Shown here: positions 1 to 64,000 of the stretch, in pieces | Layout of the letters: each line of letters begins with the position of its first letter | How positions within the stretch are numbered: position 1 is the first letter of the stretch | Source: Gimesia benthica | GTDB lineage: Bacteria; Planctomycetota; Planctomycetia; Planctomycetales; Planctomycetaceae | Reading direction: 5' to 3' | Length of the DNA: 64,000 bases | Assembly: GCF_009720525.1 (NCBI RefSeq) | Contig: NZ_CP043930.1 | Coordinates: forward strand, 7,514,001-7,578,000 | Made by a program: the position numbers and the translations under genes | Notes under the pieces: generated by a model | What the model saw: only the letters and a program-made list of their open reading frames with translations | Told to the model about the DNA's origin: nothing | Database searches by the model: none

Positions 1-1
1 C

Positions 2-859
2 CTGCCTTACAATCAAAAGGGAAACTTCAGCTGTGGATTCCTCCCCGCAAAACATCAGGGCACACTGGTTAACGCCACCAGCAAAACACCCATTCCCGAT
101 CTCTTCGCTGATCCGCAGTATCAGTTCGCGCAGGGAAAGGCTGACAAAGCGACCTTCGCGCTGCTGCAGCAGTTCAATCGTCAACACGCGAACATGCGTC
201 CCGATGATTCCCGACTCGAAGCCCGCATCGCAGCGGGGGAACTGGCGGCGAAAATGCAGCTCAGTGCACCAGAAGCCTTCGATCTCTCTCGTGAAACCAA
301 AGAGACCCACGCCGCCTACGGTCTGGACCAGAAAGAAACAGAAGATTTCGGCCGACGGGCACTGCTCGCCCGCCGTCTGCTGGAACGGGGTACCCGCTTT
401 GTTCAAGTCTGGAGTGGTCCTCAAGGCGCCGTCAACAACTGGGACAATCATGGCAATATCAAAACCGAACTCCCCGCCATCGCCCGCAGCGCCGACCAGC
501 CGATCGCCGCACTCTTTCGCGATCTCAAAGCCCGCGGCCTGCTGGAAGATACCCTTGTCATCTGGACCACCGAATTTGGGCGCACCCCCTTTGCCCAGGG
601 GAGCGAGGGCCGCGATCATAACCGGGGGACCTTCGTCACCTGGCTCGGCGGTGCCGGCGTCAAAGCGGGCACCAGTTACGGGAAAAGTGACGATCTCGCT
701 TACCAGACCGCAGAAAACAAGACCTACTGCTACGACCTGCACGCGACCATCCTGCATCTGCTGGGCATCGACCACACCCGCCTCACCTTCCGCACCGCCG
801 GCATCGATCGCCGTCTGACGGACGTGCATGGTCATGTTGTGCACGACATTCTGGCTTGA
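2..859 (+). CDS. DUF1501 domain protein, 3' part (5' end outside window)
   Basis: The reading frame is open from the window edge, so the N-terminus is missing and only about 285 residues are visible. The fragment has the C-terminal features of the DUF1501 family, which is abundant in planctomycetes and has an alkaline-phosphatase/sulfatase-like fold. Visible features are VWSGPQGAVNNWDNHG, then TLVIWTTEFGRTP, then GRDHNRGTFVTWLGGAGVKAG, ending in a DLHATILHLLGIDH block. The family is usually exported by Tat and usually sits beside DUF1553 genes, whose products carry cytochrome-like domains; that partner would lie upstream of this window. Function is not established for the family. The family call is firm; no enzymatic role can be given. 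The next gene starts 111 bp downstream on the same strand. Confidence 0.85.
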   Translation: MPYNQKGNFSCGFLPAKHQGTLVNATSKTPIPDLFADPQYQFAQGKADKATFALLQQFNRQHANMRPDDSRLEARIAAGELAAKMQLSAPEAFDLSRETKETHAAYGLDQKETEDFGRRALLARRLLERGTRFVQVWSGPQGAVNNWDNHGNIKTELPAIARSADQPIAALFRDLKARGLLEDTLVIWTTEFGRTPFAQGSEGRDHNRGTFVTWLGGAGVKAGTSYGKSDDLAYQTAENKTYCYDLHATILHLLGIDHTRLTFRTAGIDRRLTDVHGHVVHDILA

Positions 860-970
860 GATCATCATTCCCGCTTGATAATTGTTTTTTAGCGGTGGTA
901 TCATCGACTCAGGCGAGAGTGCGCAATCTCCGTCAGCCCCCTTCCAGGCTTCACTTGAAAGGACACTACC

Positions 971-3280
971 GTGCAGTGGAACCGTCGTGATTTCGTACAG
1001 GCTATGCTGGGAGCTCCCTTCGCGCTCACCGTTTCTTTGTCCCAGGCTCGACGCCTCCCCGCAGCTGAAAGCCCGGCAGCAGGCGTATCCATCCCTGACG
1101 TCAATGCAGGTGAAACGCTGTTTGACTATATTCAGCGGATCAAAGGCAAACACGATTCCACGTTCTATCGTCAGCTGCTCGGAGCCGCTAATGAATTCAA
1201 GGAAGGCGATCAGTTCATCGGCGTCGCCGCCGTGGATGACCAATCCCGTCGCTACGCCCGCCAGCTGCTCGCCGCCACCCGGATTGTCGACCTGGAAAAC
1301 CATCCCATCTACGAAGATGACCTGAACCGCTATATCAACGAGAATCTGGCAGATGCCGACACGCGTCCCGTCAACCTGACGCTCGGCGAATTGAAACAAC
1401 TGCTGCTCGAAGCCAGCGAAACGAAAATCAAGCAGATCGCCGGCACACTCTCCAGCGATGTCATCGGTTGCGTCGTCAAACTCATGAGCAACGACGAGTT
1501 GATTACCGTCGGCGCGAAAGTCTTCAATCCGCTCCCCGGCAGCCAGCTCGGTGCGAAAGGCTATCTCGGCGCCCGGATTCAACCCAACTCGCCGACCGAC
1601 AATCTGGACGACATCTTCTGGCAGGTTCTGGATGGCTGGTCTTACGCGGTCGGCGATGTCGTCCTCGGTACCAATCCGGTTTCCAGCGAACCCGAATCGG
1701 TGCAGGCGGTCGAACTGCAGCTTCGCGAGATCCTCGAGACCTTCGGTATTGTAGATGTCCTTCCGCACTGCGTGCTGTCGCATATCGACGTCCAGGCCGA
1801 AGTCGAACGCCGTTCGCCCGCAAGTACGGCCCTCTGGTTTCAGAGCATCGCCGGTTGTGATGCCGCCAACCAGACGTTTGATATCGATCTCAAAAAGATG
1901 CGCGATTACGCCCGTTCCCGCACCGGCAAGTATGCGCTCTATTTTGAAACGGGGCAGGGGGCCGACTTCACCAACGGGCACAGTCATGGATTCGACATGG
2001 TCCTGCATGAATCCCGGAAGTACGGCTTCGCTCGTGCCTTGTCCCGCGAAGTTGCCCTCGCTCAGATGCAGGCAGGCCAGACAGCCGCCCCCTGGGTCCA
2101 TTTGAACGACGTCGCAGGCTTCATCGGTCCCGAAGTCTTCCGCACCCGGGAACAGCTCGTGCGCTGCTGCCTGGAAGACATCGTCATGGGCAAACTGCAC
2201 GGTCTGATGATCGGCCTCGATGTCTGCTCGACCCTGCACATGGATGTCTCGCTCGACGACCTCGACTGGTGTCTCGAACAGATCATGCCCGCCAACCCCG
2301 GCTATCTGATGGCACTCCCGACAAAAATCGATCCGATGCTGGGCTACCTCACCACCGGCTTTCAGGACCATGTCCGCATCCGCGAGAAGTTCGGCTACCG
2401 CGTCAACGACGCCATGTGGGCCTTCTTCCAGCAGCTTGGCGTGATCGACGCGCAGGGAAAACCGACCAAACATTTCGGCGATCCGACCTGGGTCTATCTG
2501 CAGTACCGCCGTAAGAAAGGAGACAGCCGTCCTGAGGAACGCATTCTCGACGAAGGCCGACGCCAGCTGGCAGACGTCCGTTCGCGCGGCGTTTTCCTCG
2601 CGACAGGTTATGGCGAGAAACCTTCTGCACTGTCTCCCGATCTCCAACAACAGATCGACCGCATCTACCACGATGCCAAACAGAGCATCTGGGCCGAGCT
2701 GACTCCCGCTTTCATCGCGACGCTTCCCGCCTCGGTCCCCATCAAAACCCAGTCGACCAGCCGCAGCGAATTTATTCTGCACCCCGCCACCGGTGAAGCA
2801 CTCGCTCCCGCCTCGCTGGCCGCCATCAAACAGCTCCGTCAGCAGTACGACGCGAATTATAACGTGCAGATTGTCATTTCTGACGGCTTGAACGCCCTTT
2901 CGATTATGGACGAAGACCAGCTCGAACCATTCCTGCAGGAACTCCGCTCGCAGCTCAAAACGGCCGGCTTTCATCCCGCGGAGCAGAACATCCTCGTGCA
3001 GTCCGGTCGCGTCCGGGCGGGCTATCGCATCGGGGAAACACTGTTCGGCGGACTGGATGGCAACCGTGCCCTCCTGCATATCATCGGCGAACGTCCGGGT
3101 ACCGGCCATCATACCTTCTCGGTCTATATGACATCGCCCCCAGGTTCGGTCTGGGGACAACCGGGGCAGGTCGATCATAACATCACCCGCGTCGTCTCGG
3201 GTATCGCAGCCACCGCACTCAAGCCGACTAGAGCGGCCCGGGATACTGTCCGCATCCTGCAGCAGATGAATCTGGGGTAA
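971..3280 (+). CDS. eutBC: Fused ethanolamine ammonia-lyase EutB-EutC with Tat-like leader
   Basis: This is one 769-residue protein. Residues about 45-505 match the EutB large subunit (SSDVIGCVVKLMSNDELI, FETGQGADFTNGHSHG, GFIGPEVF, GLDVCSTLHMDVSLDDLDW). Residues about 540-769 match the EutC small subunit (VISDGLNALSIMDEDQL, IGERPGTGHHTFSVYMT). In most bacteria these are separate subunits of an adenosylcobalamin enzyme that splits ethanolamine into acetaldehyde and ammonia in the cytoplasm or a microcompartment. Here they are joined. The N-terminus carries NRRDFVQAMLGAPFALTVSL, a twin-arginine-like motif plus hydrophobic stretch. The start is GTG, with GAAAGGA about 10 bases upstream. No other eut or microcompartment gene and no cobalamin riboswitch is seen nearby. 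The family call is strong; export is inferred from the leader only. Confidence 0.9.
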   Translation: MQWNRRDFVQAMLGAPFALTVSLSQARRLPAAESPAAGVSIPDVNAGETLFDYIQRIKGKHDSTFYRQLLGAANEFKEGDQFIGVAAVDDQSRRYARQLLAATRIVDLENHPIYEDDLNRYINENLADADTRPVNLTLGELKQLLLEASETKIKQIAGTLSSDVIGCVVKLMSNDELITVGAKVFNPLPGSQLGAKGYLGARIQPNSPTDNLDDIFWQVLDGWSYAVGDVVLGTNPVSSEPESVQAVELQLREILETFGIVDVLPHCVLSHIDVQAEVERRSPASTALWFQSIAGCDAANQTFDIDLKKMRDYARSRTGKYALYFETGQGADFTNGHSHGFDMVLHESRKYGFARALSREVALAQMQAGQTAAPWVHLNDVAGFIGPEVFRTREQLVRCCLEDIVMGKLHGLMIGLDVCSTLHMDVSLDDLDWCLEQIMPANPGYLMALPTKIDPMLGYLTTGFQDHVRIREKFGYRVNDAMWAFFQQLGVIDAQGKPTKHFGDPTWVYLQYRRKKGDSRPEERILDEGRRQLADVRSRGVFLATGYGEKPSALSPDLQQQIDRIYHDAKQSIWAELTPAFIATLPASVPIKTQSTSRSEFILHPATGEALAPASLAAIKQLRQQYDANYNVQIVISDGLNALSIMDEDQLEPFLQELRSQLKTAGFHPAEQNILVQSGRVRAGYRIGETLFGGLDGNRALLHIIGERPGTGHHTFSVYMTSPPGSVWGQPGQVDHNITRVVSGIAATALKPTRAARDTVRILQQMNLG

Positions 3281-3452
3281 TGCAAAATCAACAAGACGAT
3301 AAGTAATTATCATTCCTTTCTGCTGCCAAACTTAGAAATATGAACATTTAAAGCAACAATCCCTGATCTAATTCAAACACCTGTCCGTTATACTTCACTA
3401 AAGGGCTTGTATTATTAGAAACGAATACTGGAACAATCACAGGAGATGAACC

Positions 3453-3788
3453 ATGGATTTCACGTTAACGTTGATGCCCCTCATCCCCTTTCTGTTCTTC
3501 TTTGCATTCCTGTTTCTCCATGCTCGCGGTATAAACTGTCCTTCCTGTCACCGCCCGATGCCGGTTATTCAGTCTCCTTTCAATAAGACCCGACGTCAGT
3601 GGCTTGTCGGCGGGTATCGCTGTCCGAACTGTGGTTGCGAAACAGACCTCAAAGGCAGGCAGGTTGCAGCCAGAACACTTCCCGAACAGGGAACCTTACT
3701 GCATGGGATGGGGCTGTTTGTATTCTGTATCGTGATCTCCCTGCTACTGACCTGTATTCCACTTATGATGCTCCTGATGCGAAACTGA
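3453..3788 (+). CDS. Small membrane protein with zinc ribbon (paralogue 1)
   Basis: A 111-residue protein of unknown function. An N-terminal hydrophobic segment (about residues 5-25) is followed by a zinc-ribbon-like module, CPSCHRPMP then GGYRCPNCGCETDL, and a second hydrophobic segment near the C-terminus (about 85-107). The two CxxC pairs are about 25 residues apart and probably hold one zinc on a soluble loop between two membrane helices. AGGAG lies just upstream of the ATG. It is first in a run of three small same-strand genes with gaps of 17 and 2 bp. The third gene shows the same CPSC / GGYRCxNCGCxTDL pattern, so the two are paralogues. I recognise no named family. Confidence 0.7.
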   Translation: MDFTLTLMPLIPFLFFFAFLFLHARGINCPSCHRPMPVIQSPFNKTRRQWLVGGYRCPNCGCETDLKGRQVAARTLPEQGTLLHGMGLFVFCIVISLLLTCIPLMMLLMRN

Positions 3789-3805
3789 AAACAACTCTGA
3801 TTCAT

Positions 3806-4105
3806 ATGCAAGATAAAGAACCTGCTTCCTGGATCGGTCCTGTGCTTCTCTGGTCGCTGAGTGCTGCGATATTGGGATACTTTCTGTTTTATTCTGCGGT
3901 ATTACACGCTGCCAACCGATATTCTCATCAGCTGTTTCTGGATTTAATTGGCCGTTCCATGGCCAATCCTCGCTGGGAACCCTGGTGGGGATCAACGCTT
4001 TTTTACTGGGCCTGTTTCTATTCCGCAATCGTTCATGGAACCCTGGTCGGACTGATTACCTATGTTATTCATACTGTTTATACGCGAAGAAAGAACAGAA
4101 ACTAA
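3806..4105 (+). CDS. Small hypothetical membrane protein
   Basis: A 99-residue protein from the ATG at 3806, whose frame continues upstream inside the previous gene. I chose this start because it lies 17 bp after the preceding stop and gives a compact two-helix protein. Hydrophobic stretches are visible at about residues 9-32 and 63-88, with a basic tail TRRKNRN. It lies between two paralogous zinc-ribbon membrane proteins, and its stop is 2 bp before the next start, so the three are probably co-transcribed and translationally coupled. No family is recognised. The frame is supported mainly by the tight packing and sensible hydrophobicity. Confidence 0.55.
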   Translation: MQDKEPASWIGPVLLWSLSAAILGYFLFYSAVLHAANRYSHQLFLDLIGRSMANPRWEPWWGSTLFYWACFYSAIVHGTLVGLITYVIHTVYTRRKNRN

Positions 4106-4107
4106 CG

Positions 4108-4476
4108 ATGCTCTTAAGGGAAATAACTTCCATCCTCGTGATGATGTTGATAATGCTGATATTACTCTCCCCCTTGATTGCTTTTCTTTTCTATAGGGTC
4201 AAGCAAGCCCAGGGGAAATTCTGTCCTTCGTGCGGCACACCATTGTTCCCCTTTCAACATCCCATAACAAAAACCATTCAACAATGGAAACAGGGCGGCT
4301 ATCGCTGTCGCAATTGTGGGTGCCTGACAGATCTTGATGCCAAAGAAATACCAGATGGTCCCTATCCGAAACGTCGCACGCTCCTCCTGGTTCTGATGGG
4401 CCTTAATCTGCTCCTGATAATCTCTTTCCTATCGCTGGTTTACTTCTACTTCCACTATATAAATCCGAATAAGTGA
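4108..4476 (+). CDS. Small membrane protein with zinc ribbon (paralogue 2)
   Basis: A 122-residue protein with the same layout as the gene at 3453: an N-terminal hydrophobic segment (ILVMMLIMLILLSPLIAFL), a zinc-ribbon module with CPSCGTPL and GGYRCRNCGCLTDL, and a C-terminal hydrophobic segment (LLLVLMGLNLLLIISFLSL). Spacing between the cysteine pairs is conserved with its paralogue and the core KTxxQWxxGGYRCxNCGC is nearly identical, so the pair arose by duplication with another small gene in between. The function is unknown. It is last in the three-gene run and meets the S1/P1 nuclease gene tail to tail. Confidence 0.7.
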   Translation: MLLREITSILVMMLIMLILLSPLIAFLFYRVKQAQGKFCPSCGTPLFPFQHPITKTIQQWKQGGYRCRNCGCLTDLDAKEIPDGPYPKRRTLLLVLMGLNLLLIISFLSLVYFYFHYINPNK

Positions 4477-4511
4477 AGATCGCGAATTCAGTCGCTCTGG
4501 GGCACTCAACG

Positions 4512-5504
4512 TCACTTCACACCCTCCAACACCGCCGCCAGTCGCCAGCCCGCCTGGGCCGTCCGCTTGACCGCGATCGAACCTGCCTGCCGATAATAAC
4601 TCTGAGGCAGCGAAGACAGTTTCTGAAACTTCCCACTCTCAGCTTCACTCACGCGGGCTGCTTCCAGTATTTCCACGCTGTATCCTTTCTCCCGAGCCAG
4701 TTCGTGGCTTTCGTTGATCCAGGTCACATAATTCAAATCCCCGGCAGCGCTCTCGCCGAGCCGCTTATTCGCGGGGTCCCGTTCGATCCCCACCGCCTGG
4801 CCGACAATCTCCGAATCCTTGAAGCTGTTCCCCAGCAGACCATCCCACTGGGAATGCAGATTCGATTTTGCAATCCGAATATCATTGCCCCCTCGATCTC
4901 CCTCCGGAAACATCCGTCGGCTGAACAGGGCCGAAGAATGCAGCGGCTGATGACTGTCCCCCACCAGGTGCATCACCCAGCAGAAGTAGACGGCTTTATC
5001 AGCCTGACTCACACTCGGATCTTTCAGTTGCGCCACACAATATTCCAGGGCCTGAATAATGTTGAATCCCAGCACATCGTCTCCCGCCTTGATCGACGTC
5101 GCCACGTTCGCTGAGAGCTGCTTACTCAATGCGTTTTTTGAAGCGTCATCCAGATAGATCGGCTGGTTGATGTAATGCCAGGTCCCATGATGATATTTCT
5201 CGCGGTCCGCATCCTTGAAACTCCGGGCAATATCCGGCCAGGTCGCCGCCCGCATGAACAGCCAGCGAGCCTGGATCTCCGGCGTCGCATCCTTGATGAT
5301 CTGAGGCATCCGCGACTGGAAATCCTGCTCGAAGCGGGGATGCTGTTTGAGCAGCTGCACGAGCTCCATCCGCCGTCCAGGCGTCAGTTGATCCCAGGCG
5401 ATCGCAGCGATGATCCGATGCCCCGCATAGTTCCAGGCCTGGGTTGGTCGAACTGTCACGAACAGGAACAGTACAAACACAGTTAGCAGCGCAAATCGTT
5501 TCAC
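4512..5504 (-). CDS. S1/P1-type nuclease, secreted
   Basis: A 330-residue protein of the S1/P1 nuclease family: zinc-dependent phospholipase-C-like-fold enzymes that cut single-stranded nucleic acids or act as 3'-nucleotidases. From the chosen GTG start there is a signal peptide (KRFALLTVFVLFLF) ending in PTQA before W24. A mature N-terminal Trp is the family hallmark, because its amino group binds zinc. Further zinc ligands are visible in NYAGHRIIAAIAWDQL, HYINQP, MHLVGDSHQPLH and NLHSQWDG, and RGGND follows. Length fits the family. The frame runs open further upstream, but the signal peptide fixes the likely start. It probably scavenges nucleotides or phosphate from environmental nucleic acid. 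Confidence 0.9.
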   Translation of the reverse strand: MKRFALLTVFVLFLFVTVRPTQAWNYAGHRIIAAIAWDQLTPGRRMELVQLLKQHPRFEQDFQSRMPQIIKDATPEIQARWLFMRAATWPDIARSFKDADREKYHHGTWHYINQPIYLDDASKNALSKQLSANVATSIKAGDDVLGFNIIQALEYCVAQLKDPSVSQADKAVYFCWVMHLVGDSHQPLHSSALFSRRMFPEGDRGGNDIRIAKSNLHSQWDGLLGNSFKDSEIVGQAVGIERDPANKRLGESAAGDLNYVTWINESHELAREKGYSVEILEAARVSEAESGKFQKLSSLPQSYYRQAGSIAVKRTAQAGWRLAAVLEGVK

Positions 5505-6237
5505 AATCAGGTCTCGTTTTTCTGGTTCAGTCGAAGGATGAAATCCAGACCTCAATTGTCGGGATCGGCTCTGTCGAGACAAGGAAGCGACTCCCACGTT
5601 TATACAAAATTCATATTTGAGAATCACCATTTCTGATCAGAGCCTCTCTCCAAAACAGCAGCGTGTTGACTACTTCGTATTTTATACCGGTGCACTCTGG
5701 TGAACCTCACTGAATAAATTGAACTTGAATCGCAGTTCCCGTTCCGTATTTTGTGAAATTCTGCTTCGCGCGCGAGGCGGACAATGCGTGCACCGGAACC
5801 TGTTCCACCAGTGAGTCAACAGCACCTGAATCGGCGTCGAATTTTGAAGGTTTTCACCAGAACACTCAGAACCAGTGCCACATGTCTCGTACAATATCAA
5901 AGCATTTCGCAGCACACTCAGAGCATTTGAAGTACATCTCAACAACAACTCAGGGAACATCAGAGCAGATTCAGCAGCAGAATTTCGCAATACCCTCTTG
6001 ACCTCCCCACGCCCCTCCACAAAATCAGTACCCACATGAAAACGCCTTCTAAAAGATGAGCGGCAAGGCGCTAGCCGCCGGTAACGGAAGAAAAACATCC
6101 TTCTCACTCCTGAAAAACCAATCCACCGATTGTACGGATCGTCCCCCAACCACCAAGCTGAAGATCGATCACTGCCCGGCAGTAATAAAAAAATAAAAAT
6201 TCGGGAACTCCCGGACCGCTGCAGAACTCTAACGTGT
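5505..6237. other. Intergenic region, 730 bp
   Basis: This lies between the divergent nuclease gene and a small plus-strand gene. Reading frames exist on both strands but their peptides look random, so I call no gene. The first part is AT-rich and probably holds promoters for the nuclease. The only structure I can name is the GC-rich hairpin at 6060-6078, listed separately. The 50 bases before 6238 include an A-rich stretch near 6187-6200. Confidence 0.5.
6060..6078. repeat. GC-rich hairpin, REP-like
   Basis: GCGGC, then a nine-base loop AAGGCGCTA, then GCCGC: perfect 5-bp arms, followed by CGGTAACGG. From memory, planctomycete genomes contain many intergenic copies of a similar GGCGCTAGCCGCCGG sequence; I could not verify this here. 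Only one copy is seen in this window, so calling it a repeat is an inference. Confidence 0.4.
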
Positions 6238-6630
6238 ATGCAAACAATCATCATCATAAATCTGTTGCTCTGCTCCGCCGGACCCGGTCACTTGCGAAAT
6301 GACGATCCGCCAGCTTCTCTGTTCGTACCGGTTCCCCATGTCATGCCGTTACCAACGGGCGAACTTGCGGGGCTGACCTTCGACATGATTCCTGACATCT
6401 TTGATATGCAGGATTTACCCAATGATCCCTGGGACGCAGACTGGGAGGAGCTCGATCCCGATCAGCTTTATGAAGTCATCAAAGACCTGGAAAACGTGGA
6501 GCCCCAGATAATCATCCGGGGGCAGGTGCCCATGATTTTTATCAATCCCGTACCGATTCAGATCGATCCGGCTGAGTTTCGATTGATAGAACTCGAATTA
6601 GAGCCTCCCATCTCAAACAGCGAACCCTGA
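6238..6630 (+). CDS. Small exported acidic hypothetical protein
   Basis: A 130-residue protein of unknown function. The ATG at 6238 opens a short hydrophobic leader (MQTIIIINLLLCSAGPG) suggestive of a signal peptide. The rest is rich in Asp, Glu and Pro (DPWDADWEELDPDQLYEV, PVPIQIDPAEF) with no Cys after the leader, and looks like a small secreted or periplasmic acidic protein. The open frame extends upstream to 6130, but that part is basic and has no ribosome-binding site. No ribosome-binding site is clear at the chosen start either, so the gene is only moderately supported. No family is recognised. Confidence 0.45.
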   Translation: MQTIIIINLLLCSAGPGHLRNDDPPASLFVPVPHVMPLPTGELAGLTFDMIPDIFDMQDLPNDPWDADWEELDPDQLYEVIKDLENVEPQIIIRGQVPMIFINPVPIQIDPAEFRLIELELEPPISNSEP

Positions 6631-6704
6631 CGCGGAGATGCATCGTGCCGGTGTTTAGATGATACACTGGGCTGAATCAGGAAGAGGAGCCAGTTTCTTC
6701 ATGA

Positions 6705-7238
6705 TTAATCTGAACCATCATTTTGTGTGGAAAACTCATTCGCAAGCTGAATCAGTTTTCGCTTTGAGTATGGATCACGACATATCTTATCAATTGTAGA
6801 ATGTGAGAATACTGCTCGAGCCGTAATCTGTTTTTCACTATGCTCCGAATTTGTTGTGTTAGGTCGGATGACAATCAGTGAAATCGTTTCAAAGTCTTGA
6901 TATCTGGATTGGCAGATTGCGATCATCGCTCTGGAAATAAGCTCTTCGAAATAGGAAGGACTGGAGTCCATAGAATTGATGATGATCTTCGTCTCAGTTC
7001 CATTGACCTTCAGTTCGAATGGATCTAACACGGCATGATCAAGTTGATATTCGAGATGTTCTAACGTCCCCGGCGTAAGTCTGTTAATGACATTCTCAGA
7101 GAGTCGCGAATCTTCTTCGGTGAATTGGATGACACCGGATTGCCAGGCTACCAGAACTGCTGCCCCTGCCAGGATCAGGAAACAGACTAGAGGTATTACA
7201 ATGGTTCGGCAGCTGATTATTTTATTACTTCTTGACAT
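6705..7238 (-). CDS. Hypothetical single-pass membrane protein
   Basis: A 177-residue protein. A basic N-terminus (SRSNKIISCR) precedes one hydrophobic segment (TIVIPLVCFLILAGAAVLVAW, residues about 13-33), and a soluble, mixed-charge domain of about 140 residues follows. Its central part, ELKVNGTETKIIIN followed by SYFEELISRAMIAICQ and ETISLIVIRP, suggests an alpha/beta fold. A TTG five codons upstream is an alternative start. The gene is followed on the same strand by the small membrane protein at 7321-7659 in the upstream direction of transcription, about 80 bp away. I do not recognise the family. Confidence 0.6.
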   Translation of the reverse strand: MSRSNKIISCRTIVIPLVCFLILAGAAVLVAWQSGVIQFTEEDSRLSENVINRLTPGTLEHLEYQLDHAVLDPFELKVNGTETKIIINSMDSSPSYFEELISRAMIAICQSRYQDFETISLIVIRPNTTNSEHSEKQITARAVFSHSTIDKICRDPYSKRKLIQLANEFSTQNDGSD

Positions 7239-7320
7239 GAAGCTTTTTCTCAAGGACGTCTAGTCTGAAGAGCTGGCAGAGAAGCCGGTTGCAGAAAGTG
7301 CAGGGAATCAATCAGTTAAC

Positions 7321-7659
7321 TCAATGTGTACTTTCTCGAATTACCAGGCATGACACACTCTCCTCGGGCGGTTTCTCAATCGGGCGTGAGGGAAAGAACA
7401 TCAGCCAGGCACCACTCACAATCAGCAGGAACCCGATCAGGTTGAACAGGCAGCCCGCCGTCGTTTTCCTGGTTGCCGCGCCGCCTCGGCCATTGAGCAG
7501 TTCACCCAGACAGAACAGGGCGATCCCCGGAAAAAACAGTGAAGCTTCTGGCGGTAACGCCTTCGTGTCCACAGTCAGGCTGACAACAAATAGAATCACC
7601 GCGGCGATCATCACCAGCGTCAGGTAAAACCTCTCATTCGTCAGCAGATTCTGTTTCAT
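7321..7659 (-). CDS. Small hypothetical membrane protein
   Basis: A 112-residue protein with three hydrophobic segments: LTLVMIAAVILFVVSLTV (about 13-30), SLFFPGIALFCLGELL (about 40-55) and CLFNLIGFLLIVSGAWLMFF (about 69-88). Between the last two is a short basic loop (RGGAATRKT). CGGAG precedes the ATG. It is probably an inner-membrane protein of unknown role. A minus-strand terminator at 7741-7776 separates it from the gene upstream of it, so it likely has its own promoter in the 80 bp before its start. Confidence 0.6.
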   Translation of the reverse strand: MKQNLLTNERFYLTLVMIAAVILFVVSLTVDTKALPPEASLFFPGIALFCLGELLNGRGGAATRKTTAGCLFNLIGFLLIVSGAWLMFFPSRPIEKPPEESVSCLVIRESTH

Positions 7660-7740
7660 CTCCGTAGTTTAGCCGCAGGGCACCGAAAGCTCTAGAAGTC
7701 TGCTCAAAGAATTCCTGAGGGAACCTCACGCGACAAAGGG

Positions 7741-7776
7741 AAACAGCCCCGGCGTATCCTGCCGCCCGGGCTGTTT
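7741..7776 (-). terminator. Intrinsic terminator hairpin
   Basis: AAACAGCCC at 7741-7749 pairs with GGGCTGTTT at 7768-7776, with a partly paired GC-rich interior. Read on the minus strand the hairpin is followed by TTTCCCTTT. It lies about 120 bp after the frameshifted DUF1877 gene. Confidence 0.6.
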
Positions 7777-7894
7777 CTGGAGGCCATGCTAGTTCTTCCA
7801 CAAGGAAGCCGCATCATAATTTATGAAGTCGGGTTGTCAATCTTTTCTCTGAAAAGAGCCCGGCCACCGCCTCCGATACTTCACATCGAATGCA

Positions 7895-8388
7895 TTAATA
7901 ACGGATCACAGTCATGTCCTGGTCAAGCGACTCACGCAGGAATTGAGACAGCGATTGCAGATAAGGCCAGTGATACTCCTGGATCATCGATTCCTCGAGT
8001 TCACACATCAGCAATTCGGGGAGGATCTCATTGCCCAGGGCCAGTTCGGTAAACTGCTCCTGTGTCAGGGATGCGATTTCCGCAAGTGATTCTCGCAGCG
8101 ATTTCGCCGGGATCACTCTGGCAGGACCATACCCCAAATCTGCTCGTGTAGCGGCGCGCCACCTGCCAGCACATCCATCAGTCCAGGAAATGTGTCCTCG
8201 GTCTCGGTCGTATCGAATTCCATACTCACCGGATCAAGAATGAAGATCAACTCGTAACCCGCCTTGTCCATATCCAGGTAATCCGGGGTATCATAGTTGC
8301 GACACTCCGATTCAAACGCGGCAGCATCCTCTGTCAGCCGGGATAGATCTTCTGTCGAAAATCGTCGAAATCCGCTGGTCACACCCAT
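7895..8388 (-). pseudogene. DUF1877 (YfbM-like) protein, broken by a frameshift
   Basis: Two overlapping minus-strand frames together make one DUF1877-like protein. The first (8113-8388) starts with AAGGAG and MGVTSGFRRFSTEDLSRL and includes LDMDKAGYELIFIL, matching the family's LDIDKAWD region, before stopping after PLHEQIWGMVLPE. The second (7895-8137) gives ADLGYGPARVIPAKSL in a frame shifted by one base, which matches the family motif dlGyGPARyl, then continues to a normal-looking C-terminus. The shift lies around 8130-8145, near a TTTGGGG run. A one-base deletion in the genome or a sequencing error explains it best; programmed slippage is possible but unsupported. DUF1877 proteins have no settled function. 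Confidence 0.7.
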
Positions 8389-8413
8389 CTCTGGCTCCTT
8401 GCATATTTAGTAT

Positions 8414-8728
8414 TCAACCTCCGCGATTGAATAAGCTGATGTAGCGGTCAGCTCCACTTTTAAACAGGTCATTCCTCTCAGCACACCAGATTAAAGGCGC
8501 ATAAAATCGCTCCAGGCGGTCTGCATATTCGTACTTCTGACCTGCACACAATTCAAAATGAGACCACCAGGGGCGAATCTCACATATCGATCGGGGCGTG
8601 TATCCTGATTCCTGGAACCGGACCGTTAAGGCAAGCACAGGACCGACGCTTAACAGATAAGCCAGCAGCAGAAACAGGACGGTACCTGCCATGCATTGGG
8701 AAACCCTGGATTTCCGGCGTTTCGACAT
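8414..8728 (-). CDS. Small membrane protein with LSVGP motif
   Basis: A 104-residue protein. A very basic start (MSKRRKSR) leads into one hydrophobic helix, AGTVLFLLLAYLLSVGPVLAL, followed by an extracytoplasmic-looking domain with WWSHFELCAGQKY and RFYAPLIW. I chose the ATG at 8728; a TTG seven codons upstream is also possible. A protein at 31289-31588 in this window has the same plan: basic start, helix ending YVLSIGPAYAF, then VWWS. The two look like members of one small family, with unknown function. Confidence 0.6.
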   Translation of the reverse strand: MSKRRKSRVSQCMAGTVLFLLLAYLLSVGPVLALTVRFQESGYTPRSICEIRPWWSHFELCAGQKYEYADRLERFYAPLIWCAERNDLFKSGADRYISLFNRGG

Positions 8729-8985
8729 CCCCGCAAAGTCCTTTCGCAATAACTATCCCGCAGTGAAGTATCAGAAAGCTCTAAAACAGCGTATACTGAT
8801 AGACAGTGTCAGTCAAAAGGAAAAGCCCGGACACCTGCTTGCTGTCTGTTTCGAAAACTCAGTCCCGATGGCAAAACGCTCGCCTGGTCAGGAAATCGAG
8901 GAATGGGAATTCGGTTGCAAGCTGTCAGGCGGACAACAGCAACCGAATAAGAGATACCATTCTATAAATTGAAACCAGCCTGAGA

Positions 8986-9204
8986 CTAAGGCGCCATCGT
9001 GACGCGTTCCAGCAGCAGCACTTCCTGCGTGACTTCTTCGGCATCATGAGGCTGGAAAACCATCCGTACCGCGATATTGTAAATCCAGGCCTGGTGCCTG
9101 AGAATCAGGGCTTCCAACGCAGCACGATCTCCATTTCTGGTCCGCTCAACCAGTTCTATATCCTGCCGGGCATCGTCATCCGCTTCTAAAAAGGGATTAT
9201 ACAT
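8986..9204 (-). pseudogene. Truncated ECF-type sigma factor remnant
   Basis: A 72-residue open frame contains only the start of sigma-70 region 2: DIELVERTRNGDRAALEALI, then LRHQAWIYNIAVRMVFQPHD, then AEEVTQEVLL. In intact sigma factors this is followed by the rest of region 2 and the DNA-binding region 4. Here the frame departs from the consensus right after EVLL and ends LERVTMAP-stop. No continuation in other frames of the next 250 bases was found. The protein cannot bind promoters, so I call it a remnant; a small domain that still binds core polymerase or an anti-sigma factor is conceivable. A perfect palindrome lies 35 bp upstream. Confidence 0.65.
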
Positions 9205-9238
9205 CGTCTCTTCCACCTTATCTGGTCTATTAATTCGG

Positions 9239-9252
9239 CCTCTACGTAGAGG
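9239..9252. promoter_or_regulatory. 14-bp perfect palindrome upstream of sigma remnant
   Basis: CCTCTACGTAGAGG is perfectly self-complementary and ends 35 bp before the start of the sigma-factor remnant. It could be an operator for a dimeric regulator. No second copy was noticed in the window, so the function is speculative. Confidence 0.25.
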
Positions 9253-9480
9253 TCCCCGTCTATTAGACACATTCGACGATTGACTGTGACAACGGAATTC
9301 AATGATTTCAATATTTTCTATCAGATTGCCCGCGGATACAAAACGAAATAAGACATCGGTATCTGATGACAGGGGCCGACAGCGAACACGAACCTGAAAA
9401 TAATGCGGGGAAACAGGATAAACGCAATCAACAGAAGCAAGATACAGCTTGTGAAGAAACTGTGTTGATAGAATAGGAGG

Positions 9481-9610
9481 GGCGTTACCTGCGTGTCCGC
9501 CCGCCTGGCGAGTTTCAATCGCAGTTCGAACAACAGGGGCAACAGTGAAGAATAATCTGGGTGGGCCCGAATAAAATTCGGGCCGAGCGCAGCGAGCAGG
9601 AAACTGACAG
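9481..9610 (+). repeat. Dispersed hairpin element, copy 1
   Basis: Half A (9481-9508) reads GGCGTTACCTGCGTGTCCGC then CCGCCTGG. Half B (9561-9610) has a perfect hairpin, GGCCCGAAT / ATTCGGGCC with loop AAA, followed by GAGCGCAGCGAGCAGGAAAC. Related copies occur at 13039-13110, 17524-17664 and 31203-31238, all on the same strand. No coding capacity is seen, so it resembles a non-autonomous MITE or REP-type element. Confidence 0.75.
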
Positions 9611-9685
9611 AGAAAATGTCACATCAGCGAACTCTACTGGTTTGTCTTTCAATGCTGGTATTAACTGAACGATTCAGCTAACTGC

Positions 9686-11062
9686 TCACTCCACCGTAAT
9701 CTTCCGACACAGAATCGTCTTGCGTTTCATGCCGTTTTCATCCGGATAATAAAAGTCGCTGTAAAAGAGCAGGGCACTATTCTCGTCCAGGGGGACAATC
9801 TCCGGGTTATTGCAGGAACCGTCCCAGTCGTGAAAGGTCGGCTCTGCCACCGGCTTGTTAGCCAGCCCGCTCCGATCGCCGGGCGTCATTACCACCAGCG
9901 GTTCGGTCCACTTTGTGCCACTATCATTGAGCGAGGCTCGCACGAACGTTCCGGGACGTGCATAACACAGCAGCGTCACACCATTCTCCAGACGACACAA
10001 ACGCGGCAGAATCCCGACCCGGTCGAACTTTACCGGCTTCGACCAGCTCCGCCCCATGTCAGTCGAACGCGTCATATACATCGGGTCCCATTCCTTGCCG
10101 GTCGAAGAATACCAGGTCGACCGCAGGAACCAGACAATCGAGCCGTCCGGCATGAATTCAAAGTCGCTGTCGCTGAAACCACCACTCTTATAGGGAAACT
10201 CGTGACCGTTGGCTTCATATTCCAGATGCGACCGACGCTGGAACGTCTTTCCATTGTCCTCGGAACGAAAGATCTCCGCAGAGTAGTACGGGCTGTATTG
10301 GCCGTTTTCCGGATTCAGATGCCCCTCTCCCGAAAACACGCTCACCCAGATTGCCCCGTCCGGACCCAGCTTCGGATTCCCCCGCGGAAAGATCGACTTC
10401 AGCACCTTCTTCCCCTTGCGACTGACATGAACTACCCGCGTCAGGTAAGGCCAGTCCACGCTGGCCTGTTCCAGCACCGGTTGTGTCTGACCCGCCGGGA
10501 TGCGATATAGCGTCCATTCCTTTTTAGACAGGCTCGGTGGCAGGCGATCGGCGTTATAGGCATTGATCGTCGTGCCCCCCATCCAGAAGGTCATCCCGTC
10601 CGGGATCGGCAGCGTCCCTTCCTCCGCCTGCTTTGAAAAATCATAGGCGGGCGTGTATTTATTCCAGGGAATCTGCTTGTACTCGCTTACATCCACACCT
10701 GATTCCGGCGGCAGGTAAACCCGGTCCCCGTTCGGCAGCAGCAGACCACACTCCTGCGCCACCGATGCATCAACCTCTTTCCAGGTATTGCCCTTGTCGC
10801 GGCTTTCAAACCAGAGTGCCGTTGAGCCGTAGTTACTGATGTCGTCGTTTTTTACGTGCACGGAAACGACATACCGGTCTTTCAACCGATAGGGCCGCGG
10901 AAACTGATACGGCCCCCAAAGCTGCTCCTCCGGCCGAATCCCCCGCACAATCACACGCGGTTCTCCCATTGTCAATTTGAGTGGAGACTCTGTTTTCTCC
11001 TGGGCGGCTGCGTAGCTCGTGCAGGCAATCACAAATAAGAGAGAACGGAAGATGAAGCGCAT
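9686..11062 (-). CDS. Secreted BNR/sialidase-like exo-glycosidase family protein
   Basis: A 458-residue protein with a signal peptide (MRFIFRSLLFVIACTSYAAAQ) and a six-bladed-propeller sialidase-like fold. Asp-box repeats are visible: SRDKGNTW, SEDNGKTF and STDMGRSW, the classic SxDxGxTW pattern. Late in the protein CNNPEIVPLDENSALLFYSD resembles the blade 5-6 region. Such proteins cleave terminal sugars or sulfated/acidic residues, but many planctomycete members are only sialidase-like and the substrate is unknown. I prefer the ATG at 11062 to the TTG four codons upstream because it starts directly before the leader. It is one of two such genes in the window and fits the local theme of secreted glycan breakdown. 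Confidence 0.8.
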   Translation of the reverse strand: MRFIFRSLLFVIACTSYAAAQEKTESPLKLTMGEPRVIVRGIRPEEQLWGPYQFPRPYRLKDRYVVSVHVKNDDISNYGSTALWFESRDKGNTWKEVDASVAQECGLLLPNGDRVYLPPESGVDVSEYKQIPWNKYTPAYDFSKQAEEGTLPIPDGMTFWMGGTTINAYNADRLPPSLSKKEWTLYRIPAGQTQPVLEQASVDWPYLTRVVHVSRKGKKVLKSIFPRGNPKLGPDGAIWVSVFSGEGHLNPENGQYSPYYSAEIFRSEDNGKTFQRRSHLEYEANGHEFPYKSGGFSDSDFEFMPDGSIVWFLRSTWYSSTGKEWDPMYMTRSTDMGRSWSKPVKFDRVGILPRLCRLENGVTLLCYARPGTFVRASLNDSGTKWTEPLVVMTPGDRSGLANKPVAEPTFHDWDGSCNNPEIVPLDENSALLFYSDFYYPDENGMKRKTILCRKITVE

Positions 11063-11145
11063 AGGTATTCTCAATATAGCTGGACTCGAAATAGGTTCAG
11101 ACCCATCCTACACGCACACCAGGGCACAAACAACCAATTAAAAAA

Positions 11146-11178
11146 GGGGCAGGACACACTCTATGTGCATCCTGCCCC
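11146..11178 (-). terminator. Intrinsic terminator of the aldehyde dehydrogenase gene
   Basis: On the minus strand GGGGCAGGA, a partly paired loop, and TCCTGCCCC form a strong stem followed at once by TTTTTT. It lies about 27 bp after the stop of the dehydrogenase gene and upstream of the BNR protein gene, separating their transcripts. Confidence 0.85.
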
Positions 11179-11204
11179 TGTCATATTTCCAGAGAGAAGT
11201 TCGT

Positions 11205-12677
11205 TTACTCAGGCCACGGAGATTTCTCAGTCGCCAGGGAGTAAATCACCGATTTGGAATTGCAGAGTTCATGCGCCGCTTCGATGAAGCCCAGTTCCGC
11301 GCCAAACCCACTCTTCTTATATCCATAGATCGGCACGTTCGGTCGCAGGTAGCCGCCACCATTGATGGAAATCCGGCCGGCCTGCAGTTCGCGTGCGACC
11401 CGCAAAGCCCGTGTGCCGTCGGTCGACCAGATATTGGCCATCAGACCAAAGTCGGAATCGTTGGCAATTCGAATTGCTTCTTCCTCGGTCTTGAAGGTCA
11501 TCACGCTTAAGACCGGACCGAAGACTTCTTCCTTCGCCACCGCCATGTCGGGAGAGACCTGGTCGAAAATGGTGGGCGGGAAGAAGCAGTCCAGCGGATC
11601 ATCTGAAATCTCGCCCGACAAAACCATGCGGGCCCCTTCCTGTTTCGCCTGTTCGACGCGGCTGCGTACGAAGTCACAGTGCGTCGGCGTCGCCAGACAA
11701 CCCAGGTGCATTTCCGGATCGGTCGGATCTCCCTGCCGCAGACTCTGGGCTTTGGCGATGATCCGCTCCAACAGTTCATCGTGCTGACTTTCATGCACCA
11801 GCAGACGGGAACCGGCTACGCAGATCTGCCCCAGGTGACAGAAAATTCCGGTGATGACGCCGTTCACAACATGATCCAGCGGAGCATCGGGGAAGACCAC
11901 GCTCGGCGTCTTGCCACCCAGTTCCAGCAGCACCCCTTTCATGCCCTCTTTGGCCGCTTCCATCAACTGGGCACCAGTTTCGTGACGACCAGTGAATGCG
12001 ATTTTGTTGATCCCGGGATGTTTTACGAGAGCAGCACCCGCTTCCGCACCCGTTCCGTGAATCACATTGATCACGCCGGGAGGAAAGCCGACTTCTTCAG
12101 CCAGCTTCGCCAGCATCAACGCTGACAGGGGGGAGACTTCAGAGGGCTTCAGCACCACCGTGTTGCCACAGGCGAGAATCGGGGCCAGCTTGATTGCTGC
12201 GTTGGTCAGCGGATAATTCCAGGGGACAATCGCCGCGATCACACCCATCGGTTCACGAAACTGCATGGTCACGTTGTCGGCCAGACCGCCATAAGAATGG
12301 CCGGCGATTTTGTCCGGCAGACCGGCATAGCTTTCCAGCATGTCCGCACCACAGGGAATATCGAATCCGAGTGTATCGCGAATTGGCTTGCCGATATTGA
12401 GCGTATCGGTCATCGCCAGGTCTTCCGCAGATTCCCGCACCCGTTCGGCCAGCTTAAACAGCAGACGCCCACGCTCCAGACCATCCATCCGCCGCCATTC
12501 GCCCTCGTCAAACGCACGGCGAGCTGCAGTCACAGCCAGATCGACGTCACTTGCATCCGCCATGGCAATCTCCGCCAGCGGTTCCCGTGTCGCCGGGTTG
12601 GTAATTGTCCAACTCGTGCTGGAATGACCGTCGACCCATTTTCCATCGATAAACATTTTTTCTGGCCAGGCTGGCAT
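11205..12677 (-). CDS. NAD-dependent aldehyde dehydrogenase
   Basis: A 490-residue cytoplasmic enzyme of the ALDH superfamily, close in size and motifs to betaine-aldehyde-type dehydrogenases. It has the N-terminal INPATREPLAEIAMAD-like opening (here TNPATREP), the cofactor loop VVLKPSEVSPLSAL, the general base LLELGGKTPSVVF, and the catalytic cysteine in CHLGQICVAGSRL. The cofactor loop motif reads FTGRHETG rather than the usual FTGSxxxG. A good ribosome-binding site (AAGGA) precedes the ATG. It has its own terminator and about 640 bp of upstream non-coding DNA, so it is probably a single-gene transcript. The substrate cannot be told from sequence. Confidence 0.9.
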   Translation of the reverse strand: MPAWPEKMFIDGKWVDGHSSTSWTITNPATREPLAEIAMADASDVDLAVTAARRAFDEGEWRRMDGLERGRLLFKLAERVRESAEDLAMTDTLNIGKPIRDTLGFDIPCGADMLESYAGLPDKIAGHSYGGLADNVTMQFREPMGVIAAIVPWNYPLTNAAIKLAPILACGNTVVLKPSEVSPLSALMLAKLAEEVGFPPGVINVIHGTGAEAGAALVKHPGINKIAFTGRHETGAQLMEAAKEGMKGVLLELGGKTPSVVFPDAPLDHVVNGVITGIFCHLGQICVAGSRLLVHESQHDELLERIIAKAQSLRQGDPTDPEMHLGCLATPTHCDFVRSRVEQAKQEGARMVLSGEISDDPLDCFFPPTIFDQVSPDMAVAKEEVFGPVLSVMTFKTEEEAIRIANDSDFGLMANIWSTDGTRALRVARELQAGRISINGGGYLRPNVPIYGYKKSGFGAELGFIEAAHELCNSKSVIYSLATEKSPWPE

Positions 12678-13318
12678 ACTCTCTGTTCCTTAACTTTAGT
12701 AATCAATTCTTTAAGTCGTTCGTCGAGTAATGACAATCTGCAGTGGCTGGTTCAAAGAAGAAACCGCAAGCTGAATCGACTCCAGGCAGGAAACAATCTT
12801 CCTGGCTGGTAAGTACTGACAGGCGGGGCAGGGTGAGCAACCCGGAATTCCCGCTGTGCGGTAGACCATATCAATTTCAAACAGAAGGCAACAATCAACA
12901 AACGAGGCGCTTGGCAAATCGACGCTGCGCTTTCACAACCAGCGACGATGCTATCCCACGGGGACAGCCCTATCATAACAAGCCGAAACCTGACAGAACA
13001 ATAGTCGGCACCCAATTCATGTAGCAACAGTTATGAGTCCATGTGTCAACTTTTTTCGTGGGTGAGCCCGAATAAAATTCGGGCCGAGCGGAGCGAGCAG
13101 GAAACGGGCAGAGAAAACGATCCTTTAAGAATGAACCTCCCCAGCTCGAAACAAGGAAGAAACTCTGCTGCCACCCACTCAATACGGACATTAGAAAACA
13201 GATCCACCCACACCCGTGCCTTGACACCTTATTTCCCCACACCTATCTTCAATTTGGGGCCGAATGAAAAGAATTCATGAACCGGAAAGCTATTTCAAGA
13301 TGAAGCGAGGATAGAGCA
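12678..13318. other. Intergenic region with copy 2 of the dispersed element
   Basis: The 640 bp between two divergent genes must hold the promoters of both. Several short frames overlap on both strands but none has protein-like sequence. The dispersed element at 13039-13110 is the only defined structure. Confidence 0.5.
13039..13110 (+). repeat. Dispersed hairpin element, copy 2 (internally deleted)
   Basis: Compared with the copy at 17524, half A is reduced to CCATGTGTCAACTTTTTT, lacking a block CCGCCCACCTG. Half B keeps GCCCGAAT / ATTCGGGC and the GAGCGGAGCGAGCAGG tail, with one mismatch in the upper stem. Confidence 0.7.
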
Positions 13319-15739
13319 TTGAAGAACAGGGTTCGCTATTCGGCTGGGGTACTGCTCTTTCTTCTGGCCGCTGGAGCGATAGTCGGGGGCATTGTCTGGC
13401 AGCAGGCAAGCAAACAGGCGGACTGGCAACCTTTCGTTCTCAAGCCCACCACATATCCGGAGACCACCGGCTCCGAGCTCGCCGGCAGTTACTATCTCGA
13501 CAAAATACAACCGATTTTCAACCGTCGCTGCATCGTCTGTCATGGCTGTCTCGACTCGCCCTGCCTGCTCAAGCTCACCTGTTACGAAGGACTGCTCCGC
13601 GGTGCCCGCAAAGTCAATCCTGATGCCACGCACCTGTTCGCGGAAAAACCGGTCCGATTGTTTGACCAGCCTTCCGTGACTGCCTGGCGGGAGCAGGGCT
13701 TCTGCAATGTCGTCGAACAGCAGGGGCCTCCCGAAGAACGACCCGCGAAGAGCATCCTGTTCCGCATGCTGGTCGCCGGCACCGAACATAACCAGCCCCC
13801 CTTCGAACTGCAGTCCCTCGAACCGATCTACCATTCCGTCAACAAACATATTTGCCCCTGCGAGCAGGGCATCGACGCCTATCTGAAACAACGCCCCACC
13901 GCAGGGATGCCCTTCGGAATGCCCGCACTGACTGTGGACGAGAATCAGCTCTTTTCCGCATGGATCACCGCCGGCTCCCCCGGCCCCACAGCCGAGGTCA
14001 TGGCCCAGGTCCAGCAACTGAAACAGCCCGAAGTCATCGCCCGCTGGGAAGCCTTTCTCAATCAGGATGTACCACTCTCCCCGCTGGTCAGTCGCTTTAT
14101 CTTCGAACATGCATTTCTCGCGACACTGCATTTCGAGGAATCGCCTGGCGAATACTTTCGCCTCGTCCGTTCCACCACACCGCCGATCCAGGTCAAAAAC
14201 GATGCCGATGGCAAGCAGGTGGTCACCGCCAGTCCGGTTCACGAAATCAAGACGGCCCGACCCTATAATAATCCGTATCTCAAGGGGGTTGACAAGTTCT
14301 ATTACCGGCTGAAAAAGGTAACCGAATCGCGGGTTCAGAAGTCACTCTTCGTCTGGCAGCTCAGCGACGACAAACTGAAACACCTCGATGAACTCTTCTT
14401 TCAGGTCGAATCGGTCGCCGGTAAAAGCCTGGAGCCGGGCTACAGCAGCCAAAATCCGTTTGAAGTCTTCCAGGCGATTCCCGCCCGGTCGCGGGCGCAG
14501 TTCCTCGTGGAGAATTCGCATCTGATTGTCAGCGGGATGATCCGCGGCCCGGTCTGTGTCGGAAATCTGGCTACCTACGCCATCAAAGACAATTTCTGGG
14601 TCTTCTTTGTCGACCCCGAACACGATCCCTCCGTCCTCAAGCCGGAACTCGGTCTGCAGTCCTGGGAAGACTTCATGAACTACGGCCTCGAAGGGAACGC
14701 CGTCTATAACGACGCCTATTTCAAGGTCCTCGATCAATACAAGCCGACCGGTTACGAGATCAACGATGTCTGGGACGGGAATCAGCAGAACTCGAATGCC
14801 TGGCTCACCATCCTCCGCAATGAAACCAATGCGACCGTACTCCGTGGGCGACAAGGGGGCATTCCGCCCACCTTCTGGCTGATCGACTACAGTGGCTTCG
14901 AACGTCTGTACTACTCCCTGGTCGTTAACTACGAATACTATGGCAGCGTCGCTCAGAAGCTCGATACCTGGGAATTCATGAGCCGACTCCGGCAGGAGTT
15001 CGAAGACAACTTTCTCCGTCTGCTGCCGGTCGACGCGCGGAAGAAATACCGCGACCTCTGGACCCGCGGCATCGGACAGGAACTCCTCTTCCGCATGCCA
15101 TTTCCAGGCGAAAATGTGGGCGAGGGGCTCGAAGTAGAAGGGACCGACCCCATTTCCGGTGTGCTCAGCCAGATTCAACGCCAGTTTACAGAAGCGGTCA
15201 GCGGTCCACGCGATCTGCTTAACACTGGAAACAAACCGGACGTCAAACTGACCGATCCCGTGAAAAACTTCGCCGACTGGGAGGCCGCTCTCTCCACCCT
15301 CACGATGCGTACGCAACTCAAGTTCACACCGTTTCTACCCAGTAACACCTTCATCCGTCTGACCAAAGGGGAAGAGCACCGCGTCTACTCGCTGGTCGCT
15401 AACCGTTCGTATGCCTTCAACAATGTCGTCTTCGACGAAAACGGCGCCAGGCAACCCGAACTGGATACCATGAGCGCCTACCACGGTCTTGTGGGAGACT
15501 TCCCCAATCTGATCATCGATCTGAAAATCGAAGACGCCTCCGCGTGTCTCACGGAACTCAACGCCATCTCCACAACCGAGGAATGGACCGCCTGGAAAAA
15601 CAAATTCGGCACCCTCCGCAACTCGGTCGCTTTCTGGCCCATGCTCGACTGGTTGACCGACTGGAATTTCCAGAATCGCCAGCCCGACGCCGGCTACTTC
15701 GACCTCAAATACTACATGCTACTCGAGTCCAAGTATTAA
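13319..15739 (+). CDS. cti: Fatty acid cis/trans isomerase (Cti), haem-binding
   Basis: An 806-residue protein of the Cti family. In Pseudomonas and Vibrio, Cti is a periplasmic c-type haem protein that converts cis-unsaturated acyl chains of membrane lipids to trans, stiffening the membrane under solvent, heat or osmotic stress. The N-terminus has a hydrophobic anchor or signal segment (VLLFLLAAGAIVGGIVW, 11-27). The haem motif CIVCH is at 71-75 in RRCIVCHGCLDSPCLLKLTC, typical of the family. Length fits family members (about 750-800 residues). The start is TTG, since no in-frame ATG lies near. It is isolated by 640 bp upstream and followed by an unrelated exported protein on the same strand. 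Confidence 0.88.
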   Translation: MKNRVRYSAGVLLFLLAAGAIVGGIVWQQASKQADWQPFVLKPTTYPETTGSELAGSYYLDKIQPIFNRRCIVCHGCLDSPCLLKLTCYEGLLRGARKVNPDATHLFAEKPVRLFDQPSVTAWREQGFCNVVEQQGPPEERPAKSILFRMLVAGTEHNQPPFELQSLEPIYHSVNKHICPCEQGIDAYLKQRPTAGMPFGMPALTVDENQLFSAWITAGSPGPTAEVMAQVQQLKQPEVIARWEAFLNQDVPLSPLVSRFIFEHAFLATLHFEESPGEYFRLVRSTTPPIQVKNDADGKQVVTASPVHEIKTARPYNNPYLKGVDKFYYRLKKVTESRVQKSLFVWQLSDDKLKHLDELFFQVESVAGKSLEPGYSSQNPFEVFQAIPARSRAQFLVENSHLIVSGMIRGPVCVGNLATYAIKDNFWVFFVDPEHDPSVLKPELGLQSWEDFMNYGLEGNAVYNDAYFKVLDQYKPTGYEINDVWDGNQQNSNAWLTILRNETNATVLRGRQGGIPPTFWLIDYSGFERLYYSLVVNYEYYGSVAQKLDTWEFMSRLRQEFEDNFLRLLPVDARKKYRDLWTRGIGQELLFRMPFPGENVGEGLEVEGTDPISGVLSQIQRQFTEAVSGPRDLLNTGNKPDVKLTDPVKNFADWEAALSTLTMRTQLKFTPFLPSNTFIRLTKGEEHRVYSLVANRSYAFNNVVFDENGARQPELDTMSAYHGLVGDFPNLIIDLKIEDASACLTELNAISTTEEWTAWKNKFGTLRNSVAFWPMLDWLTDWNFQNRQPDAGYFDLKYYMLLESKY

Positions 15740-15910
15740 AAGCTCAAAAGCAGGACGCTTCAGTCCTGAGTGACACCGGCTCACTGGATCGACATTGATG
15801 CGGCCGGTAGAATTGTCCACGAACACATCCGGCGGCTTGTTACCGGATGGAAGTTACCGGAGAAGTACCGGATTGGTATTCGATCTGTGGATCTGCTGAA
15901 ATATATCTTT

Positions 15911-17485
15911 ATGCTCAAACAAAACTACATGCACGTACTCGTGCCCCTCACCGTACTACTATTGTCTGCCTCGCAATCAAGGTCCCAGGCCGATGACACT
16001 GCCGGCCCAGCTATCCCCGCCGCATACGGCGTTCGGTGGAAACTCATTGACGACGAAGTCAAAGACTATCTCGCCCCCTGCGAACGGATCGGATTAGCCA
16101 GGGGCCTCAAGGCGACCGACTTCGATCAGATCCTGCCCTTCAGCCAGATGCGGCTCTGTAATGTCCTGCAGAGTAAAGAGGGGGGCACCACGGTGACCTA
16201 TGCCGGCGAGCCCGACTTCTCGCTGACAGGCAGCAATGGCAATGTGTTCGTGAAAATCCCCCGACACTATGCCCTGCGGTATGTAAAGGATGGGTATGAA
16301 TACCGTTTTGTCAGTGATAAGCCACTACCCGGATTTGTCGTTGATCCAGCCTTCGTGGAAGAGGGGCGAGAGCTCCCAGCGATCTATGTCAGTGCCTACG
16401 AAGCCCACGTGCGCGATGGGAAAATGCTGAGTATCTCGGGCGTCTATCCGACCGCGGATGGCACGCGGCCCGAATACCGCAGCTTTGCGCGAACCAACGG
16501 GCCGGGGTATGGAATTCTCGACCTCCGCACGTTAAATCTGCTGCAGAACCTGTTCCTCGTGGAGTATGCCACTCGCGACAGTCAGGCCGCGGTAGGCGGC
16601 GGCTGGGGAAAGATCCTGCAGCCCTCACGTGGTGCCCGGCTGCACTGTGCGCTGGCAGAGCAAAACACCAACCGGTTCATCGTCAGCGACTGGAGTTCGT
16701 ACCTGTCTCAGAAACTGTTCGTCGGGTCGGCAATCCAAATGGTGGACTGGAATGATCAGCATTCCGTGCTGGCGAACGAACGCAGCATCGTGCGAGTGGA
16801 GTCGAATACGCCCCGCAAGGGGATGACGTCGATCTACTTCGATGGACCGCCGCTCGATACGACCACGGACATGATGCTCGGCGGCGCCGCCCAGAAGACC
16901 GGTTGGGCCGACAGCCTGCAGACCCCCTCGGGCCACACCCCACCGAACGGCGGCGGAGCGGACGCCAGTTACCGCTGTGCCGTACGATACCGTTACATGG
17001 AGAATCTGTGGGGCAACGTCTGGCATTATATCGACGGGCTGAACTTCAAAAATGGCCAGGCGTACGTCTGTGACAACCTGCGTGATTACGCCAGCGACGT
17101 CACCAGCGGCACATATCGGCCGACTGGCATCACGCAGGAGATCCAGACCGACAACGGCACCGTCGGCGGCGATCGCGAGCGGAATTATATGAAGAATCTG
17201 ACCTTCGATCCGGCACATCCACTGCTGGCACTCCCCCAGGATTATGTCAATCAGGAAGTGGACTCAGTACCGCACGCACAGAAAACTATGCGTCTCGGCA
17301 GTGACACGCTGCGGCATAATAACTTCGGCGACTACTACTATCTCAGCAAAAGCGCCACCTGCTACGTACACGGCGGCGGATTCGATCACTACTGGCGCTG
17401 CGGTTTATTCACCCTCCGCGGCTGGCAGACAGACACCAGACGCTGGTACCTCTACGGCGCACGTATGATTTATAAGCCGCTCTGA
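15911..17485 (+). CDS. Exported protein with phage-fibre-like and C-type-lectin-like domains
   Basis: A 524-residue protein from the ATG at 15911; the frame is open back to 15770. A signal peptide (VLVPLTVLLLSASQSRSQA) precedes a body that resembles the structural or fibre proteins of Firmicutes phages and prophages: VRWKLIDDE near the start, FSQMRLCNVL, GSNGNVFVKIPRHYA, GFVVDPAF, IYVSAYEAHV, SISGVYPT and YGILDLRTLNLLQNLFLVEY. The C-terminus (SATCYVHGGGFDHYWRCGLF then RRWYLYGARMIYK) resembles the C-type-lectin-like/formylglycine-enzyme-like fold that ends many phage receptor-binding proteins and targets of diversity-generating retroelements. No reverse transcriptase or other phage gene is seen nearby. 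I infer an exported binding protein; the ligand is unknown. Confidence 0.6.
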   Translation: MLKQNYMHVLVPLTVLLLSASQSRSQADDTAGPAIPAAYGVRWKLIDDEVKDYLAPCERIGLARGLKATDFDQILPFSQMRLCNVLQSKEGGTTVTYAGEPDFSLTGSNGNVFVKIPRHYALRYVKDGYEYRFVSDKPLPGFVVDPAFVEEGRELPAIYVSAYEAHVRDGKMLSISGVYPTADGTRPEYRSFARTNGPGYGILDLRTLNLLQNLFLVEYATRDSQAAVGGGWGKILQPSRGARLHCALAEQNTNRFIVSDWSSYLSQKLFVGSAIQMVDWNDQHSVLANERSIVRVESNTPRKGMTSIYFDGPPLDTTTDMMLGGAAQKTGWADSLQTPSGHTPPNGGGADASYRCAVRYRYMENLWGNVWHYIDGLNFKNGQAYVCDNLRDYASDVTSGTYRPTGITQEIQTDNGTVGGDRERNYMKNLTFDPAHPLLALPQDYVNQEVDSVPHAQKTMRLGSDTLRHNNFGDYYYLSKSATCYVHGGGFDHYWRCGLFTLRGWQTDTRRWYLYGARMIYKPL

Positions 17486-17523
17486 GAAATCGTTCGTACC
17501 CCTCATTACATCCGGTTAATATA

Positions 17524-17664
17524 GCCGTAGGGGCAGTACCCATGTGTCCGCCCACCTGTCAACTTTCATTTATTCTTCAAAACCCAAGAGAGATACTCAA
17601 GAAAACGCCAGAGGTGGGCCCGAATGTAATTCGGGCCGAGCGCAGCGAGCAGGAAACGGACAGG
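17524..17664 (+). repeat. Dispersed hairpin element, copy 3 (most complete)
   Basis: Half A (17524-17560) reads GCCGTAGGGGCAGTACCCAT then GTGTCCGCCCACCTGTC. Half B (17614-17664) has the perfect 9-bp stem GGCCCGAAT / ATTCGGGCC with loop GTA and the tail GAGCGCAGCGAGCAGGAAAC. About 53 bp of unrelated sequence separates the halves, the same distance as in copy 1 (52 bp), which suggests one two-part element. Confidence 0.75.
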
Positions 17665-17709
17665 AAAAACTCACAATACAGGTTCGAGTACCGTAAATTG
17701 CTCCTCCTT

Positions 17710-19149
17710 CTACTTCGTTGCCTGATAATCTTTCCCATTAATGCTGCGGATCACAGACCGCATCCAGGCATTCAACTCCTGCTGCATCTGTTTTACCCGT
17801 TGAGCCTGTTCTGGATCTTTAGAAAGATCGGTTGTCTCCATCGGGTCATCGCTCAGATTGTAGAGTTCGAATCTCGTCCCTTTGATGCGATGCAGTTTCC
17901 AGGGCCAGTCCGTCCACGCAGCGTGCCCGGTCGTGGTCTCTTCGGGAAACTGGGGGAATTCGTCCACGTCTTTCCGCATGCGGACCGGATCATGGGGTAA
18001 GGGGGCACCGGCCTGCTGCTTCTCCATGATGGCTTTCTGAATCTGGTCGCTGCGGGTACCTTGCCCGCCCTGTAACTGATGCCAGAACCCCATTGGCTTC
18101 TTCCGTTCGGTCACCGACCCCGCAATAATACCGCTCACATCCATGCCATCGAGCGGATGCGGTGCATATAACTCAACGCCGGCGAGAGCCAGCAGGGTGG
18201 GATAGATATCAAAGGTCGCCACAGGGACCGAAGTCCGCCCCTTGAGTTTCTTAGCGGGCCACTCGATGATCCCCGGCACCCGCAGGCCCCCTTCATAGAT
18301 GCTCCCCTTTTTCTCACGCCCCCCGGACGTCTCCTTGTTCAGCCCGCCGTTATCGCTGCAGTACCAGACGATGGTATTCTCCGCCATGTCCATATCCCGC
18401 AGCGCGCGTCGCAGACGGCCGACCTGCTGATCCAGCAGCGTGATTTCGCGGTAGTACCCCGCCTGCGGTTTGCCTTTGTAAAGGCTGGGGCCATCCGGCA
18501 CTTCCGCATGCGGGGAGTGCGGAGAAGGGAACCAGACAACCGTGAAGATCGGCTGATCACCGTCTTTGTGTTTCTTGAGGAACTCGAGCGTATCATCCAT
18601 CAGGATCACCGAACCCTTACCCTGGCGATGTTCGATCTTTCCCATCCGGCTCAGGTAGGGATCGTTGTCGAAAAAGTTGAGGCCGATCACCCATTCATCG
18701 AATCCCATGCCACTCGGATTACAGGGCGAGTCGGGCTGTCCCGAACCCAGGTGCACTTTGCCGAAAATCCCGGTGACGTATCCAGCCGCTTTCAACGTTT
18801 CGGCAATGGTCTGCTCATGTGGACGCATGTAGCGACCATGGTTGGTGACTTTGGCCCGATTCGGATTCCGCCCCGTCATCACGCTGGCCCGGGTCGGAGA
18901 ACAGACCGGTGCACCAGCATAGAAGCGGTCAAAGACGAATCCCTCTTTCGCCATGGCATCGAGTTCAGGCGTCTTGACAAACGGGTGGCCATTATAGCCG
19001 GTATCGCCCCAGCCCTGGTCATCCGCCATCACCAGAATGATGTTCGGTTTTTCGGAAGTATCCGCCTTCGCCGCCAGGGCGACTCCTGTCACGAACAGAC
19101 AAAAAACGGCTCCGATGACTGCTGAAAAAACACGTCGATTCCCCATCAT
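17710..19149 (-). CDS. Secreted arylsulfatase-type sulfatase
   Basis: A 480-residue type I sulfatase, which hydrolyses sulfate esters. The signature VCSPTRASVMTGR holds the cysteine (about residue 83) that is oxidised to formylglycine. The metal site is seen in PNIILVMADDQGWGD near the N-terminus and YCSDNGGLN further on. A signal peptide (VFSAVIGAVFCLFVTGVALAA) indicates export. Two adjacent ATGs (19149 and 19146) are possible starts; the frame continues upstream but without a leader. It probably removes sulfate from algal or animal polysaccharides, as expected for a marine-type planctomycete. The anaerobic or FGE-type maturase it needs is not in the window. Confidence 0.92.
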   Translation of the reverse strand: MMGNRRVFSAVIGAVFCLFVTGVALAAKADTSEKPNIILVMADDQGWGDTGYNGHPFVKTPELDAMAKEGFVFDRFYAGAPVCSPTRASVMTGRNPNRAKVTNHGRYMRPHEQTIAETLKAAGYVTGIFGKVHLGSGQPDSPCNPSGMGFDEWVIGLNFFDNDPYLSRMGKIEHRQGKGSVILMDDTLEFLKKHKDGDQPIFTVVWFPSPHSPHAEVPDGPSLYKGKPQAGYYREITLLDQQVGRLRRALRDMDMAENTIVWYCSDNGGLNKETSGGREKKGSIYEGGLRVPGIIEWPAKKLKGRTSVPVATFDIYPTLLALAGVELYAPHPLDGMDVSGIIAGSVTERKKPMGFWHQLQGGQGTRSDQIQKAIMEKQQAGAPLPHDPVRMRKDVDEFPQFPEETTTGHAAWTDWPWKLHRIKGTRFELYNLSDDPMETTDLSKDPEQAQRVKQMQQELNAWMRSVIRSINGKDYQATK

Positions 19150-19390
19150 TGACTCTTTCTGTCTGGTGGCTGTGTGGTGAAGAGGCGTCCCTTGGAAATC
19201 AGGATCGCCAGCTTCGATCATATCAGTGCCCGACACTGATTCACATTATCAGACTAACAGAGCAGACCATTTTTCCAGTTTCAAAAAATCGAATCAAATA
19301 CACGACATCGTGTATGCGTGTGTATTTTTCGCCAGTAGTATAAGGGGACATTTATCCATTACTGCTATTTTACTGGTTGGGAGAAACAGC

Positions 19391-19990
19391 GTGGTTCATT
19401 CGTTTAAGATCATCATCCCGCTAGCAACAGGTCTCTTGCTGGGACTGAATAATATGGGCCATGCTCAGTTTGGTCCGTCTGCTCCATCTGCTCCGTCAGG
19501 CCCTTCCCGGGGCGGGTTCTCGCGACCTTCTGCGCCGAGTCCGGGAGGCAGAAGTTATCGCCCCTCTTCTCCCAGACCGAGTTACGGCAATCGTCCCGGC
19601 ACTCCCAGTCCGCGGGTCAATCGGCCAGGCACTCCCACTCCGGGAGGCAATCGCCCGGGCTATAATTCCAGGACCGTGACGCGCCCAGGAAATCCAGCAA
19701 ATCCGAACATGGGGCGGCCCAACTACTCTGGGCAAACCCCCGCCGTTTCAACGAATCGCTCTGCGAATCAAATTTCGCATTATAAAAACCCGCTCCTTCG
19801 AAATACGAATCCTGCTCCCCCCAGAGTCGAATTCGGCAAGACTCCCACCACGCGCGTCTATGCGGGGATCTCTCCCGCCCCGACAGGCCAGTGGCAGAAT
19901 GCAAAACAACAGCTCCAGAAAGGAAACACCAGTCAGGCGCAGGCCATTATAGATTCCCAATTGAAGCAGAACCCTCGCTGTCAAAGTTGA
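19391..19990 (+). CDS. N-terminal, Pro/Arg/Gly-rich exported part of a split M48 protease gene
   Basis: A 199-residue frame from a GTG at 19391 with GGGAG 7 bases upstream. A signal peptide (FKIIIPLATGLLLGLNNMGHA) is followed by about 110 residues of Pro, Ser, Gly, Arg and Asn in loose repeats such as RPGTPSPRVN and RPGTPTPGGN, then the beginning of a TPR-like helix (QWQNAKQQLQKGNTSQAQAI). The frame stops at 19990 just where the next frame continues the same TPR pattern. In the other frame the sequence reads EPSLSKLMSAV directly after this one's SQLKQNP. Inserting one C in the CCC at about 19974 would join both parts into one protein. Either a frameshift split one gene, or the TGATG overlap gives coupled translation of two proteins. 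Confidence 0.6.
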   Translation: MVHSFKIIIPLATGLLLGLNNMGHAQFGPSAPSAPSGPSRGGFSRPSAPSPGGRSYRPSSPRPSYGNRPGTPSPRVNRPGTPTPGGNRPGYNSRTVTRPGNPANPNMGRPNYSGQTPAVSTNRSANQISHYKNPLLRNTNPAPPRVEFGKTPTTRVYAGISPAPTGQWQNAKQQLQKGNTSQAQAIIDSQLKQNPRCQS

Positions 19991-22509
19991 TGTCTGCCGT
20001 TTCCACGTTAGAGCAGGGGAATGCGCCCTTCAGTGTGCTGCAACCCTACCGGAGACGTGCCCAGAACCTGGCACGCGCTGAAACGTTGAAAAACGTGAAT
20101 AATCCGACTCCCTGGATTGCGCTTGCCAAATTTTCGTTAGAAGACAAGAACAATACCGAATTTCGCAGTGTGGTCTCCTCGATGGGACAGAAATTTCCCA
20201 ACGATAAACACACTTATTATTTTCAGGGAATCGCTGACCTCAAGGATGAAAACTGGAAAGCCGCTGAGCAGCAGTTCCTGAAAGCCAAAGAAATGGGAGT
20301 CCCTGAAGCGAGTATTGCGAAGTGGCTGAAAATGGCAATCGACCAACAACGCTGGATCTGGGAATACGCCTGGTTCACGTTATATGTGGTCCTCGCCTGG
20401 CTCGTTGGTTTAGCCTTCTTGTACGTGGCAGGCAAATTCATGTCATCCAGAATCGTCCGCATTCTGCAAAAGGAAAACATAGTCCAGGCATTGGAAGGAC
20501 ATCAAATCTTGCGTTCCGCCTATCGGCTGTTGGTGCAATTCGCCAGCGTCTATTACTATATTTCTTTACCACTGCTGGTGGTCGTTTCCCTCGCCGTCCC
20601 TCTCACCCTGGGTTATGCTCTGCTCAATGTCCCTTACTTGAACCTGTGGCTGGTGGCCCTCGTCTTTATCCTGAGTCTGGGATCGATCTGGACTGCCTGC
20701 AGTGGGATCTGGACCTGCTTTGTCGGCATTAATCGGGAGATCCCGGGCAAAATCATTTCGAAAGAAGAGCAGCCCGGTTTGTGGGCGCTGGTCGAAGAAG
20801 TCGCCGAGAAAGTCGGCACCCGGCCCGTCGACCAGATTCGTCTCCTGCAATCAACGACCATCGCAGTTTCAGAGCAGGGGAATGTCCTGAAGCGATTCAG
20901 AGACAAGGGCACCCGGATTCTCTATTTAGGAGTGGGCGTTCTCGACGGTCTCTCAGTCGATGCTTTTTCCTGCATTCTGGCTCATGAATATGGACACTTC
21001 CTCAACCGAGATACAGCAGGCGGCGCGACAGCGATGCGCGTTGATATTGCGATGCAACGCTTTGCACAATCCGTGGCCAGTCGACGCCAGATTCGCTGGT
21101 GGCACATTGCCTTTCAATTTTTGAGATTTTACTACCGTGTCTTTTCCCGTATCACCTTCGGTGCCAGTAGACTGCAGGAAATTCTGGCCGACCGGGTGGC
21201 CGTCAAAGCCTATGGGGCCGCCTCATTTGAAAAAGGTTTACGCCACGTCGTCCGTCGCTCAGTCGAATATGACTACTGGATGAATCGCGGTGTCTCCGAA
21301 GTACTTCAGGCACAACAGGCATCGAAATGCTTCGGGCCCGTGAATGCACCCCCGTCTTTAAAGGCACTCGATCAGATCGAGTATATGCTGGTTCAAATTA
21401 TCAATCGACCCACTGACGAATCAGACACCCATCCCAGCGACATTGACCGGTTTACTTATACCAGAAAAATGGAACAGGGAGATGCTGACTCCAGACAAGG
21501 CATGGTCTGGCAGCTCTTTAAAAACAAAAGCAAAATCTACGATGAATTGTCAACGGGGCTGCTTACGTTGCTGAATGAGGAGGCCTCTTATTCTGATGGG
21601 CTGAATAAAATGAACATCGCCTATCTGAACGGCCAGTGTGCGAGGAATTCCAAAGCGGCTGAACTGTATGAGGAACTCGCTCATCTGCATCTGATTTGTG
21701 GTGCCCACCAGGCGGCACTGAATGATTACAAAACCGCAATCGAATGTGCCCCCGAAAAAGAGTCCGCCTTTTACGGCAAAGCAGTCGTCTATAAAGCGAT
21801 GAAAGACTATCACAAGGCAGCGCAGGTCTTGAAAGTCGCGATGGAACAATTCCTCGACTCGGTCAGTTTTGGAACGTACTTCTTATTAGGCGAGTGTTAT
21901 CAAAACGCAGAAGAATATGCAGAAGCGGAACAGGCATTTACAGAAGCCATCAAGCAGGATGAAACCGTGTTTTGTGCCTGGATGACGCCCGGCCGTGTGC
22001 GGGCAGAGTTAAATCAATATGCGGAAGCGATTCAGGATTTCACGCAGGCCCTCGAACTGTTTCCCGATTCTCCCGACGCCTTATTTGATCGGGCCATGGC
22101 CTCTCTCAAATTGAATGAGCGGGACTCTGCCAGAACAGATCTCGAACAATCCATCGCTAAAAACGCATCTTTTCCGGATGCCCACCGCGAACTGGCGCGA
22201 TTACTGCTCGATACAGCCGATGAATCTGAACCCGCTCTGGCCAAACAGGCACTGCAGCACGCACGAATTGCCAACGCGTCTCCCGTCATGCAGGAAGAAT
22301 CGCTTTCCGTCCTGGCGTCCGCTTTGATCAGTGTCAGAAATTATCCAGCGGCTGAGAGAACCATCAAAAAATTACTCCCCCTGCTGACCGATGATTCGAA
22401 ATCAGATTGGAGGGAGGAGCTGTCCCGCATCCAGGCACTCACCGGCCGGGAAGAACAGTCGGGGCAGGAACCAGTCGCCATGCCTGCGAATCAGAGTTAC
22501 CAGGAGTAA
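19990..22509 (+). CDS. Membrane-bound M48-family metalloprotease with TPR repeats
   Basis: An 839-residue protein starting at an ATG that overlaps the previous stop (TGATG). The order is: short TPR-like region (1-115), membrane helix (YAWFTLYVVLAWLVGLAFLY), two more hydrophobic segments (ISLPLLVVVSLAVPLTLGYA; LWLVALVFILSLGSIWTACS), then the peptidase domain with HEYGH at about 332-336, the zinc site of M48 (HtpX/Oma1-like) proteases, and the downstream ILADRVAV holding the third ligand. The C-terminal 300 residues are TPR repeats (AAELYEELAHLHLICGAHQA, YAEAEQAFTEAIKQD, YAEAIQDFTQALELFPDSP). It is probably a membrane quality-control protease. See the preceding gene for the frame break that separates it from an exported N-terminus. 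Confidence 0.8.
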   Translation: MSAVSTLEQGNAPFSVLQPYRRRAQNLARAETLKNVNNPTPWIALAKFSLEDKNNTEFRSVVSSMGQKFPNDKHTYYFQGIADLKDENWKAAEQQFLKAKEMGVPEASIAKWLKMAIDQQRWIWEYAWFTLYVVLAWLVGLAFLYVAGKFMSSRIVRILQKENIVQALEGHQILRSAYRLLVQFASVYYYISLPLLVVVSLAVPLTLGYALLNVPYLNLWLVALVFILSLGSIWTACSGIWTCFVGINREIPGKIISKEEQPGLWALVEEVAEKVGTRPVDQIRLLQSTTIAVSEQGNVLKRFRDKGTRILYLGVGVLDGLSVDAFSCILAHEYGHFLNRDTAGGATAMRVDIAMQRFAQSVASRRQIRWWHIAFQFLRFYYRVFSRITFGASRLQEILADRVAVKAYGAASFEKGLRHVVRRSVEYDYWMNRGVSEVLQAQQASKCFGPVNAPPSLKALDQIEYMLVQIINRPTDESDTHPSDIDRFTYTRKMEQGDADSRQGMVWQLFKNKSKIYDELSTGLLTLLNEEASYSDGLNKMNIAYLNGQCARNSKAAELYEELAHLHLICGAHQAALNDYKTAIECAPEKESAFYGKAVVYKAMKDYHKAAQVLKVAMEQFLDSVSFGTYFLLGECYQNAEEYAEAEQAFTEAIKQDETVFCAWMTPGRVRAELNQYAEAIQDFTQALELFPDSPDALFDRAMASLKLNERDSARTDLEQSIAKNASFPDAHRELARLLLDTADESEPALAKQALQHARIANASPVMQEESLSVLASALISVRNYPAAERTIKKLLPLLTDDSKSDWREELSRIQALTGREEQSGQEPVAMPANQSYQE

Positions 22510-22630
22510 CAACCGGTTGCCTCCCTGATACTTTTACGGGGGCGAGGCTGGGGATGTAGTAGCTTAGCTATTCATTGGCGAACGGCCGATTATGATGGGA
22601 CTGTAGATACCGTCCTGAAGCACTATGGCA

Positions 22631-23035
22631 TCAAACCACTGACTGACGCTGAATAATCACATCCGTTGTTATGGCATACTTGCCATCCGAGGACTTGGCC
22701 ATAATCTTAACATGAAGGTCAAGATGATGTATGCGATCATTACTGATCAACACCACGTGAACGTTGAGTGGAATAGTTAACGCGTCAATCTGAACGATGT
22801 GCCCTGCGTCTGAATTCTGCATTCCTTCGGCCGAGCAGTCGCCAGCGCCGATGAACTCAATTGATTCAATGTTTATATCTGGTTGCTGCTGACCCAGTAC
22901 CTGAGTTAGATGCTTCCCCAGGAACGGACCCAACTTGGCTGAAACTCCAACGTGTTCTAACAGTTCGTTGATTCCATTGACATCGTCAAAGTTAATCAAT
23001 TGCACGGTAGACTTACCTTTCTGGTTTAAACACAT
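22631..23035 (-). CDS. Hypothetical protein
   Basis: A 134-residue minus-strand frame with no family I recognise. It has no signal peptide or membrane helix. The N-terminal half looks helical (INELLEHVGVSAKLGPFLGK then HLTQVLGQQQ), and the C-terminal half looks like beta strands (IPLNVHVVLISND, DLHVKIMAKSSD, YAITTDVIIQ). It points away from the oxidoreductase gene at 23191, with about 155 bp between them for both promoters. Base composition is lower in G+C than its neighbours. The protein-like character is reasonable but there is no independent support. Confidence 0.5.
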   Translation of the reverse strand: MCLNQKGKSTVQLINFDDVNGINELLEHVGVSAKLGPFLGKHLTQVLGQQQPDINIESIEFIGAGDCSAEGMQNSDAGHIVQIDALTIPLNVHVVLISNDRIHHLDLHVKIMAKSSDGKYAITTDVIIQRQSVV

Positions 23036-23190
23036 TCAGAACGAAATCCGAAATTGCTCACACTTCATGATGCAGACTCAATTGACGTATCACAAGCAGT
23101 TTATGCTATAATCATTATTCTACACTAATCAGAATCTGATTCTGACCTCCAATACATCCCACGACACGAATCAACAGGAAGCCCGCAATC

Positions 23191-24528
23191 ATGACCTCCT
23201 CCAAAGAGACGACCCGTCGCGATTTTTTGAAAACAACCGTTGCTGCTGCAGCCGCAACCACTTTCGCCGCTCCCGCATTTGTCCGCGGACAGAATTTGAA
23301 CTCGCAATTGCAGTTTGCGGGCATCGGCACCGACGGCAAAGGTTATTCTGATATCAAGCTCATTGCCAGTCACGATAAAGTGAAATGCGTCGCCTTCTGC
23401 GATGTCGATTTGGCGCGAACAGAAAAAGTCAAACCGTTGGCACCTGAGGCTCCCATCTACCAGGACTACAAAGCAATGCTGGATGAGTTGGGTGATAAAA
23501 TCGATGCCGTTTCGGTTTCCACTCCCGACCACACTCACGCCATCATCAGCATGGACGCCATGCAACGCGGCAAGCACGTTTACTGCCAGAAACCGCTGAC
23601 ACGCACGGTGTGGGAAGCCCGCCAGATGCGACTGCAGGCCAAAAAATCAGGCGTCATCACGCGGATGGGGAACCAGATCCATTCGCATTCCGCTTATCGG
23701 ACCGGAGTAAAAGCGATTCAGGATGGCGTCATCGGTAAAGTATCAGCCGTGCATTCCTGGGTCGGGACCACCGGACATGGACGCAGTGGTCTACTCGAAC
23801 CGCCTAAGACAAATGAAGCTGTTCCCAAAACACTCGACTGGAATCTCTGGGTCAGCGTCGCCCCGATGCGTCCCTATGGCGGAAACCGGGTCTACCATCC
23901 CTTCACCTGGAGAGACTGGCAGGACTTCGGTTCCGGAGCCATCGGCGATTTCGGTTGTCACTTGCTCGATCCGGTCTACACGGCCCTCAAAATTACAGGT
24001 GACCCGATCAGCGTCCACTCGGAGCACACCGGCATGAATGATGAAGTCTGGCCCGCCCAGGAAACCATCAAATACATCATCCCCGGTACGCAGTATACCG
24101 CTGGTCGCAGTCTGCCCATTAACTGGTACGATGGTGGTCGGCGTCCCGCGAACGGAATTGCCAAACTGTTACCCGGCCAGTCCCTGCCAGGCGGCGGTTC
24201 GATCTTTGTCGGTGAAAAAGGCAACATGATTCTGCCTCATGTCGGCATGCCGTTCGTCAACATCGAAGGAGTCACAATCGAGCCGGTAGAAGGTCTCGAT
24301 CATTATCACGGCTGGGTCGATGGATGCCTGTCCGGTAAACAGCCCAGCGACGGGTTTGAATACGGCGGCCATCTGACCGAAGCCGTACAGTTAGGCAACG
24401 TAGCCGCATACTTCCCGGGCGAAACCCTCGAATTCGATGGCAAAGCCCTCAAAATCACCAACAACTCGGCTGCCAACAAATACCTGACACGGGACTACCG
24501 CACCGGCTTCGAAATCGCTTCGATCTAG
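23191..24528 (+). CDS. Tat-exported Gfo/Idh/MocA-family oxidoreductase
   Basis: A 445-residue protein. The leader TTRRDFLKTTVAAAAATTFA is a clear Tat signal, so the enzyme is folded with its NAD(P) cofactor before export. The Rossmann domain follows (QFAGIGTDGKGYSDIK, CDVDLARTEKV), with VSVSTPDHTHA and YCQKPLTRTVWEARQM, the family's EKP motif here as QKP. The C-terminal domain contains WVSVAPMRPYGG and GDFGCHLLDP. Members act on sugars or sugar derivatives; Tat-exported forms are numerous in planctomycetes and the substrate is unknown. AGGAAG precedes the ATG. The small exported protein at 24563 follows 34 bp later and is probably in the same transcript. Confidence 0.9.
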   Translation: MTSSKETTRRDFLKTTVAAAAATTFAAPAFVRGQNLNSQLQFAGIGTDGKGYSDIKLIASHDKVKCVAFCDVDLARTEKVKPLAPEAPIYQDYKAMLDELGDKIDAVSVSTPDHTHAIISMDAMQRGKHVYCQKPLTRTVWEARQMRLQAKKSGVITRMGNQIHSHSAYRTGVKAIQDGVIGKVSAVHSWVGTTGHGRSGLLEPPKTNEAVPKTLDWNLWVSVAPMRPYGGNRVYHPFTWRDWQDFGSGAIGDFGCHLLDPVYTALKITGDPISVHSEHTGMNDEVWPAQETIKYIIPGTQYTAGRSLPINWYDGGRRPANGIAKLLPGQSLPGGGSIFVGEKGNMILPHVGMPFVNIEGVTIEPVEGLDHYHGWVDGCLSGKQPSDGFEYGGHLTEAVQLGNVAAYFPGETLEFDGKALKITNNSAANKYLTRDYRTGFEIASI

Positions 24529-24562
24529 GCTCCTGTAATCCTCAAGATAGAAAACGACTCGT

Positions 24563-25213
24563 ATGCAGTTTTTTAATCTCCGCCGTCTTGCCGTTTTAGT
24601 GGTAATGCTGTCTGGGGCCAGCGCCGTGCTGGCCGCCGATATAGAGTTGGCGAAGAATATCACAGTACCTGCTGGCTGGAGGGGGGAGCAGATTCCGCTG
24701 CCCCCCTCCTTCGCCAGGGAAATGCAGTTCAAGGGAATCGAAGAAGCCCGCTTTTCGCCGGGCATGTTTCAGGAAAAATCGAATTCGTTTTTCGCCTACT
24801 TCTTCGTATTTAAACTCGATCCCGGCACAGAGCTGACACAAAAAAACATCGAACGCGAACTACTCACGTATTATCAGGGACTGGCGAGTACCATCTTCAA
24901 AAGTCGGAAGAAGGAAATCGATACCAGCGGCTTTACCTGCAAACTGACCAAAGCCACCCCCGTCGATCCTCAAAAGATTTACCCGCAGGGCCTCATAGAA
25001 TATGCGGCAAAGGTCAACTGGACGGAACCGTTCGTCACTCAGAAACCGCAAACCTTGAATCTGATCATCCAGACCTGGACAGACAAAACAACCGGGACCG
25101 GCTATCTGTTCGCCTGCGTTTCGCCGCAAGATATGAAAGCCAACATCTGGCAGTCAATGCGAAACATCCGCGACAACTTTTATCGCAATCTGTCTCGACA
25201 CACAGAAAAGTGA
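24563..25213 (+). CDS. Small exported hypothetical protein
   Basis: A 216-residue protein with a signal peptide (FNLRRLAVLVVMLSGASAVLAA). The mature part has one obvious feature: a repeated mix of short strands and helices (MQFKGIEEARFSPGMF, SFFAYFFVFKLDPGTEL, LNLIIQTWTDKTTGTGYLFA) suggestive of a compact alpha/beta domain. Such proteins next to catabolic oxidoreductases are common in planctomycetes, but I cannot assign a family. There is no strong ribosome-binding site, and the 34-bp gap to the upstream oxidoreductase gene suggests co-transcription. The protein is likely periplasmic. Confidence 0.65.
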   Translation: MQFFNLRRLAVLVVMLSGASAVLAADIELAKNITVPAGWRGEQIPLPPSFAREMQFKGIEEARFSPGMFQEKSNSFFAYFFVFKLDPGTELTQKNIERELLTYYQGLASTIFKSRKKEIDTSGFTCKLTKATPVDPQKIYPQGLIEYAAKVNWTEPFVTQKPQTLNLIIQTWTDKTTGTGYLFACVSPQDMKANIWQSMRNIRDNFYRNLSRHTEK

Positions 25214-25304
25214 TTTTAGTCGCCAGTATGCGACCGGAGACGTGATCCCCGCCGGCCGCCAGGGGCTGGTCAGGTTCGCGTTGTGAGACCGATGATCTCC
25301 ACGA

Positions 25305-26933
25305 TCATTCCGGTTTTGTGATCACGACGCCCCATTTGCCGAACTTGATGCGATCACCTGCCGCGACACGGCGTTGATAGACCGAACAGACATTCCCGGG
25401 AATCTCGCGTCCGCCTGGCATCAGGAACAGTACGAATTCAGGGACTGCTGCCAGTTCGAATCCCTGCTTTTGTAATTCGTCCGTCACGCTGTCCTGGTTG
25501 CGGTCCGGCTGAGGTGTTACGGCGTAAACCACACCCGGTGAAGTACAGACGACTTCGGTCTGCTCCATCGGACTGAAGACAAACTGCCCGTCTTGCAGAA
25601 AACGGGGCAGCTTGTCGTGAAAAGCATAGCTGCGGTTGCTGAAGATCGCCTCACCGAGCTTCACGTTGCGCATTTCGCCTTTCACAGGTTTCAACTGTGC
25701 ACCCGACTCCTCAAGCAGTGCGGCACCTTTTTCATTCTTTTTCAAAGATGTGACTCGCTGCTTCTTCCGCCAGGGCTTCGGATTAACGCCCGTCGCGTGG
25801 TTGATGAGTACCCGCTCACGCGCCGCAGAACTCTGATACTTCCCGGCCAGCACATCGGCTTCCGTGAATGTCGTCAGCAGAATGTGTTTCTCGTCCGCTC
25901 GATTCCAGTCATAAATCACGTAGATCGTACCGTCCGGTCCCTGGGTGGCATCCGGGTACGAAACCGTGTCCCGCGCATCCAGCAGCAATCCACCTTTCCA
26001 TGACTTACCGTCATCATCCGAGAGATAAGCGGTCAGATGATTTCGCCCGCGGGCCCGTTCATCGATTCCATTGTGCTTGATCAGCAACAGATTTCCGGAT
26101 GCCAGTCGCTGAATATGAAAGCGGGACGTTGTCTGCTGCAGATGATCTTTCACCTCGGTCCAGGTACGACCGCCATCGGTGGAGACCGCTTCGCCAATCC
26201 CGTGACCAGAGGTGCGAACCAGCAGCCACAAAGAGCCATCCTTCCGTTCGACAAGCATCGGTTCATCGCAGTTCCGGCGGTCCTTCGGAACGTTGGCGGC
26301 ACCCCGCAGGGCCCAGGTGCGTCCCTGATCTTTCGAGACCATGACCCGATCGCTGTCATCCTGGTGCCAGATCGCAGCCGGCATGAGCCACTCCCCATTC
26401 TTCGTCACGATTGGCTTATTAATCATCACACCGGGGAACAATGCCCGTGGTTTGGTCCAGGTGGGATTTTCCGCATCGGGGTTCTCGGTCGTGATCGACA
26501 TCGTCACGTTCAGATCGCCGCCGTTCATCCACCAGAACAGCCACAGTTTGCCCGAGGGATCCAGCCAGAAACAGGGATCCGAAGCCCGACGAGGCCCGTC
26601 GCCGTCGGGGTTGATTACGAATTTCAAATCGCTCCAGGTCTTGCCATCATCGTCACTTGTCGCCGCCATCACATAGTTGAAACGGTCTTCATGAATCGGT
26701 CCGGCATACCAGCCCGCCCACAGGCGACCGCCGGGCGTCCGTTCAATCGTAGGGATTCCCTGATATTTGCGTGCCTCCGAATTCGATTCCGCACCCGGAT
26801 GGAAATTAACCGGCGGATGAACGAAATCCTTCAGCAACTCTCCAGTGTCGACGGGAGTGTCCTTCGATTCCGCAGGCAGAGAACCGCAGGCCATCAACAA
26901 CAAGAGGCAGGTGAGCGTCAGGGAAAGTCTCAT
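25305..26933 (-). CDS. Secreted BNR/sialidase-like protein, possible lipoprotein
   Basis: A 542-residue protein of the sialidase/neuraminidase-like superfamily. Asp-box repeats are visible: TSDDDGKTW, SKDQGRTW, STDGGRTW and SDDDGKSW. Near the N-terminus PTIERTPGGRLWAGWYAG resembles the arginine-bearing region of sialidases. The leader LSLTLTCLLLLMACGS ends in a lipobox-like LMAC, so the protein may be lipid-anchored. I chose the ATG at 26933, which has GAAAGG upstream, over the one ten codons earlier. The C-terminal 130 residues form an extra domain with no motif I recognise. Substrate unknown. It is the second such protein in the window. Confidence 0.82.
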   Translation of the reverse strand: MRLSLTLTCLLLLMACGSLPAESKDTPVDTGELLKDFVHPPVNFHPGAESNSEARKYQGIPTIERTPGGRLWAGWYAGPIHEDRFNYVMAATSDDDGKTWSDLKFVINPDGDGPRRASDPCFWLDPSGKLWLFWWMNGGDLNVTMSITTENPDAENPTWTKPRALFPGVMINKPIVTKNGEWLMPAAIWHQDDSDRVMVSKDQGRTWALRGAANVPKDRRNCDEPMLVERKDGSLWLLVRTSGHGIGEAVSTDGGRTWTEVKDHLQQTTSRFHIQRLASGNLLLIKHNGIDERARGRNHLTAYLSDDDGKSWKGGLLLDARDTVSYPDATQGPDGTIYVIYDWNRADEKHILLTTFTEADVLAGKYQSSAARERVLINHATGVNPKPWRKKQRVTSLKKNEKGAALLEESGAQLKPVKGEMRNVKLGEAIFSNRSYAFHDKLPRFLQDGQFVFSPMEQTEVVCTSPGVVYAVTPQPDRNQDSVTDELQKQGFELAAVPEFVLFLMPGGREIPGNVCSVYQRRVAAGDRIKFGKWGVVITKPE

Positions 26934-27535
26934 GGTGGCAACCTTTCGAAAATGTAAAATCATGTCGCCTGGGAAGGGATCAGGAAGTTATTAATAAATT
27001 TCCAGCTGGAAACAGGTCCTCAAATACCAACGGCAACATAAGTCCATGGTACTGTTATGTGGCCCAAGTTTCCACGAAGTCGTCTCCTGCACGTTGTTTA
27101 CAACACGATTTCAAGGGGATTTCAAACGCCCTCATTCCTTACCTGGACTTCACGCAATATTCATATATTGCACATTAAGACTTCATTTCGACTCGTACAA
27201 TGGGTAAAAATTCGGAAAACGTGGATTATCAATCCGCAACTCCGGCTTTTCAATTTCCCGCCAAAAGGTACTCGCTTCCGCCACCTGGACACCTTCCGTC
27301 CTTGCCACCCGCCGCTGGTACGCCCAATAACTTTCACCCGCCATCCGTACATTTTCGGCTTTAGCTGCCCGCCATGGGACTACCCAGTCCTCGATCACCC
27401 GCCTTACGTACGTCAACGGCCATTGCTACCCGCCACCTGGACGCCCACGGTCTATACCAGCCGTAGGTTTTATCTGCCCTTGGACGATTCGTTTTAATTG
27501 AGGGCGGTGGTTTTACATCCAATGAAAGGAAGATT
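26934..27535. other. Intergenic region, 600 bp, with phased motif array
   Basis: This lies between the divergent BNR gene and the DUF1559 gene. A minus-strand frame (27183-27416, TTG start) and a plus-strand frame (27057-27497) are both open across it, but the motif spacing in 27257-27434 is not a multiple of three, which argues against coding. The phased CCCGCC array is listed separately. Upstream of it the sequence is AT-richer with no obvious structure. Confidence 0.5.
27257..27434. repeat. Phased array of CCCGCC motifs, ~30-bp period
   Basis: CCCGCC (one copy TCCGCC) starts at 27257, 27277, 27308, 27337, 27368, 27398 and 27429. Spacings are 20, 31, 29, 31, 30 and 31 bp, close to three helical turns. 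The flanks of the motif are not conserved between copies, so this is not a simple tandem duplication. It ends about 100 bp before the start of the DUF1559 gene. A looser match CCAGCC lies at 27457. Confidence 0.6.
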
Positions 27536-28579
27536 ATGCGTTCACAGTCCGGGCTGCGCGTCAGCCACAGAGGTTTTACGTTGATTGAATTGCTGGTGGT
27601 AATTGCCATTATCGCTATTCTGATCGCACTGTTACTCCCCGCGGTTCAGCAGGCACGGGAAGCCGCCCGTCGTTCACAGTGCAAAAATAATTTGAAGCAG
27701 ATCGGTCTCGCGATCGCAAACTACGAGTCAAGCTATACCCGTTTCCCCACATCAGGTGAATACACCGACGAACGCGCCGTTACCCGTCGCATGATGCCGG
27801 TGTCGATGCACGTCGCAATTCTGCCTTACACCGACCAGGCTCCGCTGGCTCAGAAGTGGAACTTCAACTACCACTACACCAACGCCGTCAATGCCCCGTT
27901 GTGTAAGACGAAGCTGCCGGTCTATGTCTGTCCATCCAGTTCGCTGACTCAGGTCGACTCCCTCGGCTATGGAATCACCGACTACATGCCGATTGCCTAC
28001 ACCGACCTCGACCCGACCACCGGATTGCGAAACCCGAGTGGCAGCGGTGCCTTGAATGCGGACCGCTGTGGTGCCCTGGGACCTTACAATCCCATCACGA
28101 CTTCCATCGACGGGTTGAGTAACACCATCCTGGTGATCGAAGACGGCAACCGTCCGACTCAGACTGCCGGACACTACAACCAGACCCAGAAAATCGTCAA
28201 CGGTGCGACCGGTCTGGATACAACTCAGTTGTTCGCCACGGCCGACGTGGTCCCCGGAACCTTTGGTGGACCTTACGGTGCTCCCAACCGCTGGGCTGAC
28301 CCCGATAACGGCAGTGGCGTTTCCGGTCCTCCCAACATGACGGCCGGAAATCGCAAGAACATCATCAATAACAACAGTTCGCCGATTAACGGCCCCTCAG
28401 GTTGTCCCTGGGCCACCAATAACTGCGGACCCAACGATGAACCCTTCAGTGCCCATGTCGGCGGTTGCCACGCGCTGCTGGGTGATGGCAGCGTCCACTT
28501 CCTGTCGGAAAACATCGACGTCCACATCATCCGCCGCCTCTGCAATCCCAAAGACGGCGAAGTTGTCGGCGAGTATTAA
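27536..28579 (+). CDS. DUF1559 protein with pseudopilin-type N-terminus
   Basis: A 347-residue protein of the DUF1559 family, which is strongly expanded in planctomycetes. The N-terminus has a type IV pilin/type II secretion cleavage motif, [12 protein letters not shown], with Glu at +5 after cleavage between residues 13 and 14, and a long hydrophobic helix, then [20 protein letters not shown]. The C-terminus shows the family's end motif [18 protein letters not shown]. These proteins are probably processed by a prepilin peptidase and exposed on the cell surface, but their role is not established. AAGGAAG precedes the ATG, the phased array lies upstream and a strong terminator follows, so it is a single-gene transcript. 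Confidence 0.92.
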
Positions 28580-28616
28580 GCCTCAACAGCAACTCACTTG
28601 CTAATCCCAAAGACTC

Positions 28617-28653
28617 ACAGCCTTCAGCGGACCTCCTGCTGAAGGCTGTTTTT
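28617..28653 (+). terminator. Intrinsic terminator of the DUF1559 gene
   Basis: ACAGCCTTCAGC and GCTGAAGGCTGT form a perfect 12-bp stem with a nine-base loop, followed by TTTTT. It lies 38 bp after the stop codon. Confidence 0.92.
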
Positions 28654-28746
28654 CTAGCAGGTTTCAGGAAATACACTTAGCTATGAAGCTCGCCACAAGG
28701 CGTCGCAATGACTAAGCAGAAGATAGTATGCCAGGCGAAGCCGCTT

Positions 28747-31092
28747 TTACTTGAGCTCGATATTCACCTTCTCAATTTTGCCATTAAAGGCGTGTGGCGG
28801 CGTGTAGTCTTCTGACACCGTCGAACCAAGGTCCGCCCCGATATCCAGCGTTTCGGTGGCGGAGAAGCGAGAAGGCACGACGTGTGGTACTTCGCCCTGG
28901 GCCACCTGTTTGCCATTGACGGAGAGCGTGACTGTCCCGCCGACTGCCGGATTCGCTTTGGTAATCGGTTTCTGCTGGTAATCCATTTCGACCTGGACCT
29001 TGCCTGAGGGAAGTTTCGCTGCGGACACAATCTTGTTCCGTTCTTTGCCAAAGAAATTATACTCGTAGACCAGTTTGCCCTCTTCTACGTACAGCGTATA
29101 ACCGCCCGCGCTACCCCCTTCGGCTACGATCACACCCTGGGTTTCGTCTTCACCGACATCGATCGACGCTGTGATGGTGTGCGTCCGCTGATAGATCGGA
29201 GGAGCACTTCCCTCTGGAATGCGATTGGTACCTGCAGCGTAACTGAAAAAGGTTCGTCCACGAGTGACCGAAGGACGCTCGGGATTGACGACCCGCTCAG
29301 CAAAGCGGTCATCGAGCGGGTAGACGTTGTACTTCTCAGCTTCCTTGTCGAAAATCGCCTGCAGTTCCTTGAGCTTTTCGGGATGTTTCTGCGCCAGGTC
29401 GACCGCCTCGGAGAAGTCTTCTTCGATGTTGTAGAGTTCCCACTTCGTATTATCAAAACCTTTCGAACCGGTCAGTTCCCAGGGCACCCCCTGAAAGGCG
29501 GCTGCAACCCAGCCGTTGTGGTAGATGGCGCGATGCCCGCCAGTTTCGAAGTACTGCGTCGTGCGTCGCCCTTCAGCATCGGGATTGGTAATCGTGTAAG
29601 CCATACTGGTGCCGGCGATCGGCGTCTGCTTGACCCCAGCGACGGTCTTGGGCTCAGGAATACCGGCTGCCTCATAGATCGTCGGGGCAATGTCGATGAC
29701 ATGGTGGAACTGACTCCGTACCGTACCGGCGTCCTTGACTTTGGCAGGCCACGAGATCACCAGACCGTTGCGGGTGCCTCCGAAGTGCGAGGGAACACGC
29801 TTCATCCACTGGAACGGCGATGCCCCCGCCCACGCCCAGCCGACCGGGAAATGATTCTCGTGCTGCGGTCCGCCGATTTCATTGATCTCATCCAGTTGTC
29901 CTTCGACCGTATCGGGGATACCGTTCTGTGTCATGATGTTGTTGGTCGTTCCAGTCAAACTGCCCTCGGCACTGGGGCCGTTATCACCGGCTACATAAAT
30001 GATCAACGTATTATTTCCGTCGGGCAGCTTGCGCACGGCCTCTATCAGCCGACCAACGTGATGGTCGGTATGCGCCAGGAAACCGGCGAAGGCCTCCTGG
30101 TGACGGGCGTAGAGCCGCCGGGCGTCGTCCGACAGACTGTCCCAGCCGGGAATTTCCTGGGGGCGCGGGGTGAGTTTCGTATTCTCGGGAACGACCCCCA
30201 TCTTTTTCTGGCGGGCCAGCGTTTCTTCACGAACCTTGTCCCAGCCCTGATCGAACTGCCCCTTAAACTTGTCGATCCATTCCTCCGGGGCATGCAGCGG
30301 TGCGTGGGTCGCCCCTGTCGCAAAGTAGGCGAAGAAAGGTTTGTCGGGACTGATCGACTGCTGCCGCTTGATCCACGCGATCGCGTCGTTCGTCAGGTCT
30401 TCTGTCAGATGATAGCCCTCTGCGGCTGATTTGGGCTGTTCCACCGGCAGGGTATTGCGGAACAGCTGCGGATAGAACTGGCTTGTTTCGCCCCCCTGAA
30501 AGCCGTAGAAATATTCAAATCCGAGCCCTGTGGGCCAGCGGTCAAACGGACCAATGGTACTGGTTTCCCAGTCCGGTGTGTTATGCCACTTCCCCCACGC
30601 GGCGGTGCTGTAGCCATTGTCCTTCAGCACCTCGGCAATCGTCGCACAGCTCCGCGGCCAGATGCTGTGATACCCGGGGTAGCCGGTCGACAGTTCCGTG
30701 ATTGTGCCGAAGCCACTTTGATGATGGTTACGGCCCGTCAGCAACGCGGCCCGGGTAGGCGAACAGATGGCGGTTGTGTGAAAGCGATTAAATTTAATTC
30801 CCGAAGCAGCCAGGCGATCCAGGGCCGGGGTCGGAATCGGCCCACCAAACGTCGCAGGATGTCCAAACCCCAGGTCATCAATCAGAATCAACAGCACATT
30901 CGGTGCCCCCTGCGGAGGCGCGACCGGTTGCGGATAGTCCTGCTCGGAACCTTCGAAGGTTTTATTGATTTTACCTTTAAAGGCAGCATCGGGCAGCGGA
31001 AGCCGCGAGCGATCAATCTGTTGTGCAGAACAAATCGCAGGGACGGGAAGAGACAGCACCACAACAGCGAGAAACGATAACAAAGGTCTCAT
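28747..31092 (-). CDS. Secreted arylsulfatase, long form with C-terminal beta domain
   Basis: A 781-residue type I sulfatase. A signal peptide (LLSFLAVVVLSLPVPAICSA) leads into a linker, then the metal site NVLLILIDDLGFGHP and the formylglycine signature ICSPTRAALLTGR, with the modified Cys at residue 110. The second metal motif is VAGDNGPSAEG. The last 150 residues (from about TITASIDVGEDETQGVIV onward) look like a beta-sandwich domain that may bind substrate. This length and arrangement match the large arylsulfatases of the atsA/PAS type. The protein is preceded by a 30-bp leader and is divergent from no close neighbour. It likely desulfates polysaccharides or aryl sulfates outside the cytoplasm. 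Confidence 0.92.
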   Translation of the reverse strand: MRPLLSFLAVVVLSLPVPAICSAQQIDRSRLPLPDAAFKGKINKTFEGSEQDYPQPVAPPQGAPNVLLILIDDLGFGHPATFGGPIPTPALDRLAASGIKFNRFHTTAICSPTRAALLTGRNHHQSGFGTITELSTGYPGYHSIWPRSCATIAEVLKDNGYSTAAWGKWHNTPDWETSTIGPFDRWPTGLGFEYFYGFQGGETSQFYPQLFRNTLPVEQPKSAAEGYHLTEDLTNDAIAWIKRQQSISPDKPFFAYFATGATHAPLHAPEEWIDKFKGQFDQGWDKVREETLARQKKMGVVPENTKLTPRPQEIPGWDSLSDDARRLYARHQEAFAGFLAHTDHHVGRLIEAVRKLPDGNNTLIIYVAGDNGPSAEGSLTGTTNNIMTQNGIPDTVEGQLDEINEIGGPQHENHFPVGWAWAGASPFQWMKRVPSHFGGTRNGLVISWPAKVKDAGTVRSQFHHVIDIAPTIYEAAGIPEPKTVAGVKQTPIAGTSMAYTITNPDAEGRRTTQYFETGGHRAIYHNGWVAAAFQGVPWELTGSKGFDNTKWELYNIEEDFSEAVDLAQKHPEKLKELQAIFDKEAEKYNVYPLDDRFAERVVNPERPSVTRGRTFFSYAAGTNRIPEGSAPPIYQRTHTITASIDVGEDETQGVIVAEGGSAGGYTLYVEEGKLVYEYNFFGKERNKIVSAAKLPSGKVQVEMDYQQKPITKANPAVGGTVTLSVNGKQVAQGEVPHVVPSRFSATETLDIGADLGSTVSEDYTPPHAFNGKIEKVNIELK

Positions 31093-31202
31093 GGAGGAAT
31101 CTCCTGATTAGAGACAGTGCCCGCGGTAAGAGAACATCAGTCTATTTTTAGACATGAAAATGGAAATGTCCAGCAGAAATACCCGCTAACTCGTTTAATT
31201 GA

Positions 31203-31238
31203 GCCGTAGGGGCGGTACCCACGTGTCCGCCCGCCTGG
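31203..31238 (+). repeat. Dispersed hairpin element, copy 4 (half A only)
   Basis: GCCGTAGGGGCGGTACCCAC then GTGTCCGCCCGCCTGG matches half A of the copy at 17524 with few changes. No half B hairpin follows within 300 bp, so this copy is a solo half or a decayed element. Confidence 0.65.
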
Positions 31239-31288
31239 AGAGATTCTAACCAGAACAGATTCCCGAAGGCATCAGTGCAGAAAAGAGG

Positions 31289-31588
31289 CTAATCCCAGAT
31301 CGGATCGGAATAAGTCAGCGATTCGGGGACCATGCTGTGCCAGACCCTGATGTAGCTGACGAGCAGGAAGTAGGGGAGATTCGTAACCTCATGAGAGACT
31401 TTGGTAAAGCTCCACCAGACCGGATGATAAAAGGAATTCAGCAGATCAGAATTCCGCGACTCGACGCCGGCCGATCTCGGCAGCAGAAATGCATAAGCCG
31501 GACCGATGCTCAATACATAGATCACAATCAACAGCAGCACGAAATACGAGATCGCCCGCAGGAGCCTGGCCTTCTTTTTTTCTGCCAT
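31289..31588 (-). CDS. Small membrane protein with LSIGP motif
   Basis: A 99-residue protein. Its basic start MAEKKKARLLR precedes one helix, ISYFVLLLIVIYVLSIGPAY, after which the chain includes HPVWWSFTKV and ends without further clear membrane segments. It shares its layout and the YxLSxGPxxA and WWS motifs with the protein at 8414-8728, so the two appear paralogous. Its function is unknown. It stands alone, between a copy of the dispersed element and about 300 bp of non-coding DNA. Confidence 0.6.
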   Translation of the reverse strand: MAEKKKARLLRAISYFVLLLIVIYVLSIGPAYAFLLPRSAGVESRNSDLLNSFYHPVWWSFTKVSHEVTNLPYFLLVSYIRVWHSMVPESLTYSDPIWD

Positions 31589-31885
31589 AAAACAACCTCA
31601 GTCAGTAGGGAGGCAATAACTTCAGTTTACCTGAAGCGAAGCAGGAAGAAAGCAGATTCTTTGCGTTCCTGCTCGGGGGCTCTGTTCTCATCGTCGACCT
31701 CTGCTCCTCACCCAGCACAACACTAATCTCAATCCTGAGAAATGGCAGCTCTGTCTGTAGACTCCGGTGAACTGGGGCATCATCGTCTTGAATGCATTGC
31801 TCGATATGGTTCGCCTCTTGTTACAACTCTGAAAAGCTTATGAACTGCTTCTGCTTAGTGAATAGTTTAATACAATAGGATAGTT
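31589..31885. other. Intergenic region before the AT-rich gene
   Basis: About 300 bp with no gene. Base composition falls toward the AT-rich gene from about 31800 onward. No direct repeat, integrase fragment or tRNA was seen that would mark an insertion boundary. Confidence 0.4.
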
Positions 31886-34800
31886 TTATCGCTCAACTCT
31901 AAGACGTTCTGCTTCTTCATCTTCTCGTTCAGCGTCTATTTCAAATCTTCTAGCTAGTTCTCGGAATGCTTTTGACAAGTTTGGAAATCGAGTCTTAAAT
32001 TCTGTCGCTAAGTTGCTGTATTGGTTTACCAGTGCACGTTCCAATGTCCCTCCTTCTAAGGGATCTCTGCAAGTTACTCCTCGACTGTTATAGATACCGA
32101 GTGTAAAACCTTTGAATATGCTTGTTGAATTAAAATGTTCCAGAATGTTGCAAATTGAAAGGGGGGGCCACATTTTACATCCTTCCTTAGAATGGCGAGA
32201 AAGTAGCTCACCAATTTGATGATCTGCAACACGAATTCTATCTTCTTTTTTTGCAAGTAATCTTACTTCCGAAATCCAATTCGTTAAATATAGCTCATCA
32301 ATCTGCCCGTTTTCTTTCGTTCCCGGAAGTGTACTAAATGCATTTATCAAAGAATGTCCATGTCTTATCATTTTGTGATCTAAATCTGTTAATTCTAGAT
32401 CTCTATTTATTACGTTTTCATTTCGGAATAAGATTTTTAATAAGTCAATGAATTGGCTAGGATTTTGTTGTAGTGCATTTATTAAGGTCATAGGTTCAGT
32501 TCGTGAATGTGGCCCTTCAAGAAAAGGTAAGTACCCCCATTCAATTGCTGCGAGTCTAGTAGTATTTTCTTTATCACTTGCTTGAAGATGCTTAACTAAC
32601 TTTTGGACACAATGTGCCTTTAATTTATTTATTTCTTCCTGATTCGTTTCAGTAGATAACGCCGATTCGAGGGTCAAGAAAATTATATCCTCTTCAATAT
32701 CTATTTTCTCTAACGCAAAAGAGAGTAAATTAATTGCTGTGAAAGGACGACATGCCCGAAGTAATTTCTCTTGTACATAACATACGTCTCTGTGATTTTC
32801 ATCATGAAGAAAAGCATCACAATTCAACCAGTACTCATCACAAACTGATATAGGTAAATTTGTTTCCATCCAGTCCCAGATGGAACGGTTAAACGGTACT
32901 GCACAGAGCATCTTTGCGGCCTGTAGATCTGAATAAGAATTGAACTGTATCTCTCTAAAAAAAGAGAATTCTTTAGAGTTGAAAGCACCAGCGATATATC
33001 CTGCCGCGAATTCCAAAAGTCGAATATTGTCTGATATAACAAACTCCGATAATTCAATTTCCTCTACATTTAAGAGCGAGTTCGATCCAATGACCCATCC
33101 AATGGAAGTTGCATTGTGTATTCTTTCGAGCAGACGATTTACCCCATACCAACCCTGTGTGGATGTGATATTCCTAAGGGCTTCTAATTGCTTTTTATTT
33201 AATTCCACATAGTATTTTTTATAGTCACCACTTTCATCAATATCAGGTAGATCTGGATGAATACCGAAAAGCCATTCGTTGAGATCCACAGGATCGTCTG
33301 GTTGAATTCGCTTACTAATATCTATTAATATGTTGATTGTATTCTCATTCAGTGACAAAGAGCGTTTAGGATGCGTTTGGTGAAGACATATTAGTTCTCT
33401 AAGTGCTTTCCAAAGTATTGCTCTACCATGAAGGTCTTGGCAATGTAATGAAATCAATTCCAGACGTTGTATTGCTTTGTGAGTCGTTTCTTCGTTTATC
33501 TTGAAAATACCATTAATGACCTTGGCCCATTTTTCTGGTGATTCTGACGCAGTTTCAAATATTATCTCTGCAATTTGGTGTAGATAACCCGGGGCATCGG
33601 TATGTGCTTTGATTTGAGACCAGCCATTAGCCCAGTCGCGCCATCTAGGCTTTGCCGTACTACTTAAGCTAATCCCATAATACTTGGGGACTTGCTCAAT
33701 CAATAAATTCCACCCTACTTCAGGATGCTTGAGAACAAGTTGCCTTAAGATAGTAATTCTTTCTTCAATAGTGGCATTTGTTTGTGGTATTTGCCAGAAG
33801 AATATGGCTTTCAATGTCTCCGAAGGTCTGTTGCTCATGTTGTTTGGGAGAATGTTTTCATATTTGATTAACATGGCGAGAATGTCTGCTACTTGGCTTA
33901 AATAGTTGGGGCTCCACGCAATGATTTCTAAGGCCCATAGAAGTCCACAGTGTCGTGAATGCGAGAAGATATGGTTACTGTTAGGTGAAAAAAGACTCGG
34001 TAGCAGTGGGTTGTCGGAGTTTAAGTCATCACTTATTCTAGAAAGAAGAAAATCAGGGTCTGCTTCAGCAAACAGACTAAGCTGACTAGAAAATGTTGCC
34101 CAACGCTTTTTGGAACCATTATTAGGTAGAATGCTACTAAGGACTTTTCTTACGCTTACAGCAAAATTCAGTTTAGTCCCATAACTTGTTGCGGCAGGAT
34201 AAGATGTCATTATTGCCAGTGACTCAATAATACCCTGGCGTAATTCACTAGAGAGTGAATGGGTTTTGCCAAAGATGTTTGCCATCCATTGCTCATCATC
34301 CTTGAGATCTAATGCGGGGTTGGTTTCCTCTAGCACAACTATTGCAAGATCTTCAAAACGCTCTAGCATTTTACGAGTAATTGAACTACTCAGTAGACAC
34401 CATGCATCTTCTCGAGAGTGGATTACAAGGTTATTACCATATCTCAGGAAAAGAGGCTCATCGCTATCACACCACTTAGTAGTATATTCTTCGATACGCT
34501 CACGTGAGATTCCCATAAAATCTTCAATACAAATCAGATCAATGGGATGATTCGTTTTAAAGATATTGTCATTTCTTTCTATTTGATCAGGGTCTAAATC
34601 AACCCATCCACCTAGTAGAGCAAATGGAGCTAGTTTGGATCGGTATTTCTCGTTAGCCCATTCTGGGAAATCTGTAAGTGGGTGTTCTGTGATTAAGCGT
34701 TTTAGGACATTTGAGCTACCACAACATGCTCGCGAAAGCGACCTTGCCCTAAGGTTCTCAAAGCCACATTCTGCTAATGTCTTGGCGAGAGACGAAGACT

Positions 34801-35722
34801 CCTGGCGAGGAAGAAATAGTTCACGAGTACCAGATGATGCACTGCGATTTCTGCAAATTCCAACATGATGTCCACGAGACACGGCTTCTGCAACATCTTC
34901 AACAGTTAATGAAAGAGACACGGTTGCGATAAGTGTTAAAGAGGTGCCAATATTTGTTAGGTCTCTCCACGCTTTGAGGCTCTCAACAAAAACCATCCTA
35001 TTCAACTTAGGATGAGCTTCTGCCTGTTCTTCAACTAACGCAGAAAGGAAGTCTAGGACATCTTTTGAGTTGCCACTTCTAAGAAGTAATGAACTGGGTT
35101 CTCCCTCAATCCAGTCTAGTAAGTCCTCACAACACTTAATCCTACTAACGAGTATCACTTGGGGGGAAATTGGAGGCGACGAAATTTGTTTGAGTGCATT
35201 CCATTGCGTCTTCGGATCGAAAACTCCATCGGGTCTTCGCCCCACTACAGTTGAAAACCATATATCAACAGCAGGGCAACGTTCTATCCAATGTTCTAAA
35301 TCATTTGCATCGATCGCTATTACATTTTTCCAATTACTTTGTTCCAGAGCTTCCTTGGCCCATGAATCCTTCGCACGCCATTCTCTGGGAGTTACAAATA
35401 CAAATGTTGTTTGTTTTTGGATATCTACTGAAGTCGTTTTAGTCCTCTTACTGAAGTCTTCATTAGCTTTAGCTTTTTTCTTTTCTTTTGAAGTTCCAAT
35501 CTCCCACACACTTATACCCTTGGGTACATATTGGGTGTGTTCTGCTGAGTTAACATTGCCATCAAATCCTGGCCGTTGAATCTGTTCGTAAGCGGGAAAG
35601 TTTACCACTGAGTCTGGAGGGACTACCTCCCATACAAGCCGACGAAGCAAATGAGGTAGTTGGTGCCTAGCTTCTATAGTGTCTGCCCAAGAGACAATAT
35701 CAAGAGCTCGAGTCCAGCTCAT
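31886..35722 (-). CDS. Large AT-rich orphan protein; candidate defence gene
   Basis: A 1278-residue protein of no family I can name. Residues about 1-160 look like a small alpha/beta domain: RLVWEVVPPDSVVNFPAY, RPGFDGNV, ISVWEIGTSKEKKK, FVFVTPREWRAKDSW, then LEHWIERCPAVDIWFSTVVG. The FDG...VWEIGTSK arrangement recalls the PD-(D/E)xK nuclease core of Mrr-like enzymes, although the exact ExK is not present. Residues 190-500 may be a degenerate NTPase-like core (SLLLRSGNSKDVLDFLSALV, with no Walker A). The rest is mostly alpha-helical, repeat-like. Three sampled 60-base lines contain 30-37% G+C against 58-60% in neighbouring genes, indicating transfer. AAGGAAGG precedes the ATG. A role in antiphage defence is inference. 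Confidence 0.75.
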   Translation of the reverse strand: MSWTRALDIVSWADTIEARHQLPHLLRRLVWEVVPPDSVVNFPAYEQIQRPGFDGNVNSAEHTQYVPKGISVWEIGTSKEKKKAKANEDFSKRTKTTSVDIQKQTTFVFVTPREWRAKDSWAKEALEQSNWKNVIAIDANDLEHWIERCPAVDIWFSTVVGRRPDGVFDPKTQWNALKQISSPPISPQVILVSRIKCCEDLLDWIEGEPSSLLLRSGNSKDVLDFLSALVEEQAEAHPKLNRMVFVESLKAWRDLTNIGTSLTLIATVSLSLTVEDVAEAVSRGHHVGICRNRSASSGTRELFLPRQESSSLAKTLAECGFENLRARSLSRACCGSSNVLKRLITEHPLTDFPEWANEKYRSKLAPFALLGGWVDLDPDQIERNDNIFKTNHPIDLICIEDFMGISRERIEEYTTKWCDSDEPLFLRYGNNLVIHSREDAWCLLSSSITRKMLERFEDLAIVVLEETNPALDLKDDEQWMANIFGKTHSLSSELRQGIIESLAIMTSYPAATSYGTKLNFAVSVRKVLSSILPNNGSKKRWATFSSQLSLFAEADPDFLLSRISDDLNSDNPLLPSLFSPNSNHIFSHSRHCGLLWALEIIAWSPNYLSQVADILAMLIKYENILPNNMSNRPSETLKAIFFWQIPQTNATIEERITILRQLVLKHPEVGWNLLIEQVPKYYGISLSSTAKPRWRDWANGWSQIKAHTDAPGYLHQIAEIIFETASESPEKWAKVINGIFKINEETTHKAIQRLELISLHCQDLHGRAILWKALRELICLHQTHPKRSLSLNENTINILIDISKRIQPDDPVDLNEWLFGIHPDLPDIDESGDYKKYYVELNKKQLEALRNITSTQGWYGVNRLLERIHNATSIGWVIGSNSLLNVEEIELSEFVISDNIRLLEFAAGYIAGAFNSKEFSFFREIQFNSYSDLQAAKMLCAVPFNRSIWDWMETNLPISVCDEYWLNCDAFLHDENHRDVCYVQEKLLRACRPFTAINLLSFALEKIDIEEDIIFLTLESALSTETNQEEINKLKAHCVQKLVKHLQASDKENTTRLAAIEWGYLPFLEGPHSRTEPMTLINALQQNPSQFIDLLKILFRNENVINRDLELTDLDHKMIRHGHSLINAFSTLPGTKENGQIDELYLTNWISEVRLLAKKEDRIRVADHQIGELLSRHSKEGCKMWPPLSICNILEHFNSTSIFKGFTLGIYNSRGVTCRDPLEGGTLERALVNQYSNLATEFKTRFPNLSKAFRELARRFEIDAEREDEEAERLRVER

Positions 35723-35885
35723 AGTCGCGCCTTCCTTGTTGAAAGTTAGTATGTATGCAGATGAAGAAGCTTAAGGAAGTAGTGGATGATATCTCGTCTA
35801 AATTTAAATTGTGAAATCTAAAACAATGATACGCAAAACTGTACATACACTCAATGGGTGGGTTCGGTCAGAATATCGCTCAACT

Positions 35886-37373
35886 CTATCCCGACATCCG
35901 CCTGCTCACTTCTTTCGCACTGGGACGTTGGTCCGGCTCCATCGCCAGTAGATCAATCAGCTCGCTGCGGAACTCAGGGGGAATCTTCTCGGTCAGCGAT
36001 TCGACGAAATCAGGTCTCCATAAAGCAGAGATGATTTCCAGTGCCGACATGTCGCGCATTAGTGATGCACCACACAGCATCTCGACGAAAATTAATCCCA
36101 GGGAGAAGATGTCGCTGGCGGCACTCAAGCGAGCGCCGCGGGCCTGTTCGGGAGACATATAAGCCGGGGTGCCAGAGATCCCGTTGGAGTCCGCGGCCGA
36201 GACGGTGGCATCATCGACGGGATTGGAATTGAGTACCACGGTTTCCTCTAAATCCAGCTCTGCTGCTTCTGGTTCCGTAGCGACGTCTGTTTTCGTCGTG
36301 ACCGTAAACTGCGGTCCGGTATCGGAACCGGCTCTGGTGACGACCTCCTGATGTCGAAAAGAACGGGCCAGCCCGAAGTCGACAATCACCGGTTCGTCTC
36401 CTCCTCGCAGCAGAATATTCGCCGTCTTCAGGTCTCCGTGCACGATTCCTTTTTCGTGAGCGGCAGCCAGTCCCAATGCAATCTGCCGCGCGATCCTGCG
36501 GAATTGACTGAGGTCGAATCCGCTGTCAATCAGATCTGCTAGTGAGCCACCATCAATGTACTCCATGACAATTGTCGGTATGGTGTCAATCGTATCCACA
36601 GAATAAATCGTGCAGACATTCGGGTGCTGAATACCGGCTGCCGACCGTGCCTCCCTCAGGAGTTGTTTTTCAGTCTGATCATCCTGTTTCACGATCACTT
36701 TGAGCGCGACTTGACGTGCGAGACGTAAGTCTTCGGCTGCAAAAACCTGCCCGAAAGCACCCCGGCCCAACTCGCGTTCAATGCGGTAATGGCCGAGAAC
36801 CCGGCCCGGCTTCAAAAGCGACACGGTATCCAGCACACCATCGGCACGTTTCCAGTTAGCCGGACAGAGTCCTCCGGACTGTAAGGCGTCTAAGATACGC
36901 AGGACGTCTTGAACATTCCGCCCCACACTCAAGTCATAACTCGCAGCAAAACGCAGGATCCCTTCCGGGTCAATCAGAAACAATCCGCGATTGGGCAGAC
37001 CGTCGACCTCCCGCCAGACACCAAAATACTGGCAGAGCGCGCCTTGGGGATCAGAGGCCAGGGGAAAGCGGAGTCCTTCGACACCTCCATCGTTCGCGGG
37101 GGTTTTCAGCCACTGCGCGTGAGTCTCGAGGGAGTCGATGCTCACCCCCAAGAGATCGCAGTTGAGTTGCTCAAACTGCGGTTTCTCAGCGCTGAATCCT
37201 GTGAGTTCGGTGGGGCAGACAAAGGAGAAGTCATGTGGATAGAAGATCAGCGCCAGCCAGCGTCCCTGGTAATCTGCGGACTGAATCTGCGCGTGTTGCA
37301 GGTCAGGGGTAACTGCGCTCAATTGAAATGGTCGAAGCCGTGAACCAACGACACAGTTTTGTACGGAGTTCAT
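35886..37373 (-). CDS. Peroxiredoxin-Ser/Thr kinase fusion protein
   Basis: A 495-residue protein with two complete domains. Residues 1-180 are a typical 2-Cys peroxiredoxin: DFSFVCPTEL with peroxidatic Cys53, GLPNRGLFLIDPEGILRF, and resolving Cys170 in GGLCPANW. Residues 190-495 are a Hanks-type kinase: glycine loop LGRGAFGQV (202-210), Lys225 in VALKV, Glu241, HGDLKTANILL with catalytic Asp314, Lys316 and Asn319, DFG at 332-334 and SPE at 407-409. The usual HRD is HGD, so this is a non-RD kinase. The DFG-SPE segment is about 75 residues, twice the usual length. I infer a kinase controlled by peroxide through the fused redox domain. It lies next to tRNA-Lys, alone in its transcript. Confidence 0.92.
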   Translation of the reverse strand: MNSVQNCVVGSRLRPFQLSAVTPDLQHAQIQSADYQGRWLALIFYPHDFSFVCPTELTGFSAEKPQFEQLNCDLLGVSIDSLETHAQWLKTPANDGGVEGLRFPLASDPQGALCQYFGVWREVDGLPNRGLFLIDPEGILRFAASYDLSVGRNVQDVLRILDALQSGGLCPANWKRADGVLDTVSLLKPGRVLGHYRIERELGRGAFGQVFAAEDLRLARQVALKVIVKQDDQTEKQLLREARSAAGIQHPNVCTIYSVDTIDTIPTIVMEYIDGGSLADLIDSGFDLSQFRRIARQIALGLAAAHEKGIVHGDLKTANILLRGGDEPVIVDFGLARSFRHQEVVTRAGSDTGPQFTVTTKTDVATEPEAAELDLEETVVLNSNPVDDATVSAADSNGISGTPAYMSPEQARGARLSAASDIFSLGLIFVEMLCGASLMRDMSALEIISALWRPDFVESLTEKIPPEFRSELIDLLAMEPDQRPSAKEVSRRMSG

Positions 37374-37500
37374 TCAATCTCCCCTGACACTTCAGACTCA
37401 AAGACGCGATTCGAACGCAGGCATTCCAGTTTAACAGGAATGCCTTAAACTCTCGTCATAACCAGCGAGGTCAAATGAAACAAGCAGGCCATAAAACAAA

Positions 37501-37531
37501 AAAGCCTTAAGCTATAAAAGCTTAAGGCTTT
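37501..37531 (-). terminator. Terminator of tRNA-Lys
   Basis: AAAGCCTTAAGC and GCTTAAGGCTTT form a perfect 12-bp stem with a seven-base loop. On the minus strand it follows the tRNA after 6 bases and is followed by TTTGTTT. Confidence 0.85.
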
Positions 37532-37537
37532 AAAAAA

Positions 37538-37610
<73 letters not shown>

Positions 37611-37885
37611 ATTTGTTCTCACTGTATTTTGATCGGCCGGAGCATTTATTGCGGCATGGTTGGTGTCCGCTGCTCGACAGGCCGTTTGATGACTGAGTCA
37701 GGATAATAGCAACAACCACAATCACTTCACAACGTTACGGGCAAAAAAAATCTCTGTAAATTCATATTTTCTCAACCCTTAGTCGTTCAGACGCCTCTGC
37801 TCCCTGACAGGTTCGCTTATTCCTGCCCCTGAACGTTTTTTAAGTGACTGCAGGGCCGCAGTTCACAGCCCTTTTCGTCTCCTGA

Positions 37886-39469
37886 CTACGCTCCGTAATC
37901 GCCCTGTGTGTACATTCCATCAATATAACGCCACTGGGCCGGGTTAGAATTCTTTGGTTGTAGAGCCGCCGGCAGACGTCCGGGGCGGACATTATCGTAG
38001 CACTGCAGCATCGAGAACCGGTGGATTGCCGCCGGAATTCCCACCGAAGTGAAGACCGGATGTCCCGTCGAAGGGAAAGGGCCGCCATGATTCATCGCCG
38101 GGCTGACGGCCACGCCTGTCGGCATCTTGTCGTTCAGCAGTCGGCCCACCTTCTGACGCAGGGCCGGGGCGACCAGATCATACAGCAAGTCATCCTCACC
38201 AGTGGTCTGGCTGTAAATGCAGCCGGTCAGGTTCCCCTCCAAACACTCGGCGATCTGGGCCAGTTCCTCATCGCTCTCCGCGACGACAAACAGCGAACTG
38301 TTGCCGAACGCCTCGGCCTGTAAAGCTTCGGGATCTTTCAGGAAGGCACTCCCCGAGACCCGCAGCAGTGTGTTCGCACAGGAGAACCCGTCGCCTTCGG
38401 TGGAAGTCCCACCGGTGACGAGTGTCGCCCCTGCTTCCTGAATCGCGGTAATACCGGACAGGAAGCCACGCTGTACTCCTTCGCTCAGCAGCACGCCGGC
38501 CGGGGCCGCTTCGAACTGCTGTTTGACCTGGTCGATGAAGGTCTCCGCAGCGTCCCCGGCTTTGAGGACCACCAGCCCCGGATTCGTACAGAACTGACCG
38601 GTTCCCATCAGGCAGCTCCCCTTGAATTCCTCCGCGATCTCCGCACTTCGCTCGGCCAGAGCTCCCGGCAGAACGAAGACCGGGTTGATACTGGAGAGCT
38701 CCAGGTAGACCGGCTTGCCTGCTTTGTCGGCCGCTTCCTTGATTGTCAGTCCCGCACTCCGTCCGCCGGTATAACCGATGGCACCCATCAGCGGGTGAGA
38801 TACGAGCCGGCAGCCGTCCGAATGGCTCGTTCTGTAGATCAACTGCACGAAACCAGCGGGCATATCGGTCGCTTTCGCGGCTGCGTCGGCGGCTTCACCG
38901 AAGATGCGTGTGGTTTCCGGGTGCGACGAATGTCCCTTGGCGATCACCGGGTTCCCCGCGGCAACCGCGGCGGCGAAATCACCCCCAGCGATGCTGTTGA
39001 ACGCAAACGGGAAGTTGTTCGGACCAAACACGGTCACGGGACCAATCGGACCGAACATTGAACTGATGCCGGTCGCGGTGTCGATGGTCGGCTGTGCCCA
39101 GGAACCTTCGCGGGCATGATTGGCGGCCTGACGCAGCTGATTCGTCGTTCGCGGCAGCTCGCCGTCACGCAGCCGCGGTGATTCGGGATAGCCGGTCTCC
39201 GCATGAGCGGCGTCCACCAGGGCGTCGGCGCGGGCTTCGATCTCGTTCGCGTACGCTTCCAGGAAGGCGGCAAACCGTTCGCCCGGCCAGCCCCGCATTG
39301 CTTTGGACGCCTCAGCGGCCGCGATGATGGCAGATTCGATTTCGTCCCAGGGGCTGACGGGGAACAGCGGGGCCAGCGTTTCGCCGGTCGCGGGGTTCAC
39401 TCCCTGAAACGTCTGAGTCCCTGATGAGGTCGTCCATTCTCCGTTAATCAGAACCGGTTGTGTTTCCAT
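37886..39469 (-). CDS. Alpha-ketoglutaric semialdehyde-type dehydrogenase
   Basis: A 527-residue ALDH-superfamily enzyme of the longer ketoglutarate-semialdehyde (2,5-dioxovalerate) dehydrogenase type, which oxidises 2,5-dioxopentanoate to 2-oxoglutarate with NADP+ in oxidative pentose, hydroxyproline and glucarate catabolism. Visible features are SMFGPIGPVTVFGPNNFPFA, VIAKGHSSHPETTRIF, the cofactor loop GYTGGRSAG, the general base in YLELSSINPVF and the catalytic Cys in GTGQFCTNPGLVV. The FGxxNFPxA opening and FCTNPG are typical of this subfamily. It is divergent from the flavoprotein gene at 39571. The subfamily call is good; which sugar acid pathway it serves cannot be told here. Confidence 0.87.
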   Translation of the reverse strand: METQPVLINGEWTTSSGTQTFQGVNPATGETLAPLFPVSPWDEIESAIIAAAEASKAMRGWPGERFAAFLEAYANEIEARADALVDAAHAETGYPESPRLRDGELPRTTNQLRQAANHAREGSWAQPTIDTATGISSMFGPIGPVTVFGPNNFPFAFNSIAGGDFAAAVAAGNPVIAKGHSSHPETTRIFGEAADAAAKATDMPAGFVQLIYRTSHSDGCRLVSHPLMGAIGYTGGRSAGLTIKEAADKAGKPVYLELSSINPVFVLPGALAERSAEIAEEFKGSCLMGTGQFCTNPGLVVLKAGDAAETFIDQVKQQFEAAPAGVLLSEGVQRGFLSGITAIQEAGATLVTGGTSTEGDGFSCANTLLRVSGSAFLKDPEALQAEAFGNSSLFVVAESDEELAQIAECLEGNLTGCIYSQTTGEDDLLYDLVAPALRQKVGRLLNDKMPTGVAVSPAMNHGGPFPSTGHPVFTSVGIPAAIHRFSMLQCYDNVRPGRLPAALQPKNSNPAQWRYIDGMYTQGDYGA

Positions 39470-39570
39470 GATCTATCCTTTTTCAACCTGCTTTTTTGCG
39501 GGGCAATCAGTTAGTATGTGAAGCGTGTATTTCGTTTGTCTTTCGATTCGAGCAGAGGCAGTCCGCTCTG

Positions 39571-41043
39571 ATGCAGCAATTTGATGTGGTGATCCTGGGA
39601 GCCGGTTTCGGCGGCAGTCTGACGGCACTGTTGCTCGATCGCATCGGCCTCTCCGTCGCCCTGGTCGACCGCGGCACCCATCCCCGTTTCGCGATTGGGG
39701 AATCCTCCACGCCCGCCGCCGGCTATCTACTCCAGTCACTGGCTGCACAGTACGATCTTCCACAATTTGAGGCATTTTGCAAGTATGGGAGCTGGCAGCA
39801 GTCCCATCCCGACATCGGCTGCGGCGTCAAGCGGGGCTTCAGTTACTTTGCCCACACGCCGCATCAGCCCTTTCAGGCGCAGCCCGCGCACGGCAGCGAA
39901 CTGCTGGTGACCGCCAATCTCAGTGACACCCTCGCCGATACACATTGGTACCGGGCCGACGTCGATCACTGGTTCGCCCGGCAGGTAGCTGCGTCCGGCA
40001 TTCTCTATCAAGATCAGACCGAAGTTGAATTACAGCACAACCACCCGGGCTGGCAGATCCAGGGGACCCGATTCGGCGAACGCATTGACCTCCAGGCGAA
40101 CTTTCTGATCGACGCCACCGGGGCCGCGGGTATCGTTGCCCGCACGCTGGGAATTGAAGCAGAAACCGAATTCAAAACCCACTCGTCCGCGATCTTCGGG
40201 CATTTTCGCAATGTCGCTCCCTGGCAGACCATCCTGGACGGGCAGGGCATCTCGCGGGAAGATTATCCGTTCAACTCCGATCACAGCGCCCTGCATCATG
40301 TCCTCGATGAAGGCTGGATGTGGCAGCTGCGATTCAATAACGGCATCACCAGCACCGGCTTCGTTCTCGACGGTGAAACAGGGCAGCACAGCTGGGAAAC
40401 AATGCTGGATCGTTATCCCTCGATTAAAGCACAGTTCGCTGAAGCCGAATGCGTCGCCCCGGTAGACGGACTGCAGACCACCGGCCGCCTGCAGCGGGGC
40501 TGGAAAGAGTGTGCCGGGCCGGACTGGGCTCTGTTGCCTCACACCGCCGGTTTCATCGACCCGCTGCACAGCACGGGCATCGCCCATACGCTGTGCGGCA
40601 TCGAACGGCTCGTTACCATCCTGGAACAGCATACAGGGCAGGGGACGCTGACCGAAGCACTAGCCAACTATTCAGACTCGCTTCAAGTAGAACGCACGCT
40701 GATCGATACACTGGTTGCTTGCTGTTATCGCAGTCGGCACGATTTTGAACGATTCCGGCTGAGCACGCTCTTCTATTTCGCCGCTGCAACGAGCTATGAG
40801 CACCTCCGCTTTCACGAACAGCAGCGGCCCTGGCTCCTCTGTGCCGACGATGAACGTTTTCGACAGGCGGTCACCGACTGGTATGAGCTCGTTTCCCGCG
40901 AAGATCATCGCGCAGACCAAAAAACTGACTGGCTGCAGACAGCGCGTGAACTGCTCGCGCCCTGGGATCGGGTGGGGCTGTTTGAACCAGCGGTGCCCCA
41001 CATGTATTACTACACCGCGGCCCCGGAAGCGGAACCGCGGTGA
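39571..41043 (+). CDS. FAD-dependent halogenase-like oxidoreductase
   Basis: A 490-residue flavoprotein related to tryptophan halogenases. The FAD-binding GAGFGG is at residues 10-15, followed by RFAIGESSTPAAGYL, the halogenase-type GESS motif. Further along FCKYGSW aligns with the region of the halogenase active-site lysine, FLIDATGAAGIVAR is the second FAD motif, and IDPLHSTGIAHTL corresponds to the DPLFSSG-type loop. The WxWxIP motif diagnostic of true halogenases reads WMWQLR, so the isoleucine and proline are changed. Planctomycetes carry many halogenase-like flavoproteins of unknown product. The ATG at 39571 was chosen because FDVVILGAGFGG follows at the normal distance. It is divergent from the dehydrogenase gene. 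Confidence 0.75.
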   Translation: MQQFDVVILGAGFGGSLTALLLDRIGLSVALVDRGTHPRFAIGESSTPAAGYLLQSLAAQYDLPQFEAFCKYGSWQQSHPDIGCGVKRGFSYFAHTPHQPFQAQPAHGSELLVTANLSDTLADTHWYRADVDHWFARQVAASGILYQDQTEVELQHNHPGWQIQGTRFGERIDLQANFLIDATGAAGIVARTLGIEAETEFKTHSSAIFGHFRNVAPWQTILDGQGISREDYPFNSDHSALHHVLDEGWMWQLRFNNGITSTGFVLDGETGQHSWETMLDRYPSIKAQFAEAECVAPVDGLQTTGRLQRGWKECAGPDWALLPHTAGFIDPLHSTGIAHTLCGIERLVTILEQHTGQGTLTEALANYSDSLQVERTLIDTLVACCYRSRHDFERFRLSTLFYFAAATSYEHLRFHEQQRPWLLCADDERFRQAVTDWYELVSREDHRADQKTDWLQTARELLAPWDRVGLFEPAVPHMYYYTAAPEAEPR

Positions 41044-41055
41044 GCAATAATACTT

Positions 41056-42966
41056 CTAGGTAATGATGGGCGAGCGTTTCTGTGCCAGCTCTTCCATCAT
41101 GCTCTGGATATTGGACGTGATCTCTTCCGGGCTGGTTGCGATCCCCGTCATCAGTGATGCGTTCCAGAACAGCTGCCGGCCGCACTGCTTAATGAATGCA
41201 TGCTGATCCGCGTTCGACGAGAGCGTGCAGAGCCGCTTGATCAGCTCGGCGTCCGGGTTGATTTCCAGAATCCGCTTGCTGGTCGGGAAGTCCTTGTTAT
41301 TCATGCTCAGGACTTTCTGCAACTGCGAACTGATGGCCCCTTCCGGCATCACCAGACAGCAGGGACTGTCGGTCAGGCGATCCGATTTGGTCACCGATTC
41401 CACGTCGTCCTTAAGTTCTTCCTGGAACAGCGAGAGGACCTTTTCGAATTCAGGTGTGAGAGCTTCCTGTTCTTCCTTCTTCTCGTCCTCTTTTTCTTCG
41501 CTGTCCGTTTCGGCTTTCTCGTCGCCCGGCAGTTTTACCTCGGCAGAGTCGATCGAGACGATATCAAAGTCTTCGAACTTCGCCAGGTTGGAGAGGACGA
41601 TCTCATCCATCGGGTCAGGCAGGTAGAAGACTTCGATCCCCTTCTTGCGGAAGATTTCCAGGTTTGGATTGCGGGAAATCGTATGGAAATCGTTACCACC
41701 CAGGTAATAGATCTGCTTCTGGTTTTCGTCGGCCTTTTCGAGATAGGCTTCCAGCGAAACGAGCTCGTTTTCAGAGGTCCCTCGCGATGAGGGGAACCGC
41801 AGCAGTTTGGCAAGGGTGTCGCGGTTCTCGAAATCGGTGCCGATGCCTTCCCGCAGGGAACTGCCGAACTGGCGATAGAACTCGAGATACTTTTCTTCGT
41901 CGTCCTTGGCCATCGACGCCAGGTGAGAGAGCACTCGTTTGGTGAGTACCTTTTTAATTTTGCGAAATACGGTATTGTCCTGCAGTGATTCGCGTGAAAT
42001 ATTCAACGGCAGGTCGGCTGAGTCGACCAGACCATACAGGAACCGCAGGTATTCGGGGAGCAGGTCCCGGTTATCGTTCTGTACGAGGATCCGTTTCGCA
42101 CACAGGCTGATGCCGTGCTCGGTCCGGCCAAAGCCCATCAGTTCCAGGTTGGTCTGCGGGCAATAAAGAATGGCGTGGAACTGGAATGGTGAATCGCTGC
42201 TGAGATGCAGGTGCCAACGGGCCGATTCTTCCCCGTTGTGAGCCAGGTACTGGTAGAATCCGTCGTACTGCTCCTGTGTGAGCTGTGTTTTCGGCTCGAT
42301 CCAGATCGGCTTCTGATCGTTGACCAGTTCGTCTCCCAGCTTGATCGGGTAGGGAACGAAGGTCGAATATTTATTGAGGATGTATTTGAGCCGCGTGTCC
42401 TGGGTGTATTCATCCAGATCTTTGCGGAGATGCAGGCGAATCGAGGTTCCCCGGCCGATGTCTTCCTGCGGTTCGATGGTGAAGTCGCCGGAACCGTCCG
42501 ATTCCCATTTCCAGCCTTTTTCTTCCCGGCAGCTGCGTGTCAGGACTTCGACCTTGTCGGCCAGCATGAAGGCGGAGTAGAAGCCCACGCCGAATTTACC
42601 GATCAGCGAAACTTCTTCTTTTTCATTCCCCTGGGCGTTTTTCAGAAAGTCGAGCGAACCACTGTGAGCGATGGTTCCGATATTCTCGATCAACTCATCG
42701 TGAGTCATCCCGACGCCGTTGTCACAGATGGCCAGTACGCGGTTTTCCTTGTCCGGCTCGAGACGAATCTCAAGAGGCTGCTCATCTTTGAGGGATTCAT
42801 CCGTCAACGAAAGGAACCGGTACTTGTCCAGGGCATCCGAGGCGTTTGAGATCAGCTCCCGGATGGCGATTTCCCGATTCTGGTACAGGGAGTGGGAAAG
42901 CAGATCGAGAAGTTTTTTGATTTCTGCCTGAAACGTGAATTTTTCTGGTGCGGTTTTTTCGTTCAT
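41056..42966 (-). CDS. htpG: Molecular chaperone HtpG (Hsp90)
   Basis: A 636-residue bacterial Hsp90, an ATP-driven cytoplasmic chaperone that remodels client proteins. The ATPase domain shows YQNREIAIRELISNASDALD, AICDNGVGMTHDELI, NIGTIAHSGS and GKFGVGFYSAFML. Middle-domain features include NISRESLQDN and the EFYRQFGSSLREGI region. The length is near the 624 residues of the E. coli protein; a Glu/Lys-rich stretch (EKAETDSEEKEDEKKEEQEA) is an insertion before the C-terminal domain. The ATG at 42966 is chosen over one 15 codons upstream, as NEKTAPEKFTFQAE matches the usual N-terminus. It ends 12 bp from the convergent flavoprotein gene. Confidence 0.97.
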   Translation of the reverse strand: MNEKTAPEKFTFQAEIKKLLDLLSHSLYQNREIAIRELISNASDALDKYRFLSLTDESLKDEQPLEIRLEPDKENRVLAICDNGVGMTHDELIENIGTIAHSGSLDFLKNAQGNEKEEVSLIGKFGVGFYSAFMLADKVEVLTRSCREEKGWKWESDGSGDFTIEPQEDIGRGTSIRLHLRKDLDEYTQDTRLKYILNKYSTFVPYPIKLGDELVNDQKPIWIEPKTQLTQEQYDGFYQYLAHNGEESARWHLHLSSDSPFQFHAILYCPQTNLELMGFGRTEHGISLCAKRILVQNDNRDLLPEYLRFLYGLVDSADLPLNISRESLQDNTVFRKIKKVLTKRVLSHLASMAKDDEEKYLEFYRQFGSSLREGIGTDFENRDTLAKLLRFPSSRGTSENELVSLEAYLEKADENQKQIYYLGGNDFHTISRNPNLEIFRKKGIEVFYLPDPMDEIVLSNLAKFEDFDIVSIDSAEVKLPGDEKAETDSEEKEDEKKEEQEALTPEFEKVLSLFQEELKDDVESVTKSDRLTDSPCCLVMPEGAISSQLQKVLSMNNKDFPTSKRILEINPDAELIKRLCTLSSNADQHAFIKQCGRQLFWNASLMTGIATSPEEITSNIQSMMEELAQKRSPIIT

Positions 42967-43240
42967 GATCTTTCTCTGAATCGAAAACAGACAAATAGAG
43001 TAACGAATCAATCAACATTGATGTCCCGCTGGTCAACGGACGACAGCCGGACAGATCGTGCTCCGTTTATAAAGAGAACGGAATGACTTGTAAAGTTGCC
43101 CCAATCGGCTGCAGGCTGACTTAACTCAGAAAACCGCTCAAAAGACATTTGTAATCTGTGAGCGACCTGCGTAATAATAGAGGCAGCCCGCGACAGTGAG
43201 GCAATTGACACAGCATTCCTACACAACGGAGATCACTGAT

Positions 43241-44131
43241 ATGGTATTTTACTCCCGCCGCGACTTTTTGAAAACAAGTGCACTGGGGGGAATGCTGGTA
43301 ATGGGGGGAGGCCTGCCTGCCCTCGCTCGTGCCGAAGAAAAGAAAGCCCAGGCACAATACGGCTTGGTGACTTATCAGTGGGCCAAAGACTGGGATCTGC
43401 CTACACTACTGAAAAACTGTGAAACCGCCAACGTCCTCGGCGTCGAACTGCGGACCACACACAAGCACGGCGTCGAACGCGATCTGAACAAAAACGAACG
43501 CCGCGAAGTCGCGAAGAAATTCATGGACAGCCCCGTCACCCTGGTGGGTATCGGCAGCAACGAGCGTTACGACAACCCGGATGCCGACGTGCTGAAACAG
43601 GCCAAAGAAGCGACGAAAGAGTTCATCAAACTCAGCCACGATGTCGGGGGAACCGGCGTTAAGGTTAAACCCGATTCATTTCACAAGAACGTTCCCGAAG
43701 AAGTGACCATCGAACAGATCGGAAAATCACTGAATGAAATGGGAGCCTTCGGTGCCGACTATGGACAGCAGATTCGTCTGGAAGTCCACGGCAAATGTGC
43801 TCATCTGCCTACGATCCGAAAAATTCTGGATGTAGCCGATCATCCCAATGTGGCAATCTGCTGGAACTGCAACAAGCAGGATCTGGAAGGGGCAGGCCTG
43901 GATGCGAACTTCGCGATGGTGAAAGATCGTCTGGGCGATACAACACACATTCACGATCTGATTCATAATCCCTATCCGCACAAACGGTTCTTCGAACTGA
44001 TGGCGGGAGCGAATTACACCGGCTGGCTGATGCTGGAAGAGGGCAAGTTACCCAAAGGTGATCCCGTGGCGGCCCTGGCAGAACAGAGCAAACTGTTCGA
44101 CAAAATGTGGGCGCAGGCACAAGACAGCTGA
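43241..44131 (+). CDS. Tat-exported xylose-isomerase-like TIM-barrel protein
   Basis: A 296-residue protein from the ATG at 43241, with CGGAGAT upstream. The leader SRRDFLKTSALGGMLVMGGG is a clear Tat signal. The mature part is a sugar-phosphate isomerase/epimerase-like TIM barrel (AP endonuclease family 2 fold): GLVTYQWAKDWDLP, VLGVELRTTHKHGV, VEVHGKCAH-type metal ligand region (here LEVHGKCAHLPT), AICWNCNKQDL, and TTHIHDLIHN with the late His. Such exported barrels are numerous in planctomycetes and often accompany Gfo/Idh/MocA proteins, but this one stands alone between htpG and csrA. The substrate is unknown. Confidence 0.87.
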   Translation: MVFYSRRDFLKTSALGGMLVMGGGLPALARAEEKKAQAQYGLVTYQWAKDWDLPTLLKNCETANVLGVELRTTHKHGVERDLNKNERREVAKKFMDSPVTLVGIGSNERYDNPDADVLKQAKEATKEFIKLSHDVGGTGVKVKPDSFHKNVPEEVTIEQIGKSLNEMGAFGADYGQQIRLEVHGKCAHLPTIRKILDVADHPNVAICWNCNKQDLEGAGLDANFAMVKDRLGDTTHIHDLIHNPYPHKRFFELMAGANYTGWLMLEEGKLPKGDPVAALAEQSKLFDKMWAQAQDS

Positions 44132-44169
44132 TTCCTGCGGGCGGCTGGTAGAAAGACGGTCAGAAACGA

Positions 44170-44367
44170 CTAGTGAGATGTAAAGTCTTTACTGTCGTGT
44201 GCAGACTGTTCCTTGATCGCAGCATAGACTTCTTCCCGGTGGACGGTAACGTCTTTCGGTGCTTCGATTCCAAGGCGGACTTTGTCGTTCTTGATTTCAA
44301 TCACCATCAGTGTGATTGAATCACCAATCATAATTTTTTCGTCTTTTTTACGGCTGAGAACAAGCAT
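44170..44367 (-). CDS. csrA: Carbon storage regulator CsrA
   Basis: A 65-residue RNA-binding translational regulator. MLVLSRKKDEKIMIGDSITL, then VIEIKNDKVRLGIEAPKDV and HREEVYAAI are the full CsrA/RsmA signature, including the R44-type LGIEAP loop that contacts GGA motifs in mRNA leaders. AGGGAA precedes the ATG. The frame continues 31 codons upstream without relevance. It normally represses or activates translation of carbon-storage, motility and biofilm genes; targets in this organism are unknown. The gene is convergent with the TIM-barrel gene and has 240 bp of non-coding DNA upstream. Confidence 0.97.
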   Translation of the reverse strand: MLVLSRKKDEKIMIGDSITLMVIEIKNDKVRLGIEAPKDVTVHREEVYAAIKEQSAHDSKDFTSH

Positions 44368-44611
44368 CGCGATTCCCTGCGAATAAGTTGGGAGGTTTTT
44401 CAAAGCTTTCTTTGGGAAACAGCGCGTGTTTTTTTCGCAGCTGTTTCTGAAAAGCGACACTTGAAACTTAGCGTACTGTTTTTGAACAGTCTGCCTGGAT
44501 CTTCAAAAAAAGCAGGGGAATCCTCTAACCGCCTGTCTCCAACAAAGGGATATAACGGTTAGCGCGATTCTGCACCTGGACATTTTTGTTGACTTTTCGC
44601 TGCAGCCCGTA

Positions 44612-45406
44612 CTATCGGGAAAGAATTTCCAGTGTGTCACCGCACTGAATTCGCGGCGGTTGACCCTCGGGCAGCTCATGCAGGCGCGTGTTGACCGCCA
44701 GCCGATACATGTTCTGGAACAGTGACAGCACGCCCCAGGAGGGGAATGTTTCCTCCCGTTTCCGAATGAACGTCTTCATGAACTGGGCATCCGTCTGGCC
44801 TGTCGTCGGAACACGTGAGGGAACCACGCACCGCTTGCAGGGGTTCGAACCGGCGAACGTCACTGCTCCTGCCCGGAACAGCACCGGCGGATCCAGGGGA
44901 TTGTAAAGCCGGTCTTCACAGAAGGGGAGGTCCCCCGCGAATTCCAGGTTGGCCCGGAACCGCAGCCGCAGTTCATCAACTGTGATGCCGGGGAACCAGC
45001 GGGCGACTTCTTCATACGTCTGTGTGCTGATGATCGTCGGGCCCGAGGCTTCGAGATCGTCGGGAAAGCCGGTGGTGCGGTTCTCTTTAAGCGTTACGCG
45101 CTGATCAAAATAATCGCTGAACCACGCTTCAAGCCCGGGCTGGTTTTCGGAGAGCGCAAACTGCGCCGCGGCGAGATCGCGGTCAGGCGCGGAAACAGTG
45201 ATCGTCTGCCCGGCGAGATCGAAACTGGTCCGGATCTGTTGAATGCGAGCCTGCTTTTTCGCATTGATGACCTCTCCGTTCGCATCAAACAGAGCAAACT
45301 GACGATCCCAGGCCAGGCCTCCTCCGGGGAGTACTTCGGCCTGTTCAACAAACACCGGATCAAGAGATTTCACCGGATACAAGGCGATACGGGAGAGAGT
45401 CCACAT
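44612..45406 (-). CDS. MOSC domain-containing protein (YcbX-like)
   Basis: A 264-residue protein with an N-terminal MOSC beta-barrel domain (LSRIALYPVKSLDPVFVEQA, GLAWDRQFALFD) and a MOSC domain carrying the conserved cysteine in SNPCKRCVVPSR. The family binds a molybdenum cofactor in N-hydroxylated-compound reduction (YcbX, mARC) or moves sulfur. This one resembles YcbX without the C-terminal ferredoxin domain, so an external electron donor would be needed. It lies 35 bp downstream of the last gene of the ExbBD cluster on the same strand, which may simply reflect dense packing. Confidence 0.87.
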   Translation of the reverse strand: MWTLSRIALYPVKSLDPVFVEQAEVLPGGGLAWDRQFALFDANGEVINAKKQARIQQIRTSFDLAGQTITVSAPDRDLAAAQFALSENQPGLEAWFSDYFDQRVTLKENRTTGFPDDLEASGPTIISTQTYEEVARWFPGITVDELRLRFRANLEFAGDLPFCEDRLYNPLDPPVLFRAGAVTFAGSNPCKRCVVPSRVPTTGQTDAQFMKTFIRKREETFPSWGVLSLFQNMYRLAVNTRLHELPEGQPPRIQCGDTLEILSR

Positions 45407-45441
45407 GGGGTGAGTTTATCCTGAGCGGGGACAGGGAGATT

Positions 45442-47157
45442 TCATCTGCGACGTTTCGGACGTTCCTGTTCCTGGAGATCACGCAGGTCTTTAATCTCGG
45501 CTTTGAAATCAATGATCCCCGTGGGATCCAGAAAACGGTTGATGCGGGATTCTGCTTCCCGACAGAGAGTGGCAATCCGGGATTCGGCGGCCCGGTTACG
45601 TTGTTCCTGGGCAGCTTCCGTCGCGGTTACGCGGATCACAGTCAATTTATCCTGGAAGATTTGTCTTGGGGAAATGCCGCTCTCCAGTTCGCGGATTCCG
45701 CCATCCACTTTCTTCCAGTCATTCTTTTTCGCCCAACTGCGGATGCGGGACATCTGCATCGAGAGGGAGGCGACCTCTTCGATTAATTCCCCGTTGAGTA
45801 CTGCCAGTTCCCCTTCGACGCCCAGACGAATCCGGTCATCGGGAACCTGGATCGCAGTCCGCGGTGCGATACCGGGAATATAAGGCACATTCGCCACCAG
45901 TGCTTTACCACTGCGGACATAGAGCCAGATTAACGGATCGGACGGATCGGCTTTGACGGTGATCGTTCCCTCCCGGTTGGTCAGCAGTTCCTCAGTGATG
46001 TATTCCTTCTCGAAAGAAACTTTTTTGCCTGTCTCTTCGCTCTCTTTCTGCGCTGCAACCTGCAACTGACGGACTTCCTGCGGATTCAGCGGAGAAATCT
46101 GGACTCGCATCCCGGCGTAAGACTGAGTTGAAGTCCCCCGTGGAACCAGGGCGAGTTCCGTCTCGGGAAAACGTGGGACGACCCGGATGGCCTGAATTTC
46201 GACCCGCCGACGACTGCTGCTCAGAATCCCCCTCAGTCCGGAAGAAATCGAACAGCGGGCATGCTTGCGGTCGACCTCTTCCAGAATAAGATAGGTCCAG
46301 GGAATCATCTGAATGTCTTTGACTTCACGATCCCGATTCAGATAGCGGAAGAACGGCACAAAAAAGTCGCGTTTCCGCAGTGTGCCGATCGCGGGGTCAG
46401 GTGTCAGGTACTGACTCCCCTGTTCGCTGACGATCGCCTGGTCACCTTCGACCGCTTCGATTGTGACAACCGCGGAAAACAGGTCGCGGAGAATCTGAAA
46501 ACTGGTCTCTGCCAGAAACGGTCGTGCGTAGGTCGTCTGTTCGACCAGTGGTCCTAACTGCTGGGAATCGACATCGAACTCCCGACCCGCGATTTGGTAT
46601 CCGATCCCCGCAGATTCCACTGTTAATAGAAACAGCTTGTCAAAAGCCTGTGTGGGATACTGCTGCAGAACCTGCGCTGAGGACAAGCGGTTCAGACCGG
46701 CACTGGTGGGGAGTGTCAGCCAGGCATTCTCAAAGATACCAGCTGTGTTGTCACCCGGTTTGAGGGGCCTTAAATCCCACTTCTCACCAGCGGAACGTTC
46801 AATAATCTGGGGCAAGCGTGTGAATATCTGCCGGCGGTCGAAATCGGTTAGACGGCAGCCAGACGCAAAGGCCAGTTCGATGCGGACGCGGTAGGGTCGT
46901 AAGCTGATATGCCGCGTATCAGGCTGGGCAGTTGGCTTTGGTTCGGGCTTAGATTCTGGCTCGGCTTTCTGTTCAGATTCCGGCTGGGACTCTGGTTCAG
47001 ACGCTGGTTCAGAATTCGGCTCTGACCCTAGTTCGGTTTCTGATTGCTCCGTAGTCGTAGTCTCTGCCTGCGCACCGTAGGCGTTCTCTGTCTGCAGGCA
47101 GAACATCCCGATCAATGACAGGCAGCAACCAAATATAAAAGCATCAAACCAACGCAT
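45442..47157 (-). CDS. Exported protein with acidic repeat linker, hypothetical
   Basis: A 571-residue protein. A signal-like leader (FIFGCCLSLIGMFC) precedes a stretch of about 40 residues built from SEPxSEPxSQPES-type units (residues about 40-80), a flexible acidic/proline spacer. After that the protein is a globular domain with strands (RPYRVRIELAFASGC, FDKLFLLTVESAGIGYQIAG, QAIVSEQGSQYLTP), then PTYSYAGMRVQISPLN-like regions (here STQSYAGMRVQISPLN), and a helical C-terminus. No family is recognised. It sits 22 bp after the solute-binding-like gene in the ExbBD cluster and probably belongs to it as an envelope component. Confidence 0.7.
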   Translation of the reverse strand: MRWFDAFIFGCCLSLIGMFCLQTENAYGAQAETTTTEQSETELGSEPNSEPASEPESQPESEQKAEPESKPEPKPTAQPDTRHISLRPYRVRIELAFASGCRLTDFDRRQIFTRLPQIIERSAGEKWDLRPLKPGDNTAGIFENAWLTLPTSAGLNRLSSAQVLQQYPTQAFDKLFLLTVESAGIGYQIAGREFDVDSQQLGPLVEQTTYARPFLAETSFQILRDLFSAVVTIEAVEGDQAIVSEQGSQYLTPDPAIGTLRKRDFFVPFFRYLNRDREVKDIQMIPWTYLILEEVDRKHARCSISSGLRGILSSSRRRVEIQAIRVVPRFPETELALVPRGTSTQSYAGMRVQISPLNPQEVRQLQVAAQKESEETGKKVSFEKEYITEELLTNREGTITVKADPSDPLIWLYVRSGKALVANVPYIPGIAPRTAIQVPDDRIRLGVEGELAVLNGELIEEVASLSMQMSRIRSWAKKNDWKKVDGGIRELESGISPRQIFQDKLTVIRVTATEAAQEQRNRAAESRIATLCREAESRINRFLDPTGIIDFKAEIKDLRDLQEQERPKRRR

Positions 47158-47179
47158 GGAGTAATTCTGATTCCTGAGT

Positions 47180-49726
47180 CTATGGTGAGGTCGTCTGTGT
47201 CGACGTCAGTGTTTCAAACCGCGGGTAGACGGGGGTCGTAACCCACTGTTCGACATTATCATAAAAATTCAGGGGCCGGTCGGCGTACCCTTTGATATTC
47301 GTACGGAACACATGAAACTGGTCGATTTCCCAAAGCGGAACGATATGCGCCATGGAATACAACTGCTGTTGCAGCTTCTTCAAGAGCGCAGTTGCGGTTT
47401 CCCAGTCGGTCGCTTCATCGAGCTCAATCAGTTTCTGTCGCATCCAGTCCGGAAAGATTTCCAGTGATTTAATCTCAGCGCCTCTCCCCACGGTCAGGAA
47501 AGGCCAGAGTTCCATAATCGGTTCGGTCATCGCGGTCGTGCGATAGACGATGTCCCATTCCAGTTTCTCTTTTTTCGCTTCCTCGGGCGTATTGGGAATC
47601 AGCGTGACGTTGACGCCAATCCGTTGCCAGGCCCTGATCAGCTCCTGGGCGGCATCCTGTGCTTCGGGATTAGGATCACACAGCATATGCAGAGGCGGGA
47701 ATTTTCCTCCCAGTTTCTTCTGAGACGCTACCGCGAGGGCCACCGCCAGCGGAAAATTGTATTCGCGTTGAGGCACCTGCTGATTGTAAACCTGGAGCCC
47801 CGTGTAATACGGAGCCGTCACCAGACGACCGTTTAACAGGTTGTTTTCATGCAGCAGTTTCTCGTTGAGAATCTTCTGGCGATCGATGGCATAGGCCAGT
47901 GCCCGGCGAAGTTCGAGAATCTGCAGTGGTTTACTTTCCGGGTTGAACTGCAGCACATGAGTCAGCGGAATCGCACTTTGGACGACATTGAACTCATCCT
48001 GCTCTTTGAAATAGGAGACCAGACCGGCCGGCAGGAATGGAAGCACCGCGACTTCACCACGCAGCAGGGCCTGAAACGATTTTTCAAAGTTGGAATAATG
48101 AACCTCGTTGATCTGGGCTACATTATAGTCACGCAGTCCCTTTGGTTCGGGGACGGCCCGCACATAACTGACCTGGTCAGAGTCCTTTGATTCCTGTTCA
48201 TCCACAACGAAGCGGCTGGTCGCACCGATTTTCTGTTCTGTCTCCAGGCGTACGTCTTCAGGATTAGCAACGACGGCGCTGAATGCGGGTGGGGAAGTGA
48301 TCGGGAATGAGAGCAGCCATTCGGTGCTCAGGGGGACCCGGTCAAAATGAATGCGAAATTCAAACGGGGCTGTGGATGTGACCGAATGCACGTAGCTGTC
48401 GAAACGTTCGTCGTAGGTACTCGAGCCGGGAGTCAGTCTGGCCCGGACCGCCTGCGCGATGTCGGCAGCCAGCAGCATCGGATGCGACTCCCAGGTGGCA
48501 TACGACTGACGCAGGACGAAGTCGGCCCGTCGGCCCAGGTCGGTCGGTTCCCATTGTTCAAAGAAACGACTCTGGTACTGAGGGGTCTGGTCTACTTTTC
48601 CGACTTCAAACAGGGGGATCTGCGTCAGCTTTTTATGACGGCGGGTCGCATTGTGTTCGAGGAAAAAGGGGCTCTGATCGAGAGCTGTTCCCAGCACTCC
48701 GACATTGATGACCGGATATCGCGCCTGATACCGCCGCAGGTCATCCCGTAAACGGGGATTAGCGGGCCAGACAGTTGAGGCTTCCATCACCAGGTCGAAC
48801 GCCTGCTGATACTGATCAGCTTTCGCACTCTGATTCGCTTTCTGCAGGATCTCATTGGACTGTTTCAGAAACGTCTCTCGCCACTTCGCGACGGTTTCCT
48901 GTCGGGGGTAGATCGCTGCCAGTCGATTCAGGTAGTGATGGGCCTCGCGATAATCCTCCACTTTTACGGCCCGGGTGATCATGCTGTTGATGATTTCACC
49001 GGCAAGTTTACTCAGTCCCGGATAATCGGGGACACGACTTTGCAGGTCCTCGACGAATGCCAGCGCATTCACGTACTGTTCTGCCTTCTGTTTGTCCAGG
49101 GCTTCGAGAAACAGCAGTCGCTGCTGTCGCTGATCAAAGCCGGGCCAGTCCCGGTGTCTGCGGTCGAGGAACAGCAGCATTTCAAACGCCGTTTTCAGAT
49201 CACCGTCTTTCAGCAGTAGATCGATTCGCTGCAGGATCTGATCTTCGTAATGCACGATCTGTTTGATGTTCTGTCGTTGGACCCGGTACTCAGGATCTTC
49301 TTTTTCGCCGACCAGTGTCAGGTTGATGAAATTGAATGTCGCCCGTTTCTGACGCTGCTCATCAGCCTCTTTTTTATTCTTGGGACGCGGCCAGCTGAAA
49401 CTCTCTTTCATGGATGCTTCGAGTTGTCCCAGCGTATCGGGGCGGGGATAGACGGGATCGACGATCAGCACATTATCATTTTCCAGGACGATCCAGTCAA
49501 CGGGACGTTTCTTCAGCAGGTCTTCCACGGACGGGAGTTGCATCTCCTCGATTTTGGGCAGTGATGACTCCGCCGTTTCTTCTTCGGTTTCGGTTTTTCC
49601 ATCCTGCTTCGCTTTCGGGGGATCTGTCTTATTCTCATTTTGCGCAAAACTGTCGGACAGCCCCACGGAACAGGTGAGGCCAATGACGCTCATCAGCAGG
49701 ATCAGGAATTTGCCGCACTTCATCAT
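47180..49726 (-). CDS. Solute-binding-protein-like (SBP family 5) with N-terminal helical repeats
   Basis: An 848-residue exported protein. The leader is FLILLMSVIGLTCSVGLSDS. Residues about 130-330 are TPR-like helices (LLKDGDLKTAFEMLLFL, YREAHHYLNRLAAIYPRQ). The rest resembles family 5 periplasmic solute-binding proteins for peptides or nickel (LRRALAYAIDRQKILNEKLL, NGRLVTAPYY, AQELIRAWQRIGVNVTLIPN, ending with YDNVEQWV). No ABC permease or ATPase gene is near, so it is unlikely to serve a normal importer. Its ATG overlaps the stop of the FHA/propeller gene (ATGA), so the two are translationally coupled. I infer that it works with the ExbBD cluster. Confidence 0.8.
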   Translation of the reverse strand: MMKCGKFLILLMSVIGLTCSVGLSDSFAQNENKTDPPKAKQDGKTETEEETAESSLPKIEEMQLPSVEDLLKKRPVDWIVLENDNVLIVDPVYPRPDTLGQLEASMKESFSWPRPKNKKEADEQRQKRATFNFINLTLVGEKEDPEYRVQRQNIKQIVHYEDQILQRIDLLLKDGDLKTAFEMLLFLDRRHRDWPGFDQRQQRLLFLEALDKQKAEQYVNALAFVEDLQSRVPDYPGLSKLAGEIINSMITRAVKVEDYREAHHYLNRLAAIYPRQETVAKWRETFLKQSNEILQKANQSAKADQYQQAFDLVMEASTVWPANPRLRDDLRRYQARYPVINVGVLGTALDQSPFFLEHNATRRHKKLTQIPLFEVGKVDQTPQYQSRFFEQWEPTDLGRRADFVLRQSYATWESHPMLLAADIAQAVRARLTPGSSTYDERFDSYVHSVTSTAPFEFRIHFDRVPLSTEWLLSFPITSPPAFSAVVANPEDVRLETEQKIGATSRFVVDEQESKDSDQVSYVRAVPEPKGLRDYNVAQINEVHYSNFEKSFQALLRGEVAVLPFLPAGLVSYFKEQDEFNVVQSAIPLTHVLQFNPESKPLQILELRRALAYAIDRQKILNEKLLHENNLLNGRLVTAPYYTGLQVYNQQVPQREYNFPLAVALAVASQKKLGGKFPPLHMLCDPNPEAQDAAQELIRAWQRIGVNVTLIPNTPEEAKKEKLEWDIVYRTTAMTEPIMELWPFLTVGRGAEIKSLEIFPDWMRQKLIELDEATDWETATALLKKLQQQLYSMAHIVPLWEIDQFHVFRTNIKGYADRPLNFYDNVEQWVTTPVYPRFETLTSTQTTSP

Positions 49727-52700
49727 AGCGAAGCCTGTCCTTTCTGCTGCAGACCTTGGTCGATGCGATACAGACTGCCATCCACGCTTGGCACCAGTAA
49801 CAGTTTCTCAAGGGTGACGACGGAACCACTGCTGGGAAGCGGTGCCGTGGTTTCGGACTGGACCTGGCCCGTTTGGGGATCGACAGCCAGGACGCTGCCA
49901 TTCTGCAGTGACAGGAACAAGCGGCTGCCATCTTTCGAAGGAGAACCAGCCAGGGAGTGGCCTGGCAGTTTCAGTTGCCATAACTGCTGCAGGCTGTCTT
50001 TGAGTTCGTAGCAGGTCAGCGTCTGTCGAGATTCGACAAACAGCAGGTTGTCTGTAATCCAGAGGTCATTGGAGGCAGGGGCTGGGAGTTGCAGCTTGGT
50101 TTTCAACTGCCCCGTTTTTGCATCCAAAACCTGCAGTTGACCTGAGGCATCCGTGACTGCTATGTCCGTCTGGCTGATACCGGCGTCCACATCGACTGGC
50201 TGTTTCAGGTCGATGGTCGAGAGTGCCGCCAGATGACGAACCGGGTTGTTGCGATACTGGAGTGTAATAATCTGCCCAGCAGTGGTGATGGCCAGGCACT
50301 GATCTTTGCCAGTCGGGATCAGTTGACGCCAACGAACATCCTTGCCGACATTTCCGGGCAGGGCAAATTCCTGAACCGTATTCAAACCGCGCCCTTTCCG
50401 GAAGACAGCCACCTTGCGTTTTAACGGTAACGCAATGCCATCGCCGATTTGAATGGGCAGTGCCTCGAGAGGCTCTGACAGCTCGATAGTCTGTTCCAGC
50501 TGACCAAATCTGTTCAGAATCCACAATGTCGGTTGTGGTGCGCCACAGCTCACAGCGATTTTACCATCGGTCAGACGAGTTGTCTGCAGCGGTGCTTTCA
50601 GGTTCTCCGGCAGCTTGAGCTGCGTCAGTGATCGTTCCATGAAACCAGCGGGAGAGGATTCGAAGTCATTGGCCCGCAATCGAAATACATCGCCATCAGA
50701 AGTAAGACAGAGCAGACCAGGTTGCGGCTCCTTGTCATCACCATAAGGGTAAACGGCCAGAATGTCGGTTCCCAGAATCGATTTCCAGGTGCTGGTCATC
50801 TCATTCCGGTTCGCGATCGTGAAAATGACCGAATTAGAAGAGAGCAACCGCCGTCCGAGGTACAGGTTGTTTCCAATCAGCTGCATCGGCTGTGATCCCA
50901 GTCCGTCGGCGATTTTCTGGTCATCCATTTTGATGCCGGTACTCAGCAGAGTGAATTTTCGGAGGGCTGAACTGCTCATCCAGAGCTGACCACCAGAACC
51001 AGCGGACAGATAGATCTGACAGGAGAGAGGATCCTGCAACTGGTAAGAACCGATCTCCGTGAGTTTTCGTTTTCCTTCCTCGTCCGTAACAGTGAAGGCA
51101 GTGATTCGTTCGGGAACGGTTGGGAAAAACAGTTGCTTCCCGCGCATGATCGGCTGACTGTGAACTTGTCCTTTAATGCGGAACTGTTCCAACTCATTCA
51201 AAGTTGCGTTCTGGCCATCCCCGTCCAGTACGTGGAGCAGGGCGGCGTCGGCCTGGTCATTTTCGCAGACCATCAATAGCTTACCCATGGGAATAATCGG
51301 AATCTGAATGGTGCCGGGGCGATGTCCTAGAGCTGCGACCTTTGTGCATTCAAAGGGACGCAGTGAGACAAGGTACAGCATCCCCTCATAGCCGGCGACC
51401 GCGACGGATTGTTCGCCGTAAACCAGACCGGGAGCCCCCACCAGGGGCTGGGCAAACTTGAGCTGGGCAGCAATGGATCCCGTCAGCAGATCCAGGTTCA
51501 GCAATTCGCCACCCTGGCAGGAAACGACGATCGTGCCCTGGTTGACCAGGGGAGGCCCCGTGGGGCGGGAAGGCATCTGTTGTCGCCAGACCAGTTCGCC
51601 ACTTTTCTGAGTGACGCAGAGCAAGTCGTTGTGGCGCGTGTCATACAGGAGCAGTGATGGCTCTTTCACGGTGACCGTCTCGGGGGGAAACGGCGAATCC
51701 AGGCCGATGGGGCGTTTCCAGATGGGATCGCCGGTCACAGAGTCAATGCCGAAACAGCTGCCGTTGGCCAGCGCGAAGACATTACGTCCGTCCGAAACTT
51801 CATTCGATCGCGAGCGGGTGTGCAGCGACAGGGTGACCGCCTGCGGAAAGGCATCCGGATAATCTTTCGTCGAACCGGCAACCGCTTCATTGCTGGACTG
51901 GATCAGCGCCTGTTCCGCCTCCAGGATGCGGGTCAGCACCGTCGACATCTTGCGATCATTCTGATAATAGGGATAGCGGTCGAGCAGGTGTCTGCGCTGT
52001 TCGAGTGCCTTCAATGTCTGCTTCTGTTTAATTGCTTCATCGATCTCTTTGACGGCCACATCGAAGACCTCTTTACGTAGAATCTCCGCTTCTGCTTTTT
52101 CGTAACCGGCTTTGATTTTCGCCAGTGCTTCGGTCGGCGGTGCATCGGGTGGACTGTAGCGGGTGAGAATCTTTTCGGCTTCCGTGGAGACGTCCAGCAG
52201 TTCACGCTCTTTGGTGCGACTCGCGGTTTCAACGGCTCCCAGCGCGATCCGCTGTCCGTAATCGGTCAGTGTCGGGTAGAGCTCTTTGAAGTCGGAATCA
52301 TCGCGGTGTTTCTTGATAAAGCCCTGGGTGGCTTCCAGGCCGGCCTGCCAGGCGGGTGTTGAACCGGAGATCTCTTTTTCGACGAACGATTTGCTGAGTA
52401 ATATCCGGGCTTCCTCGGCGTAGTCACTCTTGTTGTAATTCTCGAGGAAGTACTCGAAGAGCTGGATGGCCTGTGAATACTTGCCCGCTTCCATTTCCTG
52501 GACGGCAGCATCATAGTGCCGTTTGGCCGTATCGCGGCCGATGATAAACCAGAAGACCAGCGCGGTCAGCGCAAGCAGAACGCTACCGCCGACCAGGGAG
52601 AGAATCATAGGCGAACGCACAATCTGACGCTCGCCGGGACGGACGGCGTTCCGTGAGGATCGATGGCGGATCCGATCTTTCAGTGAGAGCGAATCCGCTT

Positions 52701-53406
52701 TCTCTTTATCGGGGGAGTCCTCTTCCTCGCTGGTCGCTGCGGAATTCTCGTTGGTACGGGATAAAAAGTGTTTCGGGGCTGGTGAACTGTCAGCCTCGGG
52801 TTCGGCGTCCGTCAGCAACTCTGCGGCAGAGGCGAGATCCAGGTCATCATCTTCCAGAAATTCATCCTCTGGTTTCTCTTCGGGAGCTGGTGTGGATGCT
52901 TTTGAAGACCTGGACGATTTCTGCTTGCTGGATTTGGAACCGTTTTTCTTTTTCGAACCTGATTTGGAAGACGCCTTTTCCGGCTCTGATTTATCTGGAA
53001 TTACGGGCTCCGGTTGGGGACGGTTGAAATCCAGTTGTTCCGAACTGACCGGCTTGAGGTCGTACATCGAACTTTCTTCACCACCCGTCACATCGGGCAG
53101 GGGGGCGTCCAGATCGAGCAGGTCGACTTCGTCGGTAAACAGAATGTCGGCTTCACCGATTCGGAGCAGGTCCCCGTCGTTCAACTGAGAACGACCCGAC
53201 ATCACGCCGTTAATCTCCACGCCATCACTGGTCGCAGCGATTACTTCGTACCCTTTTTTATTCCAGCTGATCCGGCACTGCATGGAAGCCACATCGTCTA
53301 CCTGCAGGTCATTGGACGAATGGCTGCCAATTGATACCGGCTGCTGCTTGGAAAGCTCAATGTTTTGAGTTTTTCCGGATAAGAATGAGATTTCTAATCT
53401 GGCCAT
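49723..53406 (-). CDS. FHA, TPR and beta-propeller membrane protein
   Basis: A 1227-residue protein with a clear domain order. Residues 1-95 are a forkhead-associated domain (PVSIGSHSSNDLQVDDVAS, SDGVEINGVMSGRSQLNDGD), which binds phosphothreonine. About 160 low-complexity Ser/Lys/Glu residues follow, then a membrane helix (LSLVGGSVLLALTALVFWFI, about 265-290), TPR-like helices (YDAAVQEMEAGKYSQAIQLF) and, from about 500 on, PQQ/WD-type propeller repeats (GIDSVTGDPIWKRPI, VTQKSGELVWRQQM, LDAKTGQLKTKLQL, AVDPQTGQVQSETT). Topology would place the FHA domain in the cytoplasm and the propeller outside. It may link kinase signalling to envelope machinery. It sits between the ExbD2 and solute-binding-like genes. 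Confidence 0.85.
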   Translation of the reverse strand: MARLEISFLSGKTQNIELSKQQPVSIGSHSSNDLQVDDVASMQCRISWNKKGYEVIAATSDGVEINGVMSGRSQLNDGDLLRIGEADILFTDEVDLLDLDAPLPDVTGGEESSMYDLKPVSSEQLDFNRPQPEPVIPDKSEPEKASSKSGSKKKNGSKSSKQKSSRSSKASTPAPEEKPEDEFLEDDDLDLASAAELLTDAEPEADSSPAPKHFLSRTNENSAATSEEEDSPDKEKADSLSLKDRIRHRSSRNAVRPGERQIVRSPMILSLVGGSVLLALTALVFWFIIGRDTAKRHYDAAVQEMEAGKYSQAIQLFEYFLENYNKSDYAEEARILLSKSFVEKEISGSTPAWQAGLEATQGFIKKHRDDSDFKELYPTLTDYGQRIALGAVETASRTKERELLDVSTEAEKILTRYSPPDAPPTEALAKIKAGYEKAEAEILRKEVFDVAVKEIDEAIKQKQTLKALEQRRHLLDRYPYYQNDRKMSTVLTRILEAEQALIQSSNEAVAGSTKDYPDAFPQAVTLSLHTRSRSNEVSDGRNVFALANGSCFGIDSVTGDPIWKRPIGLDSPFPPETVTVKEPSLLLYDTRHNDLLCVTQKSGELVWRQQMPSRPTGPPLVNQGTIVVSCQGGELLNLDLLTGSIAAQLKFAQPLVGAPGLVYGEQSVAVAGYEGMLYLVSLRPFECTKVAALGHRPGTIQIPIIPMGKLLMVCENDQADAALLHVLDGDGQNATLNELEQFRIKGQVHSQPIMRGKQLFFPTVPERITAFTVTDEEGKRKLTEIGSYQLQDPLSCQIYLSAGSGGQLWMSSSALRKFTLLSTGIKMDDQKIADGLGSQPMQLIGNNLYLGRRLLSSNSVIFTIANRNEMTSTWKSILGTDILAVYPYGDDKEPQPGLLCLTSDGDVFRLRANDFESSPAGFMERSLTQLKLPENLKAPLQTTRLTDGKIAVSCGAPQPTLWILNRFGQLEQTIELSEPLEALPIQIGDGIALPLKRKVAVFRKGRGLNTVQEFALPGNVGKDVRWRQLIPTGKDQCLAITTAGQIITLQYRNNPVRHLAALSTIDLKQPVDVDAGISQTDIAVTDASGQLQVLDAKTGQLKTKLQLPAPASNDLWITDNLLFVESRQTLTCYELKDSLQQLWQLKLPGHSLAGSPSKDGSRLFLSLQNGSVLAVDPQTGQVQSETTAPLPSSGSVVTLEKLLLVPSVDGSLYRIDQGLQQKGQASL

Positions 53407-53465
53407 GAAGCTTACTTATCTTTTCAGGACTGTAGAACGCGGTGAAGACAAAATCACAGACGCCG

Positions 53466-54731
53466 TCAGTCATCAGGTCCTTTGTACGATGCGAGTCTGA
53501 TTTTCTGCATGCCAACTTCGTTCGCCGCATCCACAACGGCAACGACCGTCTCATGCCGCGCCGCTTTGTGTGCACTGAGAACGAGTTCTGATTTGGGTCT
53601 ACCCCCCTCATCACGTCGATCCAGGATCGCCTGTACGATCTCCGAAGGGTTGGACAGCTTGGTGTCATCGACATAAATGCCGTTATTACTGTCGATCTCA
53701 ACGATAATGGATTCCTCCCGGAAATCATCCAGCGTCTGCAACGACTGTGAAACGCCGTCTTCATCCGGATTGGGCGGCGGAACCTGAATACTTTTCTGCA
53801 GACTGAAGGAAGCGGTAATCATGAAGAAGATCAGTAGCAGAAAGGTCACGTCGACCATCGGCGTCAGATCCATCTCCTCAAACTCCGACTCGGCCGAGCG
53901 AATAGAAAACCCTTCGTCGTCGTCATCATCTTCGTCGTCTGCTTCCTCTTCCACAACAAAGCGGGGGCTGGGGGCAGATGCTACTACCGGCTCCGGAGCT
54001 GTTTCTGTTTCCGGTTCTGTCTCTGTGGTCGCAACTTCCTCAAGTTCCGCTGAGTCGTCTTGCACAGACTCGGCTGGTCGCTCTGAAACAGGTTCTGTCG
54101 CGAGGTCTTCATCAGCTTCGGGCGATTCAATCTCTTCGAGCCACTCCGAGGCCGCCAGCAGGTCGTCATCTTCAGAAGTCTCGGGCTCAGGGGCCGTTTC
54201 AGATGTGACTTCGGTTTCTGCAGCTGGTGCCACAGGAGAAGAGGGCTCTGGCTCAGGTTCGGGTTCGGGAGCAGGTTCAATCGCCGGTTTCGGTGGGGGC
54301 GAGCTCTTCGCTTTTGTCGGTTGTTTCTCCGGCTGGGGCGCTGGTTCAGGGGCCGATTCGTCCTCTTCGATCGCTGGCTCTTCTGTTTCTGCGGATGCGG
54401 CGGCGTCCCAGTCCCCATCCAGCAGTTCATCCCAGCTCTCGCCCAGCGGACCTATATCGTCCAGGTCTTCCAGGAACTGGTTCTGGTCTGCATCCAGCAT
54501 GGCTTCTGTGGGAGGGGCGGCTTTGGCTGGTTTTTGCTTCTTAGTCGATGAGGATGATTTCTGGCGAGGTGTTTCGCTCGGCTCTGTAGGTTTCTCTGTA
54601 CGCCGGGCTTCACTCTCCACTGGGATCGTAATACGACCCTTGCAGGCCGGGCAGGCAACTTTCTTCCCGGCTTTCTTGCTGGCCACGCTCAATCTCTGGC
54701 CACAGTGTTTACAGTAAAACTTGATCGGCAT
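53466..54731 (-). CDS. exbD: ExbD/TolR-type protein with N-terminal zinc ribbon
   Basis: A 421-residue protein. Residues 5-32 are a zinc ribbon (CKHC ... CPAC, Cys7, 10, 27, 30), as found in many planctomycete regulatory proteins. Then come about 230 residues rich in Glu, Pro, Ala and Ser (EPAPEPEPEPEPSSPVAPAA-like; no defined fold), then the ExbD/TolR core: EEMDLTPMVDVTFLLLIFFM with the conserved Asp in the membrane helix that takes part in proton flow, and VQAILDRRDEGGRPKSELVL further on. Typical ExbD is 140 residues. The long linker would project into the cytoplasm. It follows the ordinary ExbD by 55 bp. Confidence 0.88.
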   Translation of the reverse strand: MPIKFYCKHCGQRLSVASKKAGKKVACPACKGRITIPVESEARRTEKPTEPSETPRQKSSSSTKKQKPAKAAPPTEAMLDADQNQFLEDLDDIGPLGESWDELLDGDWDAAASAETEEPAIEEDESAPEPAPQPEKQPTKAKSSPPPKPAIEPAPEPEPEPEPSSPVAPAAETEVTSETAPEPETSEDDDLLAASEWLEEIESPEADEDLATEPVSERPAESVQDDSAELEEVATTETEPETETAPEPVVASAPSPRFVVEEEADDEDDDDDEGFSIRSAESEFEEMDLTPMVDVTFLLLIFFMITASFSLQKSIQVPPPNPDEDGVSQSLQTLDDFREESIIVEIDSNNGIYVDDTKLSNPSEIVQAILDRRDEGGRPKSELVLSAHKAARHETVVAVVDAANEVGMQKIRLASYKGPDD

Positions 54732-54786
54732 AATTCAGTATTCAGTCTTAAATATCAGCTGGCGGCAATGCACCACCTGAAAATAA

Positions 54787-55263
54787 TTACCTGTCTTTCT
54801 TCTCTTCAATCCCAATATAGAACTTCACACCATCCACATCGGTGACGGCCCGGGTGACTTCCTGGACGAACCCGTGCGGCACATTCCGGTCTGCTTTAAT
54901 AATGACATCCATCACACCTCCCTGAACCCGTTCGCGGACACGTGCGGTCAGTTCATCCAGGGTGACTTCAGTGGAGCCGCCCGATTCTTTAATCTCGACA
55001 ACACTCTGGCCGTTCAGACCATTGCCGTCATTATGGACGAGTACAATCGTAGATGTGCGGGTATCCACACCAACGCCGTGACGAGCGATCGGAACATCAG
55101 AGTCCTGAGTCGCCTGCATCGTCGATGTGACCATGAAGAAGATGAGCAACAGGAAGGTCACGTCGATCATGGGAGTGATGTCCAGATCGTCGCCTCCACC
55201 GGAGGCGGGACGTTTCTTCCAGCCGCTATCGTCAGAATTGAATAATGATTTTTTACGTGCCAT
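54787..55263 (-). CDS. exbD: ExbD/TolR-type biopolymer transport protein
   Basis: A 158-residue inner-membrane protein. The single membrane helix is DDLDITPMIDVTFLLLIFFM, with the conserved Asp for proton translocation, followed by a periplasmic domain (VVEIKESGGSTEVTLDELTA, VMDVIIKADRNVPHGFV). With an ExbB/TolQ protein it forms the motor that turns the proton gradient into force on a TonB- or TolA-like partner. The 20-bp gap to the ExbB gene and 55-bp gap to the second ExbD gene indicate one transcript. Confidence 0.93.
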   Translation of the reverse strand: MARKKSLFNSDDSGWKKRPASGGGDDLDITPMIDVTFLLLIFFMVTSTMQATQDSDVPIARHGVGVDTRTSTIVLVHNDGNGLNGQSVVEIKESGGSTEVTLDELTARVRERVQGGVMDVIIKADRNVPHGFVQEVTRAVTDVDGVKFYIGIEEKKDR

Positions 55264-55283
55264 GCGCCCGTCACCTTCTCGAT

Positions 55284-55940
55284 TCAGGACTTACGTGAGG
55301 CTTCCAGAATATCCAGAAACTCACCCGTGTGTTCCTGCACCGAGTCTTGCAGTTTACCGATGCGAACATGGATTAAAGCGCCGGCCATCACCAGCGGAAT
55401 CGCGACCGACAGACCCGCGGCGGTTGTGAACAGCGCGAAGCTGATCTCGCCTGCCAACTGGCTCGGGTCACCCCCCGATTCCTGCATATTGCCGATCTTG
55501 TCGAAGGCGTTGATCATCCCGATCACGGTTCCCAGCAGCCCGAGCATCGGGGCACTCTTGACGATCGTGCTGATCCAGGACATGCGGTATTCGAGGTCGG
55601 CCAGAATGTCCCGTTCGAATTTCTCCGCGAGCAGCTGTCGCAGCTTTTTGGCCGGGCGTTCCATATTCGCCATGGCAACCAGAATCAGCTGGGGTACCGC
55701 TTTGCTCCAGTAAGGAGGCGAATCGCAGAGATTCACGACGGCTTCGTAATCTTTCCGTTCGATGTCTTCATGGACTTGGTCGAGGAATTCATTGGCCGCG
55801 TTCTGGGTCAGGAATCGCTTCTGAGCGATCTGGCGGACGAGTAGAATCACACAGAAGACGCCATACAGGGCCGTCAGCCCCAGGGCGACATAGATGGCGA
55901 TCCCGGCTGCGTTTAAAATCGGAGCTAGTGAGTAGTTCAT
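55284..55940 (-). CDS. exbB: ExbB/TolQ/MotA proton channel family protein
   Basis: A 218-residue inner-membrane protein of the MotA/TolQ/ExbB family. The first helix is AGIAIYVALGLTALYGVFCV, and the conserved pore-forming region is LEYRMSWISTIVKSAPMLGL followed by LGTVIGMINAFDKI and ISFALFTTAAGLSVAIPLVM. These match the TolQ consensus for proton-channel helices 2 and 3. It is the stator of a proton-motive-force-driven complex with the downstream ExbD proteins. Gene order, the short gaps and the strand agree with a co-transcribed complex. Confidence 0.93.
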   Translation of the reverse strand: MNYSLAPILNAAGIAIYVALGLTALYGVFCVILLVRQIAQKRFLTQNAANEFLDQVHEDIERKDYEAVVNLCDSPPYWSKAVPQLILVAMANMERPAKKLRQLLAEKFERDILADLEYRMSWISTIVKSAPMLGLLGTVIGMINAFDKIGNMQESGGDPSQLAGEISFALFTTAAGLSVAIPLVMAGALIHVRIGKLQDSVQEHTGEFLDILEASRKS

Positions 55941-55960
55941 GGATGCCTGCTTTGCACTCG

Positions 55961-56860
55961 TTATCGGAAATAAGTTTGACGGGTCACTTCAAAATCGTAG
56001 CTGCCACGATTACCGCGTACTGTAAAATAGGTACGCCGGATTTCGTCGAATTTTTTATCTCGGTATTTTTTCTCCAGGAGCAGGAGTCGGTTTTCGGCCT
56101 CTTTGGGGTAGAAGTGGAACAGGATTGCCCCGGTCACATCGTAACCCGCTTTTTTGAACAGGCTCAGGTCACTGGTGCGACGCTCGCCTCCCTGCCAGGT
56201 CATATACAGTCGCTTCTCATCCTCACCCGAAGTGGCCGTTCGGCTGGTCGGTTTTTCGGAGGAAACATTTGAGAGATAGACCATCTTGCCGTTACGCAGC
56301 AATGCGCCAAGCTCGATTTTGAAATAGTCCAGCTGGCTGGCGTAATCGATTATGGACCCTCGGTCGGAAAACTTGATGAACCAGCGCTGTTCGCGGGGCA
56401 GTCCCTTCTTGCCCGGACCAAAACCCAGGGCCCGCTTTCCCGTACCCGCGGCACTACCGACTTTCCCGGAGTTGGTCAGATCGGTCTGCATCTGTTGCTG
56501 TACCTGCTGAGTCGCCTTGTCAGACAGTTCGACTACACTGTCCAGCATTTCCTCGACCTGGTTCTCTTCGGTCGGCGTGTCGATCTGTGAGGGATCATCC
56601 ACGGGGTCTTCCGGGGATTCCACCAGCAGCTCTTCATCCGGCGATCCATCCTCGGCTCCACCCGCCAGGTCCACCATTTCCAAAGCGACCTCGTTTTCTG
56701 TCTGGGGGAGGCGATTCGTAAACCAGACAATCGAGAGCCAGAGGACCGCCACGATCAACGCCAGCACAACTGCGATCAACGATGAACTCACCTGGTCATA
56801 CTGGGTGACCCGCATGACCGGCGATTTACGGTGATCGGTTTGTGATGTGCTCTGGGCCAT
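55961..56860 (-). CDS. Single-pass membrane protein of the ExbBD cluster
   Basis: A 299-residue protein. A basic cytoplasmic N-terminus (about 25 residues) precedes one helix (SSLIAVVLALIVAVLWLSIVW). An acidic spacer follows (EDGSPDEELLVESPEDPVDD), then a Gln-rich helix (QQVQQQMQTDLTN), a glycine-rich turn and a soluble C-terminal domain of about 140 residues. The arrangement N-in helix, long spacer, periplasmic domain is that of TonB/TolA-type transducers, but no TonB C-terminal motif is seen. Its place before ExbB in the cluster makes a role as the energised partner plausible. That is inference. Confidence 0.65.
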   Translation of the reverse strand: MAQSTSQTDHRKSPVMRVTQYDQVSSSLIAVVLALIVAVLWLSIVWFTNRLPQTENEVALEMVDLAGGAEDGSPDEELLVESPEDPVDDPSQIDTPTEENQVEEMLDSVVELSDKATQQVQQQMQTDLTNSGKVGSAAGTGKRALGFGPGKKGLPREQRWFIKFSDRGSIIDYASQLDYFKIELGALLRNGKMVYLSNVSSEKPTSRTATSGEDEKRLYMTWQGGERRTSDLSLFKKAGYDVTGAILFHFYPKEAENRLLLLEKKYRDKKFDEIRRTYFTVRGNRGSYDFEVTRQTYFR

Positions 56861-56895
56861 CGTACTAAAGTATCCTCTGAGTTTTCTATTGGTGG

Positions 56896-58674
56896 TTATT
56901 TGGACTTTGACTTGGGGAGCTGGTCGAGAACTTCGTAGAGGTTGAATTTTTCATCAAAGGGTTTCACGCTGTTGTACCATTTCTGCCAGCGTCGGGTGGC
57001 TTCATCGGCCCATTGATCGGCGATGATCACGCGTTCTTCTTTGGTCAGGTCTTCCGGCACATCAGCCAGGGGATCTTCGGGCATCCCCAGTCCCCGGATT
57101 TTACGGCTGAGGGTGCAGAGACCGTTCCGCGCCTCGATTCGCACGCTCAGATCCGGATCTTTCAATGATCGAATCAGGTAGGGGGCCATGCGAAAATCAT
57201 TGGTTCGTGCCAGTGCCCAGACAGCAGTCCGCCTGACATCAGGGGAGCGGGCATCGATCAGTTTCAGGACCCGGTCTTTCTGTTTGATTAGATCTTCCCG
57301 GTTCCCGAGGGTAATTGTTTCGACCAGTGTTTCCTGGGTTGTGTCCAGATCCGCAGTTGCCGGATCTTCGAGCTGGGCCAGCAGTTCGCTGAGATCTCCC
57401 GATAATGTCTTGCTTTCCACCTTACCATTCCGCATCTGAACCTCAGCCAGGTTCTTGGGCAGTCCCCGTCCCCCGGCCAGCAGACCGGAGCCTACCGGAT
57501 CGGGCTTATACTTGCGGTCAATGGTTTTCACGGTTGCCTTGGCCAGGAAGATGATTGCCAGGCAGGTTGCAGCATCGATATTTCCCGAGCCTTTCCAGCT
57601 CCCATCTTCCAACTGCATCATCAACAGGTGTCGTGCACCGTCGGCGTACCAGTCGTGAGGCCCCAGTTTTTTCGCATCGGCCAGGGCGGCCAGACGTTCG
57701 ATCCCGTACAGGTAGTAATTAGGCCAGCCGGTCGGGTTACGATAATTGTAATTGTTGACGACCCAGTTTGCGCCCCGGGTCTTGCCGGTCTCAAGCGCTG
57801 ACAGGGCAATGGTCGGTTTAGTGAACAGGTTCTCCTCACCCTCTTTATCTTTTTCGGTGAGGTTCACTTTTTCCAGGAAACCGAATTTCTTTTTAGGCTC
57901 GCCTTCCTTACCGGTGGTCGACGCGCTGCGGGGCTGTCCGTTGGGATACAGCTGGCGGGAAATTACATACATACTGCCGGTCCCCGCCACACCCATCGTG
58001 TGTTTGGCACCCCGGTCTGTCTTGCCCCCGGGATGATATCCAAATCCGCCATTAGGCAGTTGGGTTGTCAGATGCCAGCGGGCGGCATTGTCCCAGACGC
58101 GGGTGGGAATCATTACCCCGGCCCGTTCCGCAGCCCAGAGCCCCAGAATCGCATACTGCGTGATACTGGTGTCGCCATTGTTGGGTTCCTGCTGTGGATA
58201 ATACCAGCTGCCGGCTGGCTGCTGGGTCCTGATCAGAAAATCAACCGTGGTCTTGATTTCATTATGATACTTTTCCGGGCTGATCGCTTCGAACACCATC
58301 AGCTGTACACCGGCAGTGTAATTGTAATCTCCGCCCGGAGTATAAACGATTTCGCCGTCGGAATTCTTCTGGTTATGATCTGCCATGATGTTTTTCAGGC
58401 AGTTCTGGATGTAAGGGGAGTCGGGGGATTCACCCGTTTTCAGCAGCGTGTATGCCACAAAGGCATTCATGCCGCTACGGCCATAGTCGGGCTTCTTTTT
58501 GAGGAACGCTACTCCGCGTTTGATGGCGGCGTCAATCTCCGCCTGGGGAGGCTGCGCTGCTGCCCGATCGGCCAAGCAGGAGAGCAGAAGGAGAGCACAC
58601 AGGCACCAGGTACCAGTCAGGCTGGTACGGTGCGGGCTCGCATTCCGTCTGATTAAGGCGCAATGATTTTCCAT
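56896..58674 (-). CDS. Secreted terpenoid-cyclase-fold protein with HEAT-like repeats
   Basis: A 592-residue exported protein; leader GTWCLCALLLLSCLADRAAA. Residues about 45-390 form prenyltransferase/squalene-cyclase-like alpha/alpha-barrel repeats (NAFVAYTLLKTGES, TTVDFLIRTQQPAGSWYY, SITQYAILGLWAAERAG, LLMMQLEDGSWKGSGNID). The C-terminal part has HEAT-like helices (DVRRTAVWALARTNDFRMAP, LSVRIEARNGLCTL). No DxDD or DDxD catalytic motif stands out, so an enzymatic role is doubtful and a binding role is equally possible. It is the first gene of the ExbBD cluster, 35 bp before the membrane protein gene. Similar proteins are common beside planctomycete ExbB genes. Confidence 0.8.
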   Translation of the reverse strand: MENHCALIRRNASPHRTSLTGTWCLCALLLLSCLADRAAAQPPQAEIDAAIKRGVAFLKKKPDYGRSGMNAFVAYTLLKTGESPDSPYIQNCLKNIMADHNQKNSDGEIVYTPGGDYNYTAGVQLMVFEAISPEKYHNEIKTTVDFLIRTQQPAGSWYYPQQEPNNGDTSITQYAILGLWAAERAGVMIPTRVWDNAARWHLTTQLPNGGFGYHPGGKTDRGAKHTMGVAGTGSMYVISRQLYPNGQPRSASTTGKEGEPKKKFGFLEKVNLTEKDKEGEENLFTKPTIALSALETGKTRGANWVVNNYNYRNPTGWPNYYLYGIERLAALADAKKLGPHDWYADGARHLLMMQLEDGSWKGSGNIDAATCLAIIFLAKATVKTIDRKYKPDPVGSGLLAGGRGLPKNLAEVQMRNGKVESKTLSGDLSELLAQLEDPATADLDTTQETLVETITLGNREDLIKQKDRVLKLIDARSPDVRRTAVWALARTNDFRMAPYLIRSLKDPDLSVRIEARNGLCTLSRKIRGLGMPEDPLADVPEDLTKEERVIIADQWADEATRRWQKWYNSVKPFDEKFNLYEVLDQLPKSKSK

Positions 58675-58820
58675 GTTGATGCGTTAGCAATCTGAGATGA
58701 GAGAATATTGCTGACAGGAGAAAGAAGCCGAAACTTCTCCGCATCTCTCCAGTCTAAATTCAGATATAAAGCAGTGTCAATCTTTATGCCCCAAATCATT
58801 ACGATATTCACATTTACGAT

Positions 58821-59189
58821 TCAGGGCTTCCAGGAGAGATCACAAGTACACACTGCCTCATTGCACCGTGGACATCCCTGGACATATTTGCGACTGACGG
58901 CCTGTTCCAGATCGACGCCCGCCACATTCGCCATGGTCGCCAGCCAGGCCAGAACATCAGCAAATTCTTCTTCCAGGTTCTGTGGATCGTTGTTTTCACG
59001 CAGCGCAGAAGAGAGTTCGCCGACCTCTTCCATGAACCACATAAACGTGCCTTCGATCCCCCGTGACTGGTCCTTCTCGAAAAACATTTTATGTATCACC
59101 GCCTGGAACTGGGAGACCGTTAAGCCGGGTTTCCGCGGGTTTGCGTCTGTCGAGGAAGTTTCCGAAGCGGGGGGGAGGTCGTTGGTCAC
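58821..59189 (-). CDS. MazG-like nucleotide pyrophosphohydrolase with zinc-ribbon tail
   Basis: A 122-residue protein. The MazG-type all-alpha NTP pyrophosphohydrolase core is clear: MWFMEEVGELSSAL followed by EEEFADVLAWLATMA, which carry the ExxE and ExxD magnesium ligands. Such enzymes remove abnormal or damaged NTPs. The final 20 residues hold CPRCNEAVCTCDL, a probable small zinc knuckle that is not part of the standard MazG domain. The gene is oriented with the TPR protease and lies about 150 bp from the ExbBD cluster, so it probably has its own promoter. Confidence 0.83.
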   Translation of the reverse strand: MTNDLPPASETSSTDANPRKPGLTVSQFQAVIHKMFFEKDQSRGIEGTFMWFMEEVGELSSALRENNDPQNLEEEFADVLAWLATMANVAGVDLEQAVSRKYVQGCPRCNEAVCTCDLSWKP

Positions 59190-59251
59190 AATGGTTCCTT
59201 GTCTGCGTCAGTTCAAATGATGATCATCAAACGCCATGCGTGTCGGGCGTG

Positions 59252-62203
59252 TTACAGTTTCTGTTTCAGTTTGAGCCCCTCGGCGTGGGAGGGATTCTGT
59301 TTTAGGAGCAGATCCAGCTCAGTCCGGGCTGCCCCTCGTTGTCCTGCATCCAGCAGTGTTTTAGCAAGCAGGTAACGCTGTTCAGCGTTGTCCTCCTGCA
59401 GGTGCAGCAGCATCTTGAGTTCGCGAATGGCAACCGGTTTTAGGTCCAGCTTCAAAGCGATTTCGGAAAGCTGCTGATGCGTTTCCGGATCCAGTACATC
59501 CACCTGTAAAGCTGCCTGTCCCCAGCGCAGCGCCTGTTCCAGGTCACCCTGTTTTCGGTAACCCTCCATCAGCAGCTTCATACTGGTTTCATCGTTGGGA
59601 TCCAGATGCACCAGTTTCAGCAGTGTTTCCTGCAGCTGTTTCTCTTTCTTCTGTTGCTGATAAATAATCGACAGCCCCTGTAACCATTCGGTCTGGTAAG
59701 GATAGGTTTGATGAGCCTGTTCGTAAACAGGCAGCGCTTCGTCGAACTTTGTCTGTTTCAGCAGGATCTTACCGGCCAGACTCAGCACATCAACGTCTGG
59801 GGCTTTGACAGAGAGCGGTTTCTGGAGAACGTCGAGTGCCGAGTCCAGGTCTTCGGATAGCAGTTCCAGCTGCGCGATCGTCAGTGCCGCCTGGGCCTGA
59901 GTCGGATGCGTTTCCAGTACTTTCCTGGCAATGCTGCGGGCTTCCCCTTTCTTACGCAGGCGGAGCAGGCGATATGCGTATTTCCCCGCAAGATCCGGAT
60001 CACTCTGATTGGCTTCGTACTGCTTCTTAAGCTCACGAAAGCTCAGATCTGCTTCCTCTGACTGATACCCCTTCAGCGAGGCGGTAATCTTCTTGAGGTA
60101 AGCATGGTAACGTTTTTCAAACTCATCCTGACTGATCCCGAAGCAATCCTGAATGGCGGTCGCCGTCGATCCCTGCTCCTGATAGGAGAGCAGCAGCTTT
60201 TTCAGCGCGTCGTTTCCGAACTCGGCCACCATGAAGTCAGCACAGAGCAGGCTCTGGCAGTAGGCGAAGTTCCAGTTTGAGGACGATTTAGGACGGACGA
60301 AGACGCCGTCCAGTTCATCCAGACTGTAGATTTCATTTTTAGGAACCCGTTCAACCAGCAGTTGATTGAACTTCTGAGGTCGAGCTGAATTCTCACTGCG
60401 AACAGCCAGGGCTTCGGTAAACCAGTGCGGGATTTTGTACTTCGTCTGCTGTAACGTGAAGACATGCACCAGTTCGTGTTTCAGAACGCTGGCCCAGTTG
60501 AACGGCTCCTGCATGGCCGTTGGAGAAGTCAGCGCGACGACAGCGCCGGTTGATGCTCCAATCGTCTGAATCCAGGGCAGGCCGATCATCCGCGCACTGA
60601 ACCACTGATGGGCCGAGAGCCCTTTGGCGTCATGGTAGATCTCAAACTGCGTTTTGCCCGGCGGTTCGTATCCAAACTGCGCTACCATCTCCGGGTAGAT
60701 CTCTTCCAGATAGTCGGCCATGTACTGTCCGAGAATGTAATCGGCTTTCGAATCATAGCGGATTACAAAATGATCGGTCACGATCGAGCCGTAAGACTCC
60801 AGCACGCCCAGAACCTTGCGCATGTTGCTGACCCGCACATGATAGGGGTCGGCCTGGAAGGCAGCATTGAGGGTTTCCTGAGCAAGATCTGTCCGGCCCA
60901 TCTGCATGTAGAGCATTCCCAGGGATGTCTGAGGACCGGAAAGTTGCGGCATCAGTTCCCTGGTTTTCAGGTAAGCAAACTCTGCAAACGCGAACTGCCG
61001 TTTGAATTCGAGCAGATTCCCCAGCTCAAACAGAAAGTAGCCCGGTTTGGGATTCTCAGCCAGCAGGTCAGTCAATAGCTGAGTAAACCGGGATGATTTT
61101 TCCGCTGGTTTTGTTTTCGTTTCTGAATTGTCGAAGAAGGGCTTGAGTGCGTCGGTCGTGGGAACGCCATCCAGCAGCAGAAAGCAGGCCGCCTTCCGTG
61201 CCAGCACCAGCTGACTGCGGGGGTTGACCTTTTCCGCTTCTGCAACGGTTTTCAGTGCCTGTGCGTACTGTCCGTTGATCAACTCGAGATCGCATTTCAG
61301 CAACAGGGCGGAGAGCAGTCGCGGGTTGATCTTGAGAGCCTTTTCCAGCAGTTCGCTGCTGGTATCGAACTCGCGAATTTCAACCGCGGTCTCTGCCAGT
61401 GCGACGTAAACCGGCGCGGCCTGGGAATTCGTTGTCAGTGCCGCCTGGAATTCTTCGGCTGACTGTGGTCGATTGTACTTTTCCTGCAGGATGGAACCGC
61501 TCAGGAAAGACGCCTCCCAGACCAGCGGATCGTCTTTGAGGGCATCCGGACAGAGCGTGTTGACCACGAAATTGAAGATCTGTGAAACGCTGTTCCAGCG
61601 TGCGTACTGCGTTGCGCCGTCCGCGATGACCAGCAGCGTCTCCGCATCTTCCGGCTGAGCACGATTATAATAGCGGACAAACCAGCGGAAGGCTTCGTTG
61701 GCTTCTTCAATCTTACCCGCCTCGGTGAGCAGGTGTGCCTGAATCAGATGCGCCCGCGGTTGATCTGCATCCAGAGTCAACGCCATCGCGACATGCTTTT
61801 CGGCCTTTTCATATTGGCCCGCCTCATAATAAAGCTTCGCGGCCCAGGCTTGCAGTTCCGCACGACGCGGATCCTGTTTCAGTGCGGTTTCCAGGCGACG
61901 GAATGCAGCCGGCGTGTCACCGGTCTCCAGGTCGATCCGCATCAGGCCCTGCATCAGCTTCCAGTGCGCATCGCTGGTTGGGGGAGAGACGTCAGCCAGC
62001 TTCTTCTCAACCCCTGCATAAACTTCACGCGCCTCTGCGTACCGCCCATGCTGCAGGTGCTCGTATGCTGTTTGTAACTGTTCGTCGACCGCAGATGGTT
62101 TCTCTGTTTCCGCAGCACGCACAAGGCTGACAGGCAGGGAAGCAGGGAGCAGCAGCCCTGTGATCAGGTAAATCAGGGCAAAGTAGATGACATATTTCCG
62201 CAT
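59252..62203 (-). CDS. Exported TPR protein with gluzincin-type metalloprotease domain
   Basis: A 983-residue exported protein; leader YFALIYLITGLLLPASLPVS. The first 450 residues are TPR repeats (QLQTAYEHLQHGRYAEAREV, AKLYYEAGQYEKAEKHVAMA). The peptidase MA-like domain has KHELVHVFTLQQ with HELVH at 576-580 and WFTEALAVRSE 20 residues later, giving the third zinc ligand, as in gluzincins. More TPR repeats follow at the C-terminus (FDEALPVYEQAHQTYPYQTE, LEQALRWGQAALQ). It is presumably a periplasmic or surface protease whose TPR arms hold substrate or partners. It lies 40 bp after the helicase gene in the direction of transcription. Confidence 0.8.
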   Translation of the reverse strand: MRKYVIYFALIYLITGLLLPASLPVSLVRAAETEKPSAVDEQLQTAYEHLQHGRYAEAREVYAGVEKKLADVSPPTSDAHWKLMQGLMRIDLETGDTPAAFRRLETALKQDPRRAELQAWAAKLYYEAGQYEKAEKHVAMALTLDADQPRAHLIQAHLLTEAGKIEEANEAFRWFVRYYNRAQPEDAETLLVIADGATQYARWNSVSQIFNFVVNTLCPDALKDDPLVWEASFLSGSILQEKYNRPQSAEEFQAALTTNSQAAPVYVALAETAVEIREFDTSSELLEKALKINPRLLSALLLKCDLELINGQYAQALKTVAEAEKVNPRSQLVLARKAACFLLLDGVPTTDALKPFFDNSETKTKPAEKSSRFTQLLTDLLAENPKPGYFLFELGNLLEFKRQFAFAEFAYLKTRELMPQLSGPQTSLGMLYMQMGRTDLAQETLNAAFQADPYHVRVSNMRKVLGVLESYGSIVTDHFVIRYDSKADYILGQYMADYLEEIYPEMVAQFGYEPPGKTQFEIYHDAKGLSAHQWFSARMIGLPWIQTIGASTGAVVALTSPTAMQEPFNWASVLKHELVHVFTLQQTKYKIPHWFTEALAVRSENSARPQKFNQLLVERVPKNEIYSLDELDGVFVRPKSSSNWNFAYCQSLLCADFMVAEFGNDALKKLLLSYQEQGSTATAIQDCFGISQDEFEKRYHAYLKKITASLKGYQSEEADLSFRELKKQYEANQSDPDLAGKYAYRLLRLRKKGEARSIARKVLETHPTQAQAALTIAQLELLSEDLDSALDVLQKPLSVKAPDVDVLSLAGKILLKQTKFDEALPVYEQAHQTYPYQTEWLQGLSIIYQQQKKEKQLQETLLKLVHLDPNDETSMKLLMEGYRKQGDLEQALRWGQAALQVDVLDPETHQQLSEIALKLDLKPVAIRELKMLLHLQEDNAEQRYLLAKTLLDAGQRGAARTELDLLLKQNPSHAEGLKLKQKL

Positions 62204-62242
62204 GCGCTCTTCCGTATTTAAATCCCCGGGACATTCCTGCGT

Positions 62243-64000
62243 TTAGAGAAATGAGGGGCGAGGTGATTTTCGTGGCATCGACTCTTCAACCGGGCTCTCG
62301 GTTTCTGTTGCTTCGACTGTCTGCAACTCGTCTGAGGAGTCCGTTTCGTCTTCGACCGTGTTCTGTTCCGGACTGGATCCTGCGGGCAGGGGGAGCCCGA
62401 AGCCGAGCACGAGTTCCCGTTTAATTTTGTCGTTGACTTTGGTTACCAGGAACAGTTCTTCGCTCTTCGAGTAGGCGATCAGGTTTCCGTTCCAGTAAGC
62501 AAGGCGATTGTGAGCCGTGCTGGGAACGCGTGCGTCTTTGGTCAGAATGCCCACCAGGTTCAGCGGGTCGGCTGCGGACAGGATCGTGAGTTCGTCGCTG
62601 CCCGAATCGTCCCGTAACTTTCTCAGTTCCTGAATCGTACCCGACATGGCAAACTGCTCGCCGGCAACGCCCGTCACAAAGCGACCCCCGCGGATTTCAC
62701 CGCGGGCTTCCAGCCGACGAAAGATCTGCAGCAGTTCAAACCACCGCGGCGCACCGGGCTCCCTAATCAGCAGGTCGCGGAATACCACGCCCCACCGCCT
62801 GAGCAGCTGCCACGCCCACTGTTCGACATTTTCGTAATGCTTAAGTCCCCGTTCTTCAATTGGTTCCTCGGGCTCGCGTCGCCAACTGGACCAGCGTCCG
62901 GTGTTGTTGGGAGTCGAACGTTTGCGGACCAGACCGATCCGCGATTTCCGTGAGGAACGCCGCTTCTGTGTAGAGCGGTCCTGTGTAAACTGTCGCATAC
63001 CGGAAAAACTGTCTGAAGTGACCAGTCCGCGGGCAATCAGTTCGCCTAATGAATCAGCAATCTGCGAGGGGAGTGACTCGGTCGCTGTCATCAGATCGGT
63101 GGCAAACAGGGCGCCCCGCTGAGTCAACAGTTCCTGTACTTCCTGTGCCGGGCTGCTCAGGCAGGATTCTTCTGATTCGCTCTCTGACTGCACCGGGTTG
63201 AAACAGGTTAGCCAGGGAATATCCTCGCGGAGAAAGAACGACACCGGCGCATTGCGGGTGATGCCGGTCATCGGTTTCCCCTGATCCGGGTTGCGCTTGG
63301 GAGGATAGAGTCGCCCCCAGCCAATCTCACCGGTGAAACAGAGTTCGTCCAACTGACTGCTCTGATAATTCGAAAGACGTGCCGGCAGGATATCCCGTTC
63401 CCAGCAGATCGCCGGGATGTCGATCCCCTGCAGCATCGAGAGTACTTCGAACAGACCATTCGTGCCGGTCCGTTTCTCGCCGCCAGCCAGTCCATGATGA
63501 TGCGTGAGATAACGAATAAACACACTGGGATCAACAGGCTGTACCTGGGCCCTTAGTCCCTGCAGCGTCAGACGATGAATGCGGGACAGCAGCCGGCGAT
63601 GACACCATTCTTTGGGCGGGACGACGTTGTCTGACTCTTTAACTTCCGCTTGCTCCTGACCCTCATCTACACTCTGATCCCAGTTTGGATCTTTCACGCG
63701 AAAGTAACCCTGCATGGCAGAGCCTTCGCCTTCGAGTGCATACAGGGCCGCTTCGGTTTGCGATTCGGTCATGCCAGCCAGGTCCGCAAGCTCCGCCACC
63801 GACAGGGGACCGCAGGTATCCAGCAGTCCTCGAATGATGGCCGTGCGGGCCTCGGTCGACTCCCATTCCTGCTGCACGCCTGCAGGAACTTCGACTGCCG
63901 GTGCATGTGTGGAATCGGGGAAAGCAGCCAGGGCCGCGGGCAGTCGTTCGGTCGCTACCCAACTTGGAATTGTATCGTCAGTCGCACGTGTGAGAGTCGT
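62243..64000 (-). CDS. lhr: Lhr-type ATP-dependent helicase, C-terminal part (5' end outside window)
   Basis: A 585-residue fragment; the frame is open to the window edge, so the N-terminal helicase core is missing. Near the edge PSWVATERLPAALAAFPDS matches the Lhr region after the helicase lobes, and further on come winged-helix-like segments (RGLLDTCGPLSVAELADLAG, MTESQTEAALYALEGEG; LLTQRGALFATDLM) and the C-terminal Lhr domain (RWFELLQIFRRLEARGEIRG, GRFVTGVAGEQFAM, LSAADPLNLVGIL). Lhr is a large superfamily 2 helicase linked to DNA repair. The extension after VLGFGLPLPAG, about 45 acidic and then basic residues, is variable. The GTG at 63877 seen inside the frame is not the true start. Confidence 0.85.
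   Translation of the reverse strand, partial: TTLTRATDDTIPSWVATERLPAALAAFPDSTHAPAVEVPAGVQQEWESTEARTAIIRGLLDTCGPLSVAELADLAGMTESQTEAALYALEGEGSAMQGYFRVKDPNWDQSVDEGQEQAEVKESDNVVPPKEWCHRRLLSRIHRLTLQGLRAQVQPVDPSVFIRYLTHHHGLAGGEKRTGTNGLFEVLSMLQGIDIPAICWERDILPARLSNYQSSQLDELCFTGEIGWGRLYPPKRNPDQGKPMTGITRNAPVSFFLREDIPWLTCFNPVQSESESEESCLSSPAQEVQELLTQRGALFATDLMTATESLPSQIADSLGELIARGLVTSDSFSGMRQFTQDRSTQKRRSSRKSRIGLVRKRSTPNNTGRWSSWRREPEEPIEERGLKHYENVEQWAWQLLRRWGVVFRDLLIREPGAPRWFELLQIFRRLEARGEIRGGRFVTGVAGEQFAMSGTIQELRKLRDDSGSDELTILSAADPLNLVGILTKDARVPSTAHNRLAYWNGNLIAYSKSEELFLVTKVNDKIKRELVLGFGLPLPAGSSPEQNTVEDETDSSDELQTVEATETESPVEESMPRKSPRPSFL

What the first reader, a model, noticed from the sequence alone, without database searches (positions are those of the whole stretch)
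35886..37373. Peroxiredoxin fused to a Ser/Thr kinase: a candidate peroxide-sensing kinase
One gene encodes a complete 2-Cys peroxiredoxin (Cys53 in FVCPTE, Cys170 in GGLCPANW) followed by a complete Hanks-type kinase (Lys225, Asp314, DFG 332). Both active sites are intact. Peroxiredoxins react with peroxide faster than most proteins and relay oxidation to partners, and here the partner is covalently attached. A kinase switched by oxidation, hyperoxidation or decamer assembly of its own peroxiredoxin is the simplest reading. The domains are seen directly; the switching is inference.
Basis: partly seen in the sequence, partly recalled or inferred. Interest (0 to 1): 0.75.

Follow-up and report, generated by a model that had tools for sequence, protein, structure and literature searches.

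The report
Peroxiredoxin–kinase fusion, sometimes a selenoprotein
One bacterial gene joins a complete peroxide-destroying enzyme to a complete signalling kinase; the same join is found in dozens of planctomycetes, and in a few the reactive cysteine appears to be replaced by selenocysteine, so it is a good candidate for a kinase that senses peroxide directly.

Summary
Confirmed, on the minus strand: 35886-37373 encodes a 495-aa protein, a typical 2-Cys peroxiredoxin (Prx; C53, C170) joined to a Ser/Thr kinase domain (K225, HGD312-314, DFG332). It is a family: 56 distinct fusion genes were found, nearly all in Planctomycetota. Each half forms one clade and the two trees share 27 of 49 splits (shuffles: at most 2), so one fusion event is the simplest history. 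In the 54 aligned, the peroxidatic position, C170, K225 and E241 never vary; H312, D314 and D332 are kept in all 52 that reach them. C170-to-glycine-loop is 33 residues in 52 of 54. (2) The fused kinases are non-RD (HGD 51 of 52), whereas 53 of 53 non-fused kinases examined read HRD. Best reading: a peroxide-sensing kinase gated through the Prx C-terminal segment. The hyperoxidation version is disfavoured (YF absent in 51 of 54). No biochemistry was found; the switch is inference.

The parts
35886..37373 (-). Peroxiredoxin–Ser/Thr kinase fusion gene, 495 aa
36828..37373 (-). Typical 2-Cys peroxiredoxin domain (aa 1-182)
   Evidence: Pfam AhpC-TSA 5.1e-31 over aa 14-142; thioredoxin peroxidase 2/Prx1 1.7e-44 over aa 5-178; Foldseek to Prx1
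37215..37217 (-). Peroxidatic Cys53 codon (TGC here; TGA in 4 relatives)
36864..36866 (-). Resolving Cys170 codon
36789..36863 (-). Junction aa 171-195, of nearly fixed length in the family (Cr to first Gly of the glycine loop 33 residues in 52 of 54, 34 in 2)
35889..36788 (-). Hanks-type kinase domain aa 196-495
   Evidence: Pfam Pkinase 6.2e-46; model
36699..36701 (-). Catalytic Lys225
36432..36440 (-). HGD catalytic loop (non-RD), aa 312-314
36372..36380 (-). DFG aa 332-334
36186..36362 (-). Low-confidence activation-segment insert aa 338-396; the DFG-to-APE distance varies widely in the family
37379..37385 (-). Shine-Dalgarno-like AGGGGAG

Best explanation
A one-protein peroxide-responsive kinase. 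SHOWN: an apparently complete typical 2-Cys Prx joined through a segment of nearly fixed length to a complete non-RD kinase; both catalytic sites are conserved across the family; in four relatives the peroxidatic codon is UGA. INFERRED: the Prx half dimerises like its class; peroxide oxidises C53 (or Sec), which pairs with C170 of the partner subunit; the C-terminal segment around C170 rearranges, as in typical 2-Cys Prxs. Because that segment leads after 25 residues into the first kinase strand, the rearrangement repositions or frees the kinase pair and changes its activity (more likely on than off, about 60:40). Thioredoxin-type reduction resets it. The lost HRD arginine means the usual activation-loop phosphorylation switch is weakened, leaving control to the attached Prx. 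Substrates are unknown.
For: Both active sites conserved. Cp–Cr 117 residues in 54 of 54 and Cr–Gly-loop 33 in 52 of 54, while DFG–APE ranges from 17 to 96. One clade for the Prx half (54 vs 56 stand-alone, SH-aLRT 100) and for the kinase half (52 vs 26, SH-aLRT 100); 27 of 49 splits shared, against a mean of 0.17 and a maximum of 2 in 200 label shuffles. HGD in 51 of 52 fused vs HRD in 26 of 26 and 27 of 27 non-fused. UGA at Cp in L077, L082, L090 and L163; hairpin at one place in 4 of 4 vs 0 of 51; SelA in all four genomes, tRNA-Sec in all four, SelB in the three searched. No neighbour shared across the family in the 45 loci compared. Purifying selection on both halves. Precedents in trans: yeast Tsa1–PKA (PMC7392609, passages) and Prdx1–ASK1 (PMC8300624, abstract).
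Against: No biochemical data; the direction of the switch is unknown. Conservation of both sites is also expected of a simple bifunctional enzyme. The model does not fix the domain arrangement (pTM 0.56; residues 168-181 under pLDDT 50). The junction is constant in length but not the most constrained in sequence: dN/dS 0.16-0.35 over 26 codons, above both domains. Non-RD kinases are usually weak, and a non-RD plant kinase still uses activation-loop phosphorylation (PMC8463890, passages). The gene is patchy: 6 of 16 other genomes of the genus, one of them with a stop inside, so it looks dispensable.
Confidence: 0.58

Rival explanations
1. The kinase controls the peroxidase: it phosphorylates its own Prx half (for example at T91, which aligns with Prx1 Thr90) and switches peroxide removal off, creating a local peroxide signal.
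For: Position 91 is Thr or Ser in 42 of 54 fusions. Phosphorylation of Prx1 Thr90 lowers peroxidase activity (PMC6406269, passages).
Against: 12 of 54 have no Thr/Ser at 91. The Prx1-type chains aligned have the same Thr-Pro without any kinase attached, so it is not a mark of the fusion.
Confidence: 0.14
2. The Prx half is only an assembly and protection module: it dimerises the kinase and removes peroxide nearby, without gating it.
For: Typical 2-Cys Prxs are dimers or decamers (established knowledge, not from a call), and proximity activates many kinases (likewise). Both sites conserved.
Against: A mere scaffold would not need Cp, Cr and R129 to be invariant or Cys replaced by Sec. A mere tether would not need a near-constant 33-residue link.
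Confidence: 0.16
3. A redox relay in cis: oxidised C53 passes its oxidation to a kinase cysteine (C254), rather than acting by rearrangement of the junction.
For: C254 is Cys in 50 of 54 fusions. [quoted passage not shown]
Against: A Cys at that place is also in 13 of 26 (4 not found by the motif) and 4 of 27 (3 not found) non-fused kinases, and it is not in the activation loop, where the redox cysteines of PKA, Ire-1 and Wis1 lie. Cr is invariant, which a relay would not need.
Confidence: 0.09
4. Artefact or chance read-through joining two neighbouring genes.
For: Only the G008 copy, which has an in-frame TAG between the halves.
Against: Same architecture in 56 distinct genes, several in named strains, one clade for each half, purifying selection.
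Confidence: 0.01

Closest known systems
Selenoprotein Prx fused to a PP2C-type phosphatase (Global Ocean Sampling, PMC2398784; passages seen)
   Same: A Sec/Cys Prx in one chain with a Ser/Thr phospho-signalling domain; described there as a novel fusion.
   Different: The partner is a phosphatase, not a kinase; the one use of the word kinase in that paper is in its reference list.
Typical 2-Cys peroxiredoxins (Prx1/AhpC class)
   Same: Cp, Cr and the Arg taken to be the active-site one (role recalled); closest solved structures are Prx1/Prx2-type.
   Different: The C-terminal tail after Cr is replaced by a kinase; YF motif absent in 51 of 54. Scores below the AhpC equivalog cut-off (113.5 vs 272).
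Bacterial Hanks-type kinases (PknB/StkP)
   Same: Kinase family and catalytic residues.
   Different: HGD instead of HRD; no room for PASTA repeats or an extracellular part in 495 aa; far below the PknB_PASTA cut-off (179.2 vs 450).
Yeast Tsa1–PKA (PMC7392609, passages) and human Prdx1–ASK1 (PMC8300624, abstract)
   Same: A 2-Cys Prx acts on a Ser/Thr kinase in response to H2O2.
   Different: Two separate proteins; here covalently joined. The PKA activation-loop Cys has no counterpart here.
Selenocysteine peroxiredoxin of Eubacterium acidaminophilum (cited in PMC13188914, passages); NCBIfam PrxU
   Same: Sec at the reactive position of a Prx, as in the four UGA relatives.
   Different: No kinase partner that I know of; the window protein scores 116.7 vs cut-off 270 for NF040737 and itself has Cys.

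Membership tests
Typical 2-Cys peroxiredoxin (Prx1/AhpC) | Peroxidatic Cys in its conserved loop and conserved Arg | tested here: met
   Position 53 (DFSFVCPTE) and R129 invariant in 54 of 54; position 53 coded by UGA in 3 of them
Typical 2-Cys peroxiredoxin (Prx1/AhpC) | Resolving Cys in the C-terminal segment | tested here: met
   C170 in 54 of 54
Typical 2-Cys peroxiredoxin (Prx1/AhpC) | Hyperoxidation-sensitive type: GGLG plus C-terminal YF | tested here: not met
   GG[LIV]G in 38 of 54 (window has GGVEG), YF between Cr and the glycine loop in 3 of 54
Typical 2-Cys peroxiredoxin (Prx1/AhpC) | Dimer/decamer, thioredoxin-type reduction | not testable with these tools
   needs protein
Hanks-type Ser/Thr kinase | Gly loop, VAxK, alphaC Glu, HxDxKxxN, DFG, APE-like | tested here: met
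   Pfam above cut-off; one of 52 rows (L086) lacks DFG
RD kinases | HRD arginine | tested here: not met
   HGD in the window and in 51 of the 52 fusions that reach the motif, HRD in one, L050
PknB/PASTA kinase equivalog (NF033483) | Score over curated cut-off 450 | tested here: not met
   179.2
AhpC equivalog (TIGR03137) | Score over curated cut-off 272 | tested here: not met
   113.5
Selenoprotein (four relatives, not the window) | In-frame UGA aligned with Cys, downstream hairpin, Sec machinery in genome | tested here: met
   SelB not searched in G478; incorporation itself not shown
Selenoprotein (window genome) | SelA, SelB, tRNA-Sec | tested here: not met
   no SelA at E<=1e-20; best SelB 168.9 vs 242.25; best tRNA-Sec 41.8 vs 47
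Peroxide-sensing kinase | Kinase activity changes with peroxide through Cp | not testable with these tools
   assay needed

The most novel reading that the evidence does not exclude
A class of soluble one-component peroxide receptor kinases in which a working peroxidase is the sensor: its local unfolding on disulfide formation is wired by a fixed-length link to a kinase that has given up the usual activation-loop arginine, and lineages retune the sensor by exchanging Cys for selenocysteine.
Probability: 0.42. Interest if true: 0.87.

Novelty: new variant of a known kind. Interest (0 to 1): 0.7.

Why it matters
How peroxiredoxins pass oxidation to kinases has been studied with complexes of two separate proteins (PMC7392609, PMC8300624). 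A natural fusion with conserved active sites and a near-constant link makes the question directly testable in one purified protein. The Cys/Sec relatives give natural variants for asking how sensor reactivity sets the signal, and the HGD switch gives a clear prediction about how the kinase is controlled. It would also give planctomycetes, whose genomes hold many kinases (46 Pkinase matches in this one), one kinase with a definite candidate ligand.

Tried and rejected
Rejected: chance ORF or assembly join (many genomes). Rejected: membership of the NCBIfam AhpC, PrxU or PknB equivalogs (scores far below cut-offs). Conserved partner gene: none shared by the family in the 45 loci L049-L093 (clustering of ORFs of 120 aa or more, flanks up to 6 kb and shorter at contig ends). 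The larger clusters there are ORFs overlapping the fusion itself; the widest real neighbour, HAD-phosphatase-like by eye, is in 6 of 45. Relay cysteine C254 considered and ranked low. Predicted domain packing not used: pTM 0.56, no coordinates in the box.

Ascertainment: one of the two peptide patterns contains the Cp cysteine, so Cp conservation in that set is partly built in; the best 80 of 430 confirmed stretches were kept. The profile and protein searches of whole genomes do not have this bias: their 19 fusion genomes (own + 9, six further, three) have Cys at Cp in 17 and TGA in 2; four of these (G101, G163, G245, G313) were read through named loci shown to encode the identical protein. 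The hairpin place (17 nt, 5-nt loop) was chosen after seeing three TGA genes; only L163 is a fresh test. The tRNA-Sec cut-off alone is not specific: 5 of 14 control genomes pass it, 2 of 14 at E<=1e-10; the four genomes here reach 6.1e-13 or better. SelB over cut-off: 2 of 14 controls; SelA: 1 of 14. The large trees are quick ones with SH-aLRT only and some long branches. The 53 non-fused kinases were chosen as best matches plus a few by position, not at random; two more kinases beside fusions (in L069, L081) also read HRD.

Rows dropped: L014, L017, L043, L045, L046, L048 (identical proteins to L062, L075, L064, L060, L081, L091) and the stop-broken L010; L038-L042 refetch places already held; truncated L087 and L092 left out of the kinase tree and L047's second kinase cut off; L161 is identical to L070. 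Start codons of relatives were picked by script; L163's start is arbitrary.

Literature: ten paper searches were answered and one was turned back. Seven looked for such a fusion and none listed a paper that I could tell describes one; I opened ten papers, by passages or outline only. PMC11032199 (planctomycete kinases) has no AhpC/peroxiredoxin/redoxin in its main text, but supplements could not be read, and InterPro architecture lists could not be checked.

Full report
WHAT IS THERE. The gene runs on the minus strand, 37373 down to 35886, 495 aa. Pfam sees AhpC-TSA over residues 14-142 (5.1e-31) and Pkinase from residue 196 (6.2e-46). The best solved relatives are thioredoxin peroxidase 2/Prx1 and, for the kinase, StkP and PknB. 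The window lies at 7514001-7578000 of a single-contig 8.03-Mb genome with 46 Pkinase matches; the closest stand-alone relative of the Prx half in that genome is at 46% identity. It is a planctomycete, probably of the Planctomycetaceae: G245, in the same family as the window, carries a fusion protein identical to that of the Thalassoglobus neptunius record, which is placed in Planctomycetaceae.

A FAMILY, NOT A ONE-OFF. Among 59 genomes of relatives, own included, ten carry the fusion: own, six of the 16 others in the genus (G003, G004, G007, G008, G012, G013; two of the 16 are only 74-76% complete) and three of another family. A profile search of 392 genomes of the phylum, own included, gave 12 genomes. 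A scan of the GTDB species genomes with the alignment gave 45 fusion loci, L049-L093, with a clean drop in E-value to stand-alone Prxs (2e-78 to 2e-49); the best 80 of 430 stretches were kept. They are Planctomycetota, except one Candidatus Zixiibacteriota record (L074) and three called only 'bacterium' (L077, L082, L086). Blastopirellula marina, Thalassoglobus neptunius, Rhodopirellula solitaria, Tautonia sociabilis, Paludisphaera soli and Aquisphaera insulae are among the named strains. A search of 95 genomes in the family of L090's genome gave three full fusions; the other 92 matched only through kinases. I count 56 distinct genes: the 54 of alignment A2 (no two identical), the stop-broken G008 copy and L163.

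BOTH ACTIVE SITES ARE KEPT. In A2, position 53, E56, R129, R152, C170, G203, G205, K225 and E241 are invariant in 54 of 54; H312, D314, K316, N319 and D332 in the 52 rows that reach them. Exceptions: L086 has DYT in place of DFG, and the G008 copy has an in-frame TAG after residue 229. Against four close orthologues dN/dS is 0.07-0.16 for the Prx and 0.10-0.18 for the kinase lobes, 0.03-0.42 for the activation-segment insert, and 0.16-0.35 for the short junction (26 codons, so noisy).

ONE FUSION EVENT. The 54 fused Prxs fall on one side of a branch against 56 stand-alone Prxs (SH-aLRT 100), and 52 fused kinases against 26 others (SH-aLRT 100). The two trees share 27 of 49 splits over 52 taxa; 200 label shuffles share 0.17 on average and at most 2. 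I read this as a single fusion followed by joint inheritance, with whole-gene transfer possible.

A FIXED LINK. Cp to Cr is 117 residues in 54 of 54. Cr to the first glycine of the glycine loop is 33 in 52 of 54 and 34 in two. By contrast the DFG-to-APE distance ranges from 17 (the degenerate L086; otherwise from 30) to 96 residues, and the C-tail also varies. In typical 2-Cys Prxs the segment around Cr unfolds when the disulfide forms (established knowledge, not from a call). In the model this is the least ordered part of the Prx half apart from the first residues (168-181, pLDDT under 50), and it leads into the first kinase strand at 196. This is the anatomical basis for the proposed gating. 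The model does not show the domain arrangement.

SELENOCYSTEINE IN FOUR RELATIVES. In L077, L082 and L090 the codon at the peroxidatic position is TGA, with the frame intact on both sides. A later search gave a fourth, L163 in G478. All four have a hairpin whose 5-nt loop starts 17 nt after the codon (stems of 8, 8, 7 and 5 pairs; loops CGUGA three times and GGUCG); 0 of 51 Cys relatives have even 4 pairs there. A small apical loop with a guanosine, immediately downstream of UGA, is what bacterial SECIS elements look like (PMC1088965, passages). Whole-stretch folding energy is less telling: z-scores -0.48, -0.92 and -2.39 for the first three. All four genomes have SelA (556-573 bits, cut-off 267.9) and tRNA-Sec (66.9-74.6 bits, cut-off 47); the first three have SelB over cut-off, and SelB was not searched in G478. 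The window genome and that of Blastopirellula marina (G433) have neither tRNA-Sec nor SelB over cut-off, and the window genome has no SelA match. Machinery alone is not proof: four genomes with Cys fusions (G434, G435, G436, G465) also have tRNA-Sec. In a tree of 29 fusions the four Sec genes and one Cys gene (L070) form one clade (97/95). The best tree needs two changes between Cys and Sec, but the well-supported branches force only one, so a single gain is not excluded.

A NON-RD KINASE. The catalytic loop reads HGD in 51 of the 52 fusions that reach it and HRD in one, L050. Of the non-fused kinases examined, 26 of 26 (25 from planctomycete genomes and one beside an acidobacterial Prx) and 27 of 27 read HRD, as do two that lie near fusions. 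Non-RD kinases are thought not to need activation-loop phosphorylation, though they tend to be weak and at least one still uses it (PMC8463890, passages). I infer that control passed from the activation loop to the attached Prx; this is inference.

WHAT THE EVIDENCE DISFAVOURS. The hyperoxidation sensitivity of typical 2-Cys Prxs is put down to GGLG and a C-terminal YF (PMC6406269, passages). Here YF is present between Cr and the glycine loop in 3 of 54, and GG[LIV]G in 38 of 54; the window protein has neither. A cis relay to C254 is weakened because that Cys is also common in non-fused kinases.

GENOME CONTEXT. In four genomes (own, G004, G008, G012) the gene starts just beyond a tRNA-Lys gene. 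In G009, which lacks the fusion, homology with the window's flank continues through the aldehyde dehydrogenase and the tRNA and stops about 45 bases beyond it. In G003, G007 and G013 the fusion lies elsewhere. So the gene is an accessory one, perhaps delivered at a tRNA site. No neighbour is shared across the family in the loci compared.

KNOWN OR NEW. The nearest published thing I saw is a selenoprotein Prx fused to a PP2C-type phosphatase in ocean metagenomes (PMC2398784, passages): the mirror image of this. Regulation of kinases by separate Prxs is known from yeast Tsa1–PKA (PMC7392609, passages) and human Prdx1–ASK1 (PMC8300624, abstract). I found no paper on a Prx–kinase fusion in the searches; the library is open-access only, and supplements were not readable. 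I call it a new variant of a known kind: a sensor-kinase fusion with an unusual, apparently enzymatically competent sensor.

VERDICT. Observation confirmed; sensor reading supported by anatomy and evolution but not shown; hyperoxidation version disfavoured; selenocysteine members are a new and checkable addition.

Noticed in passing
L077:2357-2359, L082:6082-6084, L090:6136-6138, L163:1636-1638: In-frame TGA exactly at the peroxidatic codon of the fused Prx, with a hairpin 17 nt downstream and Sec machinery in the genomes: putative selenoprotein kinases.
   Followed up: yes
window 37537-37611 and 35886-37373: The fusion sits directly beyond a tRNA-Lys gene; in G009 homology ends about 45 bases past that tRNA, as expected of an island or insertion site.
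   Followed up: partly
L010 (G008): The 94%-identical copy in G008 has an in-frame TAG between the Prx and kinase halves: pseudogene, error or split gene.
   Followed up: partly
L047:1480-3966: An 829-aa variant carries a further kinase domain (residues 548-808) after the first.
   Followed up: no
L086:5995-7305: Fusion with shortened activation segment and DYT instead of DFG: possible pseudokinase or assembly fault.
   Followed up: no
window 31886-35722 (-): A 1278-aa neighbouring ORF with no Pfam match at E<=0.001.
   Followed up: no
window 39496-41043 (+): A tryptophan-halogenase-like FAD protein near an aldehyde dehydrogenase (37886-39469, -).
   Followed up: no
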